Made by a program: the position numbers and the translations under genes
Shown: piece by piece, positions 1 to 64,000 of the stretch
How the letters are laid out: each line of letters starts with the position of its first letter
How positions within the stretch are numbered: the first letter of the stretch is position 1
Notes under the pieces: model-generated
What the model saw: the letters and a program-made list of their open reading frames with translations, nothing else
Databases searched by the model: none
Told to the model about the DNA's origin: nothing
Assembly: GCA_001790515.1 (NCBI GenBank)
Contig: MGCS01000002.1
Location: 137,243-201,242, forward strand
Length of the DNA stretch: 64,000 nucleotides
DNA from: Candidatus Saccharibacteria bacterium RIFCSPHIGHO2_12_FULL_44_22
Lineage (GTDB): Bacteria > Patescibacteriota > Saccharimonadia > Saccharimonadales > Saccharimonadaceae
Direction of reading: 5' to 3'

Positions 1-301
1 CGAGCGTTTCCAAGCGGCGCTCTCGTGACTCGACGATTCCATCGTATGCAAGCTTGCCTTTCGGCAGGAATACATAGATACGCTCACGCGTATGTGGCCT
101 GTTTCGGTCTTCACACGAAAGATACTCGTGTTTGACTAGCCACCCGAATGCGTTTTCTAAATCAGCCGCTGAATCGTTAAACTTTCTGAGACGACGAAAG
201 ATAGTCATCTCCGTGACGCGAATACTTCCAGGATACTCACCAGAACCTTTCTCGTCACCAACCATCTCAACGATTTTACTGCGAACCTCATCAGGTGTCA
301 T
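1..301 (-). CDS. Hypothetical protein, 3' end outside the window
   Basis: An open frame of 100 codons starts at an ATG on the minus strand at 301 and runs off the window edge. Its start overlaps the stop of the upstream gene by one base (TAATG), so the two are very likely translationally coupled. The visible residues are charged and soluble, include a helix-rich stretch with RRLRKF around residue 31, and show no membrane segment. I do not recognise the family. A small DNA-binding (winged-helix-like) fold is possible but is only a guess from composition. Confidence 0.6.
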   Translation of the reverse strand, partial: MTPDEVRSKIVEMVGDEKGSGEYPGSIRVTEMTIFRRLRKFNDSAADLENAFGWLVKHEYLSCEDRNRPHTRERIYVFLPKGKLAYDGIVESRERRLETL

Positions 302-669
302 TATTCTCCGATCAACTGTGGTACTGCAAAGACTGATCGAGCACGATACTGCTGCTTGGGCACATTCGACCAAACACCGGTTGCGGTCAATGTCACCTCC
401 CGACGGGTTGGGTTGTACCAGCCGCGAGATTCGATAAGCACACGACGCTCTTCGACACTCATCCGAATTGATCCTTCTGCGATCAAGCGATTGATCGCAA
501 TGCACAACTTCTGGAAGTCAGCTTTCCGAACCCAGAATGCCTCACACAGTTCGTGGCGGTTGTTCATCTTGGCATACTTGAGTACGCCGCCATGCGTTTG
601 CCGTAGCACGCTCAGGATGAACGCGTTTTCTTCGTCTGTACCATCTGGAAGCGCCTGTCGTCTTTCCAT
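301..669 (-). CDS. Hypothetical protein, 122 aa
   Basis: A strong Shine-Dalgarno (AGGAGGAG on the minus strand, bases 671-678) lies just before the ATG at 669, which fixes the start. The product is soluble and basic, and carries no signal or membrane segment. It forms a two-gene unit with the overlapping downstream ORF. The middle part (RKADFQKLCIAINRLIAEG, about residues 48-66) looks helical and could belong to a winged-helix fold, but I do not recognise the family. A terminator for the preceding argS lies upstream at 738-761, so this pair probably has its own promoter between 680 and 738. Confidence 0.65.
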   Translation of the reverse strand: MERRQALPDGTDEENAFILSVLRQTHGGVLKYAKMNNRHELCEAFWVRKADFQKLCIAINRLIAEGSIRMSVEERRVLIESRGWYNPTRREVTLTATGVWSNVPKQQYRARSVFAVPQLIGE

Positions 670-737
670 TTCTCCTCCTAATTGTTAACACAACCCCAAG
701 AACGGTTCTCGGGAATTGGTCGATCACCCGTGATCAA

Positions 738-761
738 ACAAAAACTCGCCCTGATGGCGAG
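738..761 (-). terminator. Intrinsic terminator after argS
   Basis: CTCGCC and GGCGAG (745-750 and 756-761) form a 6-bp GC stem with a 5-nt loop. Read on the minus strand it is followed by TTTTTG. It lies about 175 nt past the argS stop with no gene between. Confidence 0.6.
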
Positions 762-936
762 GTGTTTTCGATACGGGGTGTGGAAACTATCTCGCCAGAA
801 CATCAGCAAACAACTTGACGCGAATGAGGTCGAATTGTTGTGTGTAGATATTCATACGATTTTGTTCCTAAAACCTAGCATATCATATAATCTCAAATTG
901 CAAAATACATCATCTGCAGTCCTACTGCCACCCTAC

Positions 937-2574
937 CTACATTTCATCTGGCGCAAAAATACCCAAAACACCCAACCCACGTTTGAGCGTATCAGCGTAT
1001 ACCGACACAATTGCTACACGATGCAATTCATATTCATCGCCAACTACCTGGTGTGCTTCATAAAACCGATTAAATTCTTGTGCCAGTTCAAATAAATACG
1101 TACAGATATGATGCGGCATCAATTCGCGACATGAACGCTCTACAATTTCACCATATTCGGCAATTTTGCTCAGCAATAATCGCTCTTGGCTAGACAGAAT
1201 TGTGGGGTCAATCTTTCCACCAGCATTCACCTTTTCCAGGATTCGACGAGCTCTTGCATGCGCGTACTGCAAATAACTACCAGTGTTCCCCGTCAAACTC
1301 ACCGCCTCGTTCACATCAAACACCACGTCCGATCCGACGCGCACTTTCAAAAATTGATAGCGCATTGCCCCTGCGGCAATCACGTCATCGGATGTCCCGC
1401 CACGTGCTTCGATTGCTTGTTTAAACTGTTCAAACAGCCAACCAATTTCCAGTACGTCACCGTCGCGTGAACTCATTTTGCCCGTCGCTAGTTTTACCGT
1501 TCCGGTCGATATATTCACCGTCACATCTTTTAGTTCAGGCAGACACAGTTCAGCAGCAGCTATGACGCCTTTGAAATAATCTCGCTGTTCTTCGGCAGTA
1601 ACGATATAACTTTTTTGCGGATGGTATTGTTCGTTCTTTAATTGCATCAATCCAAGATCACGCGCTGCGTACAGACCACGGCCGTTACCTGCGACAAATG
1701 CGTTATCAAACGACCCATATTTACTACCTTCAAATACTAGCGCACCGTTACTTTCTTGGAACACTCCTGGTGTGTGGGCGCGAACCGTCCGTACGCCGTA
1801 CATATCCGCATCACTTTCAAGGAATCGTTTGACTGTGGGTTTATTTCCTAGACGCGCAACGATCGTATCAATTTGTTCAAAACTCCATGCCTTACACAGG
1901 TCATACACTTGAACGTAGATCGCACTAGCGGGTTCGAATGACTGTCGCGCAAGATCGTCAATCTCCGCCTTGGCTGCATCATCCTCTTTGTACGCCTTTG
2001 ACCCGTCTGCGTACATTTTTGACATAAATGTATTACGTTCTGACTCTGGGATAACATGCAATTTTTCAATATCGCCGTCAACGTAGCGCAGCAAGCTATA
2101 CATGCTTTTACCAACATGCAGTCCAACGTCGCCATGATAACTGACACGGTACACATGGTGCTGTGCCACATCTAATAAATTAGCAATCGTATCAGCAAGA
2201 ATTGCATTAAACGCGTGACCAATGTGCATTGCCTTGAACGGATTTGGGTTGTTCGTCTCGATCACAACAGTCGCAGACGAAGTACTTGAAACAATCGCGT
2301 TGGTTTGCAAAGCCGCCTGAACAATTATTGTATTATCGACGGTAAAATTAATAAATCCAGGTCCTGCCACATCGACATTACTAAACTCGCCTGTCTCGCG
2401 AAGCTTCACAGCTAGTTCGTCGGCAATTTCTCGTGGTGCGCGACCAAGTGGTCGTGCTAGTTGCATAGCGACATTTGTCGAATAGTCGCCAAACTGTGGG
2501 TCAGGTCGAGTCAGTTTGACGTCACTATCGATAGCAAACAATTCGTGAACTATCTGTGTAATCTTTGTATCCAT
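937..2574 (-). CDS. argS: Arginyl-tRNA synthetase
   Basis: Class I aminoacyl-tRNA synthetase that charges tRNA-Arg using ATP in the cytoplasm. The 545-residue length fits the family. An ArgRS N-terminal domain (residues 1-90) is followed by the signature AMHIGHAF with HIGH at 117-120, the Rossmann core, a KMSKS-equivalent KMSS near residue 364, and an all-helical anticodon-binding C-terminus (DALR type). A -10 element TATACT lies 8 nt before the ATG with no Shine-Dalgarno, which predicts a leaderless or nearly leaderless mRNA. It stands alone between a 61-residue ORF and a downstream terminator. Product identity is secure. Confidence 0.96.
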   Translation of the reverse strand: MDTKITQIVHELFAIDSDVKLTRPDPQFGDYSTNVAMQLARPLGRAPREIADELAVKLRETGEFSNVDVAGPGFINFTVDNTIIVQAALQTNAIVSSTSSATVVIETNNPNPFKAMHIGHAFNAILADTIANLLDVAQHHVYRVSYHGDVGLHVGKSMYSLLRYVDGDIEKLHVIPESERNTFMSKMYADGSKAYKEDDAAKAEIDDLARQSFEPASAIYVQVYDLCKAWSFEQIDTIVARLGNKPTVKRFLESDADMYGVRTVRAHTPGVFQESNGALVFEGSKYGSFDNAFVAGNGRGLYAARDLGLMQLKNEQYHPQKSYIVTAEEQRDYFKGVIAAAELCLPELKDVTVNISTGTVKLATGKMSSRDGDVLEIGWLFEQFKQAIEARGGTSDDVIAAGAMRYQFLKVRVGSDVVFDVNEAVSLTGNTGSYLQYAHARARRILEKVNAGGKIDPTILSSQERLLLSKIAEYGEIVERSCRELMPHHICTYLFELAQEFNRFYEAHQVVGDEYELHRVAIVSVYADTLKRGLGVLGIFAPDEM

Positions 2575-2596
2575 TAATCCCTAGTATACCAGAGGT

Positions 2597-2634
2597 GATA
2601 AAATACCGCCCTTGATAGTGGACGGCATTTTATC
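2597..2634 (-). terminator. Terminator hairpin after the 61-aa gene
   Basis: AAAATaCCGcC and GgaCGGcATTTT form an imperfect stem just downstream of the minus-strand stop at 2647 and upstream of the argS promoter. The A/T flanks could serve either strand. Confidence 0.5.
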
Positions 2635-2646
2635 AATAAGCTATTT

Positions 2647-2832
2647 CTACGCGGCGTACTGTTGATCGATCGTCACTTCTGCTTCAGCCGTCTCGTATTC
2701 TTGTTCAAGTGCATCACCCATCACCCCGCCAGATACAGGACTAATACCTTTTACTGTATGTAGTAGGTAGCGCAACACACGAGTGTCGTCACTAAAGTTT
2801 GCTGGCTGATTTTGTGGGTCATTTTGATGCAT
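2647..2832 (-). CDS. Small orphan protein, 61 aa
   Basis: An acidic soluble peptide with no recognisable domain. It is supported as a gene by a textbook promoter (TTGACA, 17-nt spacer, TATAAT at 2861-2889) and by a hairpin just after its stop. The leader between the -10 element and ATG is 28 nt and contains AAAGGTAAG as a weak ribosome site. It belongs to a set of nine orphan genes in this window with the same promoter design, so it may be co-expressed with them. Confidence 0.6.
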   Translation of the reverse strand: MHQNDPQNQPANFSDDTRVLRYLLHTVKGISPVSGGVMGDALEQEYETAEAEVTIDQQYAA

Positions 2833-2860
2833 AGTGTTTATTTCTTACCTTTATAAAGCC

Positions 2861-2889
2861 ATTATAGCACTTGTGGTTATAAATGTCAA
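2861..2889 (-). promoter_or_regulatory. Strong promoter of orphan-gene class
   Basis: On the minus strand: TTGACA (2884-2889), 17-nt spacer ending in TGC, then TATAAT (2861-2866). Both hexamers are perfect sigma-70 consensus. The spacer shares ATA.ACCA with the promoter at 3702-3730. Confidence 0.8.
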
Positions 2890-2974
2890 TGTTCAATTTT
2901 AAGATCGGTAGATACGTACAGCCCAACATACCATCAGTACTCTCTCCATTGAACATAATTTCGTGAGTATAAAG

Positions 2975-3664
2975 CTACGACTCCACATAAGGAGCAACGT
3001 GCTCTTCATAATTTCGAATAGCGTCCTCTGCAGCCGATTTTTCACTATCTCCCACTTCGTATTCTGCCCATTGTTTTGCGCCATCAATATCATTATGAGA
3101 TAAATAATCTAGTAGCATTGTAATTTTATTAGTATGATCTACGGCCATATGTGATTTTGCATCAGCCACAAACCGCTGGGCGGTTTCGAAATCTCGATGA
3201 CCATATAGCGCCATACCCGCTGCGTGATGTGACCAGAGCCACAGCATTTCATCACGCCGCGTAGCCTCTTCCTCTGTAAGATCATTCGGATTTACCGCCT
3301 CTAAGTGGAGCTTTATTCTGCTTAAAAGCGACTCTTTGTTTCTGTAGTCATAGTCTCCTGCCCTCATCTCTTCTTGATCCAGATCTTCGAATAACTTTTC
3401 AACATCACTCACGTTCTCAACGCCAAGAGTATCGTATAGCGCAGACATGGTTTCATTTTCTGGAGAGAAACCACGCGCCTCCGCCTCCAGTGCACTATTG
3501 AATTCGCGCCCCCTTAAAAGGTTTGGGGAATCTCGCATAAAATCATCATCTCTATGAAAGTCATTTGGCGTTCGACCGTCTAACTGTGCATCCCAAAATT
3601 GCTGGCGAATGACAGCTGACTCTTGAGAATAAGACGAAGGAGAACCCGAGAATGTTTGTTTCAT
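2975..3664 (-). CDS. Orphan protein, 229 aa
   Basis: I start this at the ATG at 3664 and not at the upstream in-frame codon at 3730, because the -35/-10 elements at 3702-3730 would lie inside the longer version. The protein is acidic and soluble, with a disordered N-terminus (about 60 residues) and a helix-rich C-terminal two-thirds containing paired-helix stretches such as ALYGHRDFETAQRFVADA, suggestive of a TPR-like fold. I see no signal peptide or membrane segment and do not recognise the family. The leader contains the AAAACAAAAAA tract seen in the other genes of the orphan promoter class. Confidence 0.65.
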   Translation of the reverse strand: MKQTFSGSPSSYSQESAVIRQQFWDAQLDGRTPNDFHRDDDFMRDSPNLLRGREFNSALEAEARGFSPENETMSALYDTLGVENVSDVEKLFEDLDQEEMRAGDYDYRNKESLLSRIKLHLEAVNPNDLTEEEATRRDEMLWLWSHHAAGMALYGHRDFETAQRFVADAKSHMAVDHTNKITMLLDYLSHNDIDGAKQWAEYEVGDSEKSAAEDAIRNYEEHVAPYVES

Positions 3665-3701
3665 AGTGTACTTTTTTGTTTTATATGCTTCTGATAACAT
3701 T

Positions 3702-3730
3702 ATCGTAGCATTTATTGGTCTATAAGTCAA
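3702..3730 (-). promoter_or_regulatory. Promoter of orphan-gene class
   Basis: On the minus strand: TTGACT (3725-3730), 17-nt spacer ending in TGC, TACGAT (3702-3707). It belongs to the same group as 2861-2889, 18520-18548 and others. Confidence 0.7.
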
Positions 3731-3732
3731 TA

Positions 3733-5340
3733 TTATCTTGCGGCCTGAACAAGACCAACGAAAAGTGGATGCGGGCGATTTGGGCGACTCTTGAGTTCTG
3801 GGTGTGCTTGCGTTGCTACAAAATAACGACTAGTTGGCGCTTCGACGAATTCAACCAATTTGCCGTCTGGTGACGTGCCACTGATGATTAGTCCACCCTT
3901 TTCGATGTCGTCTTTAAAGGCCTGATTAACTTCGTATCGATGACGGTGTCGTTCGACAACGTCTGTTGAACCATAGACGTCAGCGACCTTACTGCCCGCA
4001 GTTAGTTTTGCCTCGTAGTCGCCAAGCCTTAGCGTTCCGCCAGTTGATTCTTTGCCCGCTTGTCCTTCCATGATATATACGACGTTATTTGGCGTCTTTG
4101 GGTCAAATTCGGTACTGTGTGCATCAGCAAGCCCTGCTCGTCGCGCCGCAGCAACGACCGCAACCTGCAGCCCCAGACATAACCCAAGGTATGGTTTGCC
4201 TGTTTCGAGTGCAAAGTGCGCGGCTGCGATCTTGCCTGGAATACCTCGTTCGCCAAATCCACCTGGGACAAGTAATCCATCAACCGCCTTGAAGTCAGCT
4301 TCATCGGCCGTTTCTGCATTGATCCATTTGATGTTCAGTCCAACGTTTTCTTGCCATGCTGCAGCCTTTAGTCCTTCTAGTACAGAAATATATGTGTCTT
4401 CGTTATCCATATACTTCGCAACAAGCCCGATAGTAACAGTTTTTTCGTGCTGTGCTTCCTGAGCCTGGACGATTTTTTCCCATTTTGATAGATCAGGAAT
4501 ACTACTGTTACCCGTAAATCGCGTCAATACGTCGTTAATACCACTTGCAGCAATCGTCAGCGGCACCTGAAACACTGTTTTTGCGTTATGAAGCAATACG
4601 ACAGCATCTTCGTCTACGCCGCTAAACTGACTGATCTTGCGGGCAACATTGCCCGGTGCAATATCGTCCGTACGCACAACCACGCAGTCTGGCGTAATGC
4701 CAAAGCCGCGGAGCTCATTCAAGGCATTTTGCGCTGGCTTTGTTTTGAACTCTTTGCTTGTTCCGATAAACGGCACATAGACAACATGCACATACATACA
4801 GTTCTCACGTCCCACGCGACCTGCAAATTCACGAATTGCTTCGACAAAGCTAAGTCCTTCGTAATCTCCTACAGTGCCACCAATCTCGACGATATGAACG
4901 TCACTTCCTTCGCCAGCAAGCGCAATTGCGTCTTGGATGGCGCCAGTCAAATGCGGCACCAGCTGCACCGTTTTGCCACCAAATTTACCAGCGCGTTCAT
5001 CATCGATCAGCTGCGATAATAATTTCCCCGATAGTGTTGCATTTTTTTGTGTTAATTCAATATCCAAGAACCGCTCGTAATGACCTAGATCCAAATCGGT
5101 CTCTGCGCCATCCTTTGTCACAAAACATTCGCCATGCTCTGCAGGATTCAAAAGACCCGCATCAACGTTAAGATACGGGTCGCATTTTTGAATTGAGACG
5201 TTTACACCTTTTGCTTGCAACACTGCGCCGATACTGGCCGCCGTAATGCCTTTCCCTACCCCGGAAAGTACACCCCCAGTTACAAATATATATTTCTGTT
5301 TTTGATCACCATTAGACCCCATAAGTTTTGTCTCTCCCAT
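3733..5340 (-). CDS. pyrG: CTP synthase
   Basis: Makes CTP from UTP, ATP and glutamine, the last step of pyrimidine nucleotide synthesis. The 535 residues hold both domains. The N-terminal amidoligase has the ATP loop SGVGKGITAAS (about 26-36). The C-terminal class I glutamine amidotransferase has the nucleophile in GLCLGLQ (near residue 389), HRHRYEVN, and the HPE dyad near residue 513. A TACAAT -10 element lies 8 nt before the first ATG, which would be leaderless. A second in-frame ATG six codons later is preceded by GGGAGAG, so the start has a small ambiguity. It is monocistronic. Confidence 0.95.
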   Translation of the reverse strand: MGETKLMGSNGDQKQKYIFVTGGVLSGVGKGITAASIGAVLQAKGVNVSIQKCDPYLNVDAGLLNPAEHGECFVTKDGAETDLDLGHYERFLDIELTQKNATLSGKLLSQLIDDERAGKFGGKTVQLVPHLTGAIQDAIALAGEGSDVHIVEIGGTVGDYEGLSFVEAIREFAGRVGRENCMYVHVVYVPFIGTSKEFKTKPAQNALNELRGFGITPDCVVVRTDDIAPGNVARKISQFSGVDEDAVVLLHNAKTVFQVPLTIAASGINDVLTRFTGNSSIPDLSKWEKIVQAQEAQHEKTVTIGLVAKYMDNEDTYISVLEGLKAAAWQENVGLNIKWINAETADEADFKAVDGLLVPGGFGERGIPGKIAAAHFALETGKPYLGLCLGLQVAVVAAARRAGLADAHSTEFDPKTPNNVVYIMEGQAGKESTGGTLRLGDYEAKLTAGSKVADVYGSTDVVERHRHRYEVNQAFKDDIEKGGLIISGTSPDGKLVEFVEAPTSRYFVATQAHPELKSRPNRPHPLFVGLVQAAR

Positions 5341-5364
5341 GGGATTTTATTGTAGCACTAAACG

Positions 5365-5395
5365 AACAACGAGCGCTACATATAGCGCTCGTTGT
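5365..5395 (-). terminator. Terminator after the 640-aa orphan gene
   Basis: AACAACGAGCGCTA pairs perfectly with TAGCGCTCGTTGTT around a short loop, just past the minus-strand stop at 5414. It also lies directly upstream of the pyrG promoter, so it separates the two units. Confidence 0.65.
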
Positions 5396-5413
5396 TGTCT
5401 ATTTGACGGTATA

Positions 5414-7336
5414 TTATGGATGTACAGGAGGGGTCGGCTGACCTTGCTGCTGCGCTTTCGCTTTTTTTGATGCGACCTTGAAAGCCAAGGCACCAGCCCC
5501 TAACGTTGCTGCAGTCGTAGCAACGGCAGTTTTGTTAATATCCATCCACCATGGTTTATCAACAGTAGCACGCCATGGCGTTGCACCATTCGGATCATCC
5601 AAGTGATTTAGTTTGTCCATCCAACCACCGCTGCCGTGCAACTGATAGTCGAAGTAGCCAGTAGCCATATGGCCACCCAGGAATATTGCGCCGCCCCATG
5701 CGAGTCCGGTCGCTGCCGATCCAAGCATGCGTTTAACGTGTTCTTCGCGGTATTTTTCAATCGTCTTTTCGTGTTGCTTTCGAAGATTCTCGGCCGCAAC
5801 CTGCGCGATTAATCGTAGTTCTTGCGGTGACGGCATTTCGTCATTTCTCATTGAATTTGTCACTTGGCTGACTTCAGTCAATGATTCGAATGAGCTTAGA
5901 TGTGAAAGCGTACCAGCGGCACCCGTATCTGCAGCATCCTGCTCATTTCGCTTTGTAATCTGACGCTTGGCCGCTTTGCTTAGTCCAATCGATACTGCAG
6001 CACCAGCAATAACACCACCGATACCACCAGTCAGACCACCAAGTAGGAACGCACCGATCTTGATCTTTCTTTTATGCTTCTCAATAAAGTTGGCGCTTTT
6101 ATCAACAGCATTATTTCCGCGAGCATCAATCATTGGTTTTCGCAGATCACTGAATTTTGATACATAATACGCATTGATCATTGCACCACGCTCGGCGTTT
6201 GTAAGGTCAGGATTCGACAGTACGCCTTTGTACTGATCATCATACTGCATCATTTGGAACACGGCGTCTGAAAACTCATCGTGCGCAGTGTCTGCTTTGG
6301 TCGAATTGACAGAACGGAACCGCAAATCACTTGATTTGTTACCTGACACTGTCGCTAGATTTTGTACTGCAATGTCGTAACGGTTCTGGACGGCGGCTTT
6401 TTGGTCATCATAGGCAAGTTTGCGCAATCGCTCAGTATCAGCATTCGGCTTTGTAGTGGCAGTGGCGGGTGCAGGCGAATCTTTTGCTTCATGGAGTAAT
6501 TCAACATGAGATTTGCTTTTGTCCTTAAATGGTTCGTCGGCATATTTTCCGCCATCTAGTTCTGCTATGCCGTGGAATAGAGCTGCTTCGCGGTGAAGAA
6601 TGTTCGATTCACTCTCTAAATAACGTTCTGCTTTTTCATAGTCGTTTTTATATCGAGTGTTTTTTGGTTTTTTATCATGCAGGTCAGCTTTTTTCGTGAA
6701 GTTAGTTGCCTGAGGTTTACGTGTACCAATAACGTGACCTCTACTAACTTGGCCGCTCAAATTTGACACCTTCAGTCTAGACGCTATCGCATTCGGCAGA
6801 TCAGCTTTTTCAGCATCTGTTATCGTACCGACCGATTGCTTGTGCGTCAGTGAACTAATTTTTGTATCGAGTGCCGCTATAACGTTGGGAAGTTCTGCCT
6901 GTGCAGCCTCTTCAAATGTTTTTCCTGGATGCGCGGCAAGTAAAGCGGCGTCATCAACTGAACGACGTTGGTAGTCTGCTTTCAAACTGATGTCCATATA
7001 TTTCATGAACTTATCATTTGATTTTAGTTTAATAGCACTAGGGCTGTAACCATCTTTATTCATTTCACTCGCAAGCTCAAATAGCTGCGGCCCACCTTCG
7101 ACACCTGATGCGGCAACAGTCCAGTCATCAGCAATACCAGCATCCATCCGGTTATTGTCATACCCTGCCACAAGTGTACTGACCTGATCGAGTCGGTATG
7201 CTTCATCTCTAGCTTTTTCAATATCCAAGAAGCCAGCCTGATCAGCCTCAGTCTTACCCGCACCTAATGGATCGGGTACGGAGTACAGATTGTGATTCTG
7301 TCGTGTCGGTAGGTTTGGTCGGGTGATAGTTGTCAT
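5414..7336 (-). CDS. Large orphan protein with glycine-rich membrane segments
   Basis: 640 residues of unknown function. Residues 1-420 are charged, alanine-rich and probably helical or coiled. About 424-452 is a glycine-zipper membrane segment (GGLTGGIGGVIAGAAVSIG), with further apolar stretches near 536-562 and 600-620, then a Pro/Gln-rich tail. No signal peptide is present. The architecture (soluble helical N-terminus, Gly-rich helices, low-complexity tail) resembles the gene at 25129-27216, although I cannot align them confidently. The promoter is of the orphan class. A role in the envelope or as an exported factor is possible but not shown. Confidence 0.7.
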   Translation of the reverse strand: MTTITRPNLPTRQNHNLYSVPDPLGAGKTEADQAGFLDIEKARDEAYRLDQVSTLVAGYDNNRMDAGIADDWTVAASGVEGGPQLFELASEMNKDGYSPSAIKLKSNDKFMKYMDISLKADYQRRSVDDAALLAAHPGKTFEEAAQAELPNVIAALDTKISSLTHKQSVGTITDAEKADLPNAIASRLKVSNLSGQVSRGHVIGTRKPQATNFTKKADLHDKKPKNTRYKNDYEKAERYLESESNILHREAALFHGIAELDGGKYADEPFKDKSKSHVELLHEAKDSPAPATATTKPNADTERLRKLAYDDQKAAVQNRYDIAVQNLATVSGNKSSDLRFRSVNSTKADTAHDEFSDAVFQMMQYDDQYKGVLSNPDLTNAERGAMINAYYVSKFSDLRKPMIDARGNNAVDKSANFIEKHKRKIKIGAFLLGGLTGGIGGVIAGAAVSIGLSKAAKRQITKRNEQDAADTGAAGTLSHLSSFESLTEVSQVTNSMRNDEMPSPQELRLIAQVAAENLRKQHEKTIEKYREEHVKRMLGSAATGLAWGGAIFLGGHMATGYFDYQLHGSGGWMDKLNHLDDPNGATPWRATVDKPWWMDINKTAVATTAATLGAGALAFKVASKKAKAQQQGQPTPPVHP

Positions 7337-7373
7337 GGTGGATAAAATATAACTTATGGTTATTTCTATCTAC

Positions 7374-7402
7374 AATGTACACCAAAATTGCTAAAATGTC
7401 AA
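7374..7402 (-). promoter_or_regulatory. Promoter of orphan-gene class
   Basis: On the minus strand: TTGACA (7397-7402), 17-nt spacer, TACATT (7374-7379), followed by a leader of about 37 nt. Confidence 0.65.
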
Positions 7403-7440
7403 TACTATGACACCATGCCTATACAGCTATGGGTTTTAGT

Positions 7441-8724
7441 TTATGACTGTTCAATAATCGTTTTGGCTTTTGCGCCATGATCATAAAACCGAAGGTCCTC
7501 GCTCGTCTGTGCCCAGGCTTGCTGTAATGGCGCCACAATCTCCCAGGCGCGCAAGACTTCATCACCGCTCGCAAATAGGCTCTTGCGCGATTCTATAGCG
7601 TCAACGATCACTTGTTCATAGGCATCAGGTAGTCGCGTACCTTCAGGATACGTAAAATGGAGTTGCTGCGTTTCGAATTCGCGGTCGTAGCCTGGCTTTT
7701 TCGTGACAAGATCAATTTCGATACCTTCATTTGGCTGAATACGGAAAATCAAGAAATTACTCTGCGCTTCGTTTGTTTTACGGAAATGTACTCGGACTTC
7801 AGTGACTTTACGATCAAGTGCTTTTCCGGTCGTTAGTGCAAGTGGCACGCCTTGCCACAACGGGTCATCCGACTGCAACCCCACAGACACAAACGTCTCA
7901 GTCTGAGAATCTGTGTTCTCTACTTCACTACGATAGCCGTTATATTGGGCGCGCACCGTTTTATCAGTCGTCGCAGGTAACACATGATTCAAGGCATCCA
8001 GGCGCGCCGCAGATAATTTACTCCAGTCCATGTTGTCTGGTATGCGAAGTAGTACAAGCGATAGCAATTGGAGCAAATGTCCTTGTAGAACATCGCGAAG
8101 TGCACCCGTTTGCTCATAAAATTGTGCGCGGCCTTCGATATCAATCGCCTCGAGCGCAATAACGTCAACGCGCTCAATAACTGAGTTATTCCACACATGG
8201 GCGAATAGTGCGTTACGTCCACGGAATGTTAGGATATTCTGTGCCATTTCTTTGGCAAGGTAGTGATCGATTCGGTATACCTGTGATTCATCAAAATATT
8301 CTGCAACGTGCGTAATCATGTCTTTTGCAGATTCAAGTGTCGTTCCAAATGGTTTTTCAAGGAGTAATTTGACGTTCTTACCGTTCAATCCAGCCGTCCC
8401 GAGGAGTTCGACGATTTCTGCAGCAGAATCTGGCGGTACAGATAAATAGAATAGCAATTGCTCGTCGTCTTGTAAGTTGACGTAGTCGCGCAGCCTGCCG
8501 TAATCGTCAGGGTTTGATAGATCCATCGTAAACATTGATGTAGTTCCGCCCAGCTGCTCGTTGTGGTCACCGAGTACCTGATACTGTTCGACATGGCGTC
8601 GTGATACGCCAATAATCGACAAGTCTTCAAAGCCCCCTGTAGCAATAATCTTTGATAGAGCCGGCAGTAGCTTGCGCGACGATAAGTCCCCTGTAATTCC
8701 GAATATAACCAGCTTTGTCTTCAT
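7441..8724 (-). CDS. zwf: Glucose-6-phosphate 1-dehydrogenase
   Basis: Oxidises glucose 6-phosphate with NAD(P)+ at the entry of the oxidative pentose phosphate pathway. An N-terminal nucleotide-binding motif (FGITGDLSSRKLLPAL, residues 8-23) and the substrate/catalytic motif RIDHYLAKE (about 150-158) are both present. At 427 residues it is shorter than the usual 480-510, with the reduction spread through the C-terminal domain and not due to a visible break. A TATACT -10 element lies exactly 6 nt before the ATG with no ribosome site, which indicates a leaderless mRNA. It pairs functionally with the PGI/PMI at 21995. Confidence 0.92.
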   Translation of the reverse strand: MKTKLVIFGITGDLSSRKLLPALSKIIATGGFEDLSIIGVSRRHVEQYQVLGDHNEQLGGTTSMFTMDLSNPDDYGRLRDYVNLQDDEQLLFYLSVPPDSAAEIVELLGTAGLNGKNVKLLLEKPFGTTLESAKDMITHVAEYFDESQVYRIDHYLAKEMAQNILTFRGRNALFAHVWNNSVIERVDVIALEAIDIEGRAQFYEQTGALRDVLQGHLLQLLSLVLLRIPDNMDWSKLSAARLDALNHVLPATTDKTVRAQYNGYRSEVENTDSQTETFVSVGLQSDDPLWQGVPLALTTGKALDRKVTEVRVHFRKTNEAQSNFLIFRIQPNEGIEIDLVTKKPGYDREFETQQLHFTYPEGTRLPDAYEQVIVDAIESRKSLFASGDEVLRAWEIVAPLQQAWAQTSEDLRFYDHGAKAKTIIEQS

Positions 8725-8778
8725 CCACTTAGTATACCATTACTATACTTTATATAGCAATTATGCACACTGAGGATA

Positions 8779-9297
8779 TTATTGACTCGCCACATCCAGC
8801 TTTTCTAGTCGGACAACTTCGCCTAGTGGTATTTTGTGAAATTTCACAGATATGCCAGCGGCCTTCAGCCCTAGTTCTGGATTGATCTTTTTGCTCATTC
8901 CTTTATGCGAAAATAGATCTGCAAGCTGAGGGTGAGCCGCTTGAAACGCACCGAGATCCCCATCACGCACGACAAATTCAACGTGCTCTAGCCCTTCGGC
9001 GTATGGTGAGCCATCCTTTGGTGCGGGTAATTCAAGAAAGGGTATCTCCCACCCGGCAACGTGCAATGGGTCTTTGAATTCGAAAGTCGTTATGACGCGA
9101 CTACTAACAACTGATTCAGACAAGAATATCGCCGCCTGCGACAGTCGTTCTTTTAACTCACCATACCGTGCTTCCGTTTCTACTCTATAACAGACATGAT
9201 CCATTTGCGTGAGATATGCTCGGTCAATCGACAACTCATCAATACCCCTGTTGATGTTTGCGATAAATGGTTCGATGTCATTCAGTATTTCTTCCAT
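8779..9297 (-). CDS. YecM-like VOC-fold protein
   Basis: 172 residues matching the YecM family within the vicinal-oxygen-chelate fold. The landmarks are DHVCYRVE near residue 33, WEIPFLELPAPK near 83, EHVEFVVRDGD near 104 and ISVKFHK near 149. The family is thought to be a metal-dependent enzyme but has no established reaction. A GGAGGG ribosome site precedes the ATG. It lies between the terminator of the ribonucleotide reductase operon and zwf, and may be transcribed by readthrough because no clear promoter fits in the short gap. Confidence 0.8.
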   Translation of the reverse strand: MEEILNDIEPFIANINRGIDELSIDRAYLTQMDHVCYRVETEARYGELKERLSQAAIFLSESVVSSRVITTFEFKDPLHVAGWEIPFLELPAPKDGSPYAEGLEHVEFVVRDGDLGAFQAAHPQLADLFSHKGMSKKINPELGLKAAGISVKFHKIPLGEVVRLEKLDVASQ

Positions 9298-9312
9298 AAT
9301 CCCTCCGAATAA

Positions 9313-9347
9313 AAAACAGGCGAATAACTATTGTACTCGCCTGTTTT
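9313..9347 (-). terminator. Terminator of the nrd operon
   Basis: AAAACAGGCGA and TCGCCTGTTTT form an 11-bp stem with a T-rich 3' side on the minus strand, directly after the nrdB stop at 9363. Confidence 0.8.
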
Positions 9348-9362
9348 CGTTAGTAATGTGTG

Positions 9363-10346
9363 CTACTTTTTAGCGCCGTTTACTTCGTAAGAAGTATTTG
9401 TCGCTTCGAAAAAGTTCACTAGTTGCAGCGTATCGTTTGCGCCAGCCATCCATTTTGCTGGATTTGACACTTTGTAGTGTGGTTCAAACCCAAGTTCTTC
9501 CAAACGACGATCAGCCAAGTATTTGACATACTGGTTGATGTAATCACTGTTCAGTCCCAAGATACCGTTTGGTAGTAAGTCCTTATTGTAGGCTTCTTCC
9601 ATTTCGACGCCGTCCAAAATCATTTGTTTGATTTCGCTTGCAAACTCTTCTGTCTGCAGATCTTCGTTCTCTTCCAGAACAGTCAAGATCAGGTTGATGC
9701 CGAATTTGAGGTGCAGTGATTCATCGCGCACCACCCAGTCCATTAGTGACCCGAAGTTTCGAAGTAGATTTCGCTGACGGAACGAAAGCGCCACCATGAA
9801 TCCGCTATAGAACCAGATGCCTTCAAGAATGATATTGTAGGCAACGAGGTTACGAACAAAGTCTTTCTTGCCCTCGGTCGTCGTAATATCCAGCGTATCT
9901 TCGGTCATGCGTTTGATGAATTTTGTTTCAAATTCTTCTTTGCGTGCCATTGAAGGCGTTTCGACATGCGCCGCATAGGCCTGTTCACGATCGATTGGGA
10001 ATGTTTCGAGTACATATTCGAACGACATGCAGTGATTTGCTTCTTCCCACATCTGTTTTGCGAGGTACAGGTGACATTCTGCCGCGTTGACGTATGGATA
10101 CACGCCAAATGCAAGTGCTTTGTTGACAAGCAGTTCGTTTGGATTGAAGTAGCTCATCAGGAACGTCAGCGCGTGGCGCTCTTCATCGCTCATTTTCTTC
10201 CAGTCAGCTAAGTCCTGGCCCAGCTGAATTTCGTTTGGAAACCATGTATTTGCGACTGCTTGGTCGTACAAATCCATCGCCCACTGGTAGTGGACTGGTT
10301 TAAGCAATAGTCCGTCTTGAATACCTGTTCCGAGAATGCCTGCCAT
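9363..10346 (-). CDS. nrdB: Ribonucleotide reductase small subunit, tyrosine-less (class Ic-like)
   Basis: The R2 subunit holds the metal cofactor that starts radical chemistry in NrdA. All six ligand positions can be read: E71, E102, H105 (EANH), E175, E209 and H212 (RDESLH), with family-like spacing (31 residues from E71 to E102). The position of the radical tyrosine, H105+4, is Phe109, and the first carboxylate is Glu where the tyrosyl-radical enzymes have Asp. In known enzymes this combination marks the class Ic Mn/Fe group typified by Chlamydia. The assignment to Ic is inference from residues. Last gene of the nrdA operon, followed by a terminator. Confidence 0.92.
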   Translation of the reverse strand: MAGILGTGIQDGLLLKPVHYQWAMDLYDQAVANTWFPNEIQLGQDLADWKKMSDEERHALTFLMSYFNPNELLVNKALAFGVYPYVNAAECHLYLAKQMWEEANHCMSFEYVLETFPIDREQAYAAHVETPSMARKEEFETKFIKRMTEDTLDITTTEGKKDFVRNLVAYNIILEGIWFYSGFMVALSFRQRNLLRNFGSLMDWVVRDESLHLKFGINLILTVLEENEDLQTEEFASEIKQMILDGVEMEEAYNKDLLPNGILGLNSDYINQYVKYLADRRLEELGFEPHYKVSNPAKWMAGANDTLQLVNFFEATNTSYEVNGAKK

Positions 10347-10404
10347 GGTAATTACCTATTCCTTTCATTAGTGATAGTAGTAACGCCTTCATAGTGAGTG
10401 CCTA

Positions 10405-10581
10405 TTATTGGCAGCCTTCACACATAAGGAAGTCTTGTGGATCGATCGGTGCAGCGGTGCCACCGTTTGCCTGCGCCTGATCGTCGGCTGTCGCCTGAGC
10501 AGTTGCCATTGCAGCGTCAATTGCTGCTAGTTTTTCTTCTAGTGTCATTTCGTCGCTGATGATTGCTGATGCGTTTGCCAT
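10405..10581 (-). CDS. 58-aa ORF carrying an RNR-type C-terminal cysteine tail
   Basis: A small ORF between nrdA and nrdB with a clear ribosome site (AGGGGGA) like that of nrdA (GGGGGAAAT). After an alanine-rich helical part (residues 11-40), the peptide ends IDPQDFLMCEGCQ. A C-terminal CxxC just before the last residue is the arrangement of the flexible redox tail that normally ends class I NrdA and re-reduces the active site. The NrdA encoded here ends without cysteine. I infer that the tail has been split off as a separate polypeptide. Gene reality rests on the ribosome site, operon position and CxxC ending, as it is below the size usually annotated. Confidence 0.8.
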   Translation of the reverse strand: MANASAIISDEMTLEEKLAAIDAAMATAQATADDQAQANGGTAAPIDPQDFLMCEGCQ

Positions 10582-10634
10582 AATTGTATTTTCCCCCTAA
10601 TTCGATTTCGTTTCAGTTACTTTTCTTACTGTGT

Positions 10635-13034
10635 TTACACTGTTTGCTTCTTTGCGAATCCAAAGCCTGCTTTTCGTGGGCCGCCACCGCTCGATTCTGC
10701 TTTGTTCACTTTGACAGTACTTTGTTCTGCTGTATGCCGTGGTTTAACATGCAGATAATAGGTTGTTTTCAGACCGCGCTTCCAGGCTGTGCTGTAGATC
10801 GTTGCCATTTCGTCGATGTCGCGTGTTTCAAGGTACATATTGCGGCTAATCGCTTGGTCAACCCACTTTTGCGCTCGTGCCGCGACTTCAATAAATGCGA
10901 ATGGGGACAGCTGGAAGCTTGTTTTGTACACGTCGCGAATCTTTTGTGGGATTGCTTCGATCTGCTGCACGTCACCTTGTGTTCGAAGTACTTCGTCGCG
11001 AACCTCATCCCAGATACCGATCGCCTTGAGGTCGTTGACCAAGTTGACGTTGATTTCAAGGAACTTTCCATTCAACGTTGCCCGGCTAAAGATTTGCGCA
11101 AATTGTGGATCGATACCAGGTGTTGTGCCAACAACGTGTGCAATGTTTGCCGTTGGAGCAATCGCCATTAATGTTGCGTTGCGCATACCTTTTTTGACTT
11201 TTTTGCGGAGAACTTCCCAGTCTAGTCGAGATTTGCGGTTTACTTCAACTTTTACTTTGCGATCTGTCGCAAGTTCGTCAAGTGTATCGAATGGTAAGAT
11301 TCCTTTGCTCCAGCCACTACCCTTGAACGTTGGGTAGCTGCCAAGTCGAGCTGCAAGGTCTGCTGATTCATCAATTGCATTGTAGCTAATGAATTCAGTC
11401 AGCTGATCCATGAGGTCATATGCTTCTTCTGACTCATAGCTATATCCCAACTTTTCGATGACGTCAGTAAAGCCCATCATACCAAGTCCGAGTGCGCGGT
11501 TTTGGATGTTTGAGTGCATTGCCTCTGGGATTGGCGTATTCGTGATGTCACACAGGTTATCCAGTTGGCGAATAGCGCTTTTCGTACTAGCTGCAAGTCG
11601 ATCCCAGTCCCATGTCTTGTCTTCCATCAGGTGCGCCGACAGGTTAATACTTACCAAGTTACAGACAGCAGTATTGTCTTTATCCTGTGGAAGTGTGATC
11701 TCAGTACACAAGTTTGAAAGATGGATTGTGCTCGTGTTGTTGTTGAGTGCACGAACATTGATCGTATCTTTCCATGTCAACCAAGGGTGGCTTGTCGCCT
11801 GGAGTACAGTCAAAATTTGACGATACTGCTCACGCGCACTCACTTTCGCAAAGTCGCGCATCTCACCTTTTTCGGCCATTTTGACGTACTCTGCATAGCG
11901 TTTGCTGAATTCAGCACCATACAGCTCAGGAAGATCCTCAACCGCTGCTGGATCGAACAGGTACCAGTCTTGATCTTTTTCGACGCGCTTCATGAATTCG
12001 TCGCTCAAGAACACAGCGGTGTTTGCAAGGCGCGTACGAAGATATGGGTCGCCAGAGTTTTGCTTGAGGTCGAGGAACTGTGGAAAATTCAGGTGCCAGT
12101 TTTCCATGTACAGTGCCGCTGCGCCAGCTTTTTTACCTTTACGTGACACTGCAAATAGTGCCGTATCGATCATCTTCATGAATGGGATCGGACCAGTCGA
12201 TTCAGTATTTGTCGTCTTGACTGGACTACCTGCCGCGCGAAGTTTGTTCAGGCTAATACCGATACCGCCGGTGCCTTTGGCAATCCACATCACATCACGA
12301 ACGCCTTTGGCGATTGATTCCATGTCGTCTTGGATTTCAAGTAGGAAACAGTTTGATAGTTGCGGGAATGATCCACCAGCGTTAATACGAGTTGATCCGC
12401 CCGGAGAATAATCAAGATTTGCCATGTGCTCGTAAAAGTCGAGTGCCGCAGCCGTCGGGTCGGCTTCGTTAAAGCTAAGGCCCATTGCAATACGCATATT
12501 TGTAAATTGCGGAACTTCGACTGTTTCACCACTAAGGCTGCGAAGACCATAGCGGTTTTTGCTTGTGACTACGCCCAGGTATTTACTCAGATTATCTTTT
12601 GCTGGGTCAATGGCTTTGGCTAGTTTTTTCAGATCAAACAGTTTACCGTTCATTCGCTTGTCAAGCAGTCCATCAGAAATACCCTGCTTTAGATACTCAG
12701 CAAATTTTGTTTCATGCAGCTTTTTTAGCTCTGCAGTATTGTTGTAGTGGCCAAGTATATTCTTGTAGATATTCTTGAGCATTAAACGAGCTGCGATCTT
12801 GTCAAAATCTGGATCGTCTTTGACGTTTTGAAGTGCTGCATGAATGACTGATTCGTCTAACTGCTGCGTTGTAATACCGTCAAACAGTGTTAACTGTACT
12901 TCGGTTGCGACTTGAACAACTTTGCTGATCTGATCTGGCAAGCCTTCGCTTGCTTCGACCAACGCAAGGTTGATCATGTTGGCGTCAAATGGTTCGCGGG
13001 TGCCATCGCGTTTTACCACATGAATTTCGCTCAT
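10635..13034 (-). CDS. nrdA: Ribonucleotide reductase large subunit, without C-terminal cysteine tail
   Basis: Reduces ribonucleoside diphosphates to deoxyribonucleotides together with NrdB. An ATP-cone (residues 1-95) is followed by the barrel with catalytic residues N441, C443 (thiyl radical) and E445 in SNLCTEI. The redox pair is C229 (SNCFLLEI) and C458 (VCNLVSINL), and the radical-transfer tyrosines are in TTYYLHV near residue 753. After this the chain ends in a Gly/Lys-rich stretch with no cysteine, although the family needs a terminal cysteine pair. That pair appears in the next small ORF. Transcription is probably controlled by NrdR (see 13181-13339). Confidence 0.95.
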   Translation of the reverse strand: MSEIHVVKRDGTREPFDANMINLALVEASEGLPDQISKVVQVATEVQLTLFDGITTQQLDESVIHAALQNVKDDPDFDKIAARLMLKNIYKNILGHYNNTAELKKLHETKFAEYLKQGISDGLLDKRMNGKLFDLKKLAKAIDPAKDNLSKYLGVVTSKNRYGLRSLSGETVEVPQFTNMRIAMGLSFNEADPTAAALDFYEHMANLDYSPGGSTRINAGGSFPQLSNCFLLEIQDDMESIAKGVRDVMWIAKGTGGIGISLNKLRAAGSPVKTTNTESTGPIPFMKMIDTALFAVSRKGKKAGAAALYMENWHLNFPQFLDLKQNSGDPYLRTRLANTAVFLSDEFMKRVEKDQDWYLFDPAAVEDLPELYGAEFSKRYAEYVKMAEKGEMRDFAKVSAREQYRQILTVLQATSHPWLTWKDTINVRALNNNTSTIHLSNLCTEITLPQDKDNTAVCNLVSINLSAHLMEDKTWDWDRLAASTKSAIRQLDNLCDITNTPIPEAMHSNIQNRALGLGMMGFTDVIEKLGYSYESEEAYDLMDQLTEFISYNAIDESADLAARLGSYPTFKGSGWSKGILPFDTLDELATDRKVKVEVNRKSRLDWEVLRKKVKKGMRNATLMAIAPTANIAHVVGTTPGIDPQFAQIFSRATLNGKFLEINVNLVNDLKAIGIWDEVRDEVLRTQGDVQQIEAIPQKIRDVYKTSFQLSPFAFIEVAARAQKWVDQAISRNMYLETRDIDEMATIYSTAWKRGLKTTYYLHVKPRHTAEQSTVKVNKAESSGGGPRKAGFGFAKKQTV

Positions 13035-13180
13035 ATTTCCCCCTAGGAATTAGTACTTATGTTATTTTTGTCTGACACATTTATCACTTCCTAAGTCTCT
13101 CGGACGAAAGCGACAACAAGAAGATACCGACTGGCGGTGTGTTTACCCTCCTCTTGCAAAATGTGTATTTTTGTTGAACT

Positions 13181-13234
13181 ACTACATATGTAGTGTCTGT
13201 ATAGAATAATAGACCCTATATATGTGGTTTTCAA
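13181..13234 (-). promoter_or_regulatory. nrdA promoter with a pair of NrdR-like boxes
   Basis: On the minus strand, TTGAAA (13229-13234), 17 nt, TATTAT (13206-13211). Two 16-bp palindromic sites resembling the NrdR consensus ACACTATATATAGTGT lie at 13213-13228, filling the spacer, and 13181-13196, just past the -10. Their starts are 32 bp apart, about three helical turns, which is the known spacing for NrdR. A repressor here would block the promoter directly. Confidence 0.7.
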
Positions 13235-13293
13235 GCTTTTTATGTGTGTTTTTTTGACTACATGCTAATTATGCTTATGACAACCCTTTGAAT

Positions 13294-13339
13294 CGTCTAT
13301 ATAGCGTGTGTTTGTTTATTACAACGCTATATATAGTGT
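13294..13339. promoter_or_regulatory. Second pair of NrdR-like boxes
   Basis: Sites at 13324-13339 (ACGCTATATATAGTGT, one mismatch to the ATP-cone repressor consensus) and 13294-13309 are 30 bp apart. A TGTAAT -10-like element on the minus strand (13318-13323) sits between them in the same geometry as the proximal promoter, although its -35 is weak. The pair could control a distal nrdA promoter. The stretch 13340-13400 holds no gene. Confidence 0.5.
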
Positions 13340-13411
13340 TTATTGACAAAAAACAATACTTTGTGCCCTCGTATAGTTATTGAGCGTATGCAATGAGAGT
13401 ATACTTTGAGT

Positions 13412-14416
13412 ATGACTATATTCAAAGCAATACGACTAGCTGTGTGGAGTACTATTTTTGCGGCAGCTATTGCAACCGCTGGCATCTATCTAGCGGTGGC
13501 GCAAACACTCCTAACGACCGACGGATTAAACAAGATCATCACGGAGTCGCAGGCAGCCAATACAATTCGCACCGATACTATCCTGCCAAAAGTATTACAA
13601 GGCACGCAATCGTCTGAATATGTCACCTTACTTGACGACAAAACAGTAACTGCCGCAGTCAACGAGACATTCACGACAGACAAGATTACAAGTAAGCTTG
13701 AACCAGCCGTAACATCGTTTCACAACTGGCTAGACAGTAAAGAGCCATCAATTACCTTTTCTATATCTACCACTGATTTAACAGATGAGTTTGCTCGTAC
13801 GTTGTCGCAAAAAGTTGTCGAAAAATATAAAGCAGCACCGACATGTACTTTTCAGAATACTCGTGCCGAAGCACTTGCCGGTGAATGTCGTTCGCAGTTT
13901 GTTACTGATGAATCGCTAGCAAGCACCATACAGCAAATAATCAAATCTGACGCATCAATCAAAGAGATCACGACCATCACGCCCGATTCACTAGCAGTTC
14001 CAACGACAATCAAATCAATAGCCGATGATCTACCCACATACTTGAATATGTTCTATGCACTGAGTATTATTGCCGCCGGCATCGCCGTGCTTGTCGGTGC
14101 ATGGTTGCTACTAAAACATCGTCTTAACGGTTTTGTCGCGCTTGGCGGCGGTGCACTCCTTGCGGGCGTCACGTTACTTGTTGCGACCGGCGCTGGTATT
14201 CGTAGGCTAGAGGCGATTTCAGACGACGCACAGACCCAGCAAGTCATACGCGCCATGACAACGATGCTATCAACCCACATTCGTACAGAAGTGCTTATTC
14301 TTGTTGGCAGTGGAGTGGTACTTATTATCATCGGCATTGTAGGGAAAATACTCATGAGGCGATATGCTGGCTCACACCAGTCGCTTCACCTTTCTTCGGA
14401 AGATAATAAAGACTAG
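13412..14416 (+). CDS. Multi-spanning membrane protein, 334 aa
   Basis: I choose the ATG at 13412 because TATACT (13400-13405) lies exactly 6 nt upstream, the pattern of leaderless genes in this window. An N-terminal membrane helix (about residues 8-28) is followed by an extracytoplasmic domain of about 180 residues with one CxC-like pair region (PTCTFQNT, LAGECRSQ). Then come two adjacent helices (about 210-265) and a final helix near 290-312, with a short charged tail. I do not recognise the family. It may be an envelope integral protein. It converges on the gene at 14419 with a 2-nt gap. Confidence 0.8.
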   Translation: MTIFKAIRLAVWSTIFAAAIATAGIYLAVAQTLLTTDGLNKIITESQAANTIRTDTILPKVLQGTQSSEYVTLLDDKTVTAAVNETFTTDKITSKLEPAVTSFHNWLDSKEPSITFSISTTDLTDEFARTLSQKVVEKYKAAPTCTFQNTRAEALAGECRSQFVTDESLASTIQQIIKSDASIKEITTITPDSLAVPTTIKSIADDLPTYLNMFYALSIIAAGIAVLVGAWLLLKHRLNGFVALGGGALLAGVTLLVATGAGIRRLEAISDDAQTQQVIRAMTTMLSTHIRTEVLILVGSGVVLIIIGIVGKILMRRYAGSHQSLHLSSEDNKD

Positions 14417-14418
14417 CC

Positions 14419-15867
14419 CTACGTAGTGCGCTCACTGTCACAGCCCTGCTGCAATCGTTCAGCTGGCGCATAATTGTCGGTATACGCACCCGTCGCTGGC
14501 AGGCTCAGGGGTACGCCACCCATCCAATTCTGCGCCACATTGCTATAGGTCACGACATAATTACCATATCTACTACCTGGTGACTGGGCGCTGTAGCGAA
14601 CATCGCTAAACCGTGCACGATAGGGGGCATCGAGAGCGCGAAGTTGCTGATAGCATCCACCCTGACTTGCAGCGATCATGTTTACTACGACAACACCACC
14701 AGGCTTGGTTATGGCCGCGATACGATCGCCGTATTCACTAGTCATCAAACTAAACGGCACATGTGTGTCACCGTACACGTCGACGATAACAATATCGTAA
14801 GTTTTTTGAGTCGTATTGACGAATGTTCGTGCGTCTTCAAAAATCAGATGAGCATTCGCAGGGTCGTCATACTGGAAATACTTTCGGGCAATATCGGCTA
14901 ATTTTGGATCGATCTCGACAGTGTCGATTGTTGCGTCTGGATATTGCTGTGCAAACCGCTGTGTCATAGTGAATGCGCCGCCACCTAGTATTAATAATGA
15001 CTGTTTTGCTGGCTGCTGCTGTACAATCGCATCAATCTGACGCGTATACCAAAACGCCAATCCCGGTGAATTATTTGCATACACCCCTGATTGCGCCGCA
15101 TTTGGTCCGGTCGCGAGTCCGCGAACTAACCGTCCCTCGTCGTTTATATATTCCATGATTGTGTAGTTTGCACTTGGTGTGTCAATACGAGTCACTTGTT
15201 GCGAACCGAGCGACCCTAGTAGCAGCGTGATCACCGCAACACTCACGACTGCTCGCGCGCGCCACTGAACACTTGGCGTGAACATCCAGCTCAGAACAAG
15301 CATCGCAACACTCACCAGTAGCATCGTCTCGCGCGATCCCATAAAACCAAATAATACAAACCCGGCCATGAACGTTCCGACAATACCGCCAACCGAATTA
15401 AGCGCACTCAAACTTGCAACCGACCTCCCCGATGTTTTCAGCGATGTCACGTTCATCTTCACGAGGTAGGGGCTGAGAATACCTAGTAGAACACTGGTTG
15501 GCGCAAATAATATGAGCGACGCAATAACACCCTGAACGCGCGCGTCATTAAACGAATCTACCACCCAGGTCAGTACATCAACATACGACACTAGTGTAAA
15601 AGCCACGGTGAGCGCAATCCCTAAACATATCCGTGCAATATCGATCACGTAGCCACGCGCATCCGCAATTCTTCCACCCAGATAATAGCCAATGCTCAAT
15701 GCTGCGATAATAACACCAATCACACTTGTCCAGACGTATGTCGAACTACCAACATACGGTGCAAGCATTCGCGCACCAGCCAGTTCGTACACCATCAATA
15801 CAAAACCGCTAACGAATGCCGCTGTTTCTAATTTTCCTGCACGAAACTGTCTGTATTTTTTGTTCAT
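14419..15867 (-). CDS. Membrane-fused spermidine-synthase-like protein
   Basis: 482 residues. Residues 1-215 form about six membrane helices of the type found fused to spermidine synthases (YELAGARMLAPYVGSSTYVWTS begins the signature). The C-terminal half is a class I methyltransferase-like aminopropyltransferase fold: LLILGGGAFT near 290, DTVEIDPKLADIAR near 313, EDARTF near 340 and VDVYGDTHVP near 358. The last motif replaces the usual DAYG-type segment. Related fused proteins are often annotated as spermidine synthase, but the substrate is unproven. The start has a -10-like GATAAT or TACTAT just upstream and no ribosome site. Confidence 0.85.
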   Translation of the reverse strand: MNKKYRQFRAGKLETAAFVSGFVLMVYELAGARMLAPYVGSSTYVWTSVIGVIIAALSIGYYLGGRIADARGYVIDIARICLGIALTVAFTLVSYVDVLTWVVDSFNDARVQGVIASLILFAPTSVLLGILSPYLVKMNVTSLKTSGRSVASLSALNSVGGIVGTFMAGFVLFGFMGSRETMLLVSVAMLVLSWMFTPSVQWRARAVVSVAVITLLLGSLGSQQVTRIDTPSANYTIMEYINDEGRLVRGLATGPNAAQSGVYANNSPGLAFWYTRQIDAIVQQQPAKQSLLILGGGAFTMTQRFAQQYPDATIDTVEIDPKLADIARKYFQYDDPANAHLIFEDARTFVNTTQKTYDIVIVDVYGDTHVPFSLMTSEYGDRIAAITKPGGVVVVNMIAASQGGCYQQLRALDAPYRARFSDVRYSAQSPGSRYGNYVVTYSNVAQNWMGGVPLSLPATGAYTDNYAPAERLQQGCDSERTT

Positions 15868-15891
15868 CTATTATCAATAGTAGCAGGATAA

Positions 15892-15924
15892 AAAATAAGA
15901 CATATATACTTTATGTCTTATTTT
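15892..15924 (-). terminator. Hairpin abutting a tRNA-Ser fragment
   Basis: AAAATAAGACATA and TATGTCTTATTTT form a perfect 13-bp stem. On the minus strand it directly follows the tRNA-Ser 3' fragment at 15928, the same arrangement as for the intact tRNA genes in this window. Confidence 0.6.
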
Positions 15925-15927
15925 ATT

Positions 15928-15977
15928 TGGCGGAGAGGATGAGATTCGAACTCACGGTACCATTGCTGGCACACACG
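15928..15977 (-). pseudogene. tRNA-Ser 3'-half remnant
   Basis: On the minus strand this contains the 3' anticodon arm, long variable arm, T-arm (GAGTTCGAATCTC) and acceptor with CCA of a tRNA-Ser, closely matching the intact tRNA-Ser(GGA) at 18626-18715. The 5' half is missing. Bases 15978-16070 show no match to the missing half. It looks like a recombination or integration scar in a tRNA gene. Confidence 0.75.
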
Positions 15978-16070
15978 TTTTTTATTTATCAGGTCTATAA
16001 TATTTATAAGGTGCATCACGGGCAACTTTCAAACGTTCAGATATACACCTACCACGAGAGTTAACTACGA

Positions 16071-18482
16071 TCAGTACCAATTTGGATTAAACTGACTGAG
16101 GATATCCTGAGGAAGACTTTTATATCCTTGAATATACCTAATGTAGCTATTATATCCATTTTTGATCAACACCTGCGCAATCGTAACAGGGCTGCTAATC
16201 TCACCTAGCTGCCGGATAAGCGGACTTGGATCCAACCTAAAACGGTTTACATTCCAATCGATAGCTAGCTGCACTAATTCACTTTCATCTAGACTCTGAG
16301 CATCAAACTTATCAATATTATCCCTCAACGTTAATAGACCGTTATGTTTAATCAGGTAAGTAGCCAAAGCCATTTGATCAACAACTCCAGCATCAAATTC
16401 ATCAAGATTTTGAGCCAATGCTTCATGATTATAGCTACCGCCACTGATAAGGCTATTCATTAAAGCTTTCTGGTCAATCATTTCTTTACCTAGTTGGTCG
16501 ATATGCCATAGGACATATGTCCCAAGATCTGAGTCTATCATTTTTTGCACTAAAATCTTTTTATCTTTAAAACTGTCAATACTATCAATCACTTTATCTG
16601 CTTGACCTTTTTTAAACAGTTGAACTGCAACACTGGCAAGATCTTCAGGTTCTAATTTCAGTTTATCAAAATCTAAATACCGATTAACCGCGTCATTATC
16701 GCGATTTTGAACAAGCTGCTCGATAAGTTCAATACGATCATCATAATTTAATTCCAACTTATCGAAATAATTAGCAACTAGGATTTGCTTGTTTTGATCT
16801 ATTAAAATCTGCGCAAGCGCTGCATTATCAACCTCTTCTGAATTAAATTTGTCGATATGACTTATAACAAAATCTATACAATAATCCTCACCTGTATCGA
16901 TAAGTAACTGAGCAAATACAGCCTGATCATCAATCTTACTAAGGTTTTGAGATAATGCATAAACTGCATGCGTGTCACCTGAATGAACAATCTGTCGAGC
17001 AAGTGATATTTTCTTATTAAATTTTTCAAGATTATTAGCCACTTCTCTACCTGCCGGTGAACGAATGATTTCGAAGGCAATTTCATCGCGACTATCTGCG
17101 CTCAAATCAAAGCTATCAATATTATCGATAAGATCCTTAAACTCATATTCCGAAATCATCGCTTCAGCTAGCAAGGAATTATCTATATTGTTAATAAGAA
17201 TATCTAAGTCCTGTTTGTAGTCTCGAGACTCTAGTATTTCACTAATTCTAGGGTCTTGTTGATACCCAAAACTGCTTATGTCTGCATACCTCAAGAACCA
17301 AATATCTTGCACGGACAGTCCATCATTTGAGCGATTCTTTTCGTCAATCTCAGTCAGTCGCTTCATGTCAGCAGCAGCTTTAAGATATTCCTCACCGCCT
17401 TCAAGCGTTGCTAGCTTGTCCATAGCGATACTTGTCATGTTACCTTCAAGATTCTGATCATGCTCGATGCCCCGAACTTCAGCAACACGTCCGTGTTCCA
17501 TGCGAATTGCAATACGAGGAACGGTATCGTTTCCATCTTTGTCTTGCGAATTATAAACATAGAAATCACCTTGAGTTAACTGATGAGCGGCCGTACGCGT
17601 GCCGGCAGTACACCAACCCGTGCCGTGACCCTGTAGGGACTTTGCAAGTCGCATAGCGTCTTCGTTGTCTATGGCCGTACGGTCGGAAGCTTCGCCCTCT
17701 TCGTTGAAATCATAATCTGGGTCATACCTACCCTCTATCTGATCGTACTTCGTCCATGACCCTGCCGTAATCTCGCGACGTTCGGCACTCGCAGGTGTCA
17801 CTTCCATCATGGCATGTGCATAAAGTTTAGCGAAGCTGCCGCTTTTCACGAGAGTTGAAACCTTTTCGTCATCAGTATCAACACCCTGAAGAGCATGGCG
17901 GTCGATTGCATCATAAACATACGACAGTGCTTCTGCATTCAAATCAGCGAATGGCGCCGTCGTACCGCGACTACGTTTAGTGTATGCAGACTTTTCTTTA
18001 TCGAATGGTCCAAGTTTTGTCATTGCCTCAAAGGCGTATTTTTTGAACCAGTCGGGGTAGGTTGTGTCGTTGGACGAATCGGTCAGGTAGTTCGCCCATG
18101 ATTCGAGACTCTGTGTTTGCTCTTCGCGGATGGTTTCGATCATCGTGTCTCGCATAGCTGGCGTGATGTCGATGTCACCGTGTCCTCGCTCACGGGCAAT
18201 TTTTTTCTGTAGATCGAAGTAACTTTCCGGAACTTCGTCTGGCTGGATTGTTAGGTAGTCTACCTGACGAGAGATACTTTCTTTGTCGCCAGTTAACAAT
18301 CCGTCATTAACGACTTCGTTAAGAAAGCGAATATGAGCACCGAGCTTTTCTGCAGGAGAGTTAGGGATTTTCTCGCCGCTACGACGCATGTAGCTAGCGA
18401 CATCTTCGACTTCACGAGATTTATGCGTATTTGCATTACGGGCGTGGAGGAATGACTCTCCTGATTGTTTTTGATTAGACAT
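16071..18482 (-). CDS. 803-aa orphan with a PcfJ-like GWCTAG module and helical repeats
   Basis: The N-terminal half (to about residue 400) contains HGTGWCTAG (about 284-292), followed by a Tyr-rich strand, PRIAIRME and VAEVRGIEHDQNL. This order resembles the PcfJ-type domain of mobile-element proteins, but I cannot confirm homology. The C-terminal half (about 410-800) is built from at least nine imperfect helical units of 26-36 residues of the form LID.....V....IDKF....D...LAQ.LI, ending in PNWY. No signal or membrane segment is visible. The leader is A-rich with AAAACAAACAA and no good Shine-Dalgarno. The promoter is of the orphan class. Function unknown. Confidence 0.75.
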   Translation of the reverse strand: MSNQKQSGESFLHARNANTHKSREVEDVASYMRRSGEKIPNSPAEKLGAHIRFLNEVVNDGLLTGDKESISRQVDYLTIQPDEVPESYFDLQKKIARERGHGDIDITPAMRDTMIETIREEQTQSLESWANYLTDSSNDTTYPDWFKKYAFEAMTKLGPFDKEKSAYTKRSRGTTAPFADLNAEALSYVYDAIDRHALQGVDTDDEKVSTLVKSGSFAKLYAHAMMEVTPASAERREITAGSWTKYDQIEGRYDPDYDFNEEGEASDRTAIDNEDAMRLAKSLQGHGTGWCTAGTRTAAHQLTQGDFYVYNSQDKDGNDTVPRIAIRMEHGRVAEVRGIEHDQNLEGNMTSIAMDKLATLEGGEEYLKAAADMKRLTEIDEKNRSNDGLSVQDIWFLRYADISSFGYQQDPRISEILESRDYKQDLDILINNIDNSLLAEAMISEYEFKDLIDNIDSFDLSADSRDEIAFEIIRSPAGREVANNLEKFNKKISLARQIVHSGDTHAVYALSQNLSKIDDQAVFAQLLIDTGEDYCIDFVISHIDKFNSEEVDNAALAQILIDQNKQILVANYFDKLELNYDDRIELIEQLVQNRDNDAVNRYLDFDKLKLEPEDLASVAVQLFKKGQADKVIDSIDSFKDKKILVQKMIDSDLGTYVLWHIDQLGKEMIDQKALMNSLISGGSYNHEALAQNLDEFDAGVVDQMALATYLIKHNGLLTLRDNIDKFDAQSLDESELVQLAIDWNVNRFRLDPSPLIRQLGEISSPVTIAQVLIKNGYNSYIRYIQGYKSLPQDILSQFNPNWY

Positions 18483-18519
18483 ACCAGTGACGTTGTTTGT
18501 TTTATTTAGTTATAAATAT

Positions 18520-18548
18520 ATATTATCATGCTTTTGTTTATAAGTCAA
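18520..18548 (-). promoter_or_regulatory. Promoter of orphan-gene class
   Basis: On the minus strand: TTGACT (18543-18548), 17-nt spacer beginning TATAAACAA, TAATAT (18520-18525). The spacer start is shared with 3702-3730. Confidence 0.7.
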
Positions 18549-18586
18549 TATTATTTAACACAATTACTTTAGTCTTGGTAATTTAA

Positions 18587-18610
18587 AGCGAAGACCGTAT
18601 GATCTTCGCT
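18587..18610 (-). terminator. Hairpin after tRNA-Ser(GGA)
   Basis: AGCGAAGA and TCTTCGCT form an 8-bp stem, followed on the minus strand by TTTAAATT. It lies 16 nt past the encoded CCA. Confidence 0.6.
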
Positions 18611-18625
18611 GTATGCATAATGTTA

Positions 18626-18715
18626 TGGCGGAGAGAACAGGATTCGAACCTGCGGTACCATTGCTGGTACACACGCTTTCCAAGCGTGCGCCTTCAACCA
18701 CTCGGCCATCTCTCC
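18626..18715 (-). tRNA. tRNA-Ser(GGA)
   Basis: A complete class II tRNA on the minus strand. The 7-bp acceptor is GGAGAGA/TCTCTCC, the anticodon loop TTGGAAA gives anticodon GGA (reads UCC/UCU), and there is a long variable arm, a T-loop TTCGAAT and an encoded CCA. Confidence 0.97.
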
Positions 18716-18769
18716 ACGCATATTTGATTTTAGCAGATTCTAGTAACGTATTTAATTGTTAGCGAAATC

Positions 18770-19113
18770 AATCGCAGTCCTACTGCGTAAAAGTAATCAA
18801 CTAATCGTGACATCTGGACTAACCCGAGAACTCCTTATGTCTTTTATTGGAATAGTTCACGAGGACTTGTTTTGTATCCATAACTAAAAAACAATATACA
18901 AAACCTCCCAACGGGAGTTCCGCAGTGACCAATAAAAGACATAAAGAGTTCTCGGCGACAGGAAGCCGTCACAAAGCCTTTTGCTTCTTTTCGTCGATAC
19001 GAAAAGAAGACGGCTTGTTACTTTTGCGTTGAAAAGTAAGGATTGTATTCTTCTGGCGAAGAATACTCGTATAGTGTTTTTTCCGAATGGGTCCTGAATC
19101 GAGTTCAGGATGA
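18770..19113. repeat. Dispersed structured repeat, copy A
   Basis: About 344 nt sharing order and conserved blocks with copy B at 32478-32847. It folds as a chain of hairpins: CGCAGT/ACTGCG; a long outer stem (18826-18850 with 18929-18953, 24 of 25 paired) enclosing TTTTGTAT/ATACAAAA and CTCCC/GGGAG; then CTTCTTTTCGT/ACGAAAAGAAG, TTACTTTT/AAAAGTAA, GTATTCTTC/GAAGAATAC and CCTGAA/TTCAGG. The stems differ from copy B but remain paired. No protein is encoded. The remaining bases up to the ABC gene promoter at 19212 show nothing else I can name. Confidence 0.8.
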
Positions 19114-19250
19114 CAACAATTGTACATAAATGACAATGCTACAAAAATAACTAAATTTAACCATAAACATCATATTTTTGAACAGTTGTACAATCTACGC
19201 CACCTTTACGGTTGCGGATTCAGCTATATCACATCTATAATAGATACCTA

Positions 19251-20102
19251 ATGAATAATGCGGTCGATCCAACTACTCCTGTTATTGCTCTGCACGGGCT
19301 TACAAAACGCTACGGCATTGGCGATGCTGAACATACCGTCCTCGATGGCGTCGACCTCACTATCAAAAAAGGTGAGTTTATTGCGATCATGGGACCAAGC
19401 GGTTGCGGCAAAACAACGCTCCTCAATATTCTCGGCCTTTTGGATCGTTCTAACGGTGGCGACTACAAACTAAATGGCAAATCAGTCGATTCACTCAGTT
19501 CTGCAGCACATGCTCGGATCCGTAGCGATCAGGTGGGGTTTGTGTTTCAAAACTTCAATCTGGTTCCGCGTTTGAACGTCATTGAAAATGTCGCCCTTCC
19601 CCTAACCTACCGTGGCGTGCGCAAGACAAAGCGCCTACAGGCAGCCAGCAAAATGCTCGCAACATTCCATTTGTCTGAACGTGAGTATTACATGCCATGG
19701 CAATTATCCGGCGGGCAAACACAGCGTGTGGCAATTGCTCGTGCGCTCGTGAATGATCCATCAATCGTTCTAGCGGACGAGCCGACCGGAAATCTAGATA
19801 GTCGATCAAGTCATGTCATTATGGAAGAATTGTCTGATATCCATAAACGTGGCAACACGATTATCATGGTGACGCACAACCCTAGTTTGACAACGTACGC
19901 AAGTCGCGTTATCACCATGCTTGACGGTCGAATCGACACCGACACCAAAGACCCTCGCGCGCCTATCAACCAAATCGACACGACAAAACGTCGTCTTGAT
20001 TCGCACAGTGAGCCCACAAAAACAGAAGAAAAAGCAAAAAAAGTATCCAAAAAATCAACCAAGACTAAGAGCAAATCGACACGCAAAGGAACTAAAAAAT
20101 AA
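19251..20102 (+). CDS. ABC transporter ATP-binding protein, MacB/LolD type
   Basis: The nucleotide-binding subunit of an ABC system of the MacB/LolCDE class, which uses ATP hydrolysis to drive an FtsX-type permease. Walker [10 protein letters not shown] (about 46-54), Q-loop, signature [15 protein letters not shown] (about 151) and Walker B VLADEP are intact. Start: the ATG at 19251 lies 9 nt after TATAAT (19236-19241), with TTGCGG as -35, predicting a nearly leaderless mRNA. The C-terminus has an unusual lysine/serine/threonine-rich tail of about 40 residues ([21 protein letters not shown] region). The permease gene follows 2 nt later. Confidence 0.93.
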
Positions 20103-20104
20103 TC

Positions 20105-21340
20105 ATGCGTTTGCTACTCCTTAATCACATTGAGAACGCCGTCGAATCACTGCGAAGTAACCGTACGCGCACAGGGCTAACGACGCTAGGAGTTACTATT
20201 GGTATCGCAAGCATCACTATGATTCTTGCCCTCAGTGGTGGTGCAACAAAAATCGTCACAAATCAAGTCGAAGAACTCGGCGGCAATATAGCCGTTGTTC
20301 GTCCGGGCGAAACCAAACCACCAAATCAAATCGAAAACATTACTTCACCCCAATCAAATGCATACGCGACAAGCACACTGACAGAAAGAGACGTTGATAC
20401 CATTCGAGGCGTGCCAAACGTTCAGGCAGTCGCACCACTGATGGTCGTGAGCGGAAGTGTCCGATCTGGTGACCAGTCACCAGCTGCTAGTACGGTTGTC
20501 GCCACAACACCCGACCTCCAGACAATCGTTAACTTCCCTATACGCGACGGGCAGTTTATCGACACAACCACAAATATCGACACTGCCGTAGTTGGATCTC
20601 AGTTATCCGTTGACCTATTCGGGACAGACAGCTCTATCGGTAAAACATTCCAAATTCGAGGCAAAACATTCACGGTGATTGGCATACTGAAACCACTCAA
20701 CAAACCAATTAACTATAACAATGTCGATTTCGACCATGCAGCGATTATCAATCTAGAAAGCGGCAAATCATTCAATCAGGGCATCGCCCAATTACAGCAA
20801 ATTGATGTGAAAGCAACAGAAACCGACAAGTTGCCAGGCGTCATCAGTACTATGCGTCAAACGTTCGATAAAACACATAATGGCGAGGCTGATACGACCA
20901 TCCTATCAGGCGAAGACTTGTCTCGACCAACCAGCCAGTACTTCTATGCAATTGCAGCAACCATGACCGCGGTCGCCGCAATATCCCTGTTCGTTGGCGG
21001 TATTGGTATCATGAATATCATGCTAGTTAGCGTCGCAGAACGCACCCGCGAGATTGGTATTCGAAAGGCACTCGGTGCAAGTAATGGTCATATTACGTTC
21101 CAATTCCTTATCGAATCGCTGGCGATGAGTATTGGCGGCGGTATCAGTGGCTACATTCTCGGGTATTTGTTCGCGTTTACCCTCAGTCGCAGTTTGCTGA
21201 CGTTTGATCCATTATTTAGCTGGGAAATCGCAGCCGTAACCCTAGGAGTATCGGCAGTTGTTGGGACATTATTTGGCCTCTATCCTGCCATTCGCGCCTC
21301 TCGCAAGGATCCCATCGAAGCGCTTCGACAGTATCATTAG
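20105..21340 (+). CDS. ABC transporter permease, MacB/FtsX type
   Basis: Partner of the preceding ATPase. It has the MacB layout: an N-terminal membrane helix (TGLTTLGVTIGIASITMIL, about 23-41), a large extracytoplasmic MacB core domain (about 55-265), and three C-terminal helices forming the FtsX domain, with the conserved VGGIGIMNIMLVSVAERTRE segment near residue 297. It ends in the typical ASRKDPIEALR. The 411-residue length is normal. Substrate unknown. Members of this class move peptides, antibiotics or lipoproteins. Confidence 0.93.
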   Translation: MRLLLLNHIENAVESLRSNRTRTGLTTLGVTIGIASITMILALSGGATKIVTNQVEELGGNIAVVRPGETKPPNQIENITSPQSNAYATSTLTERDVDTIRGVPNVQAVAPLMVVSGSVRSGDQSPAASTVVATTPDLQTIVNFPIRDGQFIDTTTNIDTAVVGSQLSVDLFGTDSSIGKTFQIRGKTFTVIGILKPLNKPINYNNVDFDHAAIINLESGKSFNQGIAQLQQIDVKATETDKLPGVISTMRQTFDKTHNGEADTTILSGEDLSRPTSQYFYAIAATMTAVAAISLFVGGIGIMNIMLVSVAERTREIGIRKALGASNGHITFQFLIESLAMSIGGGISGYILGYLFAFTLSRSLLTFDPLFSWEIAAVTLGVSAVVGTLFGLYPAIRASRKDPIEALRQYH

Positions 21341-21352
21341 AGGCGTAAATTA

Positions 21353-21382
21353 TTGACTATATAGCTATAATTATGGTATAAT
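21353..21382 (+). promoter_or_regulatory. Promoter of the 163-aa ORFan
   Basis: TTGACT (21353-21358), 18-nt spacer, TATAAT (21377-21382). It is followed by a 42-nt leader with AAGGAG 6 nt before the ATG. Confidence 0.7.
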
Positions 21383-21424
21383 AGATTTGTCCCGCACCTT
21401 ACTACTCAAGCCAAGGAGACTCTA

Positions 21425-21916
21425 ATGGATCTCGAAAATGTTGCCACTCAACTGATCGAGCAGGGCCCGATAAAGGAAACGATCTACGTCGCCGGAAACC
21501 GCGTGCACGAAGTTGCATCGATGACAGCCGAACCGTACTTTTTCGCCCACAGTCGGATGAAGTCACTCGCTGATTTCGAACCAGCGACCCGTCTGCTTTC
21601 GTCCACGGCAGAAGTCTTGTGCGTCCTGGAATACGCACATCCCCGCAGGGTCGTCGTAGTGAGCACCGCTCTGGGCAACGTCCGGGTGACACCTGCGCGG
21701 CTTTGGATGACATCCGGCTACATACGAGTCGAGGAAAACGTCAGACCTTTGACGTGGACTCCGACGGAGATTCCTCGGTCGCTCACCCCGAGCGACAGCC
21801 ACGAGGTGGAAGGGGAGATGACAACATCACTCCCCCTTCATAACCCCCTGAGCGTCATGTACGATCCGGCATTCCTGCGTTCACTCGAGGAGTCTGCCCT
21901 GGTTGCAGCAAGTTAG
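21425..21916 (+). CDS. ORFan, 163 aa, high GC
   Basis: Supported by a promoter, a good ribosome site (AAGGAGACTCTA before ATG) and a following hairpin. The product looks soluble, mixed alpha/beta, with no signal or membrane segment. I do not recognise a family. Its codon use is clearly more GC-rich than that of neighbouring genes, which suggests recent acquisition or a different functional class. Similar style is seen in the genes at 301-669, 30326-30757 and 54375-54926. Confidence 0.7.
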   Translation: MDLENVATQLIEQGPIKETIYVAGNRVHEVASMTAEPYFFAHSRMKSLADFEPATRLLSSTAEVLCVLEYAHPRRVVVVSTALGNVRVTPARLWMTSGYIRVEENVRPLTWTPTEIPRSLTPSDSHEVEGEMTTSLPLHNPLSVMYDPAFLRSLEESALVAAS

Positions 21917-21928
21917 GTCGGGTTACCG

Positions 21929-21972
21929 TCCCGCCATTTTACTTCTCCTCACGGAGTCGCAAAGTGGCGGGA
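21929..21972 (+). terminator. Hairpin after the 163-aa ORFan
   Basis: TCCCGCCA and TGGCGGGA bracket an inner CTCC/GGAG hairpin. There is no clear T-run, so it may act as an RNA end or as a boundary between convergent genes. Confidence 0.45.
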
Positions 21973-21994
21973 CTAACTCATTTCTGGATGAATT

Positions 21995-23035
21995 CTAAAC
22001 TAGTTCTTTTTTCAATTTTTCTATCAACGCGACGGGCACTGGATCAACACCGTTTAATATTGCCACATAAATACTGACAAAATCAGCTAAGATGCAGCCC
22101 CATAACAACTGCTGTAAAAGCGTTTCACCGCGCAGCTGCACGACATTCGACTTTGGCCGGAGCCCACTCAGCAACCGATCAGAGATTTCAAATCGCTTCA
22201 ACACTTGAGGATGTTCGAGATGGCTGATCAGATCAAAAATAACAAATGGTTTCTCTACCGGATGTGATACCCACCCCATGAACTCGTTGTGATTAAATTC
22301 TGGATATTGATTCCAAAACGCGACGTTTTTGGCGTTTTCGTTCCAGCTAATCTTCCATTTATACGCCAGTGACGCCGTCAGTTCACCACCGTAGATAACC
22401 GGCGTCTTGCCGACCGCAAGTAGCGCCAATTGTTTTGCTTCATTTTGTGCCGTCGTGACTGTCGCCAGCCATTTTTCGGTTTCAGTGCTCAACCACTGCG
22501 CGGTCGATGCAATCTCGTCTTGGTTTTGCTGGCCAACAACACCAAAGTTAACAAGCAACCCAATAAGTGCTCGGAGGTTATACAAAACCGCCATTCGTGG
22601 CTGAATACCGCTCGGCAGCGCAACGTGTGCGATTGCCTGATCGGCTGCTATATCAAGCAAACGACCGCCAGAAGCAATAATGCCGACCTGAGCAAACTGG
22701 TCGCGTGCTTGCTGCAAGCTGCTTATCGTCTCTTCGGTATTGCCCGAATAACTACTCGCGATAACCAACGTTTTATCGTCGACATACGCAGGCAGTGAAT
22801 AGCCACGAATAACTTCAAACGGAATAGCCAATTCATTCGACAGCCAGTCCTTTGCTAGCAGTGCAGCAAGCGCTGACCCACCCATACCTGCAACAATTAC
22901 CTTTTCAATTGGCCGATCGTCATGATCACCGTCAGTAATCGTTACCTGATATTCAGCCTGTTGCCACTGTGCGGCAGCGACACTCAGCGCCCCATGCGGG
23001 TCACGCTGCGCTAATACATTACCGTCGTCCAGCAT
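21995..23035 (-). CDS. Bifunctional phosphoglucose/phosphomannose isomerase
   Basis: 346 residues of the SIS-domain PGI/PMI family, which interconverts glucose-6-P, mannose-6-P and fructose-6-P. An N-terminal SIS motif VIVAGMGGSALAALLA (about 45-60) is followed by the phosphate loop SSYSGNTEET (about 96-105) and a second SIS domain, with HNEFMGW near residue 260. I start at the ATG at 23035 because GGGAGG of the upstream ATG context serves as its ribosome site. It links glycolysis with the zwf product and with mannose or sugar-nucleotide supply. Confidence 0.88.
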   Translation of the reverse strand: MLDDGNVLAQRDPHGALSVAAAQWQQAEYQVTITDGDHDDRPIEKVIVAGMGGSALAALLAKDWLSNELAIPFEVIRGYSLPAYVDDKTLVIASSYSGNTEETISSLQQARDQFAQVGIIASGGRLLDIAADQAIAHVALPSGIQPRMAVLYNLRALIGLLVNFGVVGQQNQDEIASTAQWLSTETEKWLATVTTAQNEAKQLALLAVGKTPVIYGGELTASLAYKWKISWNENAKNVAFWNQYPEFNHNEFMGWVSHPVEKPFVIFDLISHLEHPQVLKRFEISDRLLSGLRPKSNVVQLRGETLLQQLLWGCILADFVSIYVAILNGVDPVPVALIEKLKKELV

Positions 23036-23122
23036 CTTGCCTCCCATTTACTTGCGTAGTTTTCTGTTACTATGATACACTTTTTAGTAACAAAGCATAA
23101 GTATTTAATCTAGAGGTGGGAA

Positions 23123-23695
23123 ATGAGCGAAGATAAGACTATCGGGCAGAGCAACGACGACCAAGAGCTTGCAAAAGCACTTGCCGGTATGAATGACAAG
23201 ATTACAGGAACAGTCGACCCTTCAGACGCTGGACTTGCATTCGAAGAAACCCCATCACCTGCGGGCGCAGTTGCAGGATCACCTTTTGGCGACCCTTCGA
23301 TCGGTCCAGTTGCTGGCAAAGCAGACGAACCACTTATCAACGCCCTCCCTCCAATGCCAGACGTAGATGCCGCCATAGCAGCTACACCTGCTTCTAATCT
23401 CCCTACTCCATCGGCCGTTCCGTCAGCACCTACAACTGACGATAACAGTAATCTAGACGACATCAAAAAGAATGCGCTTAGCGAACTACGCCCACTTGTC
23501 GACAAATTGAATATTCCAGCCGAAGAATTGTTTGATACTTACCTACTGCTGCTTCGTTCCACAGACGATCCTGCGCTTATTGCTCCGGCACACAAAGCAG
23601 CCAAAGAAATTACCGACGAAGCACGTCGTGCCCAGGCACTGCTTGATGTTATCAAAGAAATCGACTACCTTTCGGCTCACGATTCTGCAGCATAA
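23123..23695 (+). CDS. Hypothetical protein, 190 aa
   Basis: Residues 1-110 are Pro/Ala/Asp-rich and probably disordered. Residues 112-185 form a helical domain (NALSELRPLVDKLNIPAEE, then paired helices). No signal or membrane segment. The ribosome site AGAGGTGGGAA precedes the ATG and a terminator follows. It diverges from PGI/PMI with an inverted repeat (GTTACTA/TTAGTAAC) between them that may be an operator. I do not recognise the family. Confidence 0.75.
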   Translation: MSEDKTIGQSNDDQELAKALAGMNDKITGTVDPSDAGLAFEETPSPAGAVAGSPFGDPSIGPVAGKADEPLINALPPMPDVDAAIAATPASNLPTPSAVPSAPTTDDNSNLDDIKKNALSELRPLVDKLNIPAEELFDTYLLLLRSTDDPALIAPAHKAAKEITDEARRAQALLDVIKEIDYLSAHDSAA

Positions 23696-23712
23696 ATAGC
23701 AACTACTACAAG

Positions 23713-23744
23713 AAATCTCCCCTGGCACTGCCAAGGGAGATTTT
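23713..23744 (+). terminator. Bidirectional terminator
   Basis: AAATCTCCC with inner TGGC pairs with GCCA and GGGAGATTT, followed by TT on the plus strand and A/T on the other side. It lies between convergent genes 23123 and 23763. Confidence 0.8.
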
Positions 23745-23762
23745 CGTTGAAACTAGTATCGG

Positions 23763-25100
23763 TTACTTCAGATCATCGATATCGTTACTTTCGTCGATCT
23801 TTGTATGAGTAGGGTGACTTTGGGCTGCATGTAATGCTTCCTGCAAATCACGACGACTTTTGTAGTAGTAAACGATGCCGATTGTGATCGCTGCGATACC
23901 GATCAATCCAGCGATAACTTCGGCAGGACCGGTAACTGGAAGTGCAGCGGGAGTACATCGGGCATCGCCCGTTGGAATACCTGGTGCACATTCGGTTGCC
24001 TGGCAACCGCCGTTATTTACCACAACCGATGCCGTATCGGTTAAGTTGCCATTTATTGTCTCAACTGCAGCTGTATTATTCAGTGTCGTACACTCATCAG
24101 TGTCAACTGTAGCCGTAAATTGGAGATAAGCATTTGATCCGGCTGTGTATCCGCCAATGTTCATGCCGGCAGCCCCTATTTCATCACCTATCTTTGCACC
24201 ACTTGGGTTTTTTGCATTGGTTAGTTTTGACGAACCGTTTACATATGTTAATCCTTTTGGAAGAACATCTTTCATGACGACACTCTTCTGCTCTGTTGTA
24301 CCTGTATTGGCATACTGTAGTAGATAGTCAACTTTGTCGCCTTTTTTGGCAGAAACACTTTTGTTCCAGCCGGTTGTTCCCGTTACTTTCACCTCTTTTT
24401 TAAAGGTAAAGTTTGGCTGATCCGCTTTGACACGGAATGTGACGAATCCTGCGTAGTCGTTACAGCCTGGCAGTGTCCCATTCAGACTATCGTGTCCAAG
24501 CTTCACGCCACCACCGCTTAACATTGTGTCGGGCATAATCTGACCGTTCGCGTTACCACCGTTATGAATCGTTGTCGATCCAGAAACGTAGCGAAGCGCT
24601 ATGTCAGTACCTGTCGTATTCTTGAACGTAATATCATCATAGACACTTGTTGGATTTGCATTGCTTGCACCGACATATCCAGCCGCTTTTGTACCCGCAC
24701 CGCCATTTTTTACAATGGCTGGTACTTCGGCACGGGCATAGGCATTCTGTGCAATCCCTTTACCGCTTTCGTTTAAGTTACTGGCTGCGTTGTTATGGTA
24801 GAACATAAAGATGACATATTCTTTACCAGGGGTGAGTGAGATATCGTCACTGTAGGTTTCGTTGCGAGCATCTTGCGCACGTACTTGCATGAAGTTACGT
24901 TCGTCACCTTGCTTTGGGTTATTTGTAATCGAGTTAAATGTAACGTAGCTTGCAGGAACCTCCTGCGTAAATGTTGCCCGTTGCGGACCCCATGCCAGTA
25001 CAGATGCTGGTATGATCGCCATCGCAAGTAGCGATAGTACAATAACCGAGATTGAGCGTGGTGACAATTTTTGTGCAATTTTTGTGATAAGTTGTTTCAT
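23763..25100 (-). CDS. Secreted surface protein with DUF11-type repeat and LPVTG anchor motif
   Basis: 445 residues. A basic N-terminus and hydrophobic segment (about 15-36) form a signal peptide (ASVLAW end). A beta-rich ectodomain follows, then a DUF11-like module (KKGDKVDYLLQYANTGTTEQ to DVLPKGLTYVNGS, about 250-300) typical of Gram-positive surface proteins. Near the C-terminus LPVTG (about 384-388) precedes a membrane helix and a basic stop, as in sortase substrates, although the cytoplasmic tail (about 35 residues) is longer than usual. No sortase is encoded in this window. Probably displayed on the cell surface. Confidence 0.82.
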   Translation of the reverse strand: MKQLITKIAQKLSPRSISVIVLSLLAMAIIPASVLAWGPQRATFTQEVPASYVTFNSITNNPKQGDERNFMQVRAQDARNETYSDDISLTPGKEYVIFMFYHNNAASNLNESGKGIAQNAYARAEVPAIVKNGGAGTKAAGYVGASNANPTSVYDDITFKNTTGTDIALRYVSGSTTIHNGGNANGQIMPDTMLSGGGVKLGHDSLNGTLPGCNDYAGFVTFRVKADQPNFTFKKEVKVTGTTGWNKSVSAKKGDKVDYLLQYANTGTTEQKSVVMKDVLPKGLTYVNGSSKLTNAKNPSGAKIGDEIGAAGMNIGGYTAGSNAYLQFTATVDTDECTTLNNTAAVETINGNLTDTASVVVNNGGCQATECAPGIPTGDARCTPAALPVTGPAEVIAGLIGIAAITIGIVYYYKSRRDLQEALHAAQSHPTHTKIDESNDIDDLK

Positions 25101-25128
25101 GATTCTATTCCTTTCTATTTTTTATTAA

Positions 25129-27216
25129 TTATTGTGGTTTTCCAACTGATCCATCCGAGCTTCCACTTTCAGATGCACCTGTGCCGCCGCTCGTGTCAGC
25201 TTCTGCTCCGGATGTTCCGATAGTGCCACCGCCTGTATCGATCGATGATTCTGATCCCGAGCCCGCACCGTTCAACTGGATTCCTGTCTGTGATCCCGTC
25301 GCCGCGCTTGAGCTTTCCTCATGGCCATTCTGGCCGATCTGGTTTTGTATCACATTGATAACATCCGTAAGTTGACCTGCACTGACCTGTGGTTTTGTTC
25401 CCTCTCCGATATCCTGAGTGCCGTCATTCGCGTCGGTCCAGTGGAAATCGCCTGTCTTTGGCTGAAGATGTTCTTCTTCTCCACCGCCACCACCGCCGTT
25501 ATTGCCGCCACCATTACTGCCACCTCCGCCGCCGCCAGATCCGCCACTGCTACCACCATTGCCACTACCTCCATTAGACTGCTCATAAGCATAGGTAGTT
25601 TGATTATACGTAGTAGTTGCTTGTTGCGAATCATATGATTGCTCGTAATATACTGGAGATTGCTCGTACACAGGTGCAGGCGGTGTTGGCATTTCGACAA
25701 TTCGCTGGCCACCACACTCGTTACGGAGTTCAAGAACTCGGCGAACGCCATTGCCATCGGTAAATTCGATCACCGTCTTTGTTCCGCCACTATTAACATA
25801 GTCATCCCACGCAAGATCCATATTACCGTTGCCCATATTAACGCCATATTCACTGGCAATTGGATTGACGATGTTTTGCGTTGAAATGTGCGTCGTTGGA
25901 TCGTTGATGATTCCCATGACTTTTTCGTGCATTGATCCCATATCGCCAGGGGCTATTTTGAAATGCTCCGCAAGTCCGTTTGCCGACGCCATATCGTCAG
26001 GCAAATTATCGATTCCCATAGCACATGCGATCGACGCGAACTGCTCCGGACTGTCCATCCAACGATGCTGCGTCAGGTCATTGAATCCTGCGGGGCGACC
26101 ACCATCCAGATTTGGATCTGCATTTAAAGGTGGCCCCATGTCATGAATACCAAGTTTGTTGGGTGCATAGAACGGATTTTCTGATGGGTTATATGTAAAT
26201 GCATTGATCTGTTCAGTTTGAGCAAGCATCATATGCTCACCAACTTTGACATTAGGTACTTCCGTCGCTCCTGTTGGAACATGGTTGCCGAAGTTCGGGT
26301 TACTGCTATCGAGTGGCTTTGCGTTTGCAACACCGCTGCTCGCAGTATGCACCGCTGCACCGATGATCGCACCCGCACCGGCATAAAGCGCACCGCGACC
26401 AAACGCACGACGTACTTTCTTTTGACGACCTTTGATCTCGTCGTTGTACGATTCGCCTAGCGCTACCGTACCTGCGTCAATTAAGCTCTCGGCAGATCCA
26501 GCCTTCCACGCTTTTGCATCAAGCATTTCTGTGTCAACATCGTTAAGTGCTCGACCATTCTTGCCTTCTGCGGCAACAAATCCGCGGAACATGCGGCTAC
26601 CACCAGCGACACCCGCTGCGATAAATCCACCAGCAAGACCACCGGTTGCCATACCTGCAGCACCAGCAATCAGACCAACGCCAGCTACCTTCATGAATTT
26701 CTTTAGGCGACCACCACTATTCATCCATTTAACGACTTTACCCATTGGCGTACCTTCTAGCTTTTCGGTCGTTAGGTCACGAAGTTTCTTTTGTTCTTCA
26801 AACAGATATCCTAGCACTTCTTTTTTCTTGTCATCAAGGGATAGATCTTCGTTTTCGAGTGATTCAGCTAGCTTCAATCGGCCCAGTTCTTTTACCTTGT
26901 CGTTGTACGAACCGTGCACAGATTCGTAGAATTCTGCTGTGTCGCCTTTTTGCCGGTTCCGGACGCGAGTACCACGTTTTGCGCCCTGCCTCGCAAGTTC
27001 ATTACGATCTTTTGTAATCATTTCTTCTAGATATGCCATTCGATCAGCAGGATCGAGGCGAGCCTCAGCATCACGCTGCGCTTCGACGTCATCAATCGTC
27101 TTGACATTTTCGGGCATACCGACAGTCGTCACCTCTGGGTTATTGAGCGTATCAATAGACCCATGGGTATCTTTAAGTGGCTCGTCGAGGACGGCCGTGG
27201 AAGTTTTTTCCGACAT
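25129..27216 (-). CDS. Large orphan with glycine-rich membrane helices and Gly/Ser tail
   Basis: I start at the ATG at 27216, preceded by AAAAGGAAAA, because the upstream version would include the promoter. 695 residues. A charged N-terminal coiled region (1-165) is followed by a Gly/Ala-rich membrane hairpin (about 174-205) and a second apolar helix (277-299). A soluble domain (about 310-500) has a Cys-containing ELRNECGGQR segment, then a Tyr/Gln-rich stretch and a long Gly/Ser/Asn linker (about 535-590 and to the end). Architecture resembles the protein at 5414-7336. Function unknown. A surface or secreted role is possible. Confidence 0.7.
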   Translation of the reverse strand: MSEKTSTAVLDEPLKDTHGSIDTLNNPEVTTVGMPENVKTIDDVEAQRDAEARLDPADRMAYLEEMITKDRNELARQGAKRGTRVRNRQKGDTAEFYESVHGSYNDKVKELGRLKLAESLENEDLSLDDKKKEVLGYLFEEQKKLRDLTTEKLEGTPMGKVVKWMNSGGRLKKFMKVAGVGLIAGAAGMATGGLAGGFIAAGVAGGSRMFRGFVAAEGKNGRALNDVDTEMLDAKAWKAGSAESLIDAGTVALGESYNDEIKGRQKKVRRAFGRGALYAGAGAIIGAAVHTASSGVANAKPLDSSNPNFGNHVPTGATEVPNVKVGEHMMLAQTEQINAFTYNPSENPFYAPNKLGIHDMGPPLNADPNLDGGRPAGFNDLTQHRWMDSPEQFASIACAMGIDNLPDDMASANGLAEHFKIAPGDMGSMHEKVMGIINDPTTHISTQNIVNPIASEYGVNMGNGNMDLAWDDYVNSGGTKTVIEFTDGNGVRRVLELRNECGGQRIVEMPTPPAPVYEQSPVYYEQSYDSQQATTTYNQTTYAYEQSNGGSGNGGSSGGSGGGGGGSNGGGNNGGGGGGEEEHLQPKTGDFHWTDANDGTQDIGEGTKPQVSAGQLTDVINVIQNQIGQNGHEESSSAATGSQTGIQLNGAGSGSESSIDTGGGTIGTSGAEADTSGGTGASESGSSDGSVGKPQ

Positions 27217-27256
27217 GAAATTTTCCTTTTGTTTGTTTTTGTGGTGTACTGTATTT

Positions 27257-27285
27257 AATTTAGCACAAACATTATAAATTGTCAA
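27257..27285 (-). promoter_or_regulatory. Promoter of orphan-gene class
   Basis: On the minus strand: TTGACA (27280-27285), 17-nt spacer ending TGTGC, TAAATT (27257-27262). The leader contains AAAAACAAACAAAAGGAAAA. Confidence 0.7.
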
Positions 27286-27329
27286 TACATATCAACACGT
27301 ATACGAATAAATATCAATGCATAATAAAA

Positions 27330-27355
27330 CATCTCCCCGAATTGTCGAGGAGATG
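27330..27355 (-). terminator. Terminator after the 200-aa orphan gene
   Basis: CATCTCC and GGAGATG pair with TCG/CGA extension. On the minus strand the hairpin is followed by TTTTATT. Confidence 0.75.
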
Positions 27356-27375
27356 GAAGTGATTTGTTAAGTATT

Positions 27376-27978
27376 TTATTCTACTTTAGTGATCGTATCA
27401 GAGTTCGAGATGTTCGTTGAGTTAGTGCCAGCAGTATCTACCATTTGCTTTATTACTTCGCTGTTCGGAAATGGAGTCGAAACGATTGCCTCTTGGTTGG
27501 CAATAGATCCAACTGGATACGTTACAAACTGCTGGTCGGGTAAAGATGGCGGCATTTCAGGGAACGGTGGCATAACTGGTGGCGCAAACTCTGGTGATTC
27601 AGCAGTATTAGTATTATAGTCCGGTACTGATGGTATCGATTCTGGGTTGCCCGGCTGTTGTAAATTGCCAAGTTCACCATGAACGGGTTCACTAGCAGGC
27701 ATACTTTCGACCGTATTTGTATGTAATAGATCTGTTGTCGGCTGCGTTACCGATACTTCGTTTGCTTCTGGCTGTGGCGCTGGCTGGCTATTATGACCTG
27801 GCGATACTAAAGCACCAAAAGCAGCGACAGCTGCACCGATTTTTTTAGTAAGGAGCCCTTTGCGGGATTCTTGCTTTTTAGGCTGGTCGTGTTCCTGAGT
27901 GTTCTCGACTGGCTGCACGATAGGCTGTTCAATTTGTTCAGCCTGTTCAGCGGGCGTGTTTAATGGTTCATTGTTCAT
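27376..27978 (-). CDS. Pro/Gln-rich orphan protein, 200 aa
   Basis: A low-complexity, probably disordered protein (Glu/Gln/Pro-rich 1-38, Pro-rich from 60 on) with one short apolar segment (KKIGAAVAAFGALVSPG, about 45-61) that could be a membrane or signal-like helix after a basic stretch (KKQESRKGLLTKK). It would then have a long extracytoplasmic Pro-rich region. No family recognised. It belongs to the orphan promoter class, has AAAAACAAAAAGGAA in the leader, and ends at its own terminator. Confidence 0.65.
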   Translation of the reverse strand: MNNEPLNTPAEQAEQIEQPIVQPVENTQEHDQPKKQESRKGLLTKKIGAAVAAFGALVSPGHNSQPAPQPEANEVSVTQPTTDLLHTNTVESMPASEPVHGELGNLQQPGNPESIPSVPDYNTNTAESPEFAPPVMPPFPEMPPSLPDQQFVTYPVGSIANQEAIVSTPFPNSEVIKQMVDTAGTNSTNISNSDTITKVE

Positions 27979-28022
27979 GTTTTTTGTGATTCCTTTTTGT
28001 TTTTATTAGTAAAACATATATC

Positions 28023-28051
28023 ATAATACATTAATATTGTGTATTTGTCAA
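28023..28051 (-). promoter_or_regulatory. Promoter of orphan-gene class
   Basis: On the minus strand: TTGACA (28046-28051), 17 nt, TATTAT (28023-28028). Confidence 0.7.
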
Positions 28052-28063
28052 TGTCAGTACATA

Positions 28064-28098
28064 AAACAAGAGGTAGTCACGATGATTACCTCTTGTTT
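28064..28098 (-). terminator. Terminator of the groESL operon
   Basis: AAACAAGAGGTA and TACCTCTTGTTT form a 12-bp stem 20 nt past the groEL stop. Confidence 0.8.
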
Positions 28099-28117
28099 CA
28101 ATTCGTAGATTACTCTA

Positions 28118-29764
28118 CTAAAATCCCATACCACCAGGCATGCCACCACCTGCAGGTGCGGCTGATTCTGGTTCTGGAATGTCGACAACCAATGCACCCA
28201 TTGTTGCAGCTGTTGATGCGATCGACACCGCGTTCTGAACTGCTTCTTTGGTCACTTTGACCGGGTCGATAACTCCAGCTTTCTTGACATCAACTAGTCC
28301 CGCTGTCGGGTCGTTGACATCGACACCAAAGCCGACTTTTCCGGCTTCGACTTGTGCTAGAAGCGCTTCGCTGTTCAGTCCAGCATTTGCAGTGATCTGG
28401 AGGAATGGCTGACGAAGGGCGTTTTTGAGAATCTGACGACCGGCACTGATACTGTCCGCACCATCTGCATTGATACCTGCAGACAGATTAACCAGTGTCA
28501 CACCACCACCAGCGACGATACCTTCGGCAAGAGCCGCTTTAGTAGCCGCGACTGCGTCGTCAACACGAAACTTCTTTTCGTCGATCTCTGTTTCAGTAGC
28601 GCCACCGACTTTGATCACCGCAACTTTACCCGCTAGGGCTGCGGCTCGCTTCTCGTACTGCTCTTTGTCGTATTCGCTGCTGGCATTGTCAGCTTGAGCG
28701 ACAATCTGCGTCATACGGTCTTTGATAGCCTTTGCTTTACCCGCGCCTTCGATGATAGTTGTATTGTCTTTGCCGACAATGACCTTGCGCGCGCTACCAA
28801 CAACTTCTAGCCCGACGTTTTCAAATGTCAGACCTTGGTCTTCGGATATGACAGTACTGCCAGTGAGCGTAGCGATGTCTTCAAAGATTTCTTTGCGGCG
28901 GTCACCAAATGCTGGTGCTTTAACCGCTACGGTATTCAATACTCCCTTTAGTTTGTTGAGCACTAGGATGCTAAGCACTTCGCCTTCTACTTCGTCAGCG
29001 AATAGCACGACATCTTTTTTGCCAGCTTGCGCTAACTTTTCGATAATAGGCAAGAAATCCTGGACACTCGAAACTTTCTTGTCGGTGATGACAATAGCGG
29101 GCTTTTCGTAGACAGCTTCTTGACGACCAGTGTCTGTTACGAAGAATGGGCTAACCCATCCGCGATCGAGGCTAAAGCCTTCGACAACTTCTGCTTCAAG
29201 TTCGAGGCCTTGACCTGCTTCGACGGTCACAACACCTTCTTTACCAACCTTTTCGATAACGCCAGCGATCAGTTCTCCGATTTCCCGACTACCCGCAGAT
29301 ATAGTCGCAACCTCGGCAACACGTTCTTTTTTACCTTCGATACTTTCGGCTAGTTTGTCCAGTTGTTTGATGATGTCCGCGCCGGCAGATTCGATTCCTT
29401 TGCGAAGCTCTTGTGGATTGTGGCCTGCCGCGATCAAGCGATTCGCCTCTTTCAGAATATTGTAGGTCAACACAGTGACAGTCGTTGTGCCGTCGCCAGC
29501 AACCTTGTTGAGCTTGCTTGCTGCCGATTTGATCAGTTCTGCACCAACCTTATAGCCAAGCGTCGCATCGTCAGTTTCTGGCAAGTCGACAGCTTCTGCT
29601 ACCGTTACACCATCGTGTGTCACTGTCGGGCCACCGTAGCCTTTGGCGATCATCACGTTGCGACCCTTTGGACCATAGGTTACTTTGACCGCATCGTAGA
29701 GTGCTTTTGCACCACCCAATACGCGTTCGCGTGCATCGTCATCATAAAATACTTTTTTTGCCAT
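28118..29764 (-). CDS. groL: Chaperonin GroEL
   Basis: The 60-kDa chaperonin that forms the double-ring folding chamber with GroES. 548 residues with all family hallmarks: KVTYGPKGRNVMI near 28, the nucleotide loop GDGTTTVTVL near 87, GGGVTLVN near 415, and the C-terminal GGMPGGMGF tail. Its ribosome site AAGGAGGATAAATAATAATT lies inside the end of the preceding small ORF. Third gene of a CIRCE-controlled operon. Confidence 0.98.
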   Translation of the reverse strand: MAKKVFYDDDARERVLGGAKALYDAVKVTYGPKGRNVMIAKGYGGPTVTHDGVTVAEAVDLPETDDATLGYKVGAELIKSAASKLNKVAGDGTTTVTVLTYNILKEANRLIAAGHNPQELRKGIESAGADIIKQLDKLAESIEGKKERVAEVATISAGSREIGELIAGVIEKVGKEGVVTVEAGQGLELEAEVVEGFSLDRGWVSPFFVTDTGRQEAVYEKPAIVITDKKVSSVQDFLPIIEKLAQAGKKDVVLFADEVEGEVLSILVLNKLKGVLNTVAVKAPAFGDRRKEIFEDIATLTGSTVISEDQGLTFENVGLEVVGSARKVIVGKDNTTIIEGAGKAKAIKDRMTQIVAQADNASSEYDKEQYEKRAAALAGKVAVIKVGGATETEIDEKKFRVDDAVAATKAALAEGIVAGGGVTLVNLSAGINADGADSISAGRQILKNALRQPFLQITANAGLNSEALLAQVEAGKVGFGVDVNDPTAGLVDVKKAGVIDPVKVTKEAVQNAVSIASTAATMGALVVDIPEPESAAPAGGGMPGGMGF

Positions 29765-29769
29765 AATTA

Positions 29770-29916
29770 TTATTTATCCTCCTTATTTTCAAGTTCTCGT
29801 ATACGTTTTTCCATCTCGTGCATTCTTTTCGGAAGCAATATATACGCTTTTACAATTGCACCTACGATAAGCAAAAAGAATAGTGCACTAATAAATGAGG
29901 GTAGAAAAATGTCCAT
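29770..29916 (-). CDS. 48-aa membrane microprotein between groES and groEL
   Basis: A small ORF whose ATG overlaps the groES stop by one base (TAATG), so it is set up for translational coupling. Its last codons contain the groEL ribosome site. The sequence is one membrane helix (FISALFFLLIVGAIVKAYIL, about 8-27) followed by a charged, heptad-like tail (KRMHEMEKRIRELENKED), i.e. an anchor plus a short coiled coil. I know of no standard groESL operon gene like this. The overlap, exact fit and residue pattern support it as real. Function is unknown. A membrane tether or stress regulator is conceivable. Confidence 0.75.
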   Translation of the reverse strand: MDIFLPSFISALFFLLIVGAIVKAYILLPKRMHEMEKRIRELENKEDK

Positions 29917-30179
29917 TAGACAGTTGCGAGAACGTCTTCTTCTTTGATGATCAGATAATCAGTACCGTCGATTTTGAGTTCGGTGACATTGTACCCACCG
30001 TAGACAATTTTGTCGCCAACTTTGACACCTTTTACGTCTGGACCAACGGCTTTTACTTCGCATAATACTGCTTTTTCTTGGGCAGCATCGGGTAAATAAA
30101 TACCGCTAGCAGTCTTGGTCTTGATTTCATCTCGTACGGCAACCACGCGATCAGCGAGCGGTTTGATTGGTGTACTCAT
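29916..30179 (-). CDS. groS: Co-chaperonin GroES
   Basis: 87 residues, the GroEL lid. It shows PLADRVVAV (8-16), the mobile loop region with SGIYLPDAAQEK (about 25-36), VGDKIVYGGYN (about 57-67) and the closing IIKEEDVLA. A GGAGG ribosome site precedes the ATG. First gene of the operon, controlled by the CIRCE element at 30229-30255. Confidence 0.97.
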   Translation of the reverse strand: MSTPIKPLADRVVAVRDEIKTKTASGIYLPDAAQEKAVLCEVKAVGPDVKGVKVGDKIVYGGYNVTELKIDGTDYLIIKEEDVLATV

Positions 30180-30212
30180 GTGATTTCCTCCGTTTTTTTA
30201 ACTTGTGTATCC

Positions 30213-30255
30213 ATTGTAAACAAAAAAATTAGCACTTGCAAGGTGCGAGTGCTAA
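30213..30255 (-). promoter_or_regulatory. groES promoter with CIRCE operator (HrcA site)
   Basis: TTAGCACTT, 9 nt, GAGTGCTAA (30229-30255) matches the CIRCE consensus with one mismatch in the left arm. The minus-strand promoter TTGCAA (30236-30241), 17 nt, TACAAT (30213-30218) overlaps it. HrcA repression relieved by heat is the established meaning. hrcA is not in this window. Confidence 0.9.
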
Positions 30256-30278
30256 TTTTTGAATAAATTTGTGAGTGT

Positions 30279-30312
30279 CCGTCAGTCGCAGCTAGGCAGC
30301 CGCGACTGACGG
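30279..30312 (-). terminator. Hairpin after the 143-aa ORFan
   Basis: CCGTCAGTCGC and GCGACTGACGG form an 11-bp GC-rich stem. On the minus strand it comes just after the stop at 30326 and before CIRCE. There is no T-run. Confidence 0.5.
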
Positions 30313-30325
30313 GATGATGTCACAC

Positions 30326-30757
30326 TCAGATGAGATCGAGTGTCTCGCGCGCTACTTCGTCTAGGAGACGGGAGTCGGAACACTCAACGATCTTTGCAAC
30401 CGACACGCATAGCAGTGATACCGACAGTGCGACCGACCTGGATCCTGTCGGAATTACCGGTGTCGGCACGATATCGCGGAACAGCACCATAGCACCAAGC
30501 GTACTACTCGCACTTTTGACAACATTCTTTGCAATGTCCCGTCCAAGATGAGGGTATGTTCCTGTGTCAAACCCCCTCGTAACTTCTTCGACGACAGAGC
30601 CATTCGACCCAATCACACATCGAGGTATCAGCGCGACAATGCCGCGTGCGATCGAACTCGCATCGTCCAGTTGATCGCCTTCAGCAAGCTGAGCGAACGC
30701 AATCGATGCTCGTTGCAAATCCTGCAAGACATCTCCTTCATTAGAGGTGACAGTCAC
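30326..30757 (-). CDS. ORFan, 143 aa
   Basis: A mostly helical soluble protein (residues 10-55 and 75-143 alanine/valine-rich helices) of unknown family. It starts with GTG at 30757. A TATACT -10 element lies about 25 nt upstream. The GC-rich codon use and hairpin end resemble the ORFan at 21425. The long apolar helix SVALSVSLLCVSVAKIVE could be buried or membrane-associated. Confidence 0.55.
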   Translation of the reverse strand: MTVTSNEGDVLQDLQRASIAFAQLAEGDQLDDASSIARGIVALIPRCVIGSNGSVVEEVTRGFDTGTYPHLGRDIAKNVVKSASSTLGAMVLFRDIVPTPVIPTGSRSVALSVSLLCVSVAKIVECSDSRLLDEVARETLDLI

Positions 30758-30912
30758 GACGCTTTGTCATGACCCATATCTTAGTATAACATGGACGGCT
30801 TGGCAAAAAAGACTGTTGCATGGTGTAGTATGTTTAATGACTGCTCACACTGGCAAAGCAGGGATATCTAGAATAAGTTGAAGCTCGCTGCCAATGGCGT
30901 CCCTGCGTAAAA

Positions 30913-31350
30913 CTAGCTAGCGTTTGTTAGCTCGCCTTTGACAGCAGCTGGAACGAAGTTACCCGATTCGACAAGGTCGGCGATTTCGATAAGACCATTG
31001 TCACTATTGATTGCAATGGCATTTTCTTGAAATAGTCGGATTGTTTCCATGTTTTGCAGGTCATCACGCGCAACCAAGACACCGCCCGCTGTTTTTGCGG
31101 CAGCATTAATCTGCACTAGCTTTTCAAGATCGCCCTGACCACCATCAAGCACGTCTCGCCCCTGCAAGCGAAGCCCTTCGATGACCGCATGAACAATAGG
31201 CTGCGACGCAACAGGATCGTTTACCACAACAACCGTGCCGTCTTCGGGAAGCCAATCAGCAAAGGCTTTTCCTACGTTCCATGCGTATTCTGGCGTTAAT
31301 GAGTCGTCAATGCGACCGCGTATATCAAATCCTGAAAATATAATGCTCAT
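30913..31350 (-). CDS. Stand-alone phosphohexomutase domain 1 lacking the serine loop
   Basis: 145 residues that follow the N-terminal domain of alpha-D-phosphohexomutases (phosphomannomutase/phosphoglucomutase): GFDIRGRIDDSLTPEYAWNVG at the start, VVVVNDP near 40, HAVIEGLRLQGRDVLDGG near 54, and GGVLVARDD near 89. In the enzymes the last segment is GG..ITASHNP with the phosphoserine. Here the serine and histidine are absent and the chain stops after one domain. It is probably not a mutase. It could be a regulatory, binding or decaying domain. TACACT lies 7 nt before the ATG (leaderless type). Confidence 0.75.
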   Translation of the reverse strand: MSIIFSGFDIRGRIDDSLTPEYAWNVGKAFADWLPEDGTVVVVNDPVASQPIVHAVIEGLRLQGRDVLDGGQGDLEKLVQINAAAKTAGGVLVARDDLQNMETIRLFQENAIAINSDNGLIEIADLVESGNFVPAAVKGELTNAS

Positions 31351-31434
31351 ACGTACTAGTGTACCATGATTTGAATACCTCTGTCAGGGTTGATCGTAGT
31401 CAGCCTGGATAGTTTCGCGTACAATAGACCTATT

Positions 31435-32475
31435 ATGAATATCCGCTTGGCCACTGATGACGAAATTGCAAAATGGAATGATTACATTATCGCTAACCCC
31501 GATAACGGCAACGTATTTCAGGGTGCAGAATTTGCCAAGCAGAAAGAACAGGGCGGTTGGCTGACCGTTCATTTGTTCGCCGACGACGTTGCGGTAACAG
31601 TTTTGCAGAAACTTGTGTTTGGACTGGGACGATTTTGGTATATTCCCAAAGGACCAGGCATTATCAACACCGAATCATTGGCACAATTTACTGCGGCGAT
31701 GCAGACATTCGCAAAAAAACATGGTGCATTCGTCGTTAAAATAGAACCTGAATTGCTTAAAACACCATCAGTCGTTGCTGCGTTGCCACAGCTAGGATTG
31801 ATTCCTACCACCCCTATTCAGCCAAACTTTTCCACAGTGACTGTGGACATCTCTGGCGACCTATCCACAGTACTCGCAGATCTTAATCAAAAGGGGCGTC
31901 ATGCAATTCGCCGTGCCGAACGAGATGGAGTCGTTGTACAGCGCGTCGATGCGACTGACGAAAACTGCGAAGCGTTCTACTCTTTGCTAGCTGAAACTGC
32001 CGCAGGATCGTTCACTATTCGATCGTATGATTATTACCGAACGTTTTGGCAGCAATACCAATCAGCCGGGCTTGGGCAACTGTTTTTTGCACATGTCGAT
32101 GGTGTCATCGTGGCAGCTGCGTTTGCACTCATACTAGGTACAAAAAGCACCTACAAAGATGGTGCAAGTGTTCGAGAACGATCTGTCTATGGCGCTAGTC
32201 ATCTGTTGCAGTGGCATGTCATACAATGGGCAAAAGAAAACGGGTCTGTCATTCACGATCTCTGTGGTGCACCGCCCAGTGACCAGATAACAAACCAGCA
32301 GCATCCGCATTATGGCATCGGTCGATTCAAAACGAGCTTTAATAAACAAGTGACTGATTACGTTGGTGCGTACGACATCCCCGTCAAACCCCTCGCCTAC
32401 ACTATCTGGCGCAAAGTTGGCGAACGTATTGTCATGAAACTCCACCGCCAAATGCACCACGAATCCTGGTATTAA
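31435..32475 (+). CDS. FemAB-family aminoacyltransferase
   Basis: 346 residues of the FemABX family, which adds amino acids from charged tRNA to the peptidoglycan stem or bridge. Landmarks are FQGAEFAKQKEQGGWLTV (about 25-42), YIPKGPG near 65, LNQKGRHAIRRAERDGV near 145 and KDGAS near 240 with the following HLLQWHVIQWAKENG. The ATG at 31435 lies 9 nt after TACAAT, without a ribosome site. A second family member is at 35586. Together they suggest a branched or interpeptide-bridged wall, consistent with a Gram-positive type envelope. Confidence 0.9.
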   Translation: MNIRLATDDEIAKWNDYIIANPDNGNVFQGAEFAKQKEQGGWLTVHLFADDVAVTVLQKLVFGLGRFWYIPKGPGIINTESLAQFTAAMQTFAKKHGAFVVKIEPELLKTPSVVAALPQLGLIPTTPIQPNFSTVTVDISGDLSTVLADLNQKGRHAIRRAERDGVVVQRVDATDENCEAFYSLLAETAAGSFTIRSYDYYRTFWQQYQSAGLGQLFFAHVDGVIVAAAFALILGTKSTYKDGASVRERSVYGASHLLQWHVIQWAKENGSVIHDLCGAPPSDQITNQQHPHYGIGRFKTSFNKQVTDYVGAYDIPVKPLAYTIWRKVGERIVMKLHRQMHHESWY

Positions 32476-32477
32476 AA

Positions 32478-32847
32478 CATCGCAGTTCTACTGCGTAAAT
32501 ATACATTAACTTCCCCGTGACATCTGGACTGACCCGAGAACTCCGCAGTACAATAGCTGGAGTCATTTGCGAGGACTTGTCAAAAATCCGTAACTAAAAT
32601 TATTATTTTTGACCACCCTTTAGGGTGTTCCGCAGCAACCAGTTATTGTACTGCGGAGTTCTCGGTGGAAGGAAGCAGTCACAAGTTCTTTTGCTTCTTT
32701 TCGTTCGATAACGAAAAGAAGACGTTTTGTTACTTTTTGGTACAAAAGTAAGGGTTAAGTCTTTTGGTTCTTTGGCAAAAAAGAACAATAACAAATGAAT
32801 TAGTTGATGATGGTATACCTAGATTCCAGATCAAGTCTGGAATGACG
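32478..32847. repeat. Dispersed structured repeat, copy B
   Basis: About 370 nt in the convergent gap between the FemAB gene and valS. It has the same order of elements as copy A (18770-19113): CGCAGT/ACTGCG, a long outer stem (32537-32561 with 32640-32664, 25 bp with one G-T pair), GTCAAAAAT/ATTTTTGAC, CACCC/GGGTG, then CTTCTTTTCGTT/AACGAAAAGAAG, TTACTTTT/AAAAGTAA, a TTCTTT hairpin and TTCCAGA/TCTGGAA. The central 16 bp of the outer stem have a completely different sequence from copy A yet remain paired. Confidence 0.8.
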
Positions 32848-32874
32848 ACAGCGACGGAAAGAGCATTCACTTCC

Positions 32875-35424
32875 CTACTCTAATACATCAAGTTCTCGAG
32901 CAAGTCTCTCAATCAAAGCCTGTGTTTCTTCTAGATCTTTCTTCGTCTCTTCTATCAGATGCGGTGGCGCCTTGTCGATGTAACTTGCGTTGCTCAAACG
33001 ACCTTCGAGGTTCTTTGCCCGCAAGCGAGCCTCGCCTAAACGCACCTCTTGGTTTGTTTGATGTTCGTAGAGTGTGTCTTCGTCGACATCTAGCCACGCC
33101 TCACGGTTACTTGCAGCGAGGCGCAGTCCTTTTGCTTGATCAGCCTGGCGAACGCCACTGAGGCGCGCTAAATGCTGAATAAGATCACTATTGTCAGCAA
33201 TGAGGCTGTCGGTTTGGTATAGCAAGTCGTATTTCTTTGTTCCAGGCAGCTCTGCAACGACAAATCGTGCTTCGCCAACGAGCGTCTGCAACTGTTCAAA
33301 TTCGGCGGCGGCAATGTCGTTAAATTCAAGAGGTGTTGGCCAGTTAGCCTTTATCAGCAGTTCTTCGTGCCAACTAAGCGTCTGCCAGATAGTTTCGGTG
33401 ACAAATGGTGCAAATGGATGGGCGATTCGCAGCGATGTATCAAGCACCCACGCAAGCATCTGCGGGTTGTCCTGCTTTTTACTGGACTCGATGTACCAGT
33501 CGGCGACGTCATCCCAGATGACGTGATAAATAGCATCGCCAGCCTCGGCAAACCGATACTCTTCGATCTGCTTACCGATCTGTTCTGCCGCACTATTCAG
33601 TTGACGAACAATCCAGTGGTCAGCCACTGTTTTCGGCTGAGGATCAGCTACAGGAAATCCTTCGCCAAGCTTGTTTTCGATAAATCGAGCAATGTTCCAC
33701 AATTTGTTACAGAAATTTCGTCCAGCCAGCACTTTACCAGTACTAAATGCTTGATCTTGCCCAACGCTTCGCGCTGCAACAATTCCTAGTCGTAGCGCGT
33801 CCGATCCGTGACTTTCGACAATTTCAATAGGATTGATGACATTTCCTTTGGATTTGCTCATCTTTTTGCCTTTTTCGTCCAATACTAGCCCATTCAAATA
33901 GACTGCTTTGAACGGCACTTGATCTGTCGTGTACAGTCCTAGCATGATCATGCGACCAACCCACGAATACAATATATCAGCACCCGTTTCCATGACATTC
34001 AGTGGGTAAAATTTCGCCAAATCACCATTCGTTACATAATCAGTCGTAATATACGGCCACTGCCCACTACTAAACCATGTATCAAACGTATCAATCTCAC
34101 GAGTATACGTTGTACCATTTACATCAATCTTTTCTTGATCAACACGAGCATCAAATATCCAATCTGTCGGATCTTTTTCGTTTTGGAACGCTGGAATAGG
34201 AATCCCCCATGGAATCTGCCTACTGATGTTCCAGTCGCGAATATTTTCGAGGTACTGAATCAAAGCTTTTTTACGTGATGCAGGCTGAAAATCGATTTCG
34301 TCATTATTCAATGCGTCAATCGCCCGTTTTGCGAGCGGCTTCATACTAATGAACCATTGATCCTTGACCATCGGCTGAATCGGCAAGCCACTCTTGTAGT
34401 CATAGCCGACACTATGTTCAATATCTTCGTCACCACGGAGCAACTGCTCGCGCTGCAATGCATCAAGAACTTTTTGTCGTGCTTCCATTACCTCTAGATT
34501 CATGAACTGCGGCGGGACATTGATCATTTTGCCATCAAACCCAATCACTTGCAGCCGTGGCAGGTTATGGCGCTCTCCTACTTCAAAATCATTTGGGTCG
34601 TGCGCTGGCGTGATCTTGACGGCACCCGTACCAAACGCGGGATCAACGTATTCATCGGCGATCACTGGGATTTCGCGATCAGTAAGAGGTACGAGAACCT
34701 TTGTCCCGATCAGATCCTTGTAGCGTTCATCATCTGGATGGACGGCAATTGCAGTATCACCAAGCAATGTCTCTGGGCGCGTCGTTGCAACGACAATCTC
34801 CTTGATTTTGTCTAGGCTCGGGTAAGCAATTTTCCATAATTTACCCTTCTCTACCCTGTGTTCAACTTCAATGTCAGCATAACTTGTCTGATACTTTGTA
34901 CTATAATTAACAATGCGCTCACCTCTGTAGATCATACCCTCGTCCCACATACGTTTGAACGTACCGTAGACGGTGTTTACTACTTTGTCGTCTAGTGTAA
35001 AGACCGTATCTTTCCAAATTGCACTGATACCAAGCGCACGCAGTTGTGCTTCCATCGTGCCACGCTTTTCATCGACAAAATTCCACACTTGGCTATACAG
35101 CTGATCGCGGCTAAAATCGAAGCGGTTTTTGCCTTCTGCAGTCAAAACCTTTTCGTAGACAACCCACGTTTCAAACCCAGCATGATCAGACCCTGGAATA
35201 TAGGCCACTGCCCTACCCTGCATTCGGTAATAACGAGCCAAAATATCCTGTAGATTGAACGTTAACGCGTGACCAATGTGCAGATTACCGTTTGCGTTCG
35301 GCGGCGGCATAACAATGCTATATGGCTCACCACTACCTGATGGCGCAAAAGCATCGGCAGTCTCCCACATCTGATAAATCGTCGATTCATATTGTTTTGG
35401 ATCGTAGTTTTTAGCAAGTTTCAT
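32875..35424 (-). CDS. valS: Valyl-tRNA synthetase
   Basis: Class I synthetase with editing domain that charges tRNA-Val. 849 residues with PPPNANGNLHIGHALTFN (HIGH near 47), YIPGSDHAGFETW near 75, the editing domain (about 190-340, ATTRPETLLGDTA), KKMSKSKGN near 528, the anticodon-binding domain, and a C-terminal coiled-coil arm (ETKKDLEETQALIERLARELDVLE). No Shine-Dalgarno precedes the ATG. A transcript from the -10 at 35549 would have a leader of about 118 nt carrying a small ORF. Confidence 0.96.
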   Translation of the reverse strand: MKLAKNYDPKQYESTIYQMWETADAFAPSGSGEPYSIVMPPPNANGNLHIGHALTFNLQDILARYYRMQGRAVAYIPGSDHAGFETWVVYEKVLTAEGKNRFDFSRDQLYSQVWNFVDEKRGTMEAQLRALGISAIWKDTVFTLDDKVVNTVYGTFKRMWDEGMIYRGERIVNYSTKYQTSYADIEVEHRVEKGKLWKIAYPSLDKIKEIVVATTRPETLLGDTAIAVHPDDERYKDLIGTKVLVPLTDREIPVIADEYVDPAFGTGAVKITPAHDPNDFEVGERHNLPRLQVIGFDGKMINVPPQFMNLEVMEARQKVLDALQREQLLRGDEDIEHSVGYDYKSGLPIQPMVKDQWFISMKPLAKRAIDALNNDEIDFQPASRKKALIQYLENIRDWNISRQIPWGIPIPAFQNEKDPTDWIFDARVDQEKIDVNGTTYTREIDTFDTWFSSGQWPYITTDYVTNGDLAKFYPLNVMETGADILYSWVGRMIMLGLYTTDQVPFKAVYLNGLVLDEKGKKMSKSKGNVINPIEIVESHGSDALRLGIVAARSVGQDQAFSTGKVLAGRNFCNKLWNIARFIENKLGEGFPVADPQPKTVADHWIVRQLNSAAEQIGKQIEEYRFAEAGDAIYHVIWDDVADWYIESSKKQDNPQMLAWVLDTSLRIAHPFAPFVTETIWQTLSWHEELLIKANWPTPLEFNDIAAAEFEQLQTLVGEARFVVAELPGTKKYDLLYQTDSLIADNSDLIQHLARLSGVRQADQAKGLRLAASNREAWLDVDEDTLYEHQTNQEVRLGEARLRAKNLEGRLSNASYIDKAPPHLIEETKKDLEETQALIERLARELDVLE

Positions 35425-35475
35425 TAGGGGGCAATCTCAATTTGACATTTCGTCGTTTCATGTGAAAAGCACAAT

Positions 35476-35532
35476 TCAAGTAAAGGTTTTCGTACGAAAA
35501 TCCCTCACTTTACCAGCTTTTTGTCTCCACAT
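35476..35532 (-). CDS. Possible leader peptide upstream of valS, 18 aa
   Basis: An 18-codon ORF (MWRQKAGKVRDFRTKTFT) begins about 10 nt after the expected transcription start of a TGC-TATAAT promoter (35549-35554) and is preceded by ACAAACAAAC, the leader tract seen in other genes here. It contains one valine, so it is not a classical valine attenuator. A palindrome TTTTCGTACGAAAA (35487-35500) lies within it. It could be an accident of a 118-nt leader. Confidence 0.3.
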   Translation of the reverse strand: MWRQKAGKVRDFRTKTFT

Positions 35533-35585
35533 GTTTGTTTGTACCTCTATTATAGCACAGGCGGAATTAATAGTATAATAGGGTA

Positions 35586-36560
35586 ATGATTTCTGTACAT
35601 CTCTGTAACGACAAAACACTATGGGACGAATACATCGTTGACAATGACGGCCATCCGATGCAGCTATGGGGGTGGGGCGAAGTAAAAGCAAGCCATGGCT
35701 GGAAAGCCGAGCGTGTCTTCGTGCAGGACGGCGAGGTGATCGTTGGCGCAGCGCAACTTTTGACCAGACCACTTCCGAGTATGTTAAAAGGTATTACATA
35801 TATACCGCGCGGTCCGGTCACCGATATGCCAACCAGAGAAGTTGTCTTACAGGCGCTTGCGGACTACACAAAGGTGTCAATTGGATCAGTAGCCCTCACT
35901 ATTGAACCGGACTGGACAGCTATAGTCGCTCCATCTGGATGGCATTCATCTCAAAACCACATACTTATCCCTAGAACATTAATCCTTGACCTGACAAAAA
36001 CCGAAGACCAGCTGCTAGCGGTTATGAACAAAAAGACACGTCAATATATCCGTAAAAGCTCCAACGACGGCGTGACGATCAAACGGATCAAGAGTCATGA
36101 TGCGATAGGGGAGTGCCTGAAGATCTATCATCAAACTGCAGAACGCGCCGGGTTCGCATTGCACGATGACCAATACTATTATGATATTGCCTCAGAACTA
36201 GGGGATTTTTCTCCGATATTCGCAGCGTATTCTGGCGACCGAATGGTGGCATTTTTGTGGCCAATTATTAGTGGCAGTACATTATTTGAACTGTACGGAG
36301 GCATGAACGACGAAGGCCAGCAACTTCGTGCAAATTATGCGTTAAAGTGGCAAGTCATCAAGACAATGAAAGAATGGGGTATTGAGCGATACGACATGAA
36401 TGGACTATTGAACGATGGCGTTAGTACATTCAAACAAAGTTTTGCTGATCACGAAGATCTATTAGTTGGAACCTATGATTACCCATTATCGCCACTTTAT
36501 CCATTGTGGAAAAAAGGGCTACCCCTGGCGAAAAAAATCATTCGTACAATGAAACGCTAG
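35586..36560 (+). CDS. FemAB-family aminoacyltransferase
   Basis: 324 residues, second FemABX homologue. GWGEVKASHGWKAERVFV (about 28-45) and YIPRGPV near 75 give the N-terminal GNAT-like half. MNKKTRQYIRKSSNDGV near 148 and ELYGGMNDEGQQLRANYALKWQ near 238, with the RYDMNGL segment near 272, give the C-terminal half. TATAAT (35574-35579) lies exactly 6 nt before the ATG, so it is a clear leaderless candidate. It diverges from valS. Likely adds a different residue from the enzyme at 31435, but the sequence does not show which. Confidence 0.9.
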   Translation: MISVHLCNDKTLWDEYIVDNDGHPMQLWGWGEVKASHGWKAERVFVQDGEVIVGAAQLLTRPLPSMLKGITYIPRGPVTDMPTREVVLQALADYTKVSIGSVALTIEPDWTAIVAPSGWHSSQNHILIPRTLILDLTKTEDQLLAVMNKKTRQYIRKSSNDGVTIKRIKSHDAIGECLKIYHQTAERAGFALHDDQYYYDIASELGDFSPIFAAYSGDRMVAFLWPIISGSTLFELYGGMNDEGQQLRANYALKWQVIKTMKEWGIERYDMNGLLNDGVSTFKQSFADHEDLLVGTYDYPLSPLYPLWKKGLPLAKKIIRTMKR

Positions 36561-36642
36561 CTGATTTTAATCTTTCTTTAAGTTTTATAAGAATAAGCAT
36601 AACTTTGTTATACTAGTCGTATAAAATAGGGGACAAACAAAC

Positions 36643-38709
36643 ATGGCACGATTACCACAGCCAGGCGCAGATGCCGGCAATTGGGGGACAATCTTAAATG
36701 ACTACCTCAGTCAGGCACACACGACTGATGGAGCATTAAAAAGCGGGATTATATCGACCGCCCTTATTCAAGACGGAGCAGTAACAGAGGCAAAACTGGA
36801 TACAGCAACACAAGTAAAATTAAATTCAGCTGGCCCTGGCGTCACAAGTGTCAATAGTCTGACCGGAACCGTTACCCTGACTACCGATACGATCAGTGAT
36901 ACAGGCAGTACGAACAAATACGCAACAGCTGCCCAACTGACAAAGATCGACGGCGTACAAACAGGCGCAACCGCTAACGCAACCGATGCAAACCTACGTG
37001 ATAGGACGACACACACCGGAGCACAGGCAATTTCAACGGTGACGGGACTACAGGCAGCACTCGACGCGAAAGCGGCAATAACGCACAGCCATGCGATAGC
37101 TGATGTTACAAATTTGCAAACGTCATTGAACGCAAAAGCCGATAGTAGCACTGTCACAACTGGACTGGCTGGAAAAGCTGACACAACGACACAGATCGCA
37201 ACCAGCGGATCACTGACAGGTGGTGGAGATTTGTCAGCAACACGAACACTGAGCCTGAGCGGCGATTCGGCAACACCTGGGAATTCCCGCTACTATGGAA
37301 CAAATGATAGCGGCACCAAAGGGTTCTTTGCACTTCCTACACCGTCGGGACAAACACTCGTGCTCAACGTCAAAGAGTACGGTGCAGTTGGCGACAAAAC
37401 AACCGACGACACCGCTGCGTTCACTGCAGCGCTTGCAGCCGCAAAATCGTCGACGCTGACTGGTGCGACAGCGGCGGTCTGGGTACCTGGCGGCAATTAC
37501 ACCGTTGGACCACTCGTCCTTGGTAATCGTGTCACGATACGTGGCGCTGGGCCCGGAACATCGCGGCTGTTCCTACGTGCAGGGTCAACGGCACCGTTGA
37601 TCGGTATCGAAACACACGCACGCGCGTGCGGCGTGTTTGATCTGACCCTCGACGGTAACAGAGGTGCGGTATCGAGCACGAACGCCCTGGGACTATTCTT
37701 TGACAACAGTGCCGCCCAAGATTCGGACACGGGTAATGGCTTGGCTGAGTACGTTGATTCGCGCCACTTTGCTCACAACCTCATTATTCAAAACTGTGCT
37801 GGTACTGGGTTCAAGCAGCTTGGTCGAGGTACCACGATCGGATCAAATATTCAGTCATGGTACAACGCCGGGCATGGATTTGATGTCGACGTCGATTCAT
37901 CGTACACCAACTGCGACAGTGGTGCAGCTGGACTAGATGGGTTTATTATTCGGTCTGGCAGTAACCGGTTTAGCAACTGCAAAGCCTGGTATTCGGGGCA
38001 AGTGTCGACAACTGGTAGCGAAACGGACGGCACAGGCCACGGATTCCACCTGATGAACGGCCTATATAGCGCCAATACATTTGCATCGTGTGGTGCACAG
38101 GACAATGCTCGTGCTGGGTTTTATCTGAAAAACACCGGTCGTCAGACGCTGACAGGCATTGAATCTGACAGCAATAACACAGCGAACCTCAACCACGCAG
38201 GAGTTGAGCTGATTGATTCGTACGGCAACCGCGTGTCAGGGTATTCATGGGAGCGAAACGCCAATACAGTCAAGCAGTTGGCTGGACTACGAATACTTGG
38301 TGGCTACGGACATGCGGTCGACGTGACCTGTGACGGTCTGCAGTATATGCCACAGGGGTACTTTACGACCGACAGCTATCCATTTGGTTGTGATGTCAAG
38401 ATCGGTGCCAAAGACGGATTAGTCACGAATTCATATGTTGCCAGCTGGACACCCGATGTCTATTCGGGTCATTACCAATTAATGGCACTGACCGGTAATG
38501 TTACCGTGAACGCACCCGCTAGAGCACACTTTGGACAAACAGTAACACTCGGGTTTAGTCAAGATGCTACCGGTGGTCGAACAGTGACGTTTGCTAGTGA
38601 ATATCACACCTCTTGGACGCCTGTAACGACAGCGAATAAGCTCAATTCAATCACATTTTTGTACAACGGCAGTATTTGGATTCAGACGGCAGCAGCGGTC
38701 GGGATGTAG
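36643..38709 (+). CDS. Phage tail-spike-like protein with pectate-lyase beta-helix
   Basis: 688 residues. It begins with MARLPQPG.DAGNWG and LNDYLSQAH..DG, a short N-terminal module also found at 43301. A fibre region of repeats follows (TLTTDTISDTG, ALDAKA, SLNAKADSS, GLAGKAD, TGGGDLS) as in tail fibres. Then NVKEYGAVGDKTTDDTAAFTAAL (about 245) starts a Pectate_lyase_3-type right-handed beta-helix (to about 590), with a C-terminal cap. No signal peptide. No other phage gene is nearby. It may be a co-opted receptor-binding or glycan-binding/cleaving surface fibre. AGGGG ribosome site and ACAAACAAAC precede the ATG. Confidence 0.82.
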   Translation: MARLPQPGADAGNWGTILNDYLSQAHTTDGALKSGIISTALIQDGAVTEAKLDTATQVKLNSAGPGVTSVNSLTGTVTLTTDTISDTGSTNKYATAAQLTKIDGVQTGATANATDANLRDRTTHTGAQAISTVTGLQAALDAKAAITHSHAIADVTNLQTSLNAKADSSTVTTGLAGKADTTTQIATSGSLTGGGDLSATRTLSLSGDSATPGNSRYYGTNDSGTKGFFALPTPSGQTLVLNVKEYGAVGDKTTDDTAAFTAALAAAKSSTLTGATAAVWVPGGNYTVGPLVLGNRVTIRGAGPGTSRLFLRAGSTAPLIGIETHARACGVFDLTLDGNRGAVSSTNALGLFFDNSAAQDSDTGNGLAEYVDSRHFAHNLIIQNCAGTGFKQLGRGTTIGSNIQSWYNAGHGFDVDVDSSYTNCDSGAAGLDGFIIRSGSNRFSNCKAWYSGQVSTTGSETDGTGHGFHLMNGLYSANTFASCGAQDNARAGFYLKNTGRQTLTGIESDSNNTANLNHAGVELIDSYGNRVSGYSWERNANTVKQLAGLRILGGYGHAVDVTCDGLQYMPQGYFTTDSYPFGCDVKIGAKDGLVTNSYVASWTPDVYSGHYQLMALTGNVTVNAPARAHFGQTVTLGFSQDATGGRTVTFASEYHTSWTPVTTANKLNSITFLYNGSIWIQTAAAVGM

Positions 38710-38710
38710 G

Positions 38711-39796
38711 CTATGCAGTCGCCCAGGCTGTTTTTGTCATCGACAGGCTTGGGATAACCTCAAGATCTGACGGATCGGTCGGATCGACTTTTTGTGCATA
38801 GTAATAGGCCAGTGCGCCGATCATTGCGGCGTTGTCGGTGCAGAGCTGCATGGGTGCGTATTCGATAGCAAGTGGAAGTCGCTCAGACAGCTGGCGGCGT
38901 AATTCTTGGTTAGCCGCAACCCCGCCAGCAATAACGACAGATTTTGGTGAATAGTCGCGATAGGCGCGTTCCGCCTTGTCAACGAGTGTTTCTATGGCAA
39001 TGCGCTGGAAGCTCGCAGCAAAGTCTGCACGCTGAACGTCTGTCACGCGCGCTGGAAGCTCGTGCGACGGAAAAGTGAAGTCAACACCCACATCGTGTTG
39101 TACAGCCCGCAAAACGGCTGTCTTCAGGCCTGAGAAGCTAAAATTATACGGGTCAGCTAGTTTTGCTTTGGGCAATGTATATTTAAATGCGTCACCATCC
39201 AATGCCGCTTTGGTAATCGATGGTCCACCAGGGTACGATAGCCCCAGGATTTTCGCGACTTTATCAAACGCTTCTCCAACCGCATCATCCTGCGTTTGCC
39301 CAAGTAATTCATAATCTCCGTGGTCGCGGAACAACACCAATTGTGAATGGCCGCCACTAACAATCAGTGCCAACATCGGAAATTCCGGCTGCGCATATGG
39401 GAGAGTTAGCGATAATGAATCTACTTGTTCGGTAATAAAATTTGCATAGACATGCGCTTCGACATGATGAATAGGGTAGAGGGGTTTGTTATGAATCACC
39501 GCTAATGTTCTGACTGCTAATGTTCCAACCAGCAAACTACCAATCAGCCCAGGCGCATACGTGACGGCGATCGCATCAATGTCATCCCACGCCATATTCG
39601 CATCAGTTAACGCTTGATTGATCACAGGGTTGATCACTTCTATATGACTGCGTGCTGCCACCTCTGGCACGACACCGCCATACATTGCATGGATATCAAT
39701 TTGCGACACAATGACATTACTATGCAGTTTGCGACCGTCTTCGACGACGGCCGCAGCGGTTTCGTCACAACTGCTTTCGATTGCAAGAATTTTCAT
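38711..39796 (-). CDS. tsaD: tRNA threonylcarbamoyladenosine biosynthesis protein TsaD
   Basis: Catalyses transfer of the threonylcarbamoyl group to A37 of ANN-reading tRNAs, with TsaB, TsaC and TsaE. 361 residues. It has the ASKHA signature AIESSCDETAAAVV, metal-binding H111 and H115 in HHVEAHV, the loop LIVSGGHSQLVLF near 145, and GGVAANQELR near 285. Start chosen at 39796 (MKILAIESS) because the upstream GTG-started version adds four residues outside the family norm. It converges with the spike-like gene. Confidence 0.95.
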   Translation of the reverse strand: MKILAIESSCDETAAAVVEDGRKLHSNVIVSQIDIHAMYGGVVPEVAARSHIEVINPVINQALTDANMAWDDIDAIAVTYAPGLIGSLLVGTLAVRTLAVIHNKPLYPIHHVEAHVYANFITEQVDSLSLTLPYAQPEFPMLALIVSGGHSQLVLFRDHGDYELLGQTQDDAVGEAFDKVAKILGLSYPGGPSITKAALDGDAFKYTLPKAKLADPYNFSFSGLKTAVLRAVQHDVGVDFTFPSHELPARVTDVQRADFAASFQRIAIETLVDKAERAYRDYSPKSVVIAGGVAANQELRRQLSERLPLAIEYAPMQLCTDNAAMIGALAYYYAQKVDPTDPSDLEVIPSLSMTKTAWATA

Positions 39797-39819
39797 ACTA
39801 TCTACCACTGTAGCACAGT

Positions 39820-41406
39820 TTAGTTATCAGAGGTCAGAATCACGGCTTCGTGAGGCTTTAGCGAACCACCAAATTCGGTTGTTTCGAGTGTTGAAAACAC
39901 CAGGTTCTGCGCCGATATATCTACATCTACATCATTTCCTGAAAAGTTCAGAAGTATCGTCAGTATCTTTTCTTTATACATACGTTTATAAGCAAACACA
40001 TCCTCGTGGTGATCAAGTAGCTCAAAGTTACCATACCGCAATACATCTGACGTCGATCGGAATTGTAGTAGTTCGCGATACAATGTCAGCAGTGAACGTG
40101 GATTCTGCAGATCGCGGACGACATTGTTCGTCGTATAATCACCACTGATAGGCAGCCATGGTTCTGCCGTCGTAAACCCAGCGTGTGGGGCATCCGACCA
40201 CTGCATTGGTGTTCGTTCTGGGTCACGCCCGAGATTATGACCCGGATTGTTTTTCTCGAACGGATCTTGGACGAATTCTGGCGGAATGTGCGTGTCGTGC
40301 ATACCAATCTCGTCGCCATAATAAATAATTGGCGTCCCGGGAAGGGTGAGCAGCATCATTGCGGCCGTGCGGCATGATTCTTGGCCAAATCGCGTCGCTA
40401 AACGATGCTGGTCGTGGTTCCCCATACTGTAAATCGCTGTGTCACCAGGTCGCAATTTTTCCATATAACTACCGATCGACGATCGAAAGGCTTGCGCACT
40501 CCAGGGTAGTCCAATCGCATCAAAGTTAAACGGCGCCGTCACCGTTTGATCTAGGTTGTGATAGAACGACAAATAGTGCGAATGGTCGCCAGGATGGTCT
40601 GGATATGATTCGATGATCATAAATCGGTCATCATAACTCTTTACGACGTCTTGCAAAACGTTTAAATAATCAAAAATGTGCGATCCCATGGCACTATACG
40701 TATGGATCTGTGCATTGTACGGGTCAACGCCTTCAGCTGGTTCATAGTCTGGGTTTGGCGGATTGTCACGTAGCTGTTCGTCTTTAGATAACCAATTTAC
40801 CGCGTCAACACGAATCCCATCAACACCCATCTCTAGCCAAAATCGGACATTGTCGGCCATCGCCGATCGTACTTCTGGATTGTCCCAGTTCAGATCAGGT
40901 TGTTTTGCCAAAAAACTGTGCAAATAGTACTGATTTGTCCCTTTGTCCAGCTGCCACGCAGATCCACCAAACAGACTTTGCCAATTATTTGGCGGTGTCC
41001 CGTCTGGCTGCGGTTCGTGCCAAGTGTACCAATCACGCTTCGGACTGTCACGACTAGCACGCGATTCGATGAACCATGGGTGTTCGTCAGATGTATGGTT
41101 TGGCACAAAATCGACGATGACTTTAATCCCGCGGCTATGCGCCTGGTCTTTTAGTGCACGAAAGTCGTCTAATGTCCCAAAGACAGGGTCGACGTCTTGA
41201 TAGTTACTGACATCATACCCAAAATCAGCCATAGGCGACGGATAAAACGGCGATATCCATATAGCGCCAATCCCTAGTTCTACCAAATAATCCAACTTTG
41301 CAGCAATGCCGTTCAGATCACCAACGCCGTTATCGTCGCTGTCATAAAAACTGCGAGGATAAATTTGATAGAGAACGGTGTCATGTATCCAATGCTGTTT
41401 GCTCAT
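39820..41406 (-). CDS. GH13 alpha-glucosidase (oligo-1,6-glucosidase type)
   Basis: 528 residues of glycoside hydrolase family 13, subfamily close to alpha-glucosidase/oligo-1,6-glucosidase. Conserved regions are FVPNHTSD near 98, GIRVDAVNW with the nucleophile Asp near 200, MIIESYPD with the acid/base Glu near 264, and MGNHDQHR near 330. DWYTWHEP and the PMQWSD segment are typical. No signal peptide, so it is cytoplasmic and acts on imported or stored alpha-glucosides. TATAAT lies exactly 6 nt before the ATG (leaderless). Confidence 0.93.
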   Translation of the reverse strand: MSKQHWIHDTVLYQIYPRSFYDSDDNGVGDLNGIAAKLDYLVELGIGAIWISPFYPSPMADFGYDVSNYQDVDPVFGTLDDFRALKDQAHSRGIKVIVDFVPNHTSDEHPWFIESRASRDSPKRDWYTWHEPQPDGTPPNNWQSLFGGSAWQLDKGTNQYYLHSFLAKQPDLNWDNPEVRSAMADNVRFWLEMGVDGIRVDAVNWLSKDEQLRDNPPNPDYEPAEGVDPYNAQIHTYSAMGSHIFDYLNVLQDVVKSYDDRFMIIESYPDHPGDHSHYLSFYHNLDQTVTAPFNFDAIGLPWSAQAFRSSIGSYMEKLRPGDTAIYSMGNHDQHRLATRFGQESCRTAAMMLLTLPGTPIIYYGDEIGMHDTHIPPEFVQDPFEKNNPGHNLGRDPERTPMQWSDAPHAGFTTAEPWLPISGDYTTNNVVRDLQNPRSLLTLYRELLQFRSTSDVLRYGNFELLDHHEDVFAYKRMYKEKILTILLNFSGNDVDVDISAQNLVFSTLETTEFGGSLKPHEAVILTSDN

Positions 41407-41441
41407 CTATTTATTATATCATTTATGCTAATCTAATATTA

Positions 41442-41470
41442 TTGACTGCAGCGCATATTAATACTACAAT
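41442..41470 (+). promoter_or_regulatory. Promoter of a candidate ncRNA
   Basis: TTGACT (41442-41447), 17 nt, TACAAT (41465-41470) on the plus strand, pointing into a region without an ORF. Confidence 0.6.
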
Positions 41471-41476
41471 ATATAT

Positions 41477-41690
41477 GTTTGAGGGATAAAACTCTCGGAT
41501 TTTTGGGAAGTGAAGAACATTGCGACAGCAACAAATGTCGCCCGCGGGAGTGCCCGATGGGCAGCTACGGGATGTAGTATACATTCGTTCGCCAACCGAT
41601 GCATCGTCCACTCAACTAATATCCTCTATCTGATGCATTGATAGGGGATATTCTAGTTGAGCGCTACCTAGCAGGCGACGGGGTTGAGGT
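41477..41690 (+). ncRNA. Candidate structured ncRNA, about 215 nt
   Basis: The region downstream of the promoter has no ORF beyond a few codons and no plus-strand gene until 43570. It contains successive stems: GCGACA/TGTCGC (41522-41540), TGCCC/GGGCA near 41551, CTAC/GTAG near 41565, a large hairpin whose arms include ACTCAACTA/TAGTTGAG (about 41610-41661), and CTACCT/AGGTAG (41664-41692). It matches no RNA family I can recall. Part of the 3' end may also serve as terminator for the minus-strand gene at 41697. Confidence 0.45.
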
Positions 41691-41696
41691 AGGATA

Positions 41697-43301
41697 TTAA
41701 CTCAGCAGCGTACGGGATCCTGTTACTACATTTCCAGTTCCGTTATCTACAACAGATCCATTTGCCGTCCTGGCAGCAATGACTTCAATATTTGAACTTC
41801 CTGTCGTCAATGTCAAAGAGCCTGGAAACACACATCTTTCAAACTCTGAGTTAGTTAATGATACCGCCTGCGCTCCTGACATTTTTGTGCGCACGAATCT
41901 TATGTCATCTACATCCACAGTTGAATGGTCAACCGCATCTATGGGTTCGGTTAGTGTACAAGAATCAAATTGCCAGTTATTGATATGAAGTGTGGAACTT
42001 GTACCTCCATACAATTTGGGGGCGCCCTCGGGTGTGTCTCGGTAGAAATAGATGTCGTGAATCGTATTACTCAGTACAGCGGATTGTGTATTAAAATCCA
42101 GTACTCGCTTTGATGTGGCAGTAGTATTAATAAGGATGTTATCAGTAAAGTAGATATGATGCATAACTAGGGTTAACGCCCATTGTTCAGTTCGAATTTG
42201 GATTGCACCTGCAACAGCGGTACTCGCAAATTTATGGGCTCGTATGTAGTTTCGAGAAATCCAAATGTGATGAATACCAGTCGAAAGGTAGAGTCCCGTT
42301 GGGCCAGCCGATGCACCCGGTTTGTCAGCGTTGCCTGTCATGCTATACGCATCACGCCCATATTCGATATCATTATCCTCAACCCACCCCATATAGCAGA
42401 ACGCGAGTACGTGCAGGAAGCCACGACCACGAATTACATTACGACGAATACTAAAGTTAGTTGAGAAAGCCACTTCAATTGATCTATTCCACGTGCCATT
42501 AACTTCATTATCCTCAATAGTAATAAATTGATTTAGATAACTATCATCAACTGCTGTCGATACCGCTACCTTGGCGAATGTAATCGCAATGCGCGAGTCA
42601 AGCACCCTACATCGGCGCACAGTAATGTTCCGGGCGCATAATTGTGCCGTCACTAGTGAAGTCGCACCTTCGAAGCGAGATCCTATTCCCCATAGTTGAT
42701 TTGCCGAAGATGTACTGGCATTAATAATGGATGTATTCATATTCAGCTCAAGATCCTCAACTACCACATCAGATACATTCGCATCGATATTTCCGATACG
42801 TACGCCTACTAGTCCCGTACTTGAAGTAGGTGTTGTTGGATCTAAAAAGAGGAGAGTCTTATCTTTGCCTGCACCACGAAGCGTAACACGATCTAACAAC
42901 TTCAGTAGCTCTGTGTCTGACGGAGAACTACGCCCAAGCATATATGTTCCTTCTGGCAAGTATACAATCCCGCCCCCTGCCGCTACCGCAGCATCACATG
43001 CAGCTTGAATAGCGGCACGATCGTCATTCACACCGTTGCCCAGGGCTCCAAAAGCTGGCGACTTTACATTGAAAAATATTGCATATGTACGATCTGCGGT
43101 AGTCTGAGTAATCTTACTGTCAATCTCAGATCGCAAGCCTGCCTGTAGTTGATTTTTTGAGACAGTGTTTACAGCTACAGCGCTTGCATCTACAGCACCG
43201 TCTTTTATCGTTCCGTCTGATTTGTGCGACTGGGATAAATAGTCGTTAAGAATACTCCCCCAATTACCCGCATCACCACCTGGCTGCGGAAGTCGTGCCA
43301 T
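41697..43301 (-). CDS. Phage tail-spike-like protein with beta-helix
   Basis: 534 residues. The first 30 residues are nearly identical to those of the protein at 36643 (MARLPQPGGDAGNWGS, LNDYLSQSHKSDG). There is only a short linker before the beta-helix, which begins FNVKSPAFGALGNGVNDDRAAI (about residue 76) with YLPEGTYMLG near 114, and continues as a repeated-strand solenoid to about 470. The long fibre repeats of the larger paralogue are missing. No signal peptide. GGAG precedes the ATG by 8 nt. AT-richer codon use than 36643 suggests independent history after the N-terminal module was joined. Confidence 0.8.
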   Translation of the reverse strand: MARLPQPGGDAGNWGSILNDYLSQSHKSDGTIKDGAVDASAVAVNTVSKNQLQAGLRSEIDSKITQTTADRTYAIFFNVKSPAFGALGNGVNDDRAAIQAACDAAVAAGGGIVYLPEGTYMLGRSSPSDTELLKLLDRVTLRGAGKDKTLLFLDPTTPTSSTGLVGVRIGNIDANVSDVVVEDLELNMNTSIINASTSSANQLWGIGSRFEGATSLVTAQLCARNITVRRCRVLDSRIAITFAKVAVSTAVDDSYLNQFITIEDNEVNGTWNRSIEVAFSTNFSIRRNVIRGRGFLHVLAFCYMGWVEDNDIEYGRDAYSMTGNADKPGASAGPTGLYLSTGIHHIWISRNYIRAHKFASTAVAGAIQIRTEQWALTLVMHHIYFTDNILINTTATSKRVLDFNTQSAVLSNTIHDIYFYRDTPEGAPKLYGGTSSTLHINNWQFDSCTLTEPIDAVDHSTVDVDDIRFVRTKMSGAQAVSLTNSEFERCVFPGSLTLTTGSSNIEVIAARTANGSVVDNGTGNVVTGSRTLLS

Positions 43302-43569
43302 ATGTGATCTCCATTTCTTACTCTTTTATCAGAGTTTACGTGATATTTACTTAGGCTTTTATTATATCACGCTCATGGTTTGATTATAGTAGTTTGATCT
43401 CAGATAGTAGCACCGGCTGGCTACTAAACACACAAGGTGTTGAAGATATTAGCTATAAATTATTTCGGTAATACTTACAAATTAGTAAGCGACGATACAT
43501 ATTATCAGGTATTGCATAAACTAATCTTAAATATATAATTATGTTTATATTAAGGTTGGAGAAATACTC

Positions 43570-46254
43570 GTGAAGAATGCTGTGGCTGCTTTAGCATTTG
43601 CATTAATTGGATACATGACACTATCTGTGAATTCAGCAGATGTATCAGCTAGCGACGCAACCTGGCTAAATACAACACCTACAGTAGAGACTCTGCCAAC
43701 CTTCGTGCCGCAGCCCGGGTGTACAGAACAGTTAGTAGAAATAGCAAACGAATCGACAGTTGCACCAATATGCGTTTATCAGGGCAACGATTTTAGGTTT
43801 GGCATATATACGCCCGCGCGATCTTGGTATGAACCAGTAGTGTCGTTTTTAGTGTTTAGCTACAAAAACGATTCACAGATGTATGTCATTTTTCACGTAA
43901 GCATGTACCCGTTCAACACGGCCGCGGTATATTTAGGTAATAACGGCAACGATCTTGTTTTTCATAACGACTCGGCTGGATGGAGGGCTATTAAGAACAT
44001 CCGGTCAAAATTAGTGCCTGTCAGAAACAACTTTGGTAAAACACTTTACTATGAAGCACCCCTGCCTGAAGTGCTGTTCTATAAAAGCCCAACGAATTTT
44101 GACGCGTCATACGGCTTTAGCACTATTCATGGAATATCGGCCAACGGTAAATGGCTTGTTATAATGAATATCCCTACAAGGGTAGCCGTTAGGGTCAATT
44201 TGACAGACTACTCGAGTACTATGTTTTCGAAGAACATAGCGATTGACACAGAATACTCATCATTTTTATATAGTTCAAACTTTAGTATTAGCAATGACGG
44301 AAGATATATAGCGGTGATGGGAGGAGCTGTGCCATTTGTCATATTTGATATAAATGATCAATGTGGAGTCCATGTTAAAAATCACGAATTGACGGATTTT
44401 AGCGTCGACTTAGCGAATCCGTGTCAATACAAGTCGATGGAGAATGTAGTCGGACAGAGATACGATATATACGAAGGTTCGTTTAATAAATCGGCTACGA
44501 GAATAACAGTGAGGCAAGACTACATCGAGCAGGATGAACAAAAAGTAAAATGGATCAGACTCACCCTACCTGGTGTTATCGGTAACGACCTGACATATTT
44601 AGCATTAGGCGATTCATTTGCCAGTGGCGAAGGCGAAACCGACGATAAATACTACTTCGCAGGCACTAATGTAAAACATGAGAAGTGTCACATCAGCTCA
44701 CGATCATACCCATTCTTACTAGCGAATGAGCTCGGTATTCGTAATGATACGAGAAGCGTTGCTTGTTCTGGAGCAAAGATGGAGGACATAACGAATTCAA
44801 AGACAGACTATTTAGGCCAAGATCAACGACTTAGTAGGACAATCGAGAACTTTGATAATACCGATTTACCCAGAATACAAACTGACGCAATACAAAGATA
44901 TATCCCAGGCAGGACGGATCAGCTTGATTTTGTCGAGGAATATAACCCTAAAGTCGTCACTATCAGCATCGGAGGTAACGACACTGGTTTGGTAGCCAAG
45001 CTTGCAACATGCTTAGACAACAACGACTGTCACTGGACAGATGACGATCATAGACCCAAAATAGCGCAAGAAATAAAAAGCAAATTCAGTGACTTGGTGA
45101 ATACCTACTCCAAGATAAAGAACACGTCACCTGGCGTAAAGCTATATGTCATTGGCTATCCTAGAATATTCGATGAATATAGCGATGATTGCGGATTCCT
45201 CTTGGGCAATCGCCTTAGTAAAAAAGAGCGTGAATTTGGCAACCAAGCAGTTAGCTATCTGAACAGTGTGATTGCCGCTGCAGCACGAAGTGCCGGCGTC
45301 CGCTACGTCGACAATAACGAAGCATTTAACACGAAAAAACTGTGCAGTTCAGATAAACCTCATGCGTTGAACGGAATTTCCATAGGTGACGACACAAACA
45401 CTAAAAACGAGGATAGAAACCCTAGAATTATTGGCCAAGAAAGTTTTCACCCCAACCCGCTTGGGTTTGACCTGTTGAAACAAAGCATCAAATCAGCTGT
45501 ACCAAACATAAAAGATTACGTCTACTGTAGTAGCGAAGAGACTTGTGCTACAAATGAGTCTGCACCAGAACCGTCTAGTTACTGGAATTTATCCGCACAA
45601 GAAAACCTTGAAATATTGACAGAAACAACCTGTATCGAACCGATTGATGGCCAAAAAGGCGAAATTAAACTAACCATACCGAATTTCTCTGCAAAAGCGA
45701 ACGCACCATTGAATGTAACTGTACGGTCCGAACCACAATCACTTGGGCAGATCACTACAGACGGAGACGGTGGGTACAGTGGACGACTAAGCCTGCCTGA
45801 AGATTTAGAGCCTGGTCATCATACACTACACTTAGTCGGCGAGTCCTATTCAGGCGAACCGATAGACTTATACCAAATTTTTATAGTTAATGAAGACGGC
45901 ACATATTCACTCCCTGGAGCCGACACCAGCGAAGAGACAGAAGCCACCTCTATAAATTCTGACCCTGATCATACTCAAAGCTCAAGTAAGGCTGTTCAGA
46001 CACATAGCGCGACAGATAATCGTAGCAACGATACCGAAAAAAAGGCAGCAGAATATACCGAAGATAAAGCCAAGCCAACGACCAAACCCGAAAAGGTTAG
46101 TGATTCTGATTCACATGTGAGTACAAAACCAGCTGCTTTAACAGTCAAAGATGTTACTATGCCTTTCGAGGCAATCATATCCGCGGCCGTAGTAGTAATT
46201 CTACTGTCGATAGCCGGCCTAACAACTTGGCGATATAGAGCGAAGAATAAGTAA
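43570..46254 (+). CDS. Secreted, membrane-anchored SGNH/GDSL hydrolase, 894 aa
   Basis: GTG start at 43570 with GGAG upstream; TTGCAT-N16-TATAAT precedes it. Signal peptide (1-25, ending near SVNSADVSAS). Residues 30-345 form an uncharacterised beta-rich domain, possibly a propeller. The SGNH hydrolase follows: LALGDSFASGEGE (Ser near 353), TISIGGNDTG (Gly/Asn near 469) and ESFHPNPLGF (His near 627), so the catalytic set is complete. Then an Ig-like or beta-sandwich part (about 690-775), a Ser/Thr/Lys-rich spacer and a C-terminal membrane helix (about 865-887) with a basic end. Probably a cell-surface esterase or lipase. Substrate unknown. Confidence 0.85.
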   Translation: MKNAVAALAFALIGYMTLSVNSADVSASDATWLNTTPTVETLPTFVPQPGCTEQLVEIANESTVAPICVYQGNDFRFGIYTPARSWYEPVVSFLVFSYKNDSQMYVIFHVSMYPFNTAAVYLGNNGNDLVFHNDSAGWRAIKNIRSKLVPVRNNFGKTLYYEAPLPEVLFYKSPTNFDASYGFSTIHGISANGKWLVIMNIPTRVAVRVNLTDYSSTMFSKNIAIDTEYSSFLYSSNFSISNDGRYIAVMGGAVPFVIFDINDQCGVHVKNHELTDFSVDLANPCQYKSMENVVGQRYDIYEGSFNKSATRITVRQDYIEQDEQKVKWIRLTLPGVIGNDLTYLALGDSFASGEGETDDKYYFAGTNVKHEKCHISSRSYPFLLANELGIRNDTRSVACSGAKMEDITNSKTDYLGQDQRLSRTIENFDNTDLPRIQTDAIQRYIPGRTDQLDFVEEYNPKVVTISIGGNDTGLVAKLATCLDNNDCHWTDDDHRPKIAQEIKSKFSDLVNTYSKIKNTSPGVKLYVIGYPRIFDEYSDDCGFLLGNRLSKKEREFGNQAVSYLNSVIAAAARSAGVRYVDNNEAFNTKKLCSSDKPHALNGISIGDDTNTKNEDRNPRIIGQESFHPNPLGFDLLKQSIKSAVPNIKDYVYCSSEETCATNESAPEPSSYWNLSAQENLEILTETTCIEPIDGQKGEIKLTIPNFSAKANAPLNVTVRSEPQSLGQITTDGDGGYSGRLSLPEDLEPGHHTLHLVGESYSGEPIDLYQIFIVNEDGTYSLPGADTSEETEATSINSDPDHTQSSSKAVQTHSATDNRSNDTEKKAAEYTEDKAKPTTKPEKVSDSDSHVSTKPAALTVKDVTMPFEAIISAAVVVILLSIAGLTTWRYRAKNK

Positions 46255-46261
46255 ATCAGTA

Positions 46262-46906
46262 TCAGTCAAAAGTACTATAGGACTTGTTTGAACTAGGGAA
46301 CCAAAAACCATGTGCAGGTGAGCTGCAATCCATCTCCAAGACGCCTCTTGCTGGCAGTGTACCTATAATGTCACCCTTCTTTTCGTATCTAGCATCTTTG
46401 GATTGTACCGAGGAGGTGTAGTCACACCTAATTTTATCAGTTTTTTGGTGGTAAGTTGTCCAGAAGCCTCCAACTTGCAGCTGCGTAGGGCTATATCTAG
46501 CTATTGTCCAGTCCGAGGAATCAGTTTGAGATAATACACCGCTCGCGTTAAACGCAGCTTCGTATTTTTTGAATATATCAATGTATGCCTGTCTATTATC
46601 TACATCTATCTCTGTAGCAATTCGAACAAAACAATAGTCAGACCCACTTGGTATAAAATTAGTCGGCACGCATCCTTTGTCGTACTGCCAAGGCATCGAC
46701 GGATCAACAGCTTTAATCTTTTCATACACAGGGTACATCTCACGGTCAAGAGTTAGGAACTTCTGCTTGTCATTATTATCAGTTACTGCATCAACAATAA
46801 GGAAGGCGGTAGCGAACCCAATAACACTTAGTGCGATTGCCGCAGGAATTATCACCCATAGCGACTTGAATTTATTCTTTTTTTGCTGCTTTTTCTTGAC
46901 CATCAT
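46262..46906 (-). CDS. Single-span membrane protein, 214 aa
   Basis: A lysine-rich N-terminus (KKKQQKKNKFK) followed by one membrane helix (about 17-38) and an extracytoplasmic domain of about 175 residues with four cysteines (CVPTNF, YCFVR, IRCDYTS, EMDCSS), suggesting disulfides. Family not recognised. TATACT lies 7 nt before the ATG. It converges with the SGNH hydrolase gene and could act at the same surface. Confidence 0.75.
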   Translation of the reverse strand: MMVKKKQQKKNKFKSLWVIIPAAIALSVIGFATAFLIVDAVTDNNDKQKFLTLDREMYPVYEKIKAVDPSMPWQYDKGCVPTNFIPSGSDYCFVRIATEIDVDNRQAYIDIFKKYEAAFNASGVLSQTDSSDWTIARYSPTQLQVGGFWTTYHQKTDKIRCDYTSSVQSKDARYEKKGDIIGTLPARGVLEMDCSSPAHGFWFPSSNKSYSTFD

Positions 46907-47014
46907 ACACAGTAGTATACCATAAGCAATTCTTAAGGTAGCCGATTAGATATCCACATTTTGCAATAAACTTAGAGATGTATGAACTGATACTATTAGT
47001 GGTAAAATATAAGC

Positions 47015-48301
47015 ATGAAGCAAAAACTTGTCAAAGGGGTTCGAAAAGTATTGCCGCCATCTGCGGTACGTCAGGTAGAAGAAGTATACCGCAAAGGTCG
47101 CGTAAAAGTCGTTGCGGCGCGCTATGGCAATCCAGCCAAAAGCTTACGCGTGATCGCCGTCACTGGCACAAATGGCAAGACAACGACGCTTAATTATCTG
47201 AACGAGATCCTGAAAGAAGCAGGCCATACAACGGCGCTGTTTAGTACGGCCGTTATCGAAGTAGCGGGCAAACGACGTATTAATGACCTGAACGCGACGG
47301 TCGCGCTGACCGCGCAGATGCAACAGTTTTTTCGTGACGCCAAACAAGCAAACGCGAGTTATGTTCTACTGGAAGTTACCAGCCACGCATTGCACCAGCA
47401 CAAGTTAGATGGCGTGCCTATTTATGCGGCAATTATGACCAATCTGACGCAAGATCATCTAGACTACCATAAGACAATGGATGATTACGCAGCAGCTAAA
47501 GCCATGCTATTTCAGCGTGACCCAGAATTTATCATATTGAATCGTGACGACGAATGGTTTGATTATTACAATCAATTCCCAGCTGGCGCGCAAAAAATCA
47601 CCTACGGCAAACACGACGACGCCGAAGCGAAAATCGAATATACCAAGCTATATAAAAAGGGGAGCGAAGCCCGCGTCGTCATTGACCACCAAACCAAACT
47701 AGAGCTAGCCACGGCTATTCCTGGTGAATTTAACATCTATAATATGACCGCAGCAGCAGCCACGGCGTATGTATTAGGCGTCGCTGTGCATGACATCATC
47801 GAAGGTACTGCCAACCTCGAAGGAGTTCCTGGACGATTCGAACGGGTCGTCGAAGGATTAGGCTATGACGTGATTGTTGACTACGCACACACCCCAGATG
47901 CGCTAGACAAATTGCTCGAAGCTGCAAAATCGATCACCAAAAACCGTGTCATCTTGGTATTTGGCGCGACTGGCGACCGCGACAAAGGCAAACGACCAAT
48001 CATGGGCGAAATCGCCGCAAAACGTGCCGATAGAATCATACTAACCGACGAAGAATCGTACAACGAAGACCCACAGGCAATCCGTGATCAAGTACGCGAA
48101 GGTATCGAAACGGCTGGTGCCAATCCCAAGCTGACCGAGATCGTTGACAGGCGCGAAGCAATCGAAAAAGCGTTATCGATCGCCACAAAAGGCGACACTG
48201 TACTAATCACAGGTATGGGACACGAGCAGTTCAGGATCGTGAACGGACATAAACTACCGTGGAACGACGCTGCTGTCGTACGCGAGATACTGGGTAAGTA
48301 A
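47015..48301 (+). CDS. Mur ligase family protein, MurE-like
   Basis: An ATP-dependent peptide ligase fold: AVTGTNGKTTT (49-58), the LLEVTSHALHQHKLDGV segment near 120, TNLTQDHLDYHKTMDDYAAAK near 146 (MurE-like), and VVDYAHTPDALDKLL-type segment near 290. At 428 residues it lacks the usual N-terminal UDP-sugar-binding domain (only 45 residues precede the P-loop). The specificity motif DNPR of DAP-adding MurE is replaced by DEES before YNEDP (about 347). So substrate and added residue cannot be inferred. TAAAAT lies 6 nt before the ATG. Confidence 0.85.
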   Translation: MKQKLVKGVRKVLPPSAVRQVEEVYRKGRVKVVAARYGNPAKSLRVIAVTGTNGKTTTLNYLNEILKEAGHTTALFSTAVIEVAGKRRINDLNATVALTAQMQQFFRDAKQANASYVLLEVTSHALHQHKLDGVPIYAAIMTNLTQDHLDYHKTMDDYAAAKAMLFQRDPEFIILNRDDEWFDYYNQFPAGAQKITYGKHDDAEAKIEYTKLYKKGSEARVVIDHQTKLELATAIPGEFNIYNMTAAAATAYVLGVAVHDIIEGTANLEGVPGRFERVVEGLGYDVIVDYAHTPDALDKLLEAAKSITKNRVILVFGATGDRDKGKRPIMGEIAAKRADRIILTDEESYNEDPQAIRDQVREGIETAGANPKLTEIVDRREAIEKALSIATKGDTVLITGMGHEQFRIVNGHKLPWNDAAVVREILGK

Positions 48302-48302
48302 T

Positions 48303-48647
48303 CTAGATCGCACCGAGTGGCATGTAGTAGCCATCGAACGCGTGAACACCTTTGGCAACATTTTTTTGCAAATGAAATTTCTTGGCATCATCACGCGGTT
48401 GAATACGTGGCGTCCCCGGCTGCAAATCACGAACGGCGTTCGATAGCGAAACGCGTTCGACGTGCGTATGCGCTTCACCACCTAATTTGAAGTGAGTCAT
48501 ACCCATATCGACGCTTGCTGCGAGTACAGGAACAGACAATGCGACAGTTGTTGCTTTGTCGATTTTGGTATCGTGAATCAAAACGCCAAGAGTTGTACTA
48601 AGCGCCAGGCCGATTGCTGTATGTCGAATAATTGTATATGGTAACAT
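48303..48647 (-). CDS. Orphan protein with membrane segments, 114 aa
   Basis: Two short apolar stretches (about 8-24 and 35-50) precede a soluble C-terminal half rich in His and basic residues. No family recognised. The leader has AAAAAACAAAC immediately before ATG and no Shine-Dalgarno. It belongs to the orphan promoter class and converges with the Mur ligase gene, 1 nt apart. Confidence 0.6.
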   Translation of the reverse strand: MLPYTIIRHTAIGLALSTTLGVLIHDTKIDKATTVALSVPVLAASVDMGMTHFKLGGEAHTHVERVSLSNAVRDLQPGTPRIQPRDDAKKFHLQKNVAKGVHAFDGYYMPLGAI

Positions 48648-48673
48648 GTTTGTTTTTTAGGTTTACATGTACC

Positions 48674-48702
48674 ATATTAGCATAAGTTTTATTAATTGTC
48701 AA
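48674..48702 (-). promoter_or_regulatory. Promoter of orphan-gene class
   Basis: On the minus strand: TTGACA (48697-48702), 17 nt ending TATGC, TAATAT (48674-48679). Confidence 0.7.
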
Positions 48703-48716
48703 TTGCATGTTATTCA

Positions 48717-49175
48717 TCATTCATGGTGATAGGGGTTACCGGCAGCAATCTCCTGAGCACGATACAGAGCTTCAGCCAGTATCAGGCGAACGAGCTGATG
48801 GGGGAACACTAGTGGAGATAGCGACCAAACGATGTCAGATCGATCGTGAATCGTTGCATCGACACCATATGCGCCTCCGATAATAACCACGACATTTTTC
48901 GACCGCTCTAGCGGGTCGAGTAGCTTTGTCGACAGCGCAGGTGAGTCGAACAATTTACCACGCTCGTCTAACAGGACAACGAAGTCATCACTATTTAAAC
49001 GTGCTACTATGCGCGTGGATTCTTCGGTGCGAGCACTATCGCCATCGCGTGCTGAATGTGGCAGCAGCAGCCATTCACAGTCAAATGGTTTTTTGAGTCG
49101 TTTTTGATAGCGATCAATCCCATCGACTACCCATGACTCGTGTTTTTTACCAACGGCTATGATTCGAATAGCCAC
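48717..49175 (-). CDS. rlmH: 23S rRNA (pseudouridine-1915-N3) methyltransferase RlmH
   Basis: 152 residues of the SPOUT methyltransferase RlmH. VVLLDERGKLFDSPALS near 68, VVVIIGGAYGVD near 94 and the C-terminal LILAEALYRAQEIAAGNPYHHE are diagnostic. It starts with GTG overlapping the TAG stop of the HIT gene (TAGTG), so the two are coupled. Confidence 0.95.
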   Translation of the reverse strand: MAIRIIAVGKKHESWVVDGIDRYQKRLKKPFDCEWLLLPHSARDGDSARTEESTRIVARLNSDDFVVLLDERGKLFDSPALSTKLLDPLERSKNVVVIIGGAYGVDATIHDRSDIVWSLSPLVFPHQLVRLILAEALYRAQEIAAGNPYHHE

Positions 49176-49567
49176 TACAACGCCAGTCTTTGTGCCATTT
49201 GCGCTAGCAATTCATGGTCTGGGTCGGCTGTCTGATCGGGGTAGCTCCGGTACTCTTTTACGGTTGTGAACGGCACCAAGTGAATATGAGCGTGTGGTAC
49301 GTCAACACCGATGACTTGCTCACCGACATACGGCACGCCCAGATTTAGCCGTAAATGCGCAGCTATCTTTTTTGCCACCAATGTTAGTGCTGTGTAATCC
49401 GCATCATCCATGTCCCACAAAAACTCTACCTGCTTTTTTGGGACAACCAATGTATGCCCCGGCTGAATAGGGTGGATATCCAAAAATGCGTACACATTCT
49501 CGTCTTCGTATATCTTGTGTGATGGAATCTCACCTTTAATGATTTTGGTAAATAGCGAATCTGTCAT
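49175..49567 (-). CDS. HIT-family hydrolase
   Basis: 130 residues of the HINT/HIT branch: a CIF-like start replaced by SLFTKIIKGEIPSHKIYED, FLDIHPIQPGHTLVVPK near 29, and the catalytic HAHIHLVP (about 92-99). Hydrolyses nucleotide phosphoramidates or dinucleotides in related proteins. TAAAAT lies 7 nt before the ATG. It overlaps rlmH downstream. Confidence 0.92.
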   Translation of the reverse strand: MTDSLFTKIIKGEIPSHKIYEDENVYAFLDIHPIQPGHTLVVPKKQVEFLWDMDDADYTALTLVAKKIAAHLRLNLGVPYVGEQVIGVDVPHAHIHLVPFTTVKEYRSYPDQTADPDHELLAQMAQRLAL

Positions 49568-49603
49568 ATTATCTATTTTACACTACTACAAGCACAAGGG
49601 GTA

Positions 49604-49631
49604 TTGACATATTTTGTTTAAGGTGTATTAT
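49604..49631 (+). promoter_or_regulatory. Promoter of orphan-gene class
   Basis: TTGACA (49604-49609), 16 nt, TATTAT (49626-49631), leader with AAGGAAAAAACAAAAAAA. Confidence 0.65.
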
Positions 49632-49677
49632 AAGCTTATATATTAGATAATAATATTAAGGAAAAAACAAAAAAATT

Positions 49678-50007
49678 ATGACAAATATCGAAAATACACC
49701 CCTACCATCTGACGACCACGATCAATATGACTCACAACTGGTAGAAAATGAAATAACCGAAATTATAGGCTCGACTGCCAGTAACAGAGCACCCGGCCTC
49801 GAAATTGCTCAAAACAAAAGCCAAGAAGTAGCCGAACATGCCGATACTCTCCGGTCTTTTGGTGGTATTGCTTTTGAAGCAACGAACGCAGACCCGTATT
49901 ATGACGTTGAGCTTAAAGGTACACAGGAGGCTCTGGGTCCATTTTCGCCAACTGAGCAAAGCTCTGCACCTGCAGCTCACGACACCGAACATCCAGTCGC
50001 TTCATAG
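49678..50007 (+). CDS. Acidic orphan protein, 109 aa
   Basis: Highly acidic and probably disordered through most of its length, with no signal or membrane segment and no recognised domain. Gene status is supported by the promoter and an AAGGAA ribosome site about 14 nt upstream of the ATG. It is followed 14 nt later by a leaderless-type gene. Confidence 0.55.
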   Translation: MTNIENTPLPSDDHDQYDSQLVENEITEIIGSTASNRAPGLEIAQNKSQEVAEHADTLRSFGGIAFEATNADPYYDVELKGTQEALGPFSPTEQSSAPAAHDTEHPVAS

Positions 50008-50021
50008 TCTATACTAATAGC

Positions 50022-50474
50022 ATGGACTCAACAATTCTTGCTATTCGCGCAATCACATCACTATACGTCAAACGCCTATTACTACCGATCCTTGTGATCG
50101 GTTTTGGCGTATATGCAGTTATTATTGGACTGATTTGGTGGATAGCGGCAAGCGTCAGTGGTTGGTGGTGGCTACTCGCTATCGTTCCGACACTCGTCGT
50201 ATTAGTTGGATTAGCTATTTGGACGGTCGTGCGCGTCCTCGTCGGTCGCATTTCACCACCAATGAATAAACGTCAAACAACTGCTGCAAAGAAGTTCATC
50301 AAACGAATTGACGGTGTCGCAGAGCATATTGGCACACCGAAGTTCGTCATTATTTACAGGGTCATAAAAGATGTACTATTCAGGCCGACGAGTGGCAAGA
50401 CGTACATAGGTGAAATCGCCAGCGAACCGGGCGAAGCGCGGCGCGAGTTCGACGAACTGCGCAGTATGTTTTAG
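50022..50474 (+). CDS. Small membrane protein, 150 aa
   Basis: TATACT lies exactly 6 nt before the ATG. Two adjacent membrane helices (about 19-43 and 47-72, with tryptophans at the boundary GWWWLL) are followed by a basic cytoplasmic region of about 75 residues (MNKRQTTAAKKFIKRIDG). No family recognised. Confidence 0.75.
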   Translation: MDSTILAIRAITSLYVKRLLLPILVIGFGVYAVIIGLIWWIAASVSGWWWLLAIVPTLVVLVGLAIWTVVRVLVGRISPPMNKRQTTAAKKFIKRIDGVAEHIGTPKFVIIYRVIKDVLFRPTSGKTYIGEIASEPGEARREFDELRSMF

Positions 50475-50580
50475 ATCCTAACAGAGGAAGAGATAGCGGC
50501 TAAAGCCTTTTCCATTTGCTGGTTCTGGCAAAAGTAAACTTTTCCAGTACTGCGCTTCATTACACCGAACACTCGGTCGC

Positions 50581-50621
50581 GCCATTTTATGGCACCCGAG
50601 AGTTCAAATCTTACTCCGCCA
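50581..50621 (+). pseudogene. tRNA-Ser 3' fragment in inverted orientation
   Basis: GCCATTTTATGGC (variable-arm-like hairpin) is followed by CCGAGAGTTCAAATC and ACTCCGCCA, i.e. T-arm, acceptor 3' strand and CCA of a degenerate tRNA-Ser on the plus strand. It faces the intact tRNA-Ser(CGA) on the other strand. The 5' part is not recognisable in 50475-50580, where I see no gene. Confidence 0.55.
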
Positions 50622-50664
50622 AGCAAATAGACGCTCCATCGGAGCGTCTATTTGCTTGGCGGAG
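50614..50664. repeat. Perfect 24-bp inverted repeat joining two tRNA-Ser 3' ends
   Basis: Bases 50614-50637 and 50641-50664 are exact reverse complements with a 3-nt loop. The outer part is the tRNA acceptor end (CTCCGCCA) and the inner part AGCAAATAGACGCTCC. On the minus strand it can act as the terminator of tRNA-Ser(CGA), but the stem would include the tRNA 3' end itself. Confidence 0.8.
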
Positions 50665-50746
50665 AGGAAGAGATTCGAACTCTCGGTAGGTTTTACCCCA
50701 CACCGCTTTTCGAGAGCGGCACCTTCAACCACTCGGACACCTCTCC
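50657..50746 (-). tRNA. tRNA-Ser(CGA)
   Basis: Complete class II tRNA on the minus strand. Acceptor GGAGAGG/CCTCTCC, anticodon loop CTCGAAA (anticodon CGA, reads UCG), long variable arm, T-loop TTCGAAT, encoded CCA. Confidence 0.97.
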
Positions 50747-50815
50747 ACACCTGTTACATTCTACCATATCGACATGAGGGTGACAGGGTAGTAGTTAACA
50801 GCGTATACTATAGGT

Positions 50816-51223
50816 ATGACTAAAACAGAATCCCCAGCACCAGTCGCTCAGCCAGAAACGGCGACAACACCTGTACAGCCAACTTCGGTTGTACCAGTAG
50901 TAGAGAATGACAATAATATACCATTGATGGCGATGATATTCGGTATCGTCAGCCTGGTAACATTTATGTTTTTCTTGGCTATTCCAGCATTGGTACTAGG
51001 TATCATCGGAGTCCGTAAATATTCAATCAACCGCGGATTTAGTATCACAGGAATCGTCACTGGTATCTTGGGTATTCTTGGGATGATTGCAACTATCGCT
51101 TTTGTTGTGCTCGTTATCATGGCGGGTGGTATGTATGGATCAGATTTTGACCGTTACGATAGTCAGTATGACCAGCGCTACGAGAATAACCAACGACTAG
51201 ACCGAAGCCGTGAAGGCGCCTAA
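50816..51223 (+). CDS. DUF4190-like membrane protein, 135 aa
   Basis: TATACT lies 6 nt before the ATG. A Pro/Thr-rich N-terminus (1-35) is followed by two membrane helices linked by KYSINRG, with the pattern IFGIVSLV...LGIIGVRKYSINRGFSITGIVTG typical of DUF4190, and a short charged tail (DRYDSQYDQRYENNQR). Function of the family is not known. A terminator follows at 51246. Confidence 0.8.
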   Translation: MTKTESPAPVAQPETATTPVQPTSVVPVVENDNNIPLMAMIFGIVSLVTFMFFLAIPALVLGIIGVRKYSINRGFSITGIVTGILGILGMIATIAFVVLVIMAGGMYGSDFDRYDSQYDQRYENNQRLDRSREGA

Positions 51224-51245
51224 CTAGAGGTAGTTGTAAACAAAG

Positions 51246-51276
51246 ACGACCTCACTGTCAATAATAGTGAGGTCGT
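51246..51276 (+). terminator. Terminator after the DUF4190-like gene
   Basis: ACGACCTCACT and AGTGAGGTCGT form an 11-bp stem followed by TTTT on the plus strand. Confidence 0.85.
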
Positions 51277-51286
51277 TTTAAATATA

Positions 51287-51335
51287 TCACCAAGAAAAAA
51301 AGACTAGCGCAATGCTACTCTTTTTTTCTTGGTGA
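51287..51335 (-). terminator. Hairpin overlapping the tRNA-Arg 3' end
   Basis: TCACCAAGAAAAAAAGA and TCTTTTTTTCTTGGTGA pair, with TAGC/GCTA above. The stem includes the terminal TCACCA of tRNA-Arg, as in tRNA-Ser(CGA). Confidence 0.65.
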
Positions 51336-51406
51336 ACCCGATATGATTCGAACATATGGCCTTCGGCTCCGCAAGCCGACGCTCTATCCAGCTGAGCTAC
51401 GGGTCC
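51330..51406 (-). tRNA. tRNA-Arg(GCG)
   Basis: Complete cloverleaf on the minus strand. Acceptor GGACCCG/CGGGTTC, D-arm GCTCAGCTGGATAGAGC, anticodon stem TCGGC/GCCGA with loop TTGCGGA (anticodon GCG), T-loop TTCGAAT, encoded CCA. Most bacteria read CGU/CGC with ACG edited to ICG. Here the gene itself carries G34. Confidence 0.95.
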
Positions 51407-51542
51407 AAAATGCGTGATTACACATAGTAAACTATATATAATCGCGCTTTCGTGTAACTAGAAGGTGCCTTGTGACGACAGATTGTCGACACGAACAAGG
51501 GGTATTGTAGCATAAATCAGCCCCTTGTGACAAGAAGCAGGG

Positions 51543-52397
51543 TTATAGCCGAAGTTTTCGAACTAAGCGATCGACAGCATCGAGATGTAAATCTTTCATA
51601 GGAAGTCGTGACCCGAGTGCGTCAACGATATCTTCGCCAGCCTCTTCGGGAAAGTACACAGTAATACCTGGCTGAAAACGACGGCGAGGGATTAGCATAA
51701 CAGAGAATTCCTCACCGTCGCGAATAATACCGAATGATTTGAAATCTGTGAACCGGTGAAGTGTTTGATCAACGTTTAGTCCGTCATTCGATAGCGAGTA
51801 ATCAAGAACTCGCGGCGGCCGCTTTGCAAATACGACAATAGTGATTGCAATAACAATAAGCAGTACGATAAATGTCCATGCTTGCTGCCAAACAGCTAGG
51901 CCAATGCCGATCGCCAGTACAACACCAAAAATAATGAACCATGTAGTGCCTTTTTCTTGGTGGATATATTCGCTCGCTTGCCACGTAACTGGTTCGGTAA
52001 GGTCTACCTCTGCTTCATCATACTCGTCATCGTCTAATTCTTCAGGGGTGTAATAGCCGTCTTCTACTTGCGTGCCAACAGCGACAGCACCAAGCGATTC
52101 AGCGGCTGGCGTTGCTTGCTGAGGTTGATCGTATTGACCCTGCACAGTCTGTGGCTGAACAAGTTGCTGCGGTTCTTGAACGGGCTGGGGCTGAGGAGCA
52201 GTGGCTACTTGTGGAGTCACAGGCTGAGGCTGAGACACAGGAGTAACAGGGGTGGCCGTAGGCTGCTGCGAAATTGGCTGAACTGGCGTTACTGTTTGCT
52301 GTGGAACGGGAGGTTGCGCAGGAAGAGGTTGGCCGACCGGTTGGATCGGCTGGGGCGTATCTGAACCCCAGTTGCCTTGTTGATTATTGGGCTGCAT
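51543..52397 (-). CDS. Membrane protein with Pro/Gln-rich N-terminus, 284 aa
   Basis: TATACT lies 6 nt before the ATG. Residues 1-95 are Pro/Gln/Val-rich low complexity (repeats like QPVTP), followed by an acidic linker (LDDDEYDEAEVDL), two membrane helices (about 148-166 and 170-188) and a soluble C-terminal domain of about 95 residues (VLDYSLSNDGLNVD to VRKLRL). The two-helix plus small domain arrangement recalls PrgI-like/DUF proteins near type IV secretion genes in this phylum, but I cannot assign it. 51407-51540 holds no gene. Confidence 0.75.
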   Translation of the reverse strand: MQPNNQQGNWGSDTPQPIQPVGQPLPAQPPVPQQTVTPVQPISQQPTATPVTPVSQPQPVTPQVATAPQPQPVQEPQQLVQPQTVQGQYDQPQQATPAAESLGAVAVGTQVEDGYYTPEELDDDEYDEAEVDLTEPVTWQASEYIHQEKGTTWFIIFGVVLAIGIGLAVWQQAWTFIVLLIVIAITIVVFAKRPPRVLDYSLSNDGLNVDQTLHRFTDFKSFGIIRDGEEFSVMLIPRRRFQPGITVYFPEEAGEDIVDALGSRLPMKDLHLDAVDRLVRKLRL

Positions 52398-52489
52398 ACA
52401 AATAGTATAGCATGAGCGTTGTGAATAAGAATATAATTTTTCCCTACCGAGCTGCGTTTATCTAACCATATTATTTTATTCCGCATTAA

Positions 52490-52518
52490 TTGACTTATCA
52501 ACTCTATTGTGCTATTAT
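52490..52518 (+). promoter_or_regulatory. Promoter of orphan-gene class
   Basis: TTGACT (52490-52495), 17 nt ending TGTGC, TATTAT (52513-52518). Leader 25 nt ending AAAACACAAAC before ATG. Confidence 0.7.
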
Positions 52519-52543
52519 ATATACGACAATCGAAAACACAAAC

Positions 52544-53875
52544 ATGACAGATAAAGAACAATCCATCCAGCTATCAACTACGAACGAAGGCAGTGAGCCT
52601 ACCCTTGTTGAAGGTTTTTGGGCTGATCCAGAAACTGTTGATACAGAGACGCTTGCGAAAGCACGCAAATTGTTTGAAGTAGGTGCAGAAAGCCCGAAAA
52701 CCTATGTAGGGTATCGGTATTCGGAAATAAGTTCAATGTATGATCAGTCACGAGCGAAAAGTGAAGAACGTGACGATAGTACGATTGAACTTGAAAAACT
52801 CCAGTCGGCAATTTTGACAATCAAAAACCCATTAGACGGTGCGATCCGTGCCTGGGGAGACGTTATTAATGACAAGTATAGAGCAGCCCAGGGACTTGCT
52901 CGTATTTCTCCAAATGGCTTATCTTCGTTTGATTACGAAAACTTAGTAATGACACTTGGTGTTCTGTCCGGAAACGGTGAAGTTATGGGCGCCATGAGCG
53001 ATGCATACAAAAATAAATCCAAAGCCGCACTCGAGATTGACGAGGACAGTGCCGATGCCAGAATTATGAGTGGCCGCAGTCGACTTATGAAATCATCATC
53101 GCTCAATCCATCCGGAAGACGTAAACAGGTTCAACAACAACTAAAGCCGATCATGGACGGTGATTTCGATAGCCTGCTGCCAGTATTCATTCCCTCTGAA
53201 GATGTACCCGCAGAGAAACACAGCGACCCTGCACTCATAAATGAAATAAATAACCTAAAAATGCTTGATTTTACGGTTTTCCCAAAGGGTGAAAACCTTG
53301 ACGGTGATTTTCGAGACTTGTCAGAAAAAATTTATGAAGAATCAAATCGATCCGAAAAAACACAGGTGGATCTAGAACGCATCAAGGTACTAAAAGAGAT
53401 GGCTGAGTTATTCGGCGAAGAAAACTGTACACTTGCCCGCGGGAAAGCTCGTTCTGGCAGAAAATTTGAAACAAGTGACGGATCGTCTATTGACGAGGAT
53501 TTCATTATACTAGCCATGAAGCATCCTAATGGCAGCGAAGACGCTCTTGCTATTAGTCCTATCAGTAATGTGCACGCTGCATTTTATACACGACAAGAGG
53601 CGAATGAAGGGCTCCACTGGAATGATCTACTGGCATTACCAAAACGAGATGCACAAGATCTAGGGGTTCGAAAGTTGAAGTTTGTCGGGACAGCGGAGCT
53701 CACTCCGTATGAAGCAATGCAGGAAAAACTATTTACACTCGCGACATGTCGCCCGCAAGATTTTAACAGTGGACTAAAATATAATCCCGAAAGCCGCAAC
53801 TATACATTGCGAAAAGCTCGAACTCGTCAGCAGTTATTTAATGCTGCGATGAATGCGGATACATACGGTGAATAA
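52544..53875 (+). CDS. Orphan protein, 443 aa
   Basis: I place the start at 52544 since the promoter -10 (52513-52518) rules out the longer frame. The protein is acidic, soluble and helical, with conserved-looking patches YVGYRYSEISSMY (about 48-60) and LARISPNGLSSFDYENLV (about 127-144), and a C-terminal domain from about 300 (GRKFETSDGSSIDEDFIILAM) of mixed strands and helices. No signal or membrane segment. Family unknown. No Shine-Dalgarno. The A-rich leader matches the other genes of its promoter class. Confidence 0.7.
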   Translation: MTDKEQSIQLSTTNEGSEPTLVEGFWADPETVDTETLAKARKLFEVGAESPKTYVGYRYSEISSMYDQSRAKSEERDDSTIELEKLQSAILTIKNPLDGAIRAWGDVINDKYRAAQGLARISPNGLSSFDYENLVMTLGVLSGNGEVMGAMSDAYKNKSKAALEIDEDSADARIMSGRSRLMKSSSLNPSGRRKQVQQQLKPIMDGDFDSLLPVFIPSEDVPAEKHSDPALINEINNLKMLDFTVFPKGENLDGDFRDLSEKIYEESNRSEKTQVDLERIKVLKEMAELFGEENCTLARGKARSGRKFETSDGSSIDEDFIILAMKHPNGSEDALAISPISNVHAAFYTRQEANEGLHWNDLLALPKRDAQDLGVRKLKFVGTAELTPYEAMQEKLFTLATCRPQDFNSGLKYNPESRNYTLRKARTRQQLFNAAMNADTYGE

Positions 53876-53923
53876 TAAGTGCTTACCCACTAGTTGCAGC
53901 TAGGCATCGTGTATACTATGACA

Positions 53924-53959
53924 TATAAAAGAGACATGCAGCCGCATGTCTCTTTTATA
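53924..53959 (-). terminator. Hairpin after tRNA-Ser(GCT)
   Basis: TATAAAAGAGACATGC and GCATGTCTCTTTTATA form a 16-bp perfect stem directly abutting the CCA end at 53960. Confidence 0.75.
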
Positions 53960-54052
53960 TGGCGGAGGAGGGGAGATTCGAACTCCCGCTCCAGATCTCT
54001 CCAGACTAACGATTTAGCAAACCGTCCCCTTAAGCCACTTGGGTACCCCTCC
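53960..54052 (-). tRNA. tRNA-Ser(GCT)
   Basis: Complete class II tRNA on the minus strand. Acceptor GGAGGGG, anticodon stem ACGGT/ATCGT with loop TTGCTAA (anticodon GCT, reads AGC/AGU), long variable arm, T-loop TTCGAAT, encoded CCA. Confidence 0.97.
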
Positions 54053-54260
54053 GTATTGGGTGTAGTGCGTAGGTCGGTAGCTATCTGTCATCTACGAAAT
54101 CGCGGGATGATATCCATCACATGATTTGTGTTCACACAGACGCCACTTGGTACGCCCTTAGCTTCTGCATCGTGTCGTACATACCTGTACAACCCTCAGC
54201 TCGGATTATTGTATCAAAAAACGACGGGGTTGACCAGAGGGGCTATAGATCATCAGAAAT

Positions 54261-54378
54261 AGAAAATACGCAACAAAAGTGTTGCGTATTTTCTATGGCG
54301 GAGGTAAGTGCATGGCATTCAAACCTGTCTAAGGAGACGCGTCGGATGTTGAGCAAGTGGTCTGAGCTGCAGGGTTAA
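54261..54378 (+). other. Possible tRNA remnant joined to a coding fragment (left island edge)
   Basis: A perfect hairpin AGAAAATACGCAAC/GTTGCGTATTTTCT is followed by TATGGCGGAGG, the same order as hairpin plus tRNA 3' end elsewhere here, but the tRNA body is lost after about 11 nt. From 54296 the plus strand reads MAEVSAWHSNLSKETRRML and stops at 54376. The 19-nt GGAGACGCGTCGGATGTTG at 54343 recurs at 56881. 54053-54260 contains no gene I can support. Confidence 0.4.
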
Positions 54379-54926
54379 GCGGCTGAGCCCTGCCGCTCGC
54401 TTAGCTCCATTGCGTCCAGTTCAGCCGAGACGGTATAACGACCAGCGTCAAAGGCCGCGAGCAACGGTCTCTCCGCCAACGAGAGAGTGGTGCGCCACGC
54501 AGGGATGCGCACACCTGCGCTGTCGTAGAGGTAGTCGGTCTTACCTGGGATCATGAGGATGTGGTCGTCTTCCACCGGGATGCGGTAGGCGACGTAGCCG
54601 TGATCAGTGATCAAGGCGAACGCATAGCCGCCCTCGAAGGCGTAGATCCCTGATCCGTCAGCTTGCGGGGTTTGTCGCATCGTCGAGGGCTCAGTGCGTT
54701 GGTCTTCGTGAAACGGAAGAGTCGTTGCAGTATCGGTTGGATCGACGGCGGGCACAGGCGTCGGTGGTAGCTGGTCGAGCTCTCCTGATCGCTGCATGTC
54801 ACGAAGGATGGCGATGTTTGCTCGGGCGATGGTGCGGAGACTGCGCTTCGCTTGTGCTAGCTGGCTGTCTTTGCGGTGCTTTTCTAGGTGTTCTTCGTCG
54901 ACTACTGGTTTCTTGGGCTTAGCCAT
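54375..54926 (-). CDS. ORFan, 183 aa, high GC
   Basis: A basic N-terminus (MAKPKKP) and helical segment (RSLRTIARANIAILRDMQRS, about 28-47) are followed by a disordered linker and a compact beta-rich domain (GIYAFEGGYAFALITDHGYVAYRIP, about 92-116, to 183). AAGAAGG precedes the ATG. GC-rich codon use is unlike neighbouring core genes. Family unknown. Direct repeats lie upstream at 54999-55070. Confidence 0.65.
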   Translation of the reverse strand: MAKPKKPVVDEEHLEKHRKDSQLAQAKRSLRTIARANIAILRDMQRSGELDQLPPTPVPAVDPTDTATTLPFHEDQRTEPSTMRQTPQADGSGIYAFEGGYAFALITDHGYVAYRIPVEDDHILMIPGKTDYLYDSAGVRIPAWRTTLSLAERPLLAAFDAGRYTVSAELDAMELSERQGSAA

Positions 54927-54998
54927 AGGGTTACCTTCTTTGTTATAGACAGACGAGAATAACCATCAGCCTGTCAACTTAATTAATAGGCTCGGTGG

Positions 54999-55070
54999 TC
55001 TATTTACTATCCAACTTAGACACATAGCAACAGGGGTGACAAGCTTGTTTACTATCTACTTACTATCCAA
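54999..55070 (-). repeat. Direct repeats upstream of the 183-aa ORFan
   Basis: TCTATTTACTATCCAA (54999-55014) and TCTACTTACTATCCAA (55055-55070) differ by one base and are 56 bp apart. A partial copy TTTACTATCT lies between (55048-55057). They could be operator sites. Confidence 0.5.
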
Positions 55071-55098
55071 ACATCAATCTAGATAGAGACTAAAGGGT

Positions 55099-56739
55099 CT
55101 ACTTTTTTAAACGCCAATGACCCTTGCGGTCACCACGAACAACATGAGGATTTCCGATAAATTCAATTTTGTCTTCATCTTTTAGAGTCTTTAGATAGTT
55201 ATTAAGCGTAGATCTCTTAACTTCAAATCCCAGCGCCTCGTCTATATCATTAATATAGGCACGTGGGAAATTCTCCAAGTGTGTCAATATAAGCTGCTTC
55301 TTTTGTTGCACGTCTAACCCGCGCTGCCTAGTGTACTCTCCTGACTTGTTCATGGCGCTATAGAACCTTTTAGCCAACATTGGCTTTGTATACCTACCTC
55401 GACGCGCCTTCTCAATGATACCTGCAGCCGATAGTTTTGCTAATCCAGAGTCAGAACCCATTGAGTCTATCAAACCTAAACGTACTTTCTCTAGAATTAC
55501 ATAGTCCGAAGGGGAGAGGGAAATACCAACGTCTCGTGAGACTTTATCTAGGTATTTAATAAACTGAAAGTCCTGTACTTGTGCGTTCACAATCAACTTG
55601 ACCTCATGAGGAGTCGAAGACTCGTAACTAGGCTGACCCTTACCAAAGGAGATTGAGTCTACAAATATCTTATCAACACCTTGCCCTGAGCGTTCGACAA
55701 GTCCTAGTTTTTGAAAGACTTCAGCAACCAATCTGTTTCTAGGTTTACTTGCAGCGCGCATTATATTCTCGGGAGTGATTCCAGCGATAAAACCACCAGG
55801 GCTCTCAACCACCAAATCTTCACTAGACTGTCGTATATATACAGACCCCCGATCCTGATAGTCTCGATGCGCGATGGCATTAAGTACAGACTCACGAATA
55901 GTTGTCTCTGTAAATGCTGGAATGTCACGTATCAAGAACCCCTCACTCACATGCGCGACTTCATTTCTCGCATCAATTTGAACCCACAGCTCTTCCAAGT
56001 ACAGTAATACTGCTTTACGAAAGTCAGTCCGAGAGGCGTATTGTACATCTGAACTTTTTCGTCGATACTCCCAAACAACCTCAGCGTTTGGCTGTAAACG
56101 AGATATGTAATTCTCCTTCCCAAGTAGAATTAATCCAGCCCTTGTGATCCCTCTTTCGTCTTTTAACCCTAAACCTTGCACAACTTCATCTGGACTCATC
56201 ATTTCAATGTTTTCATTTCCAGATTTACGCATCCATAGCCGTCTCGCTATCTCTATAGCTTGGGCATCCAGAGCAGCATTACCCAAACCCTCAACAATAT
56301 CCGCACTGTAATCAGATGTATCTTCGGCAATAATATCCTTAATCATGTCATGATTCATGCCTACAAGACTCTCGCCGCTACGCATAAGGAAAGCACCGTC
56401 GTAACTATCAGGCTCTCCGCGATGACGAGGAGGGACGCTGATTATCAAGATACGTTTAGATTCTATAGTAAACACGTCGACTTCAATTCTTATTCGACGA
56501 CTTATTTTTGGCTGGTGAAGAACATCGATCTTGAGCTTCTGAATATCACCGAAGGCTTGTGTGCCTCCGATAGCTCCGTTATCCTTCACGCCCAATATGA
56601 GATGCCCGCCACCCTCGTTGGAAAGAGCAACTACATATCTATAAACATCCTTAAGGTTGTAACTATTAGATGCAGTCTTACGCTCAGTATGTTCGTCCTC
56701 TAAGTTGCGGATTATCTCTAATGCTCTTGGTTCATTCAT
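55099..56739 (-). CDS. AlbA_2 (Schlafen-like) / RecG-like ATP-binding regulator
   Basis: 546 residues. The N-terminal AlbA_2 domain (EDEHTERKTASNSYNLKDVYRYVVALSNEGGGHLILGV, about 13-50, to 130) is followed by a HATPase_c_4-type domain (NAIAHRDYQDRGSVYIR near 285; GLVERSGQGVDKIF near 350) and a C-terminal winged helix (about 475-535). This domain set is usually annotated as putative transcriptional regulator or RNA-binding protein, often in defence or mobile regions. TATAAT lies 11 nt before the ATG. Its place in an atypical island fits an accessory role. No biochemical function is established. Confidence 0.85.
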   Translation of the reverse strand: MNEPRALEIIRNLEDEHTERKTASNSYNLKDVYRYVVALSNEGGGHLILGVKDNGAIGGTQAFGDIQKLKIDVLHQPKISRRIRIEVDVFTIESKRILIISVPPRHRGEPDSYDGAFLMRSGESLVGMNHDMIKDIIAEDTSDYSADIVEGLGNAALDAQAIEIARRLWMRKSGNENIEMMSPDEVVQGLGLKDERGITRAGLILLGKENYISRLQPNAEVVWEYRRKSSDVQYASRTDFRKAVLLYLEELWVQIDARNEVAHVSEGFLIRDIPAFTETTIRESVLNAIAHRDYQDRGSVYIRQSSEDLVVESPGGFIAGITPENIMRAASKPRNRLVAEVFQKLGLVERSGQGVDKIFVDSISFGKGQPSYESSTPHEVKLIVNAQVQDFQFIKYLDKVSRDVGISLSPSDYVILEKVRLGLIDSMGSDSGLAKLSAAGIIEKARRGRYTKPMLAKRFYSAMNKSGEYTRQRGLDVQQKKQLILTHLENFPRAYINDIDEALGFEVKRSTLNNYLKTLKDEDKIEFIGNPHVVRGDRKGHWRLKK

Positions 56740-56840
56740 TCTTATGTATTATTATATCGCAATAGCGATCATCCTTACAGAGGGCTTATTTTAAACATCC
56801 ATCGTACTGAAAGCTCCAACCCCTTAAAAGAGTGCTGGGT

Positions 56841-57046
56841 GAAGAAAAGATGTCACCGTTCTAGGCTGCAGTACATCACCGGAGACGCGTCGGATGTTGG
56901 ACGAGTGGGCTGACATGCAGAAAAAATGCTTGGGTGCACTAGGAACCACTTCAAACGTCGCCCAACTTGGGGCATCGCCTGGCCGACCGTCGCATGGCAA
57001 CCCAGGCCAGCCTGGAGCCAGCTTCGTTCTCGGCTCAAGTGACTAG
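56841..57046 (+). pseudogene. Coding-like fragment with ETRRML motif in high-GC DNA
   Basis: An open plus-strand frame without a proper start reads SPETRRMLDEWADMQKK and continues to a stop at 57044. It shares 19 identical nt with 54343-54361 (KETRRMLSKWSELQ there). The base composition from about 56940 to 57140 is strongly GC-rich. The rest of 56740-57150 holds no intact gene. It looks like a decayed accessory gene. Confidence 0.35.
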
Positions 57047-57156
57047 GGAGCGGGACACCGGTGTCGAGCCAATGTGTAGGGAAATAAGCGGGTGCGGCCG
57101 CGGGCGGGAACCTCTACACCGCCTCATGCCCGTATTCTATGACAGCTCGACATGTT

Positions 57157-57188
57157 AAACCCCTGCAAGCTGACGCCTGCAGGGGTTT
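57157..57188 (-). terminator. Bidirectional hairpin
   Basis: AAACCCCTGCA and TGCAGGGGTTT form an 11-bp stem 11 nt past the minus-strand stop at 57199. Confidence 0.7.
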
Positions 57189-57198
57189 GGGTTCGAAA

Positions 57199-57453
57199 CT
57201 ACAACCGGCGATACCGTGCAATGACCGAGCGAGCAGTCGCCGCGACGAGCATACCGAGTACAGAAATGCATCCGACGCAGACGAGACACAAACTGGACAC
57301 GAGCCAAACTTTGGCGATGTTGTTTGACAGCTCCGGATTTGAGGGAGCGAGCGCCATTCCGACGACTACCACAATCAGGCTTACCAAAACTCCAACGCCG
57401 AGAAGAATTGTGATTGCCGACGTTATAGATGAACCGAGCCGCTGCAATTTCAT
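57199..57453 (-). CDS. Small two-span membrane protein, 84 aa
   Basis: Start chosen at 57453 (AAAGG about 8 nt upstream). A longer in-frame start at 57537 exists. Two membrane helices (about 12-36, LLGVGVLVSLIVVVVGMAL, and 50-72, VWLVSSLCLVCVGCISVLGML) are separated by a short loop and followed by a basic end (RSVIARYRRL). Family unknown. Terminator follows. Part of the island between tRNA-Ser genes. Confidence 0.6.
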   Translation of the reverse strand: MKLQRLGSSITSAITILLGVGVLVSLIVVVVGMALAPSNPELSNNIAKVWLVSSLCLVCVGCISVLGMLVAATARSVIARYRRL

Positions 57454-57605
57454 CGCAAAGCCTTTCAGGTTCTCGCATTCGGCGAGGACGAGGCCAAGCA
57501 ATTGCTTGCGACCGGTACGCGAACTTGCAGAGATCAATCCCGCGTACCGGAAACAACCAATTTATGCAATTATAGCACAAAACTTAGCAAAAGTAAAGAG
57601 GTTGG

Positions 57606-57904
57606 ATGTCAACCAGTTCTGAGAATGGCAAGGCGAAGGCATACCCGTCCATACGTCGGATGCTCAATCAAGGGTTCTTCAGCAAGCTGTACATCGACCA
57701 GGACGGCAGTGTGAGCGATGGAGAGATCCAGGAGCCGTTTGCGCACCTTGTGGCGCACCTGTCGACGGGGAAGTGCAGGCCACCGAGGGAGGCACGTTTG
57801 CGGTTGTAGAGAAGTCGGCATCAATGAGGGAGCACAACTCAACATTCATCAGAATCACCGGCTATTACGACTACGTCGGAGATCCAAATTCCGGTGTCGC
57901 ATAG
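57606..57904 (+). pseudogene. Frameshifted small ORF, about 99 aa if repaired
   Basis: AAGAGG precedes ATG at 57606. The frame reads KAYPSIRRMLNQGFF and FAHLVAHLSTG, then shifts. From 57770 another frame continues EVQATEGGTFAVV and ITGYYDYVGDPNSGVA to a stop at 57902. Adding one G to the run at 57767-57770 would join both. It is either a decayed gene or a sequencing error in a homopolymer. The PSIRRML start resembles the ETRRML fragments at 54343 and 56881. Confidence 0.6.
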
Positions 57905-57943
57905 TTGCATGTACGCCCATAGGATGCGAAAATATGTATACAT

Positions 57944-58549
57944 ATGGCCATTCACCTCTTTCGGATAAAAGATACGCGAAAATCTGTTCTCCTCGTCGCC
58001 TTAGTATCACTATTACTCGTTACATCTGCGTGTGCAGCGGTGCTACTAAGCGCCGATAACGATCGGCGCGAACTTAAGCAAGAGCTAGCGCGCATTCTCG
58101 GAAAGAATCGGGACGAGGCTCGTAGCCTGCCATCGGAAGCGCGAATAGATAGTATGACCGTAGTCCGGCTATCACGCATTATCCGCTGCTTCGACACACA
58201 CTCAAAGATAAGCGATAATTGCGCGTTCACGTCAGCTCACATCAATGAATCTGCATCAGCGGAAACGATTTCAGGAGTCGTTTACCGTCTCGAAAGCGCA
58301 GGCTATACTCTACAAGAACGGTGTACGGGATCAATGCATGACTTGGTAGTCAGCGGATGCAATATTCAAGCCGAAAGTCCCGACGGTTTTTTCGTATCGT
58401 TTCCCGTAGCGGAATCTACTCGATGTGGATTGAGCTTTGAATCCACCGGTGCGTATGACAGCGAACTCGTAAGTGACAGCGATATGACGTCTTCACTTGT
58501 GATCGTTTTATCACGCCGAGGAACGCCCGAACCATTCATTCATTGCTAG
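57944..58549 (+). CDS. Exported or membrane-anchored protein, 201 aa
   Basis: An N-terminal basic stretch and apolar helix (LLVALVSLLLVTSACAAVLL, about 16-35) form a signal or anchor. SAC at its end resembles but does not match a good lipobox. The rest (about 165 residues) has seven cysteines (including RCFDTHS, NCAFTS, RCTGSM, GCNIQA), suggesting disulfides outside the cell. Family unknown. Part of the island. Confidence 0.65.
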   Translation: MAIHLFRIKDTRKSVLLVALVSLLLVTSACAAVLLSADNDRRELKQELARILGKNRDEARSLPSEARIDSMTVVRLSRIIRCFDTHSKISDNCAFTSAHINESASAETISGVVYRLESAGYTLQERCTGSMHDLVVSGCNIQAESPDGFFVSFPVAESTRCGLSFESTGAYDSELVSDSDMTSSLVIVLSRRGTPEPFIHC

Positions 58550-58688
58550 ATTCTTTCATCGGGTCGTTTTCAAACACGCTGAACCCAGCCAGCATGGATA
58601 CAGGGCAGCAGCCGCTCCTCAACAACCATGCGCCCCGCGCGAAATGAAGAGGCGAGATTTGAACACCTATGACCTCTGGAAAACAAAA

Positions 58689-58728
58689 GTGCGCCGAGTT
58701 GGACTTAAAAAGTTCAAACTCGACGCAC
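58689..58728 (-). terminator. Hairpin downstream of tRNA-Ser(TGA)
   Basis: GTGCGcCGAGTTgGACTT pairs with AAGTTCaAACTCGaCGCAC. Read on the minus strand it follows the tRNA by 28 nt and is followed by TTTTGTTTT. Confidence 0.75.
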
Positions 58729-58755
58729 CTCTGTTATTTGAAAATGATTTTCACT

Positions 58756-58845
58756 TGGCGGAGAGAGAGAGATTCGAACTCTCGGAACCGTTGCCGGCTC
58801 GACGGTTTTCAAGACCGTTCCCTTCAACCACTCGGGCACCTCTCC
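58756..58845 (-). tRNA. tRNA-Ser(TGA)
   Basis: Complete class II tRNA on the minus strand. Acceptor GGAGAGG, anticodon stem ACGGT/ACCGT with loop CTTGAAA (anticodon TGA, reads UCA), long variable arm, T-loop TTCGAAT, encoded CCA. Confidence 0.97.
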
Positions 58846-58880
58846 GTACGATGAATTGTTTTGGCGCTGGGTTTGCGATT

Positions 58881-59000
58881 GACGATTCAAGACCGTTCCC
58901 TATCGCTTCACTTTGTTTCGCTCCGCCGCTTGCTTATTGTCTTGTCTGTAAACAGCCAGACAATTTCACTGCGCTTTGCCAACCACTCGGGCACCTCTCC
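58881..59000 (-). pseudogene. Interrupted 5' half of tRNA-Ser(TGA)
   Basis: On the minus strand the first about 22 nt of tRNA-Ser(TGA) (59000 to 58979) and its anticodon-arm segment (AGGGAACGGTCTTGA, 58901 to 58885) are repeated. They are separated by about 78 nt that fall in the D-loop. The 3' half is missing. It looks like a duplicated tRNA fragment with an insertion. Confidence 0.7.
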
Positions 59001-59044
59001 GTATAAATATGTGGTCGTGAACCATGGTAACAGATTATGACCGC

Positions 59045-59713
59045 TCAGTCGAGAGGTTGACGACTGATTGTCGCCATCCAAACCTTCGTCGCTCCTGCGG
59101 CTTTTAGAGCGGCTGCGGCATAATTAACCGTCGCACCGGTTGTTACAACATCATCAATAAGTAAATAGGTTATATCCGGATCGAGCGGGCGACAGCAGAT
59201 AAATGCCGCTTTCGCTTGCTTGATACGCACAGAACGGGTTGCGTCACGCTGTTTGGTTGATGTCTGGCGTTCAAGATCAGTCGAAACAGAGATACCGCGA
59301 AGTTTACTGAGTGTTTTCGCCATAAGAAGCATATGATCATACCCACGCTGTCGGATATGCAACGAAACCGTCGGCACGGGGACGACTACCGTAGTACTGG
59401 GAAGCTGGGGTAGTCGCTTATCAAGAAGTCGGGCAAGATTGTGGTGGGCGGCTTTGGCATTTGTAAATTTGTAGTGTCCGATAAGATGTTGTAGAGTATC
59501 GTGTCGACGACCCACACACCATGCTCGATCATAGGCGACACGACACCTCTGGCAAACACCTTTGGCGCTTGCAAGCTGACGATCGCAGTTGACGCAGGTC
59601 TCAAATGGCTCTGAAATGATGTCATATTCACAATTAGAGCATAATAAGGTACCTATTTTTCCACATCCACAACAGTGGTGTGGAGCAACAAAACCGAGGA
59701 GTCTATCTATCAT
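59045..59713 (-). CDS. ComF-family phosphoribosyltransferase-like protein
   Basis: 222 residues. An N-terminal double zinc ribbon (CCGCG..., LCSNC, CVNC, CQRC; about 13-57) is followed by VVVPVP...RQRGYDH (about 110-127) and the PRPP-type loop YLLIDDVVTTGAT (about 180-192). This is the ComFC/ComF layout associated with natural DNA uptake. It could link to the type IV pilus or secretion machinery in this phylum. Stops with TGA. The -10 is TATAAT within a leader of about 36 nt. Confidence 0.9.
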   Translation of the reverse strand: MIDRLLGFVAPHHCCGCGKIGTLLCSNCEYDIISEPFETCVNCDRQLASAKGVCQRCRVAYDRAWCVGRRHDTLQHLIGHYKFTNAKAAHHNLARLLDKRLPQLPSTTVVVPVPTVSLHIRQRGYDHMLLMAKTLSKLRGISVSTDLERQTSTKQRDATRSVRIKQAKAAFICCRPLDPDITYLLIDDVVTTGATVNYAAAALKAAGATKVWMATISRQPLD

Positions 59714-59744
59714 TGTATTATTTACGTTTAACCGTACCCTTTAG

Positions 59745-59773
59745 TTGATTATAGCGCACATATTGGTTATACT
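59745..59773 (+). promoter_or_regulatory. hsp20 promoter
   Basis: TTGATT (59745-59750), 17 nt, TATACT (59768-59773) upstream of the small heat-shock gene. A divergent TATAAT for comF overlaps. No CIRCE is present. Confidence 0.7.
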
Positions 59774-59820
59774 GTAGAAGACTATTTGTCAAGAGAGCCT
59801 AGAGAAAAGTGGAGGATACC

Positions 59821-60282
59821 ATGGCCCGAAAGCAAAATGATGATCTATTGATCGAAGATGAATTAGCCGCGGCGTTTTTGAACGACGACGACTTGTCACA
59901 GTCACAAGTACCACAAGCACCCGTCATGGACGATGCTGATGTTGCCGAGGATGACTTTCCAGGTCAATTAGCCGTAGACGTGTATGAAACCACAGAACGA
60001 CTTGTCGTAAAAGCGCGTACAGCCGGCGTGAACAAAGAAGAGCTTGATGTAAGCATCAGTGATGGCATTTTGACTATTAGCGGCACGCTAAGTAGCGGAG
60101 ACGACACTGACGCAATCAACTGGCACATCCAAGAATGTTACTGGGGCGAGTTTAGCCGAACTCTTGCACTGCCTGTTGCAGTCAAGGAAGATGAGGTTGA
60201 GGCAGTACTGAAAGATGGCGTGCTGACTATCTCATTCACAAAGGTGAAGCAAGAACAAGCAAAGAAGATTCAAGTCCTCTAG
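59821..60282 (+). CDS. Small heat-shock protein, Hsp20 family
   Basis: 153 residues. An acidic N-terminal arm (1-45) is followed by the alpha-crystallin domain: DVYETTERLVVKARTAGVNKEEL (about 54-76), DGILTISG near 84, and VLKDGVLTISF near 137, with a C-terminal KIQVL. A holdase that binds unfolding proteins. GTGGAGGATACC ribosome site fixes the ATG at 59821 and not at 59809. Confidence 0.93.
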   Translation: MARKQNDDLLIEDELAAAFLNDDDLSQSQVPQAPVMDDADVAEDDFPGQLAVDVYETTERLVVKARTAGVNKEELDVSISDGILTISGTLSSGDDTDAINWHIQECYWGEFSRTLALPVAVKEDEVEAVLKDGVLTISFTKVKQEQAKKIQVL

Positions 60283-60319
60283 CAAAACCAGTGAGGTTAG
60301 TAGGAAATGTGAATAATCT

Positions 60320-60350
60320 AAACGACCCCGGTGTTATGCCGGGGTCGTTT
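60320..60350 (+). terminator. Terminator after hsp20
   Basis: AAACGACCCCGG and CCGGGGTCGTTT form a 12-bp stem with a 7-nt loop. Confidence 0.85.
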
Positions 60351-60399
60351 AATAGGAGTAGGATGGTCTGAAGTTTTGAGTAGAGAATCATCGTGTAAT

Positions 60400-60429
60400 A
60401 AAATACCGCTCCCTAAAGAGCGGTATTTT
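60400..60429 (-). terminator. Terminator of the VirB2-like operon
   Basis: AAAATACCGCT and AGCGGTATTTT form an 11-bp stem 15 nt past the minus-strand stop at 60444. Confidence 0.85.
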
Positions 60430-60443
60430 AAGAATTCTTCTGT

Positions 60444-60854
60444 CTATTGTCCGTTTGCAGAGAGGTTCGTAATAACGAAACGAACAACTGCGTAGGCGAT
60501 CAGTGAGATCACGATACCGACGATTGCATAGAGGATTGTACTCTTTGCACTCTGGACAGCAGACGAATCACCACCAGATACGACGTAGCGAATACCACCG
60601 ACAACCAGCATAATCACACTAATTGCACCCACAAGGAAGAGTAGGACATTGGTGATTGTCGTAAAGACACCAGTATCACCGTCAAGCGATTCTTGCTGAT
60701 CTTCGCTTTTTGCTGTGTTTGCACCTTCACTAATTGTCATCTGAGCTGCGTTTGCCGTTGCTGGCTGGAAAGTTGTCGTAAATACACTCAATCCAAGAAC
60801 AAGCACGGGAAGAGCAAGGAGCCCTAGCATCGTTTTTTTAATATTTTTTTTCAT
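60444..60854 (-). CDS. VirB2/TrbC-like two-helix membrane protein 1
   Basis: Start at 60854 (AAAGGGA upstream). 136 residues. A signal peptide (MKKNIKK then LLALPVLVLGLSVF, ending near ANAAQ) is followed by a Ser/Glu/Asp-rich ectodomain (about 45 residues) and two membrane helices linked by GGIRYVVSGGDSSAV, with KSTILYAIVGIVISLIAYAVV after. This is the VirB2/TrbC pilin fold of type IV secretion systems. Last of six similar genes on the minus strand. Confidence 0.85.
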   Translation of the reverse strand: MKKNIKKTMLGLLALPVLVLGLSVFTTTFQPATANAAQMTISEGANTAKSEDQQESLDGDTGVFTTITNVLLFLVGAISVIMLVVGGIRYVVSGGDSSAVQSAKSTILYAIVGIVISLIAYAVVRFVITNLSANGQ

Positions 60855-60930
60855 TTGTTTTGTCCCTTTCGTTGGAATTATCCTACTAATGTTATACCAA
60901 ACTCTTTGGGTTTTGTTAATACCCCGTAGT

Positions 60931-61317
60931 TTACCTTGCACTGAACTGCGTAATGACGAAACTGACAATCGCGTAAGCAATCAGTGCCACAATCAGTCCA
61001 ATAACAGAGTAGAGGATCGTGTCTTTGGCTGCTTTTGTACTACTGGCATCACCGTTGCTAGTGACATAACGAATACCACCAATAACGATCATGATGACCG
61101 CGATTGCACCTAGCAGAAACATCATGACATTGACGACATTTCGCAAACCTCTATTAAACCCATCGTCACCCGTTTCGGTCGATCCTGCATCTGTTGTACC
61201 CTGGCGTATGCTTTCGACTGGTGACACTGCGCTCGTCGTCGACACTACTGGTGTTGCTACAGAACCGATTCCCACCAAACCGATAAATGCCATCGTTATC
61301 AATAATAATTTTTTCAT
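60931..61317 (-). CDS. VirB2/TrbC-like two-helix membrane protein 2
   Basis: 128 residues. Signal peptide (MKKLLLITMAFIGLVG, cleavage near TSA). The short ectodomain is Thr/Gly/Asp-rich. The helix pair is joined by GGIRYVTSNGDASSTKAAKD, and the second helix begins TILYSVIGL. GGAGGAACT precedes the ATG. The loop sequence is nearly identical to that of the 61328 and 61841 products, which shows recent tandem duplication. Confidence 0.87.
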   Translation of the reverse strand: MKKLLLITMAFIGLVGIGSVATPVVSTTSAVSPVESIRQGTTDAGSTETGDDGFNRGLRNVVNVMMFLLGAIAVIMIVIGGIRYVTSNGDASSTKAAKDTILYSVIGLIVALIAYAIVSFVITQFSAR

Positions 61318-61327
61318 AGTTCCTCCA

Positions 61328-61834
61328 TTATTTCGTAAATGCTTCTAATGTAAAGCTGACAATTGCATATGCCATGATTGCCACCACCAATCCAATGACC
61401 GCATAAAGGATCGTGTCTTTGGCTGCTTTTGTCTGGCTAGAGTCACCGTTACTGGTAGTGTAGCGAATACCACCAATGATAATCATGATGACCGCGATTG
61501 CACCCAAAATGACAAATAGGGCAGTGATGACATTTTGCGTTAGCGTACTAACCTCATCTGTCTGCACCGCTCCACACAATGAGGATGAAGATCCACCGCC
61601 TCCACCAGCACCATTGTTTGCACCTGCCGCGCCGCCAGCACCTCCGGTACCACCGTTCAGTCCGGTTCCGGCACCGCCACCAGCAGCGCCAGTGCCACCG
61701 CCTGACGTCCCACAATCTGCACCACTAAACACGTCAATCGCACTAGCAGTTGACGTCACTAGTGGCGTAGCGGCAACACCGATAACGACAAATGCTCCGA
61801 TTAGTAAATAATGTATCTGTTTTTTCATAATCAT
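61328..61834 (-). CDS. VirB2/TrbC-like protein 3 with glycine-rich ectodomain
   Basis: 168 residues. Start at 61834, or at 61828 if AAGGAT is the ribosome site. Signal peptide, then a Gly/Ala-rich low-complexity ectodomain of about 55 residues bounded by two cysteines (ADCGTSGG and SSLCGAVQ) that may form a disulfide. The conserved helix pair with GGIRYTTSNGDSSQTKAAKD follows. Confidence 0.85.
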   Translation of the reverse strand: MIMKKQIHYLLIGAFVVIGVAATPLVTSTASAIDVFSGADCGTSGGGTGAAGGGAGTGLNGGTGGAGGAAGANNGAGGGGGSSSSLCGAVQTDEVSTLTQNVITALFVILGAIAVIMIIIGGIRYTTSNGDSSQTKAAKDTILYAVIGLVVAIMAYAIVSFTLEAFTK

Positions 61835-61840
61835 ATCCTT

Positions 61841-62149
61841 TTATGCAACATTCTTTATTACAAAATCAGTTATCGCTGCCGCCATAATAATAACGACAAG
61901 GCCGACGACGGCGTAGAGTATGGTATTTTTTGAAGACTTAGTCTTTGCGGCATCGCCATTACTTGTCGTATAGCGAATACCTCCGACAATGATAACGATG
62001 ACCGCGACTATACCAGCAGCTACGTAGACTTGCGTCAGAACGCTCTCTATGCCGGCACCACTTACCTCAGTAGGAGCATTCTGTAGATTGAGATCAGTCT
62101 CGGGATTAATTGTGATAGTTTGTGCGAACTTTGATAGATAGTTAAACAT
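61841..62149 (-). CDS. VirB2/TrbC-like protein 4, no signal peptide
   Basis: 102 residues. The shortest member. It lacks an obvious signal peptide and has about 45 N-terminal residues before the helix pair (VAAGIVAVIVIIVGGIRYTTSNGDAAKTKSSKN, split around residue 60). Possibly inserted by its first helix or a divergent subunit. Confidence 0.82.
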   Translation of the reverse strand: MFNYLSKFAQTITINPETDLNLQNAPTEVSGAGIESVLTQVYVAAGIVAVIVIIVGGIRYTTSNGDAAKTKSSKNTILYAVVGLVVIIMAAAITDFVIKNVA

Positions 62150-62152
62150 ATT

Positions 62153-62593
62153 TTAGATAGCTCCTGCGACAAACTTAACAATCGCAATAGAGAAGATTGA
62201 AATGACGAGACCAATGACTGCGTTTAGTATTGTTTTTTTGGCAGCCGACGTACCGTTTGCGTTGTCGCCAGAAATCATGTACTTGAACCCACCAACGATA
62301 ATAAATATGAGTGATACGTATCCAACGACGTAAAGGAGCATGGTGACAATATTCATCGCGATAATCGTTACGAATTTTGGAATACCACCAACTTCGTTAG
62401 GCGACTTGATGCTATTATCCTCGCAGATACCACCATCATACCAATGAGGGAATATAATACCCGTGTCACACGCCGCCGCAGACACACTCGTTGATTGCGT
62501 TGCAGCAACACCGAATGATGCCGTGAATACCATCGCCAGCGTTGCAAATGCTATACCGACCGATTTAAACGTTGTCATCGTTTTTTGAATCAT
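62153..62593 (-). CDS. VirB2/TrbC-like protein 5
   Basis: 146 residues. Signal peptide (SVGIAFATLAMVFTASFGVAA, cleavage near VSAAA). The ectodomain has two cysteines (AACDTG and GGICEDN), followed by the helix pair with GGFKYMISGDNANGTSAAKK and TILNAVIGL. It diverges from proteins 1-4 in the loop but keeps KYM.SGD and KKTIL. Confidence 0.84.
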   Translation of the reverse strand: MIQKTMTTFKSVGIAFATLAMVFTASFGVAATQSTSVSAAACDTGIIFPHWYDGGICEDNSIKSPNEVGGIPKFVTIIAMNIVTMLLYVVGYVSLIFIIVGGFKYMISGDNANGTSAAKKTILNAVIGLVISIFSIAIVKFVAGAI

Positions 62594-62602
62594 ATCTTCA
62601 TC

Positions 62603-63577
62603 CTATCCGAATACGCTACCTGGAATCAACCAGTTAATAATTGCGACCATAAATCCATACAGTAAGATACCAATCAACACGTTACGAATCACTTCAATCG
62701 CTTTTTGTGTTTGACCAGAGTTGTCTTGGGCACTTGCATACATAACTGCACCATAAGCAATGCCGCCGACAGCTACAATACCAATCATGACCGTGAGGAT
62801 CTGTAGTACCTGTTTAAGGACGTTGCCAAGTGCCGTAATGCCTTCGCCATCGCAGCTGATTAGATTAGTGCGCGCTCCGCCACATGAACCTGTACCTTGA
62901 GTAGGTCCACCGCCACCGCCACCCGAAATCGGTGCATTTTTTTGACCATCCTCACAAGCCTCTTTTGCTTTTGGATCTGTAAACGTATCGCAACTCGAGC
63001 CTTCACGTCCAGCTTGACAAGCTGCTTTTTGTGCGGTCATATTTTCAAGTCCGGTACTAACATACTTCTTTTCGCAATAAGCTAGGTTTGCGTTTGCACT
63101 CGTAGCTATCGTAGGATTAGCTCCCTTTGTATAGACATCTTTAGTACATTGCCTTGCGCCAGGTCCTGGTTTCTCGTCGGCTCCGCATGTACCCGCGTTG
63201 CCAAGCGTTCGTGTTTCGGTAGTTTTCGTCCAACACGAATTGTCGGATGCGTGATATTCCTGTCCAGTTGGGCAGGAGAATGAGGCTGGCTGGCCGTCGT
63301 CGTTTGTTGGGGCACTGTTGGTTCTTTCGAGCTTAGTACAGGTCAATGCGCCAGACGCATTGCGCCCAGGCGTCTCACCGGATGCACAGGTGCCGGCATT
63401 ACCTGATTTTGTCGTTGTTGTCTTTTTCCAGCATGAGTTATCAGAGGAGTGAAATTCTTCATCTGCTGCAGGGCACTTATAGGCCAGCGCCGTATCGCTC
63501 AACAGTGCAGAGCCAGCAAAAGAGGATGCTACAAACAGGAATGCAAGAAGTGTATTTTTTATTTGTTTTATGTTCAT
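62603..63577 (-). CDS. Cys-rich ectodomain protein with VirB2-like helix pair
   Basis: Start at 63577. The longer frame would include the -10 region. 324 residues. After a signal peptide (to about DTALAY) come two tandem Cys repeats of about 60 residues, each with (F/Y)H(S/A)SDNSCW.KTT and GNAGTC (about 36-90 and 95-145). A third Cys-containing region, a Gly-rich linker and a C-terminal helix pair (LTVMIGIVAVGGIAYGAVMYAS and NVLIGILLYGFMVAIINW) follow. First gene of the operon and its most elaborate ectodomain. It may be a tip or adhesive subunit. Confidence 0.82.
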   Translation of the reverse strand: MNIKQIKNTLLAFLFVASSFAGSALLSDTALAYKCPAADEEFHSSDNSCWKKTTTTKSGNAGTCASGETPGRNASGALTCTKLERTNSAPTNDDGQPASFSCPTGQEYHASDNSCWTKTTETRTLGNAGTCGADEKPGPGARQCTKDVYTKGANPTIATSANANLAYCEKKYVSTGLENMTAQKAACQAGREGSSCDTFTDPKAKEACEDGQKNAPISGGGGGGPTQGTGSCGGARTNLISCDGEGITALGNVLKQVLQILTVMIGIVAVGGIAYGAVMYASAQDNSGQTQKAIEVIRNVLIGILLYGFMVAIINWLIPGSVFG

Positions 63578-63685
63578 ATCTACTACATAAAATACAATAC
63601 CAGGCATATAAACACAAGTGGATAGGGGATTGTTCAAAACTGTTATTGACAGCATAAGAGGCATAGCCGATACTTTATACTAGTT

Positions 63686-64000
63686 ATGCTAAATGCCCGG
63701 CCATCATATCTGGTCCGATTAGTCCGCTCAATGAGTAAAAAGGTGGGTGTTTTTGCTATTGTTGCGCTACTTTCCATATCGGCAAGTGCTGTTGGACCCC
63801 TTAACGCGACCGTAAACGCACAGCCAACGCTAGGCGGAACATCTGGACTATCGTCGGGCTATGGATCAACATCATCAACTTGCGCAATAGAGACCGTTGG
63901 CTGGGTAATATGTCCGATCATGCGGTCTATTGCACTCCTGGCCGATTACGGCTTTGCATTTATTAATCAGAATTTCTTACGCGTTGAATACGATTTGACC
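63686..64000 (+). CDS. N-terminal part of a VirB6/TrbL-like membrane protein, truncated by window end
   Basis: An open frame of 105 codons starts at ATG 63686 and runs off the end. TATACT lies 4 nt upstream, and TTGACA (63644-63649) with GATACT (63667-63672) is an alternative pair. So it is leaderless or nearly so. Residues 16-36 form a signal-like helix (VGVFAIVALLSISASAVG), then a Ser/Gly linker, and CAIETVGWVICPIMRSIALLADYGFAF, the type of start seen in VirB6/TrbL-like subunits of type IV secretion in this phylum. Assignment is by context and pattern only. It diverges from the VirB2-like operon. Confidence 0.65.
   Translation, partial: MLNARPSYLVRLVRSMSKKVGVFAIVALLSISASAVGPLNATVNAQPTLGGTSGLSSGYGSTSSTCAIETVGWVICPIMRSIALLADYGFAFINQNFLRVEYDLT

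Follow-up and report, generated by a model that had tools for sequence, protein, structure and literature searches.

The gene that follows nrdA in the window (the whole 64,000-nucleotide stretch of DNA analyzed here) very probably encodes the C-terminal redox tail of a class I NrdA as a protein of its own, which would work in trans. The source genome (1.23 Mb, 99% complete), whose closest matches belong to Saccharibacteria, contains only one match to this tail. The features concerned are the following.

10635 to 13034, minus strand: nrdA, class I ribonucleotide reductase large subunit, 799 aa, ending RKAGFGFAKKQTV, C-terminus without Cys, catalytic residues complete
10593 to 10598, minus strand: AGGGGG, candidate Shine-Dalgarno site of the tail gene, read from the sequence
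10405 to 10581, minus strand: putative separate redox-tail gene, 58 aa, ending DPQDFLMCEGCQ (FLMCEGCQ)
10468 to 10542, minus strand: predicted alpha-helix of the tail protein, residues 14-38, a candidate docking element
10411 to 10422, minus strand: C54-x-x-C57 putative redox pair (CEGC), invariant columns, common to fused tails
9363 to 10346, minus strand: nrdB, radical-generating small subunit, 327 aa
8779 to 9297, minus strand: YecM-family gene, after nrdB
18626 to 18715, 50657 to 50746, 53960 to 54052 and 58756 to 58845: tRNA-Ser genes

On re-reading of the sequence, the coordinates, strand, length and FLMCEGCQ terminus given for the small protein in the original prediction were reproduced. 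The tail ORF starts 53 nt beyond the nrdA stop in a different frame and, as had also been claimed, has its own ribosome site, TAGGGGG, approximately 11 nt upstream of the ATG. The window has five tRNA genes, and all but one are tRNA-Ser genes (GGA, CGA, GCT, and TGA).

NrdA belongs to class I according to its match to NCBIfam NF005101/PRK06539 (1321.6 bits, cut-off 988), and Pfam assigns to it an ATP-cone and both large-chain domains (lgN and lgC). The catalytic set was predicted to be complete, and all of its residues were found (C229, N441, C443, E445, C458, and Y759-Y760). The C-terminus is free of cysteine as predicted: the protein has cysteines at positions 229, 443, 458, and 495 only, the last of them at 495 of 799 aa. 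The NF005101 match reaches profile position 791 of 822, and the unmatched end of the profile is the region where fused members carry the tail. The C-terminal redox CxxC typical of class I NrdA is therefore not found in the same chain; the pair sits in the next gene. In NrdB, cysteines are present at positions 91 and 106 only, so NrdB provides no substitute tail. A tail supplied by NrdB or by a second genomic copy was rejected, as NrdB has no C-terminal Cys and the genome holds the single tail match. The presence of Phe109 at the usual tyrosyl-radical position of NrdB, together with Glu as first metal ligand, suggests a class Ic-like cofactor.

The tail protein had no Pfam or NCBIfam match above cut-off. 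AlphaFold predicted a helix comprising residues 14-38 and a C-terminus of low confidence, which is what a mobile tail would give. In the model of a readthrough chimera of NrdA and tail (locus L004, stop read as Gly), the helix had pLDDT values of 76-80, and the end of NrdA, the junction, and the CxxC were of low confidence. Six positions are invariant in 27 aligned split tails from Saccharibacteria and Ktedonobacteria: L18, I21, D47, P48, C54, and C57. Comparison of the window tail with that of L002 (Nei-Gojobori) gave Ka 0.078 and Ks 1.49 (Ka/Ks about 0.05), and pN was lower than pS in 2414 of 2415 pairs of Saccharibacteria-type tails. Judged by these substitution patterns, the tail gene is under purifying selection. 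A chance ORF was ruled out by conservation, selection, and the control with fused loci. The terminal CxxC following the tail motif and the homology to fused tails place the protein in the tail family. It does not resemble NrdJb, the class II Cys-rich domain with 150-230 aa and several conserved cysteines, as it has 58 aa and two cysteines. Neither is it of the NrdH, glutaredoxin, or thioredoxin type, which combines a thioredoxin fold with an N-terminal CxxC; here, one helix is predicted together with an unstructured end and a C-terminal CxxC.

A search of relatives for fused homologous tails, proposed in the original prediction, was successful (L138, L079, and L205). The fused Actinomycetota NrdA L138 has the tail end SACPIDPQERLQCESCQ, and the fused NrdA L079 has ACPVDPMERLQCESCQ. 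Among the split tails, that of Dictyobacter (L066, Ktedonobacteria) ends in SACPIDPMERLQCESCQ and that of Schumannella (L077) in VPVDPMDELQCESCQ; the compared end of the window tail is APIDPQDFLMCEGCQ. In another patescibacterial family, fused GDPNLNICESCQ (L205) corresponds to split GDPNLNVCESCQ (L208), the latter located behind nrdB. Split and fused tails are, by comparison of their residues, recognizably one sequence and homologous.

The 80 best related loci and those of later surveys were searched for a separate ORF ending in CxxC. The related NrdAs without a terminal Cys pair numbered 121 distinct sequences. In 114 of them a tail ORF lies at most 2.9 kb downstream, in three, on viral contigs, it lies just upstream of nrdA, and in one (G891) it is 32.7 kb distant. 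The remaining three loci (L032, L065, and L073) are broken or end too soon on truncated contigs. All assessable tail-less NrdAs were thus accompanied by a separate tail gene (118/118; 114 downstream, 3 viral upstream, and 1 unlinked), whereas none of 67 distinct fused-NrdA loci had a separate tail-type ORF in the same scan; the search pattern requires CxxC, so that Cys conservation within the scan is given by construction, but the presence/absence contrast is not. This complementarity and the matching tails of fused sister enzymes bear out, at the level of sequence, the central claim that the 58-mer is a separately encoded redox tail. Relatives in which NrdA carries the Cys pair and the ORF is not conserved had been named as the case against it. 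The opposite was observed: either NrdA ends in CxxC or a separate CxxC ORF exists.

On the genome level, nrdA is present in 20 of 61 relatives, and the tail is present in all 20 of those; the divergent tail of G034 was confirmed by reading locus L104. The other 41 of the 61 Saccharibacteria-order genomes have no detected nrdA of this family, and among them a credible tail was seen only in G014, a 67%-complete assembly. The genomes of Schumannella and L078 each have a single gene of this large-chain Pfam family, and therefore no second enzyme of that kind covers for the split one. No named phages with close NrdA relatives were found, and the plasmid NrdAs were all below 60% identity.

Joining of the tail to NrdA by programmed frameshifting, stop readthrough, or protein splicing was considered, which would yield an ordinary covalent tail. 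In many Microbacteriaceae, the nrdA stop and the tail start share 1 or 4 nt, and the tail continues the nrdA frame beyond one stop in several Saccharibacteria. However, the window tail is 53 nt off, in another frame, and has its own ribosome site. Moreover, the tail is located after nrdB in one Saccharibacteria clade, before nrdA in phages, and 32.7 kb from nrdA in G891. The variable gene order rules out frameshift fusion as a general explanation, and covalent joining is hardly credible.

It is also very unlikely that the peptide is another accessory factor of the reductase, such as an Sml1-type inhibitor or a thiol or metal chaperone for NrdB. Its small size, helical character, and position within the operon would suit such a role, and CxxC pairs are known from metal chaperones as well. 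However, the peptide is present exactly where NrdA is tail-less and absent where the tail is fused, its last 14 residues match the fused tails of sister enzymes, and the shortest forms (22-25 aa) barely exceed the tail motif. Practically negligible is the probability that a redoxin or small thiol recharges the NrdA active site directly, with the ORF as a dispensable relic. DTT can do so in vitro (PMC4520616), but the tail ORF shows purifying selection and is kept universally through changes of gene order, even in a reduced genome of 0.9 Mb.

A class I enzyme emerges from turnover with an active-site disulfide, which is reduced by the C-terminal CxxC, and the tail in turn is reduced by glutaredoxin or thioredoxin (PMC3483043, PMC5704485). 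With the tail encoded separately, nucleotide reduction by NrdAB would oxidize C229/C458 to the disulfide. The separate tail would be kept near NrdA through its helix or the NrdA GFGF terminus, and its CEGC pair would insert and exchange with the C229-C458 disulfide. The oxidized tail would then be re-reduced by a protein resembling glutaredoxin/NrdH or thioredoxin. Electron delivery would become an intermolecular step involving a third subunit. The most obvious candidate docking element is the predicted tail helix. Microbacteriaceae tails have no helix, and a contact shared by all forms would therefore have to involve the DP..C..C motif or its surroundings, or the GFGF terminus of NrdA. The tail of yeast Rnr1 reportedly acts on the neighboring subunit, which makes action in trans plausible. 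Since DTT can reduce the active sites of class I and II enzymes in vitro without a tail (PMC4520616), a tail-less NrdA is in itself no proof of dependence on the tail.

A candidate reductant in the source genome is a glutaredoxin-like protein with the motif WCAFC (G000:C10:25507-25692). The thioredoxin-family match above cut-off (G000:C2:87828-88049, L265) has the motif PWCSQC and an N-terminal membrane-anchor-like segment, which raises the question of the cytosolic RNR reductant.

As a more tentative extension, to which we assign slightly less than even weight, the tail could be a dissociable third subunit, in some lineages of 22-35 residues. One pool would then serve many NrdA molecules, and its level or redox state could set turnover, under the control of the cell or of a tail-carrying phage. 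The mobile Cys tail, a standard feature in textbook accounts of class I RNR, is difficult to study owing to its disorder in structures. If the tail works in trans, an essential internal electron relay is now a contact between two proteins. Tail affinity, stoichiometry, Cys chemistry, and specificity for thioredoxin or glutaredoxin would be measurable directly by adding a short peptide. The results also suggest that in many genomes a gene of 22-78 codons, probably essential, is missed by annotation, and that the enzyme can be split repeatedly at the tail junction.

With regard to ARRANGEMENTS and origin, the orders recorded were nrdA-tail-nrdB (window clade, Ktedonobacteria, and Microbacteriaceae), nrdA-nrdB-tail (a second Saccharibacteria clade), tail-nrdA-nrdB (viral contigs), and unlinked. 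Tails of Microbacteriaceae are as short as 22-41 aa, and in many cases their genes overlap with the stop of nrdA. In G891, a 0.9-Mb genome from the Microbacteriaceae survey, the tail (G891:C1:830812-830829, L263) lies beside murB-like and MaoC-like genes. At L030, a very Cys-rich ORF of 25 aa (MHMNESNNCTCTCDCCKDCKSCTTK) begins 6 nt past the nrdA stop, ahead of the tail gene. The window NrdB is 84-89% identical to NrdB of Microbacteriaceae and 88% to that of Ktedonobacteria, but only 69-73% to that of the nrdA-nrdB-tail Saccharibacteria, and NrdA has the opposite pattern. These opposed identities suggest replacement or transfer of nrdB.

A 77-row NrdA tree calculated without the tail columns requires three transitions between the fused and the split state. 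In a 32-row tree, the split Microbacteriaceae and phage enzymes have the fused actinobacterial enzymes as their sister group. With this tree and L208, the three changes are either three separations or two separations and one re-fusion. That the split arose only once within the NF005101 lineage was rejected, as an all-split clade failed the AU test (p 0.0018). According to these trees, there were at least three gains or reversals of the split, which recurs in other bacteria and in viruses. In two viral contigs (L216:2892-3983 and L217:2797-3982), an ORF of ∼315-321 aa with intein-like start and end lies between the tail gene and the tail-less nrdA; the LAGLIDADG_3 cut-off is passed by L216 and not by L217. 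This ORF may be connected with the separation of the tail. On a third viral contig (L225:4709-8360), the tail ORF lies upstream of an nrdA of 1120 aa with an in-frame insert of roughly intein size.

In 2015, NrdJa/NrdJb was called the only split RNR in a non-viral organism (PMC4520616), and Burnim et al. portray the C-termini of class I enzymes as disordered tails with two cysteines and report splits only for class II (PMC9669993). No earlier report of a stand-alone class I tail was found in the open-access literature searched. To this extent the earlier statement that no class I split this small is known was upheld; as to size, smaller tails of 22-41 aa exist in Microbacteriaceae. Split class I genes of phages are reported in connection with introns, inteins, or homing endonucleases (PMC3653736). 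Such genes resemble the present case in that large-chain genes are broken into separate ORFs, but those breaks involve fragmented coding regions, and no description of a stand-alone tail peptide was found there. The comparison with class II NrdJab of Pseudomonas made in the original prediction was appropriate, as NrdJb supplies thiol exchange in trans (PMC4520616). In NrdJa/NrdJb of Pseudomonas and other Proteobacteria (PMC4520616, PMC5704485), catalytic and thiol-exchange parts are likewise on separate genes, and the turnover cysteines act in trans. However, NrdJa/NrdJb is class II and B12-dependent, whereas the system described here is class I. NrdJb is a Cys-rich domain of 229 aa with a predicted zinc finger, in contrast to a tail peptide of 22-78 aa with no homology seen between them. 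The closest likeness in terminal motif, position in the catalytic logic, and homologous sequence is to the ordinary class I NrdA CxxC tail, as in the fused enzymes of Actinotalea, Intrasporangium, and Phytoactinopolyspora. There the tail ends NrdA itself, whereas here it has its own gene, and the separate tails of Saccharibacteria and Ktedonobacteria add a conserved helix.
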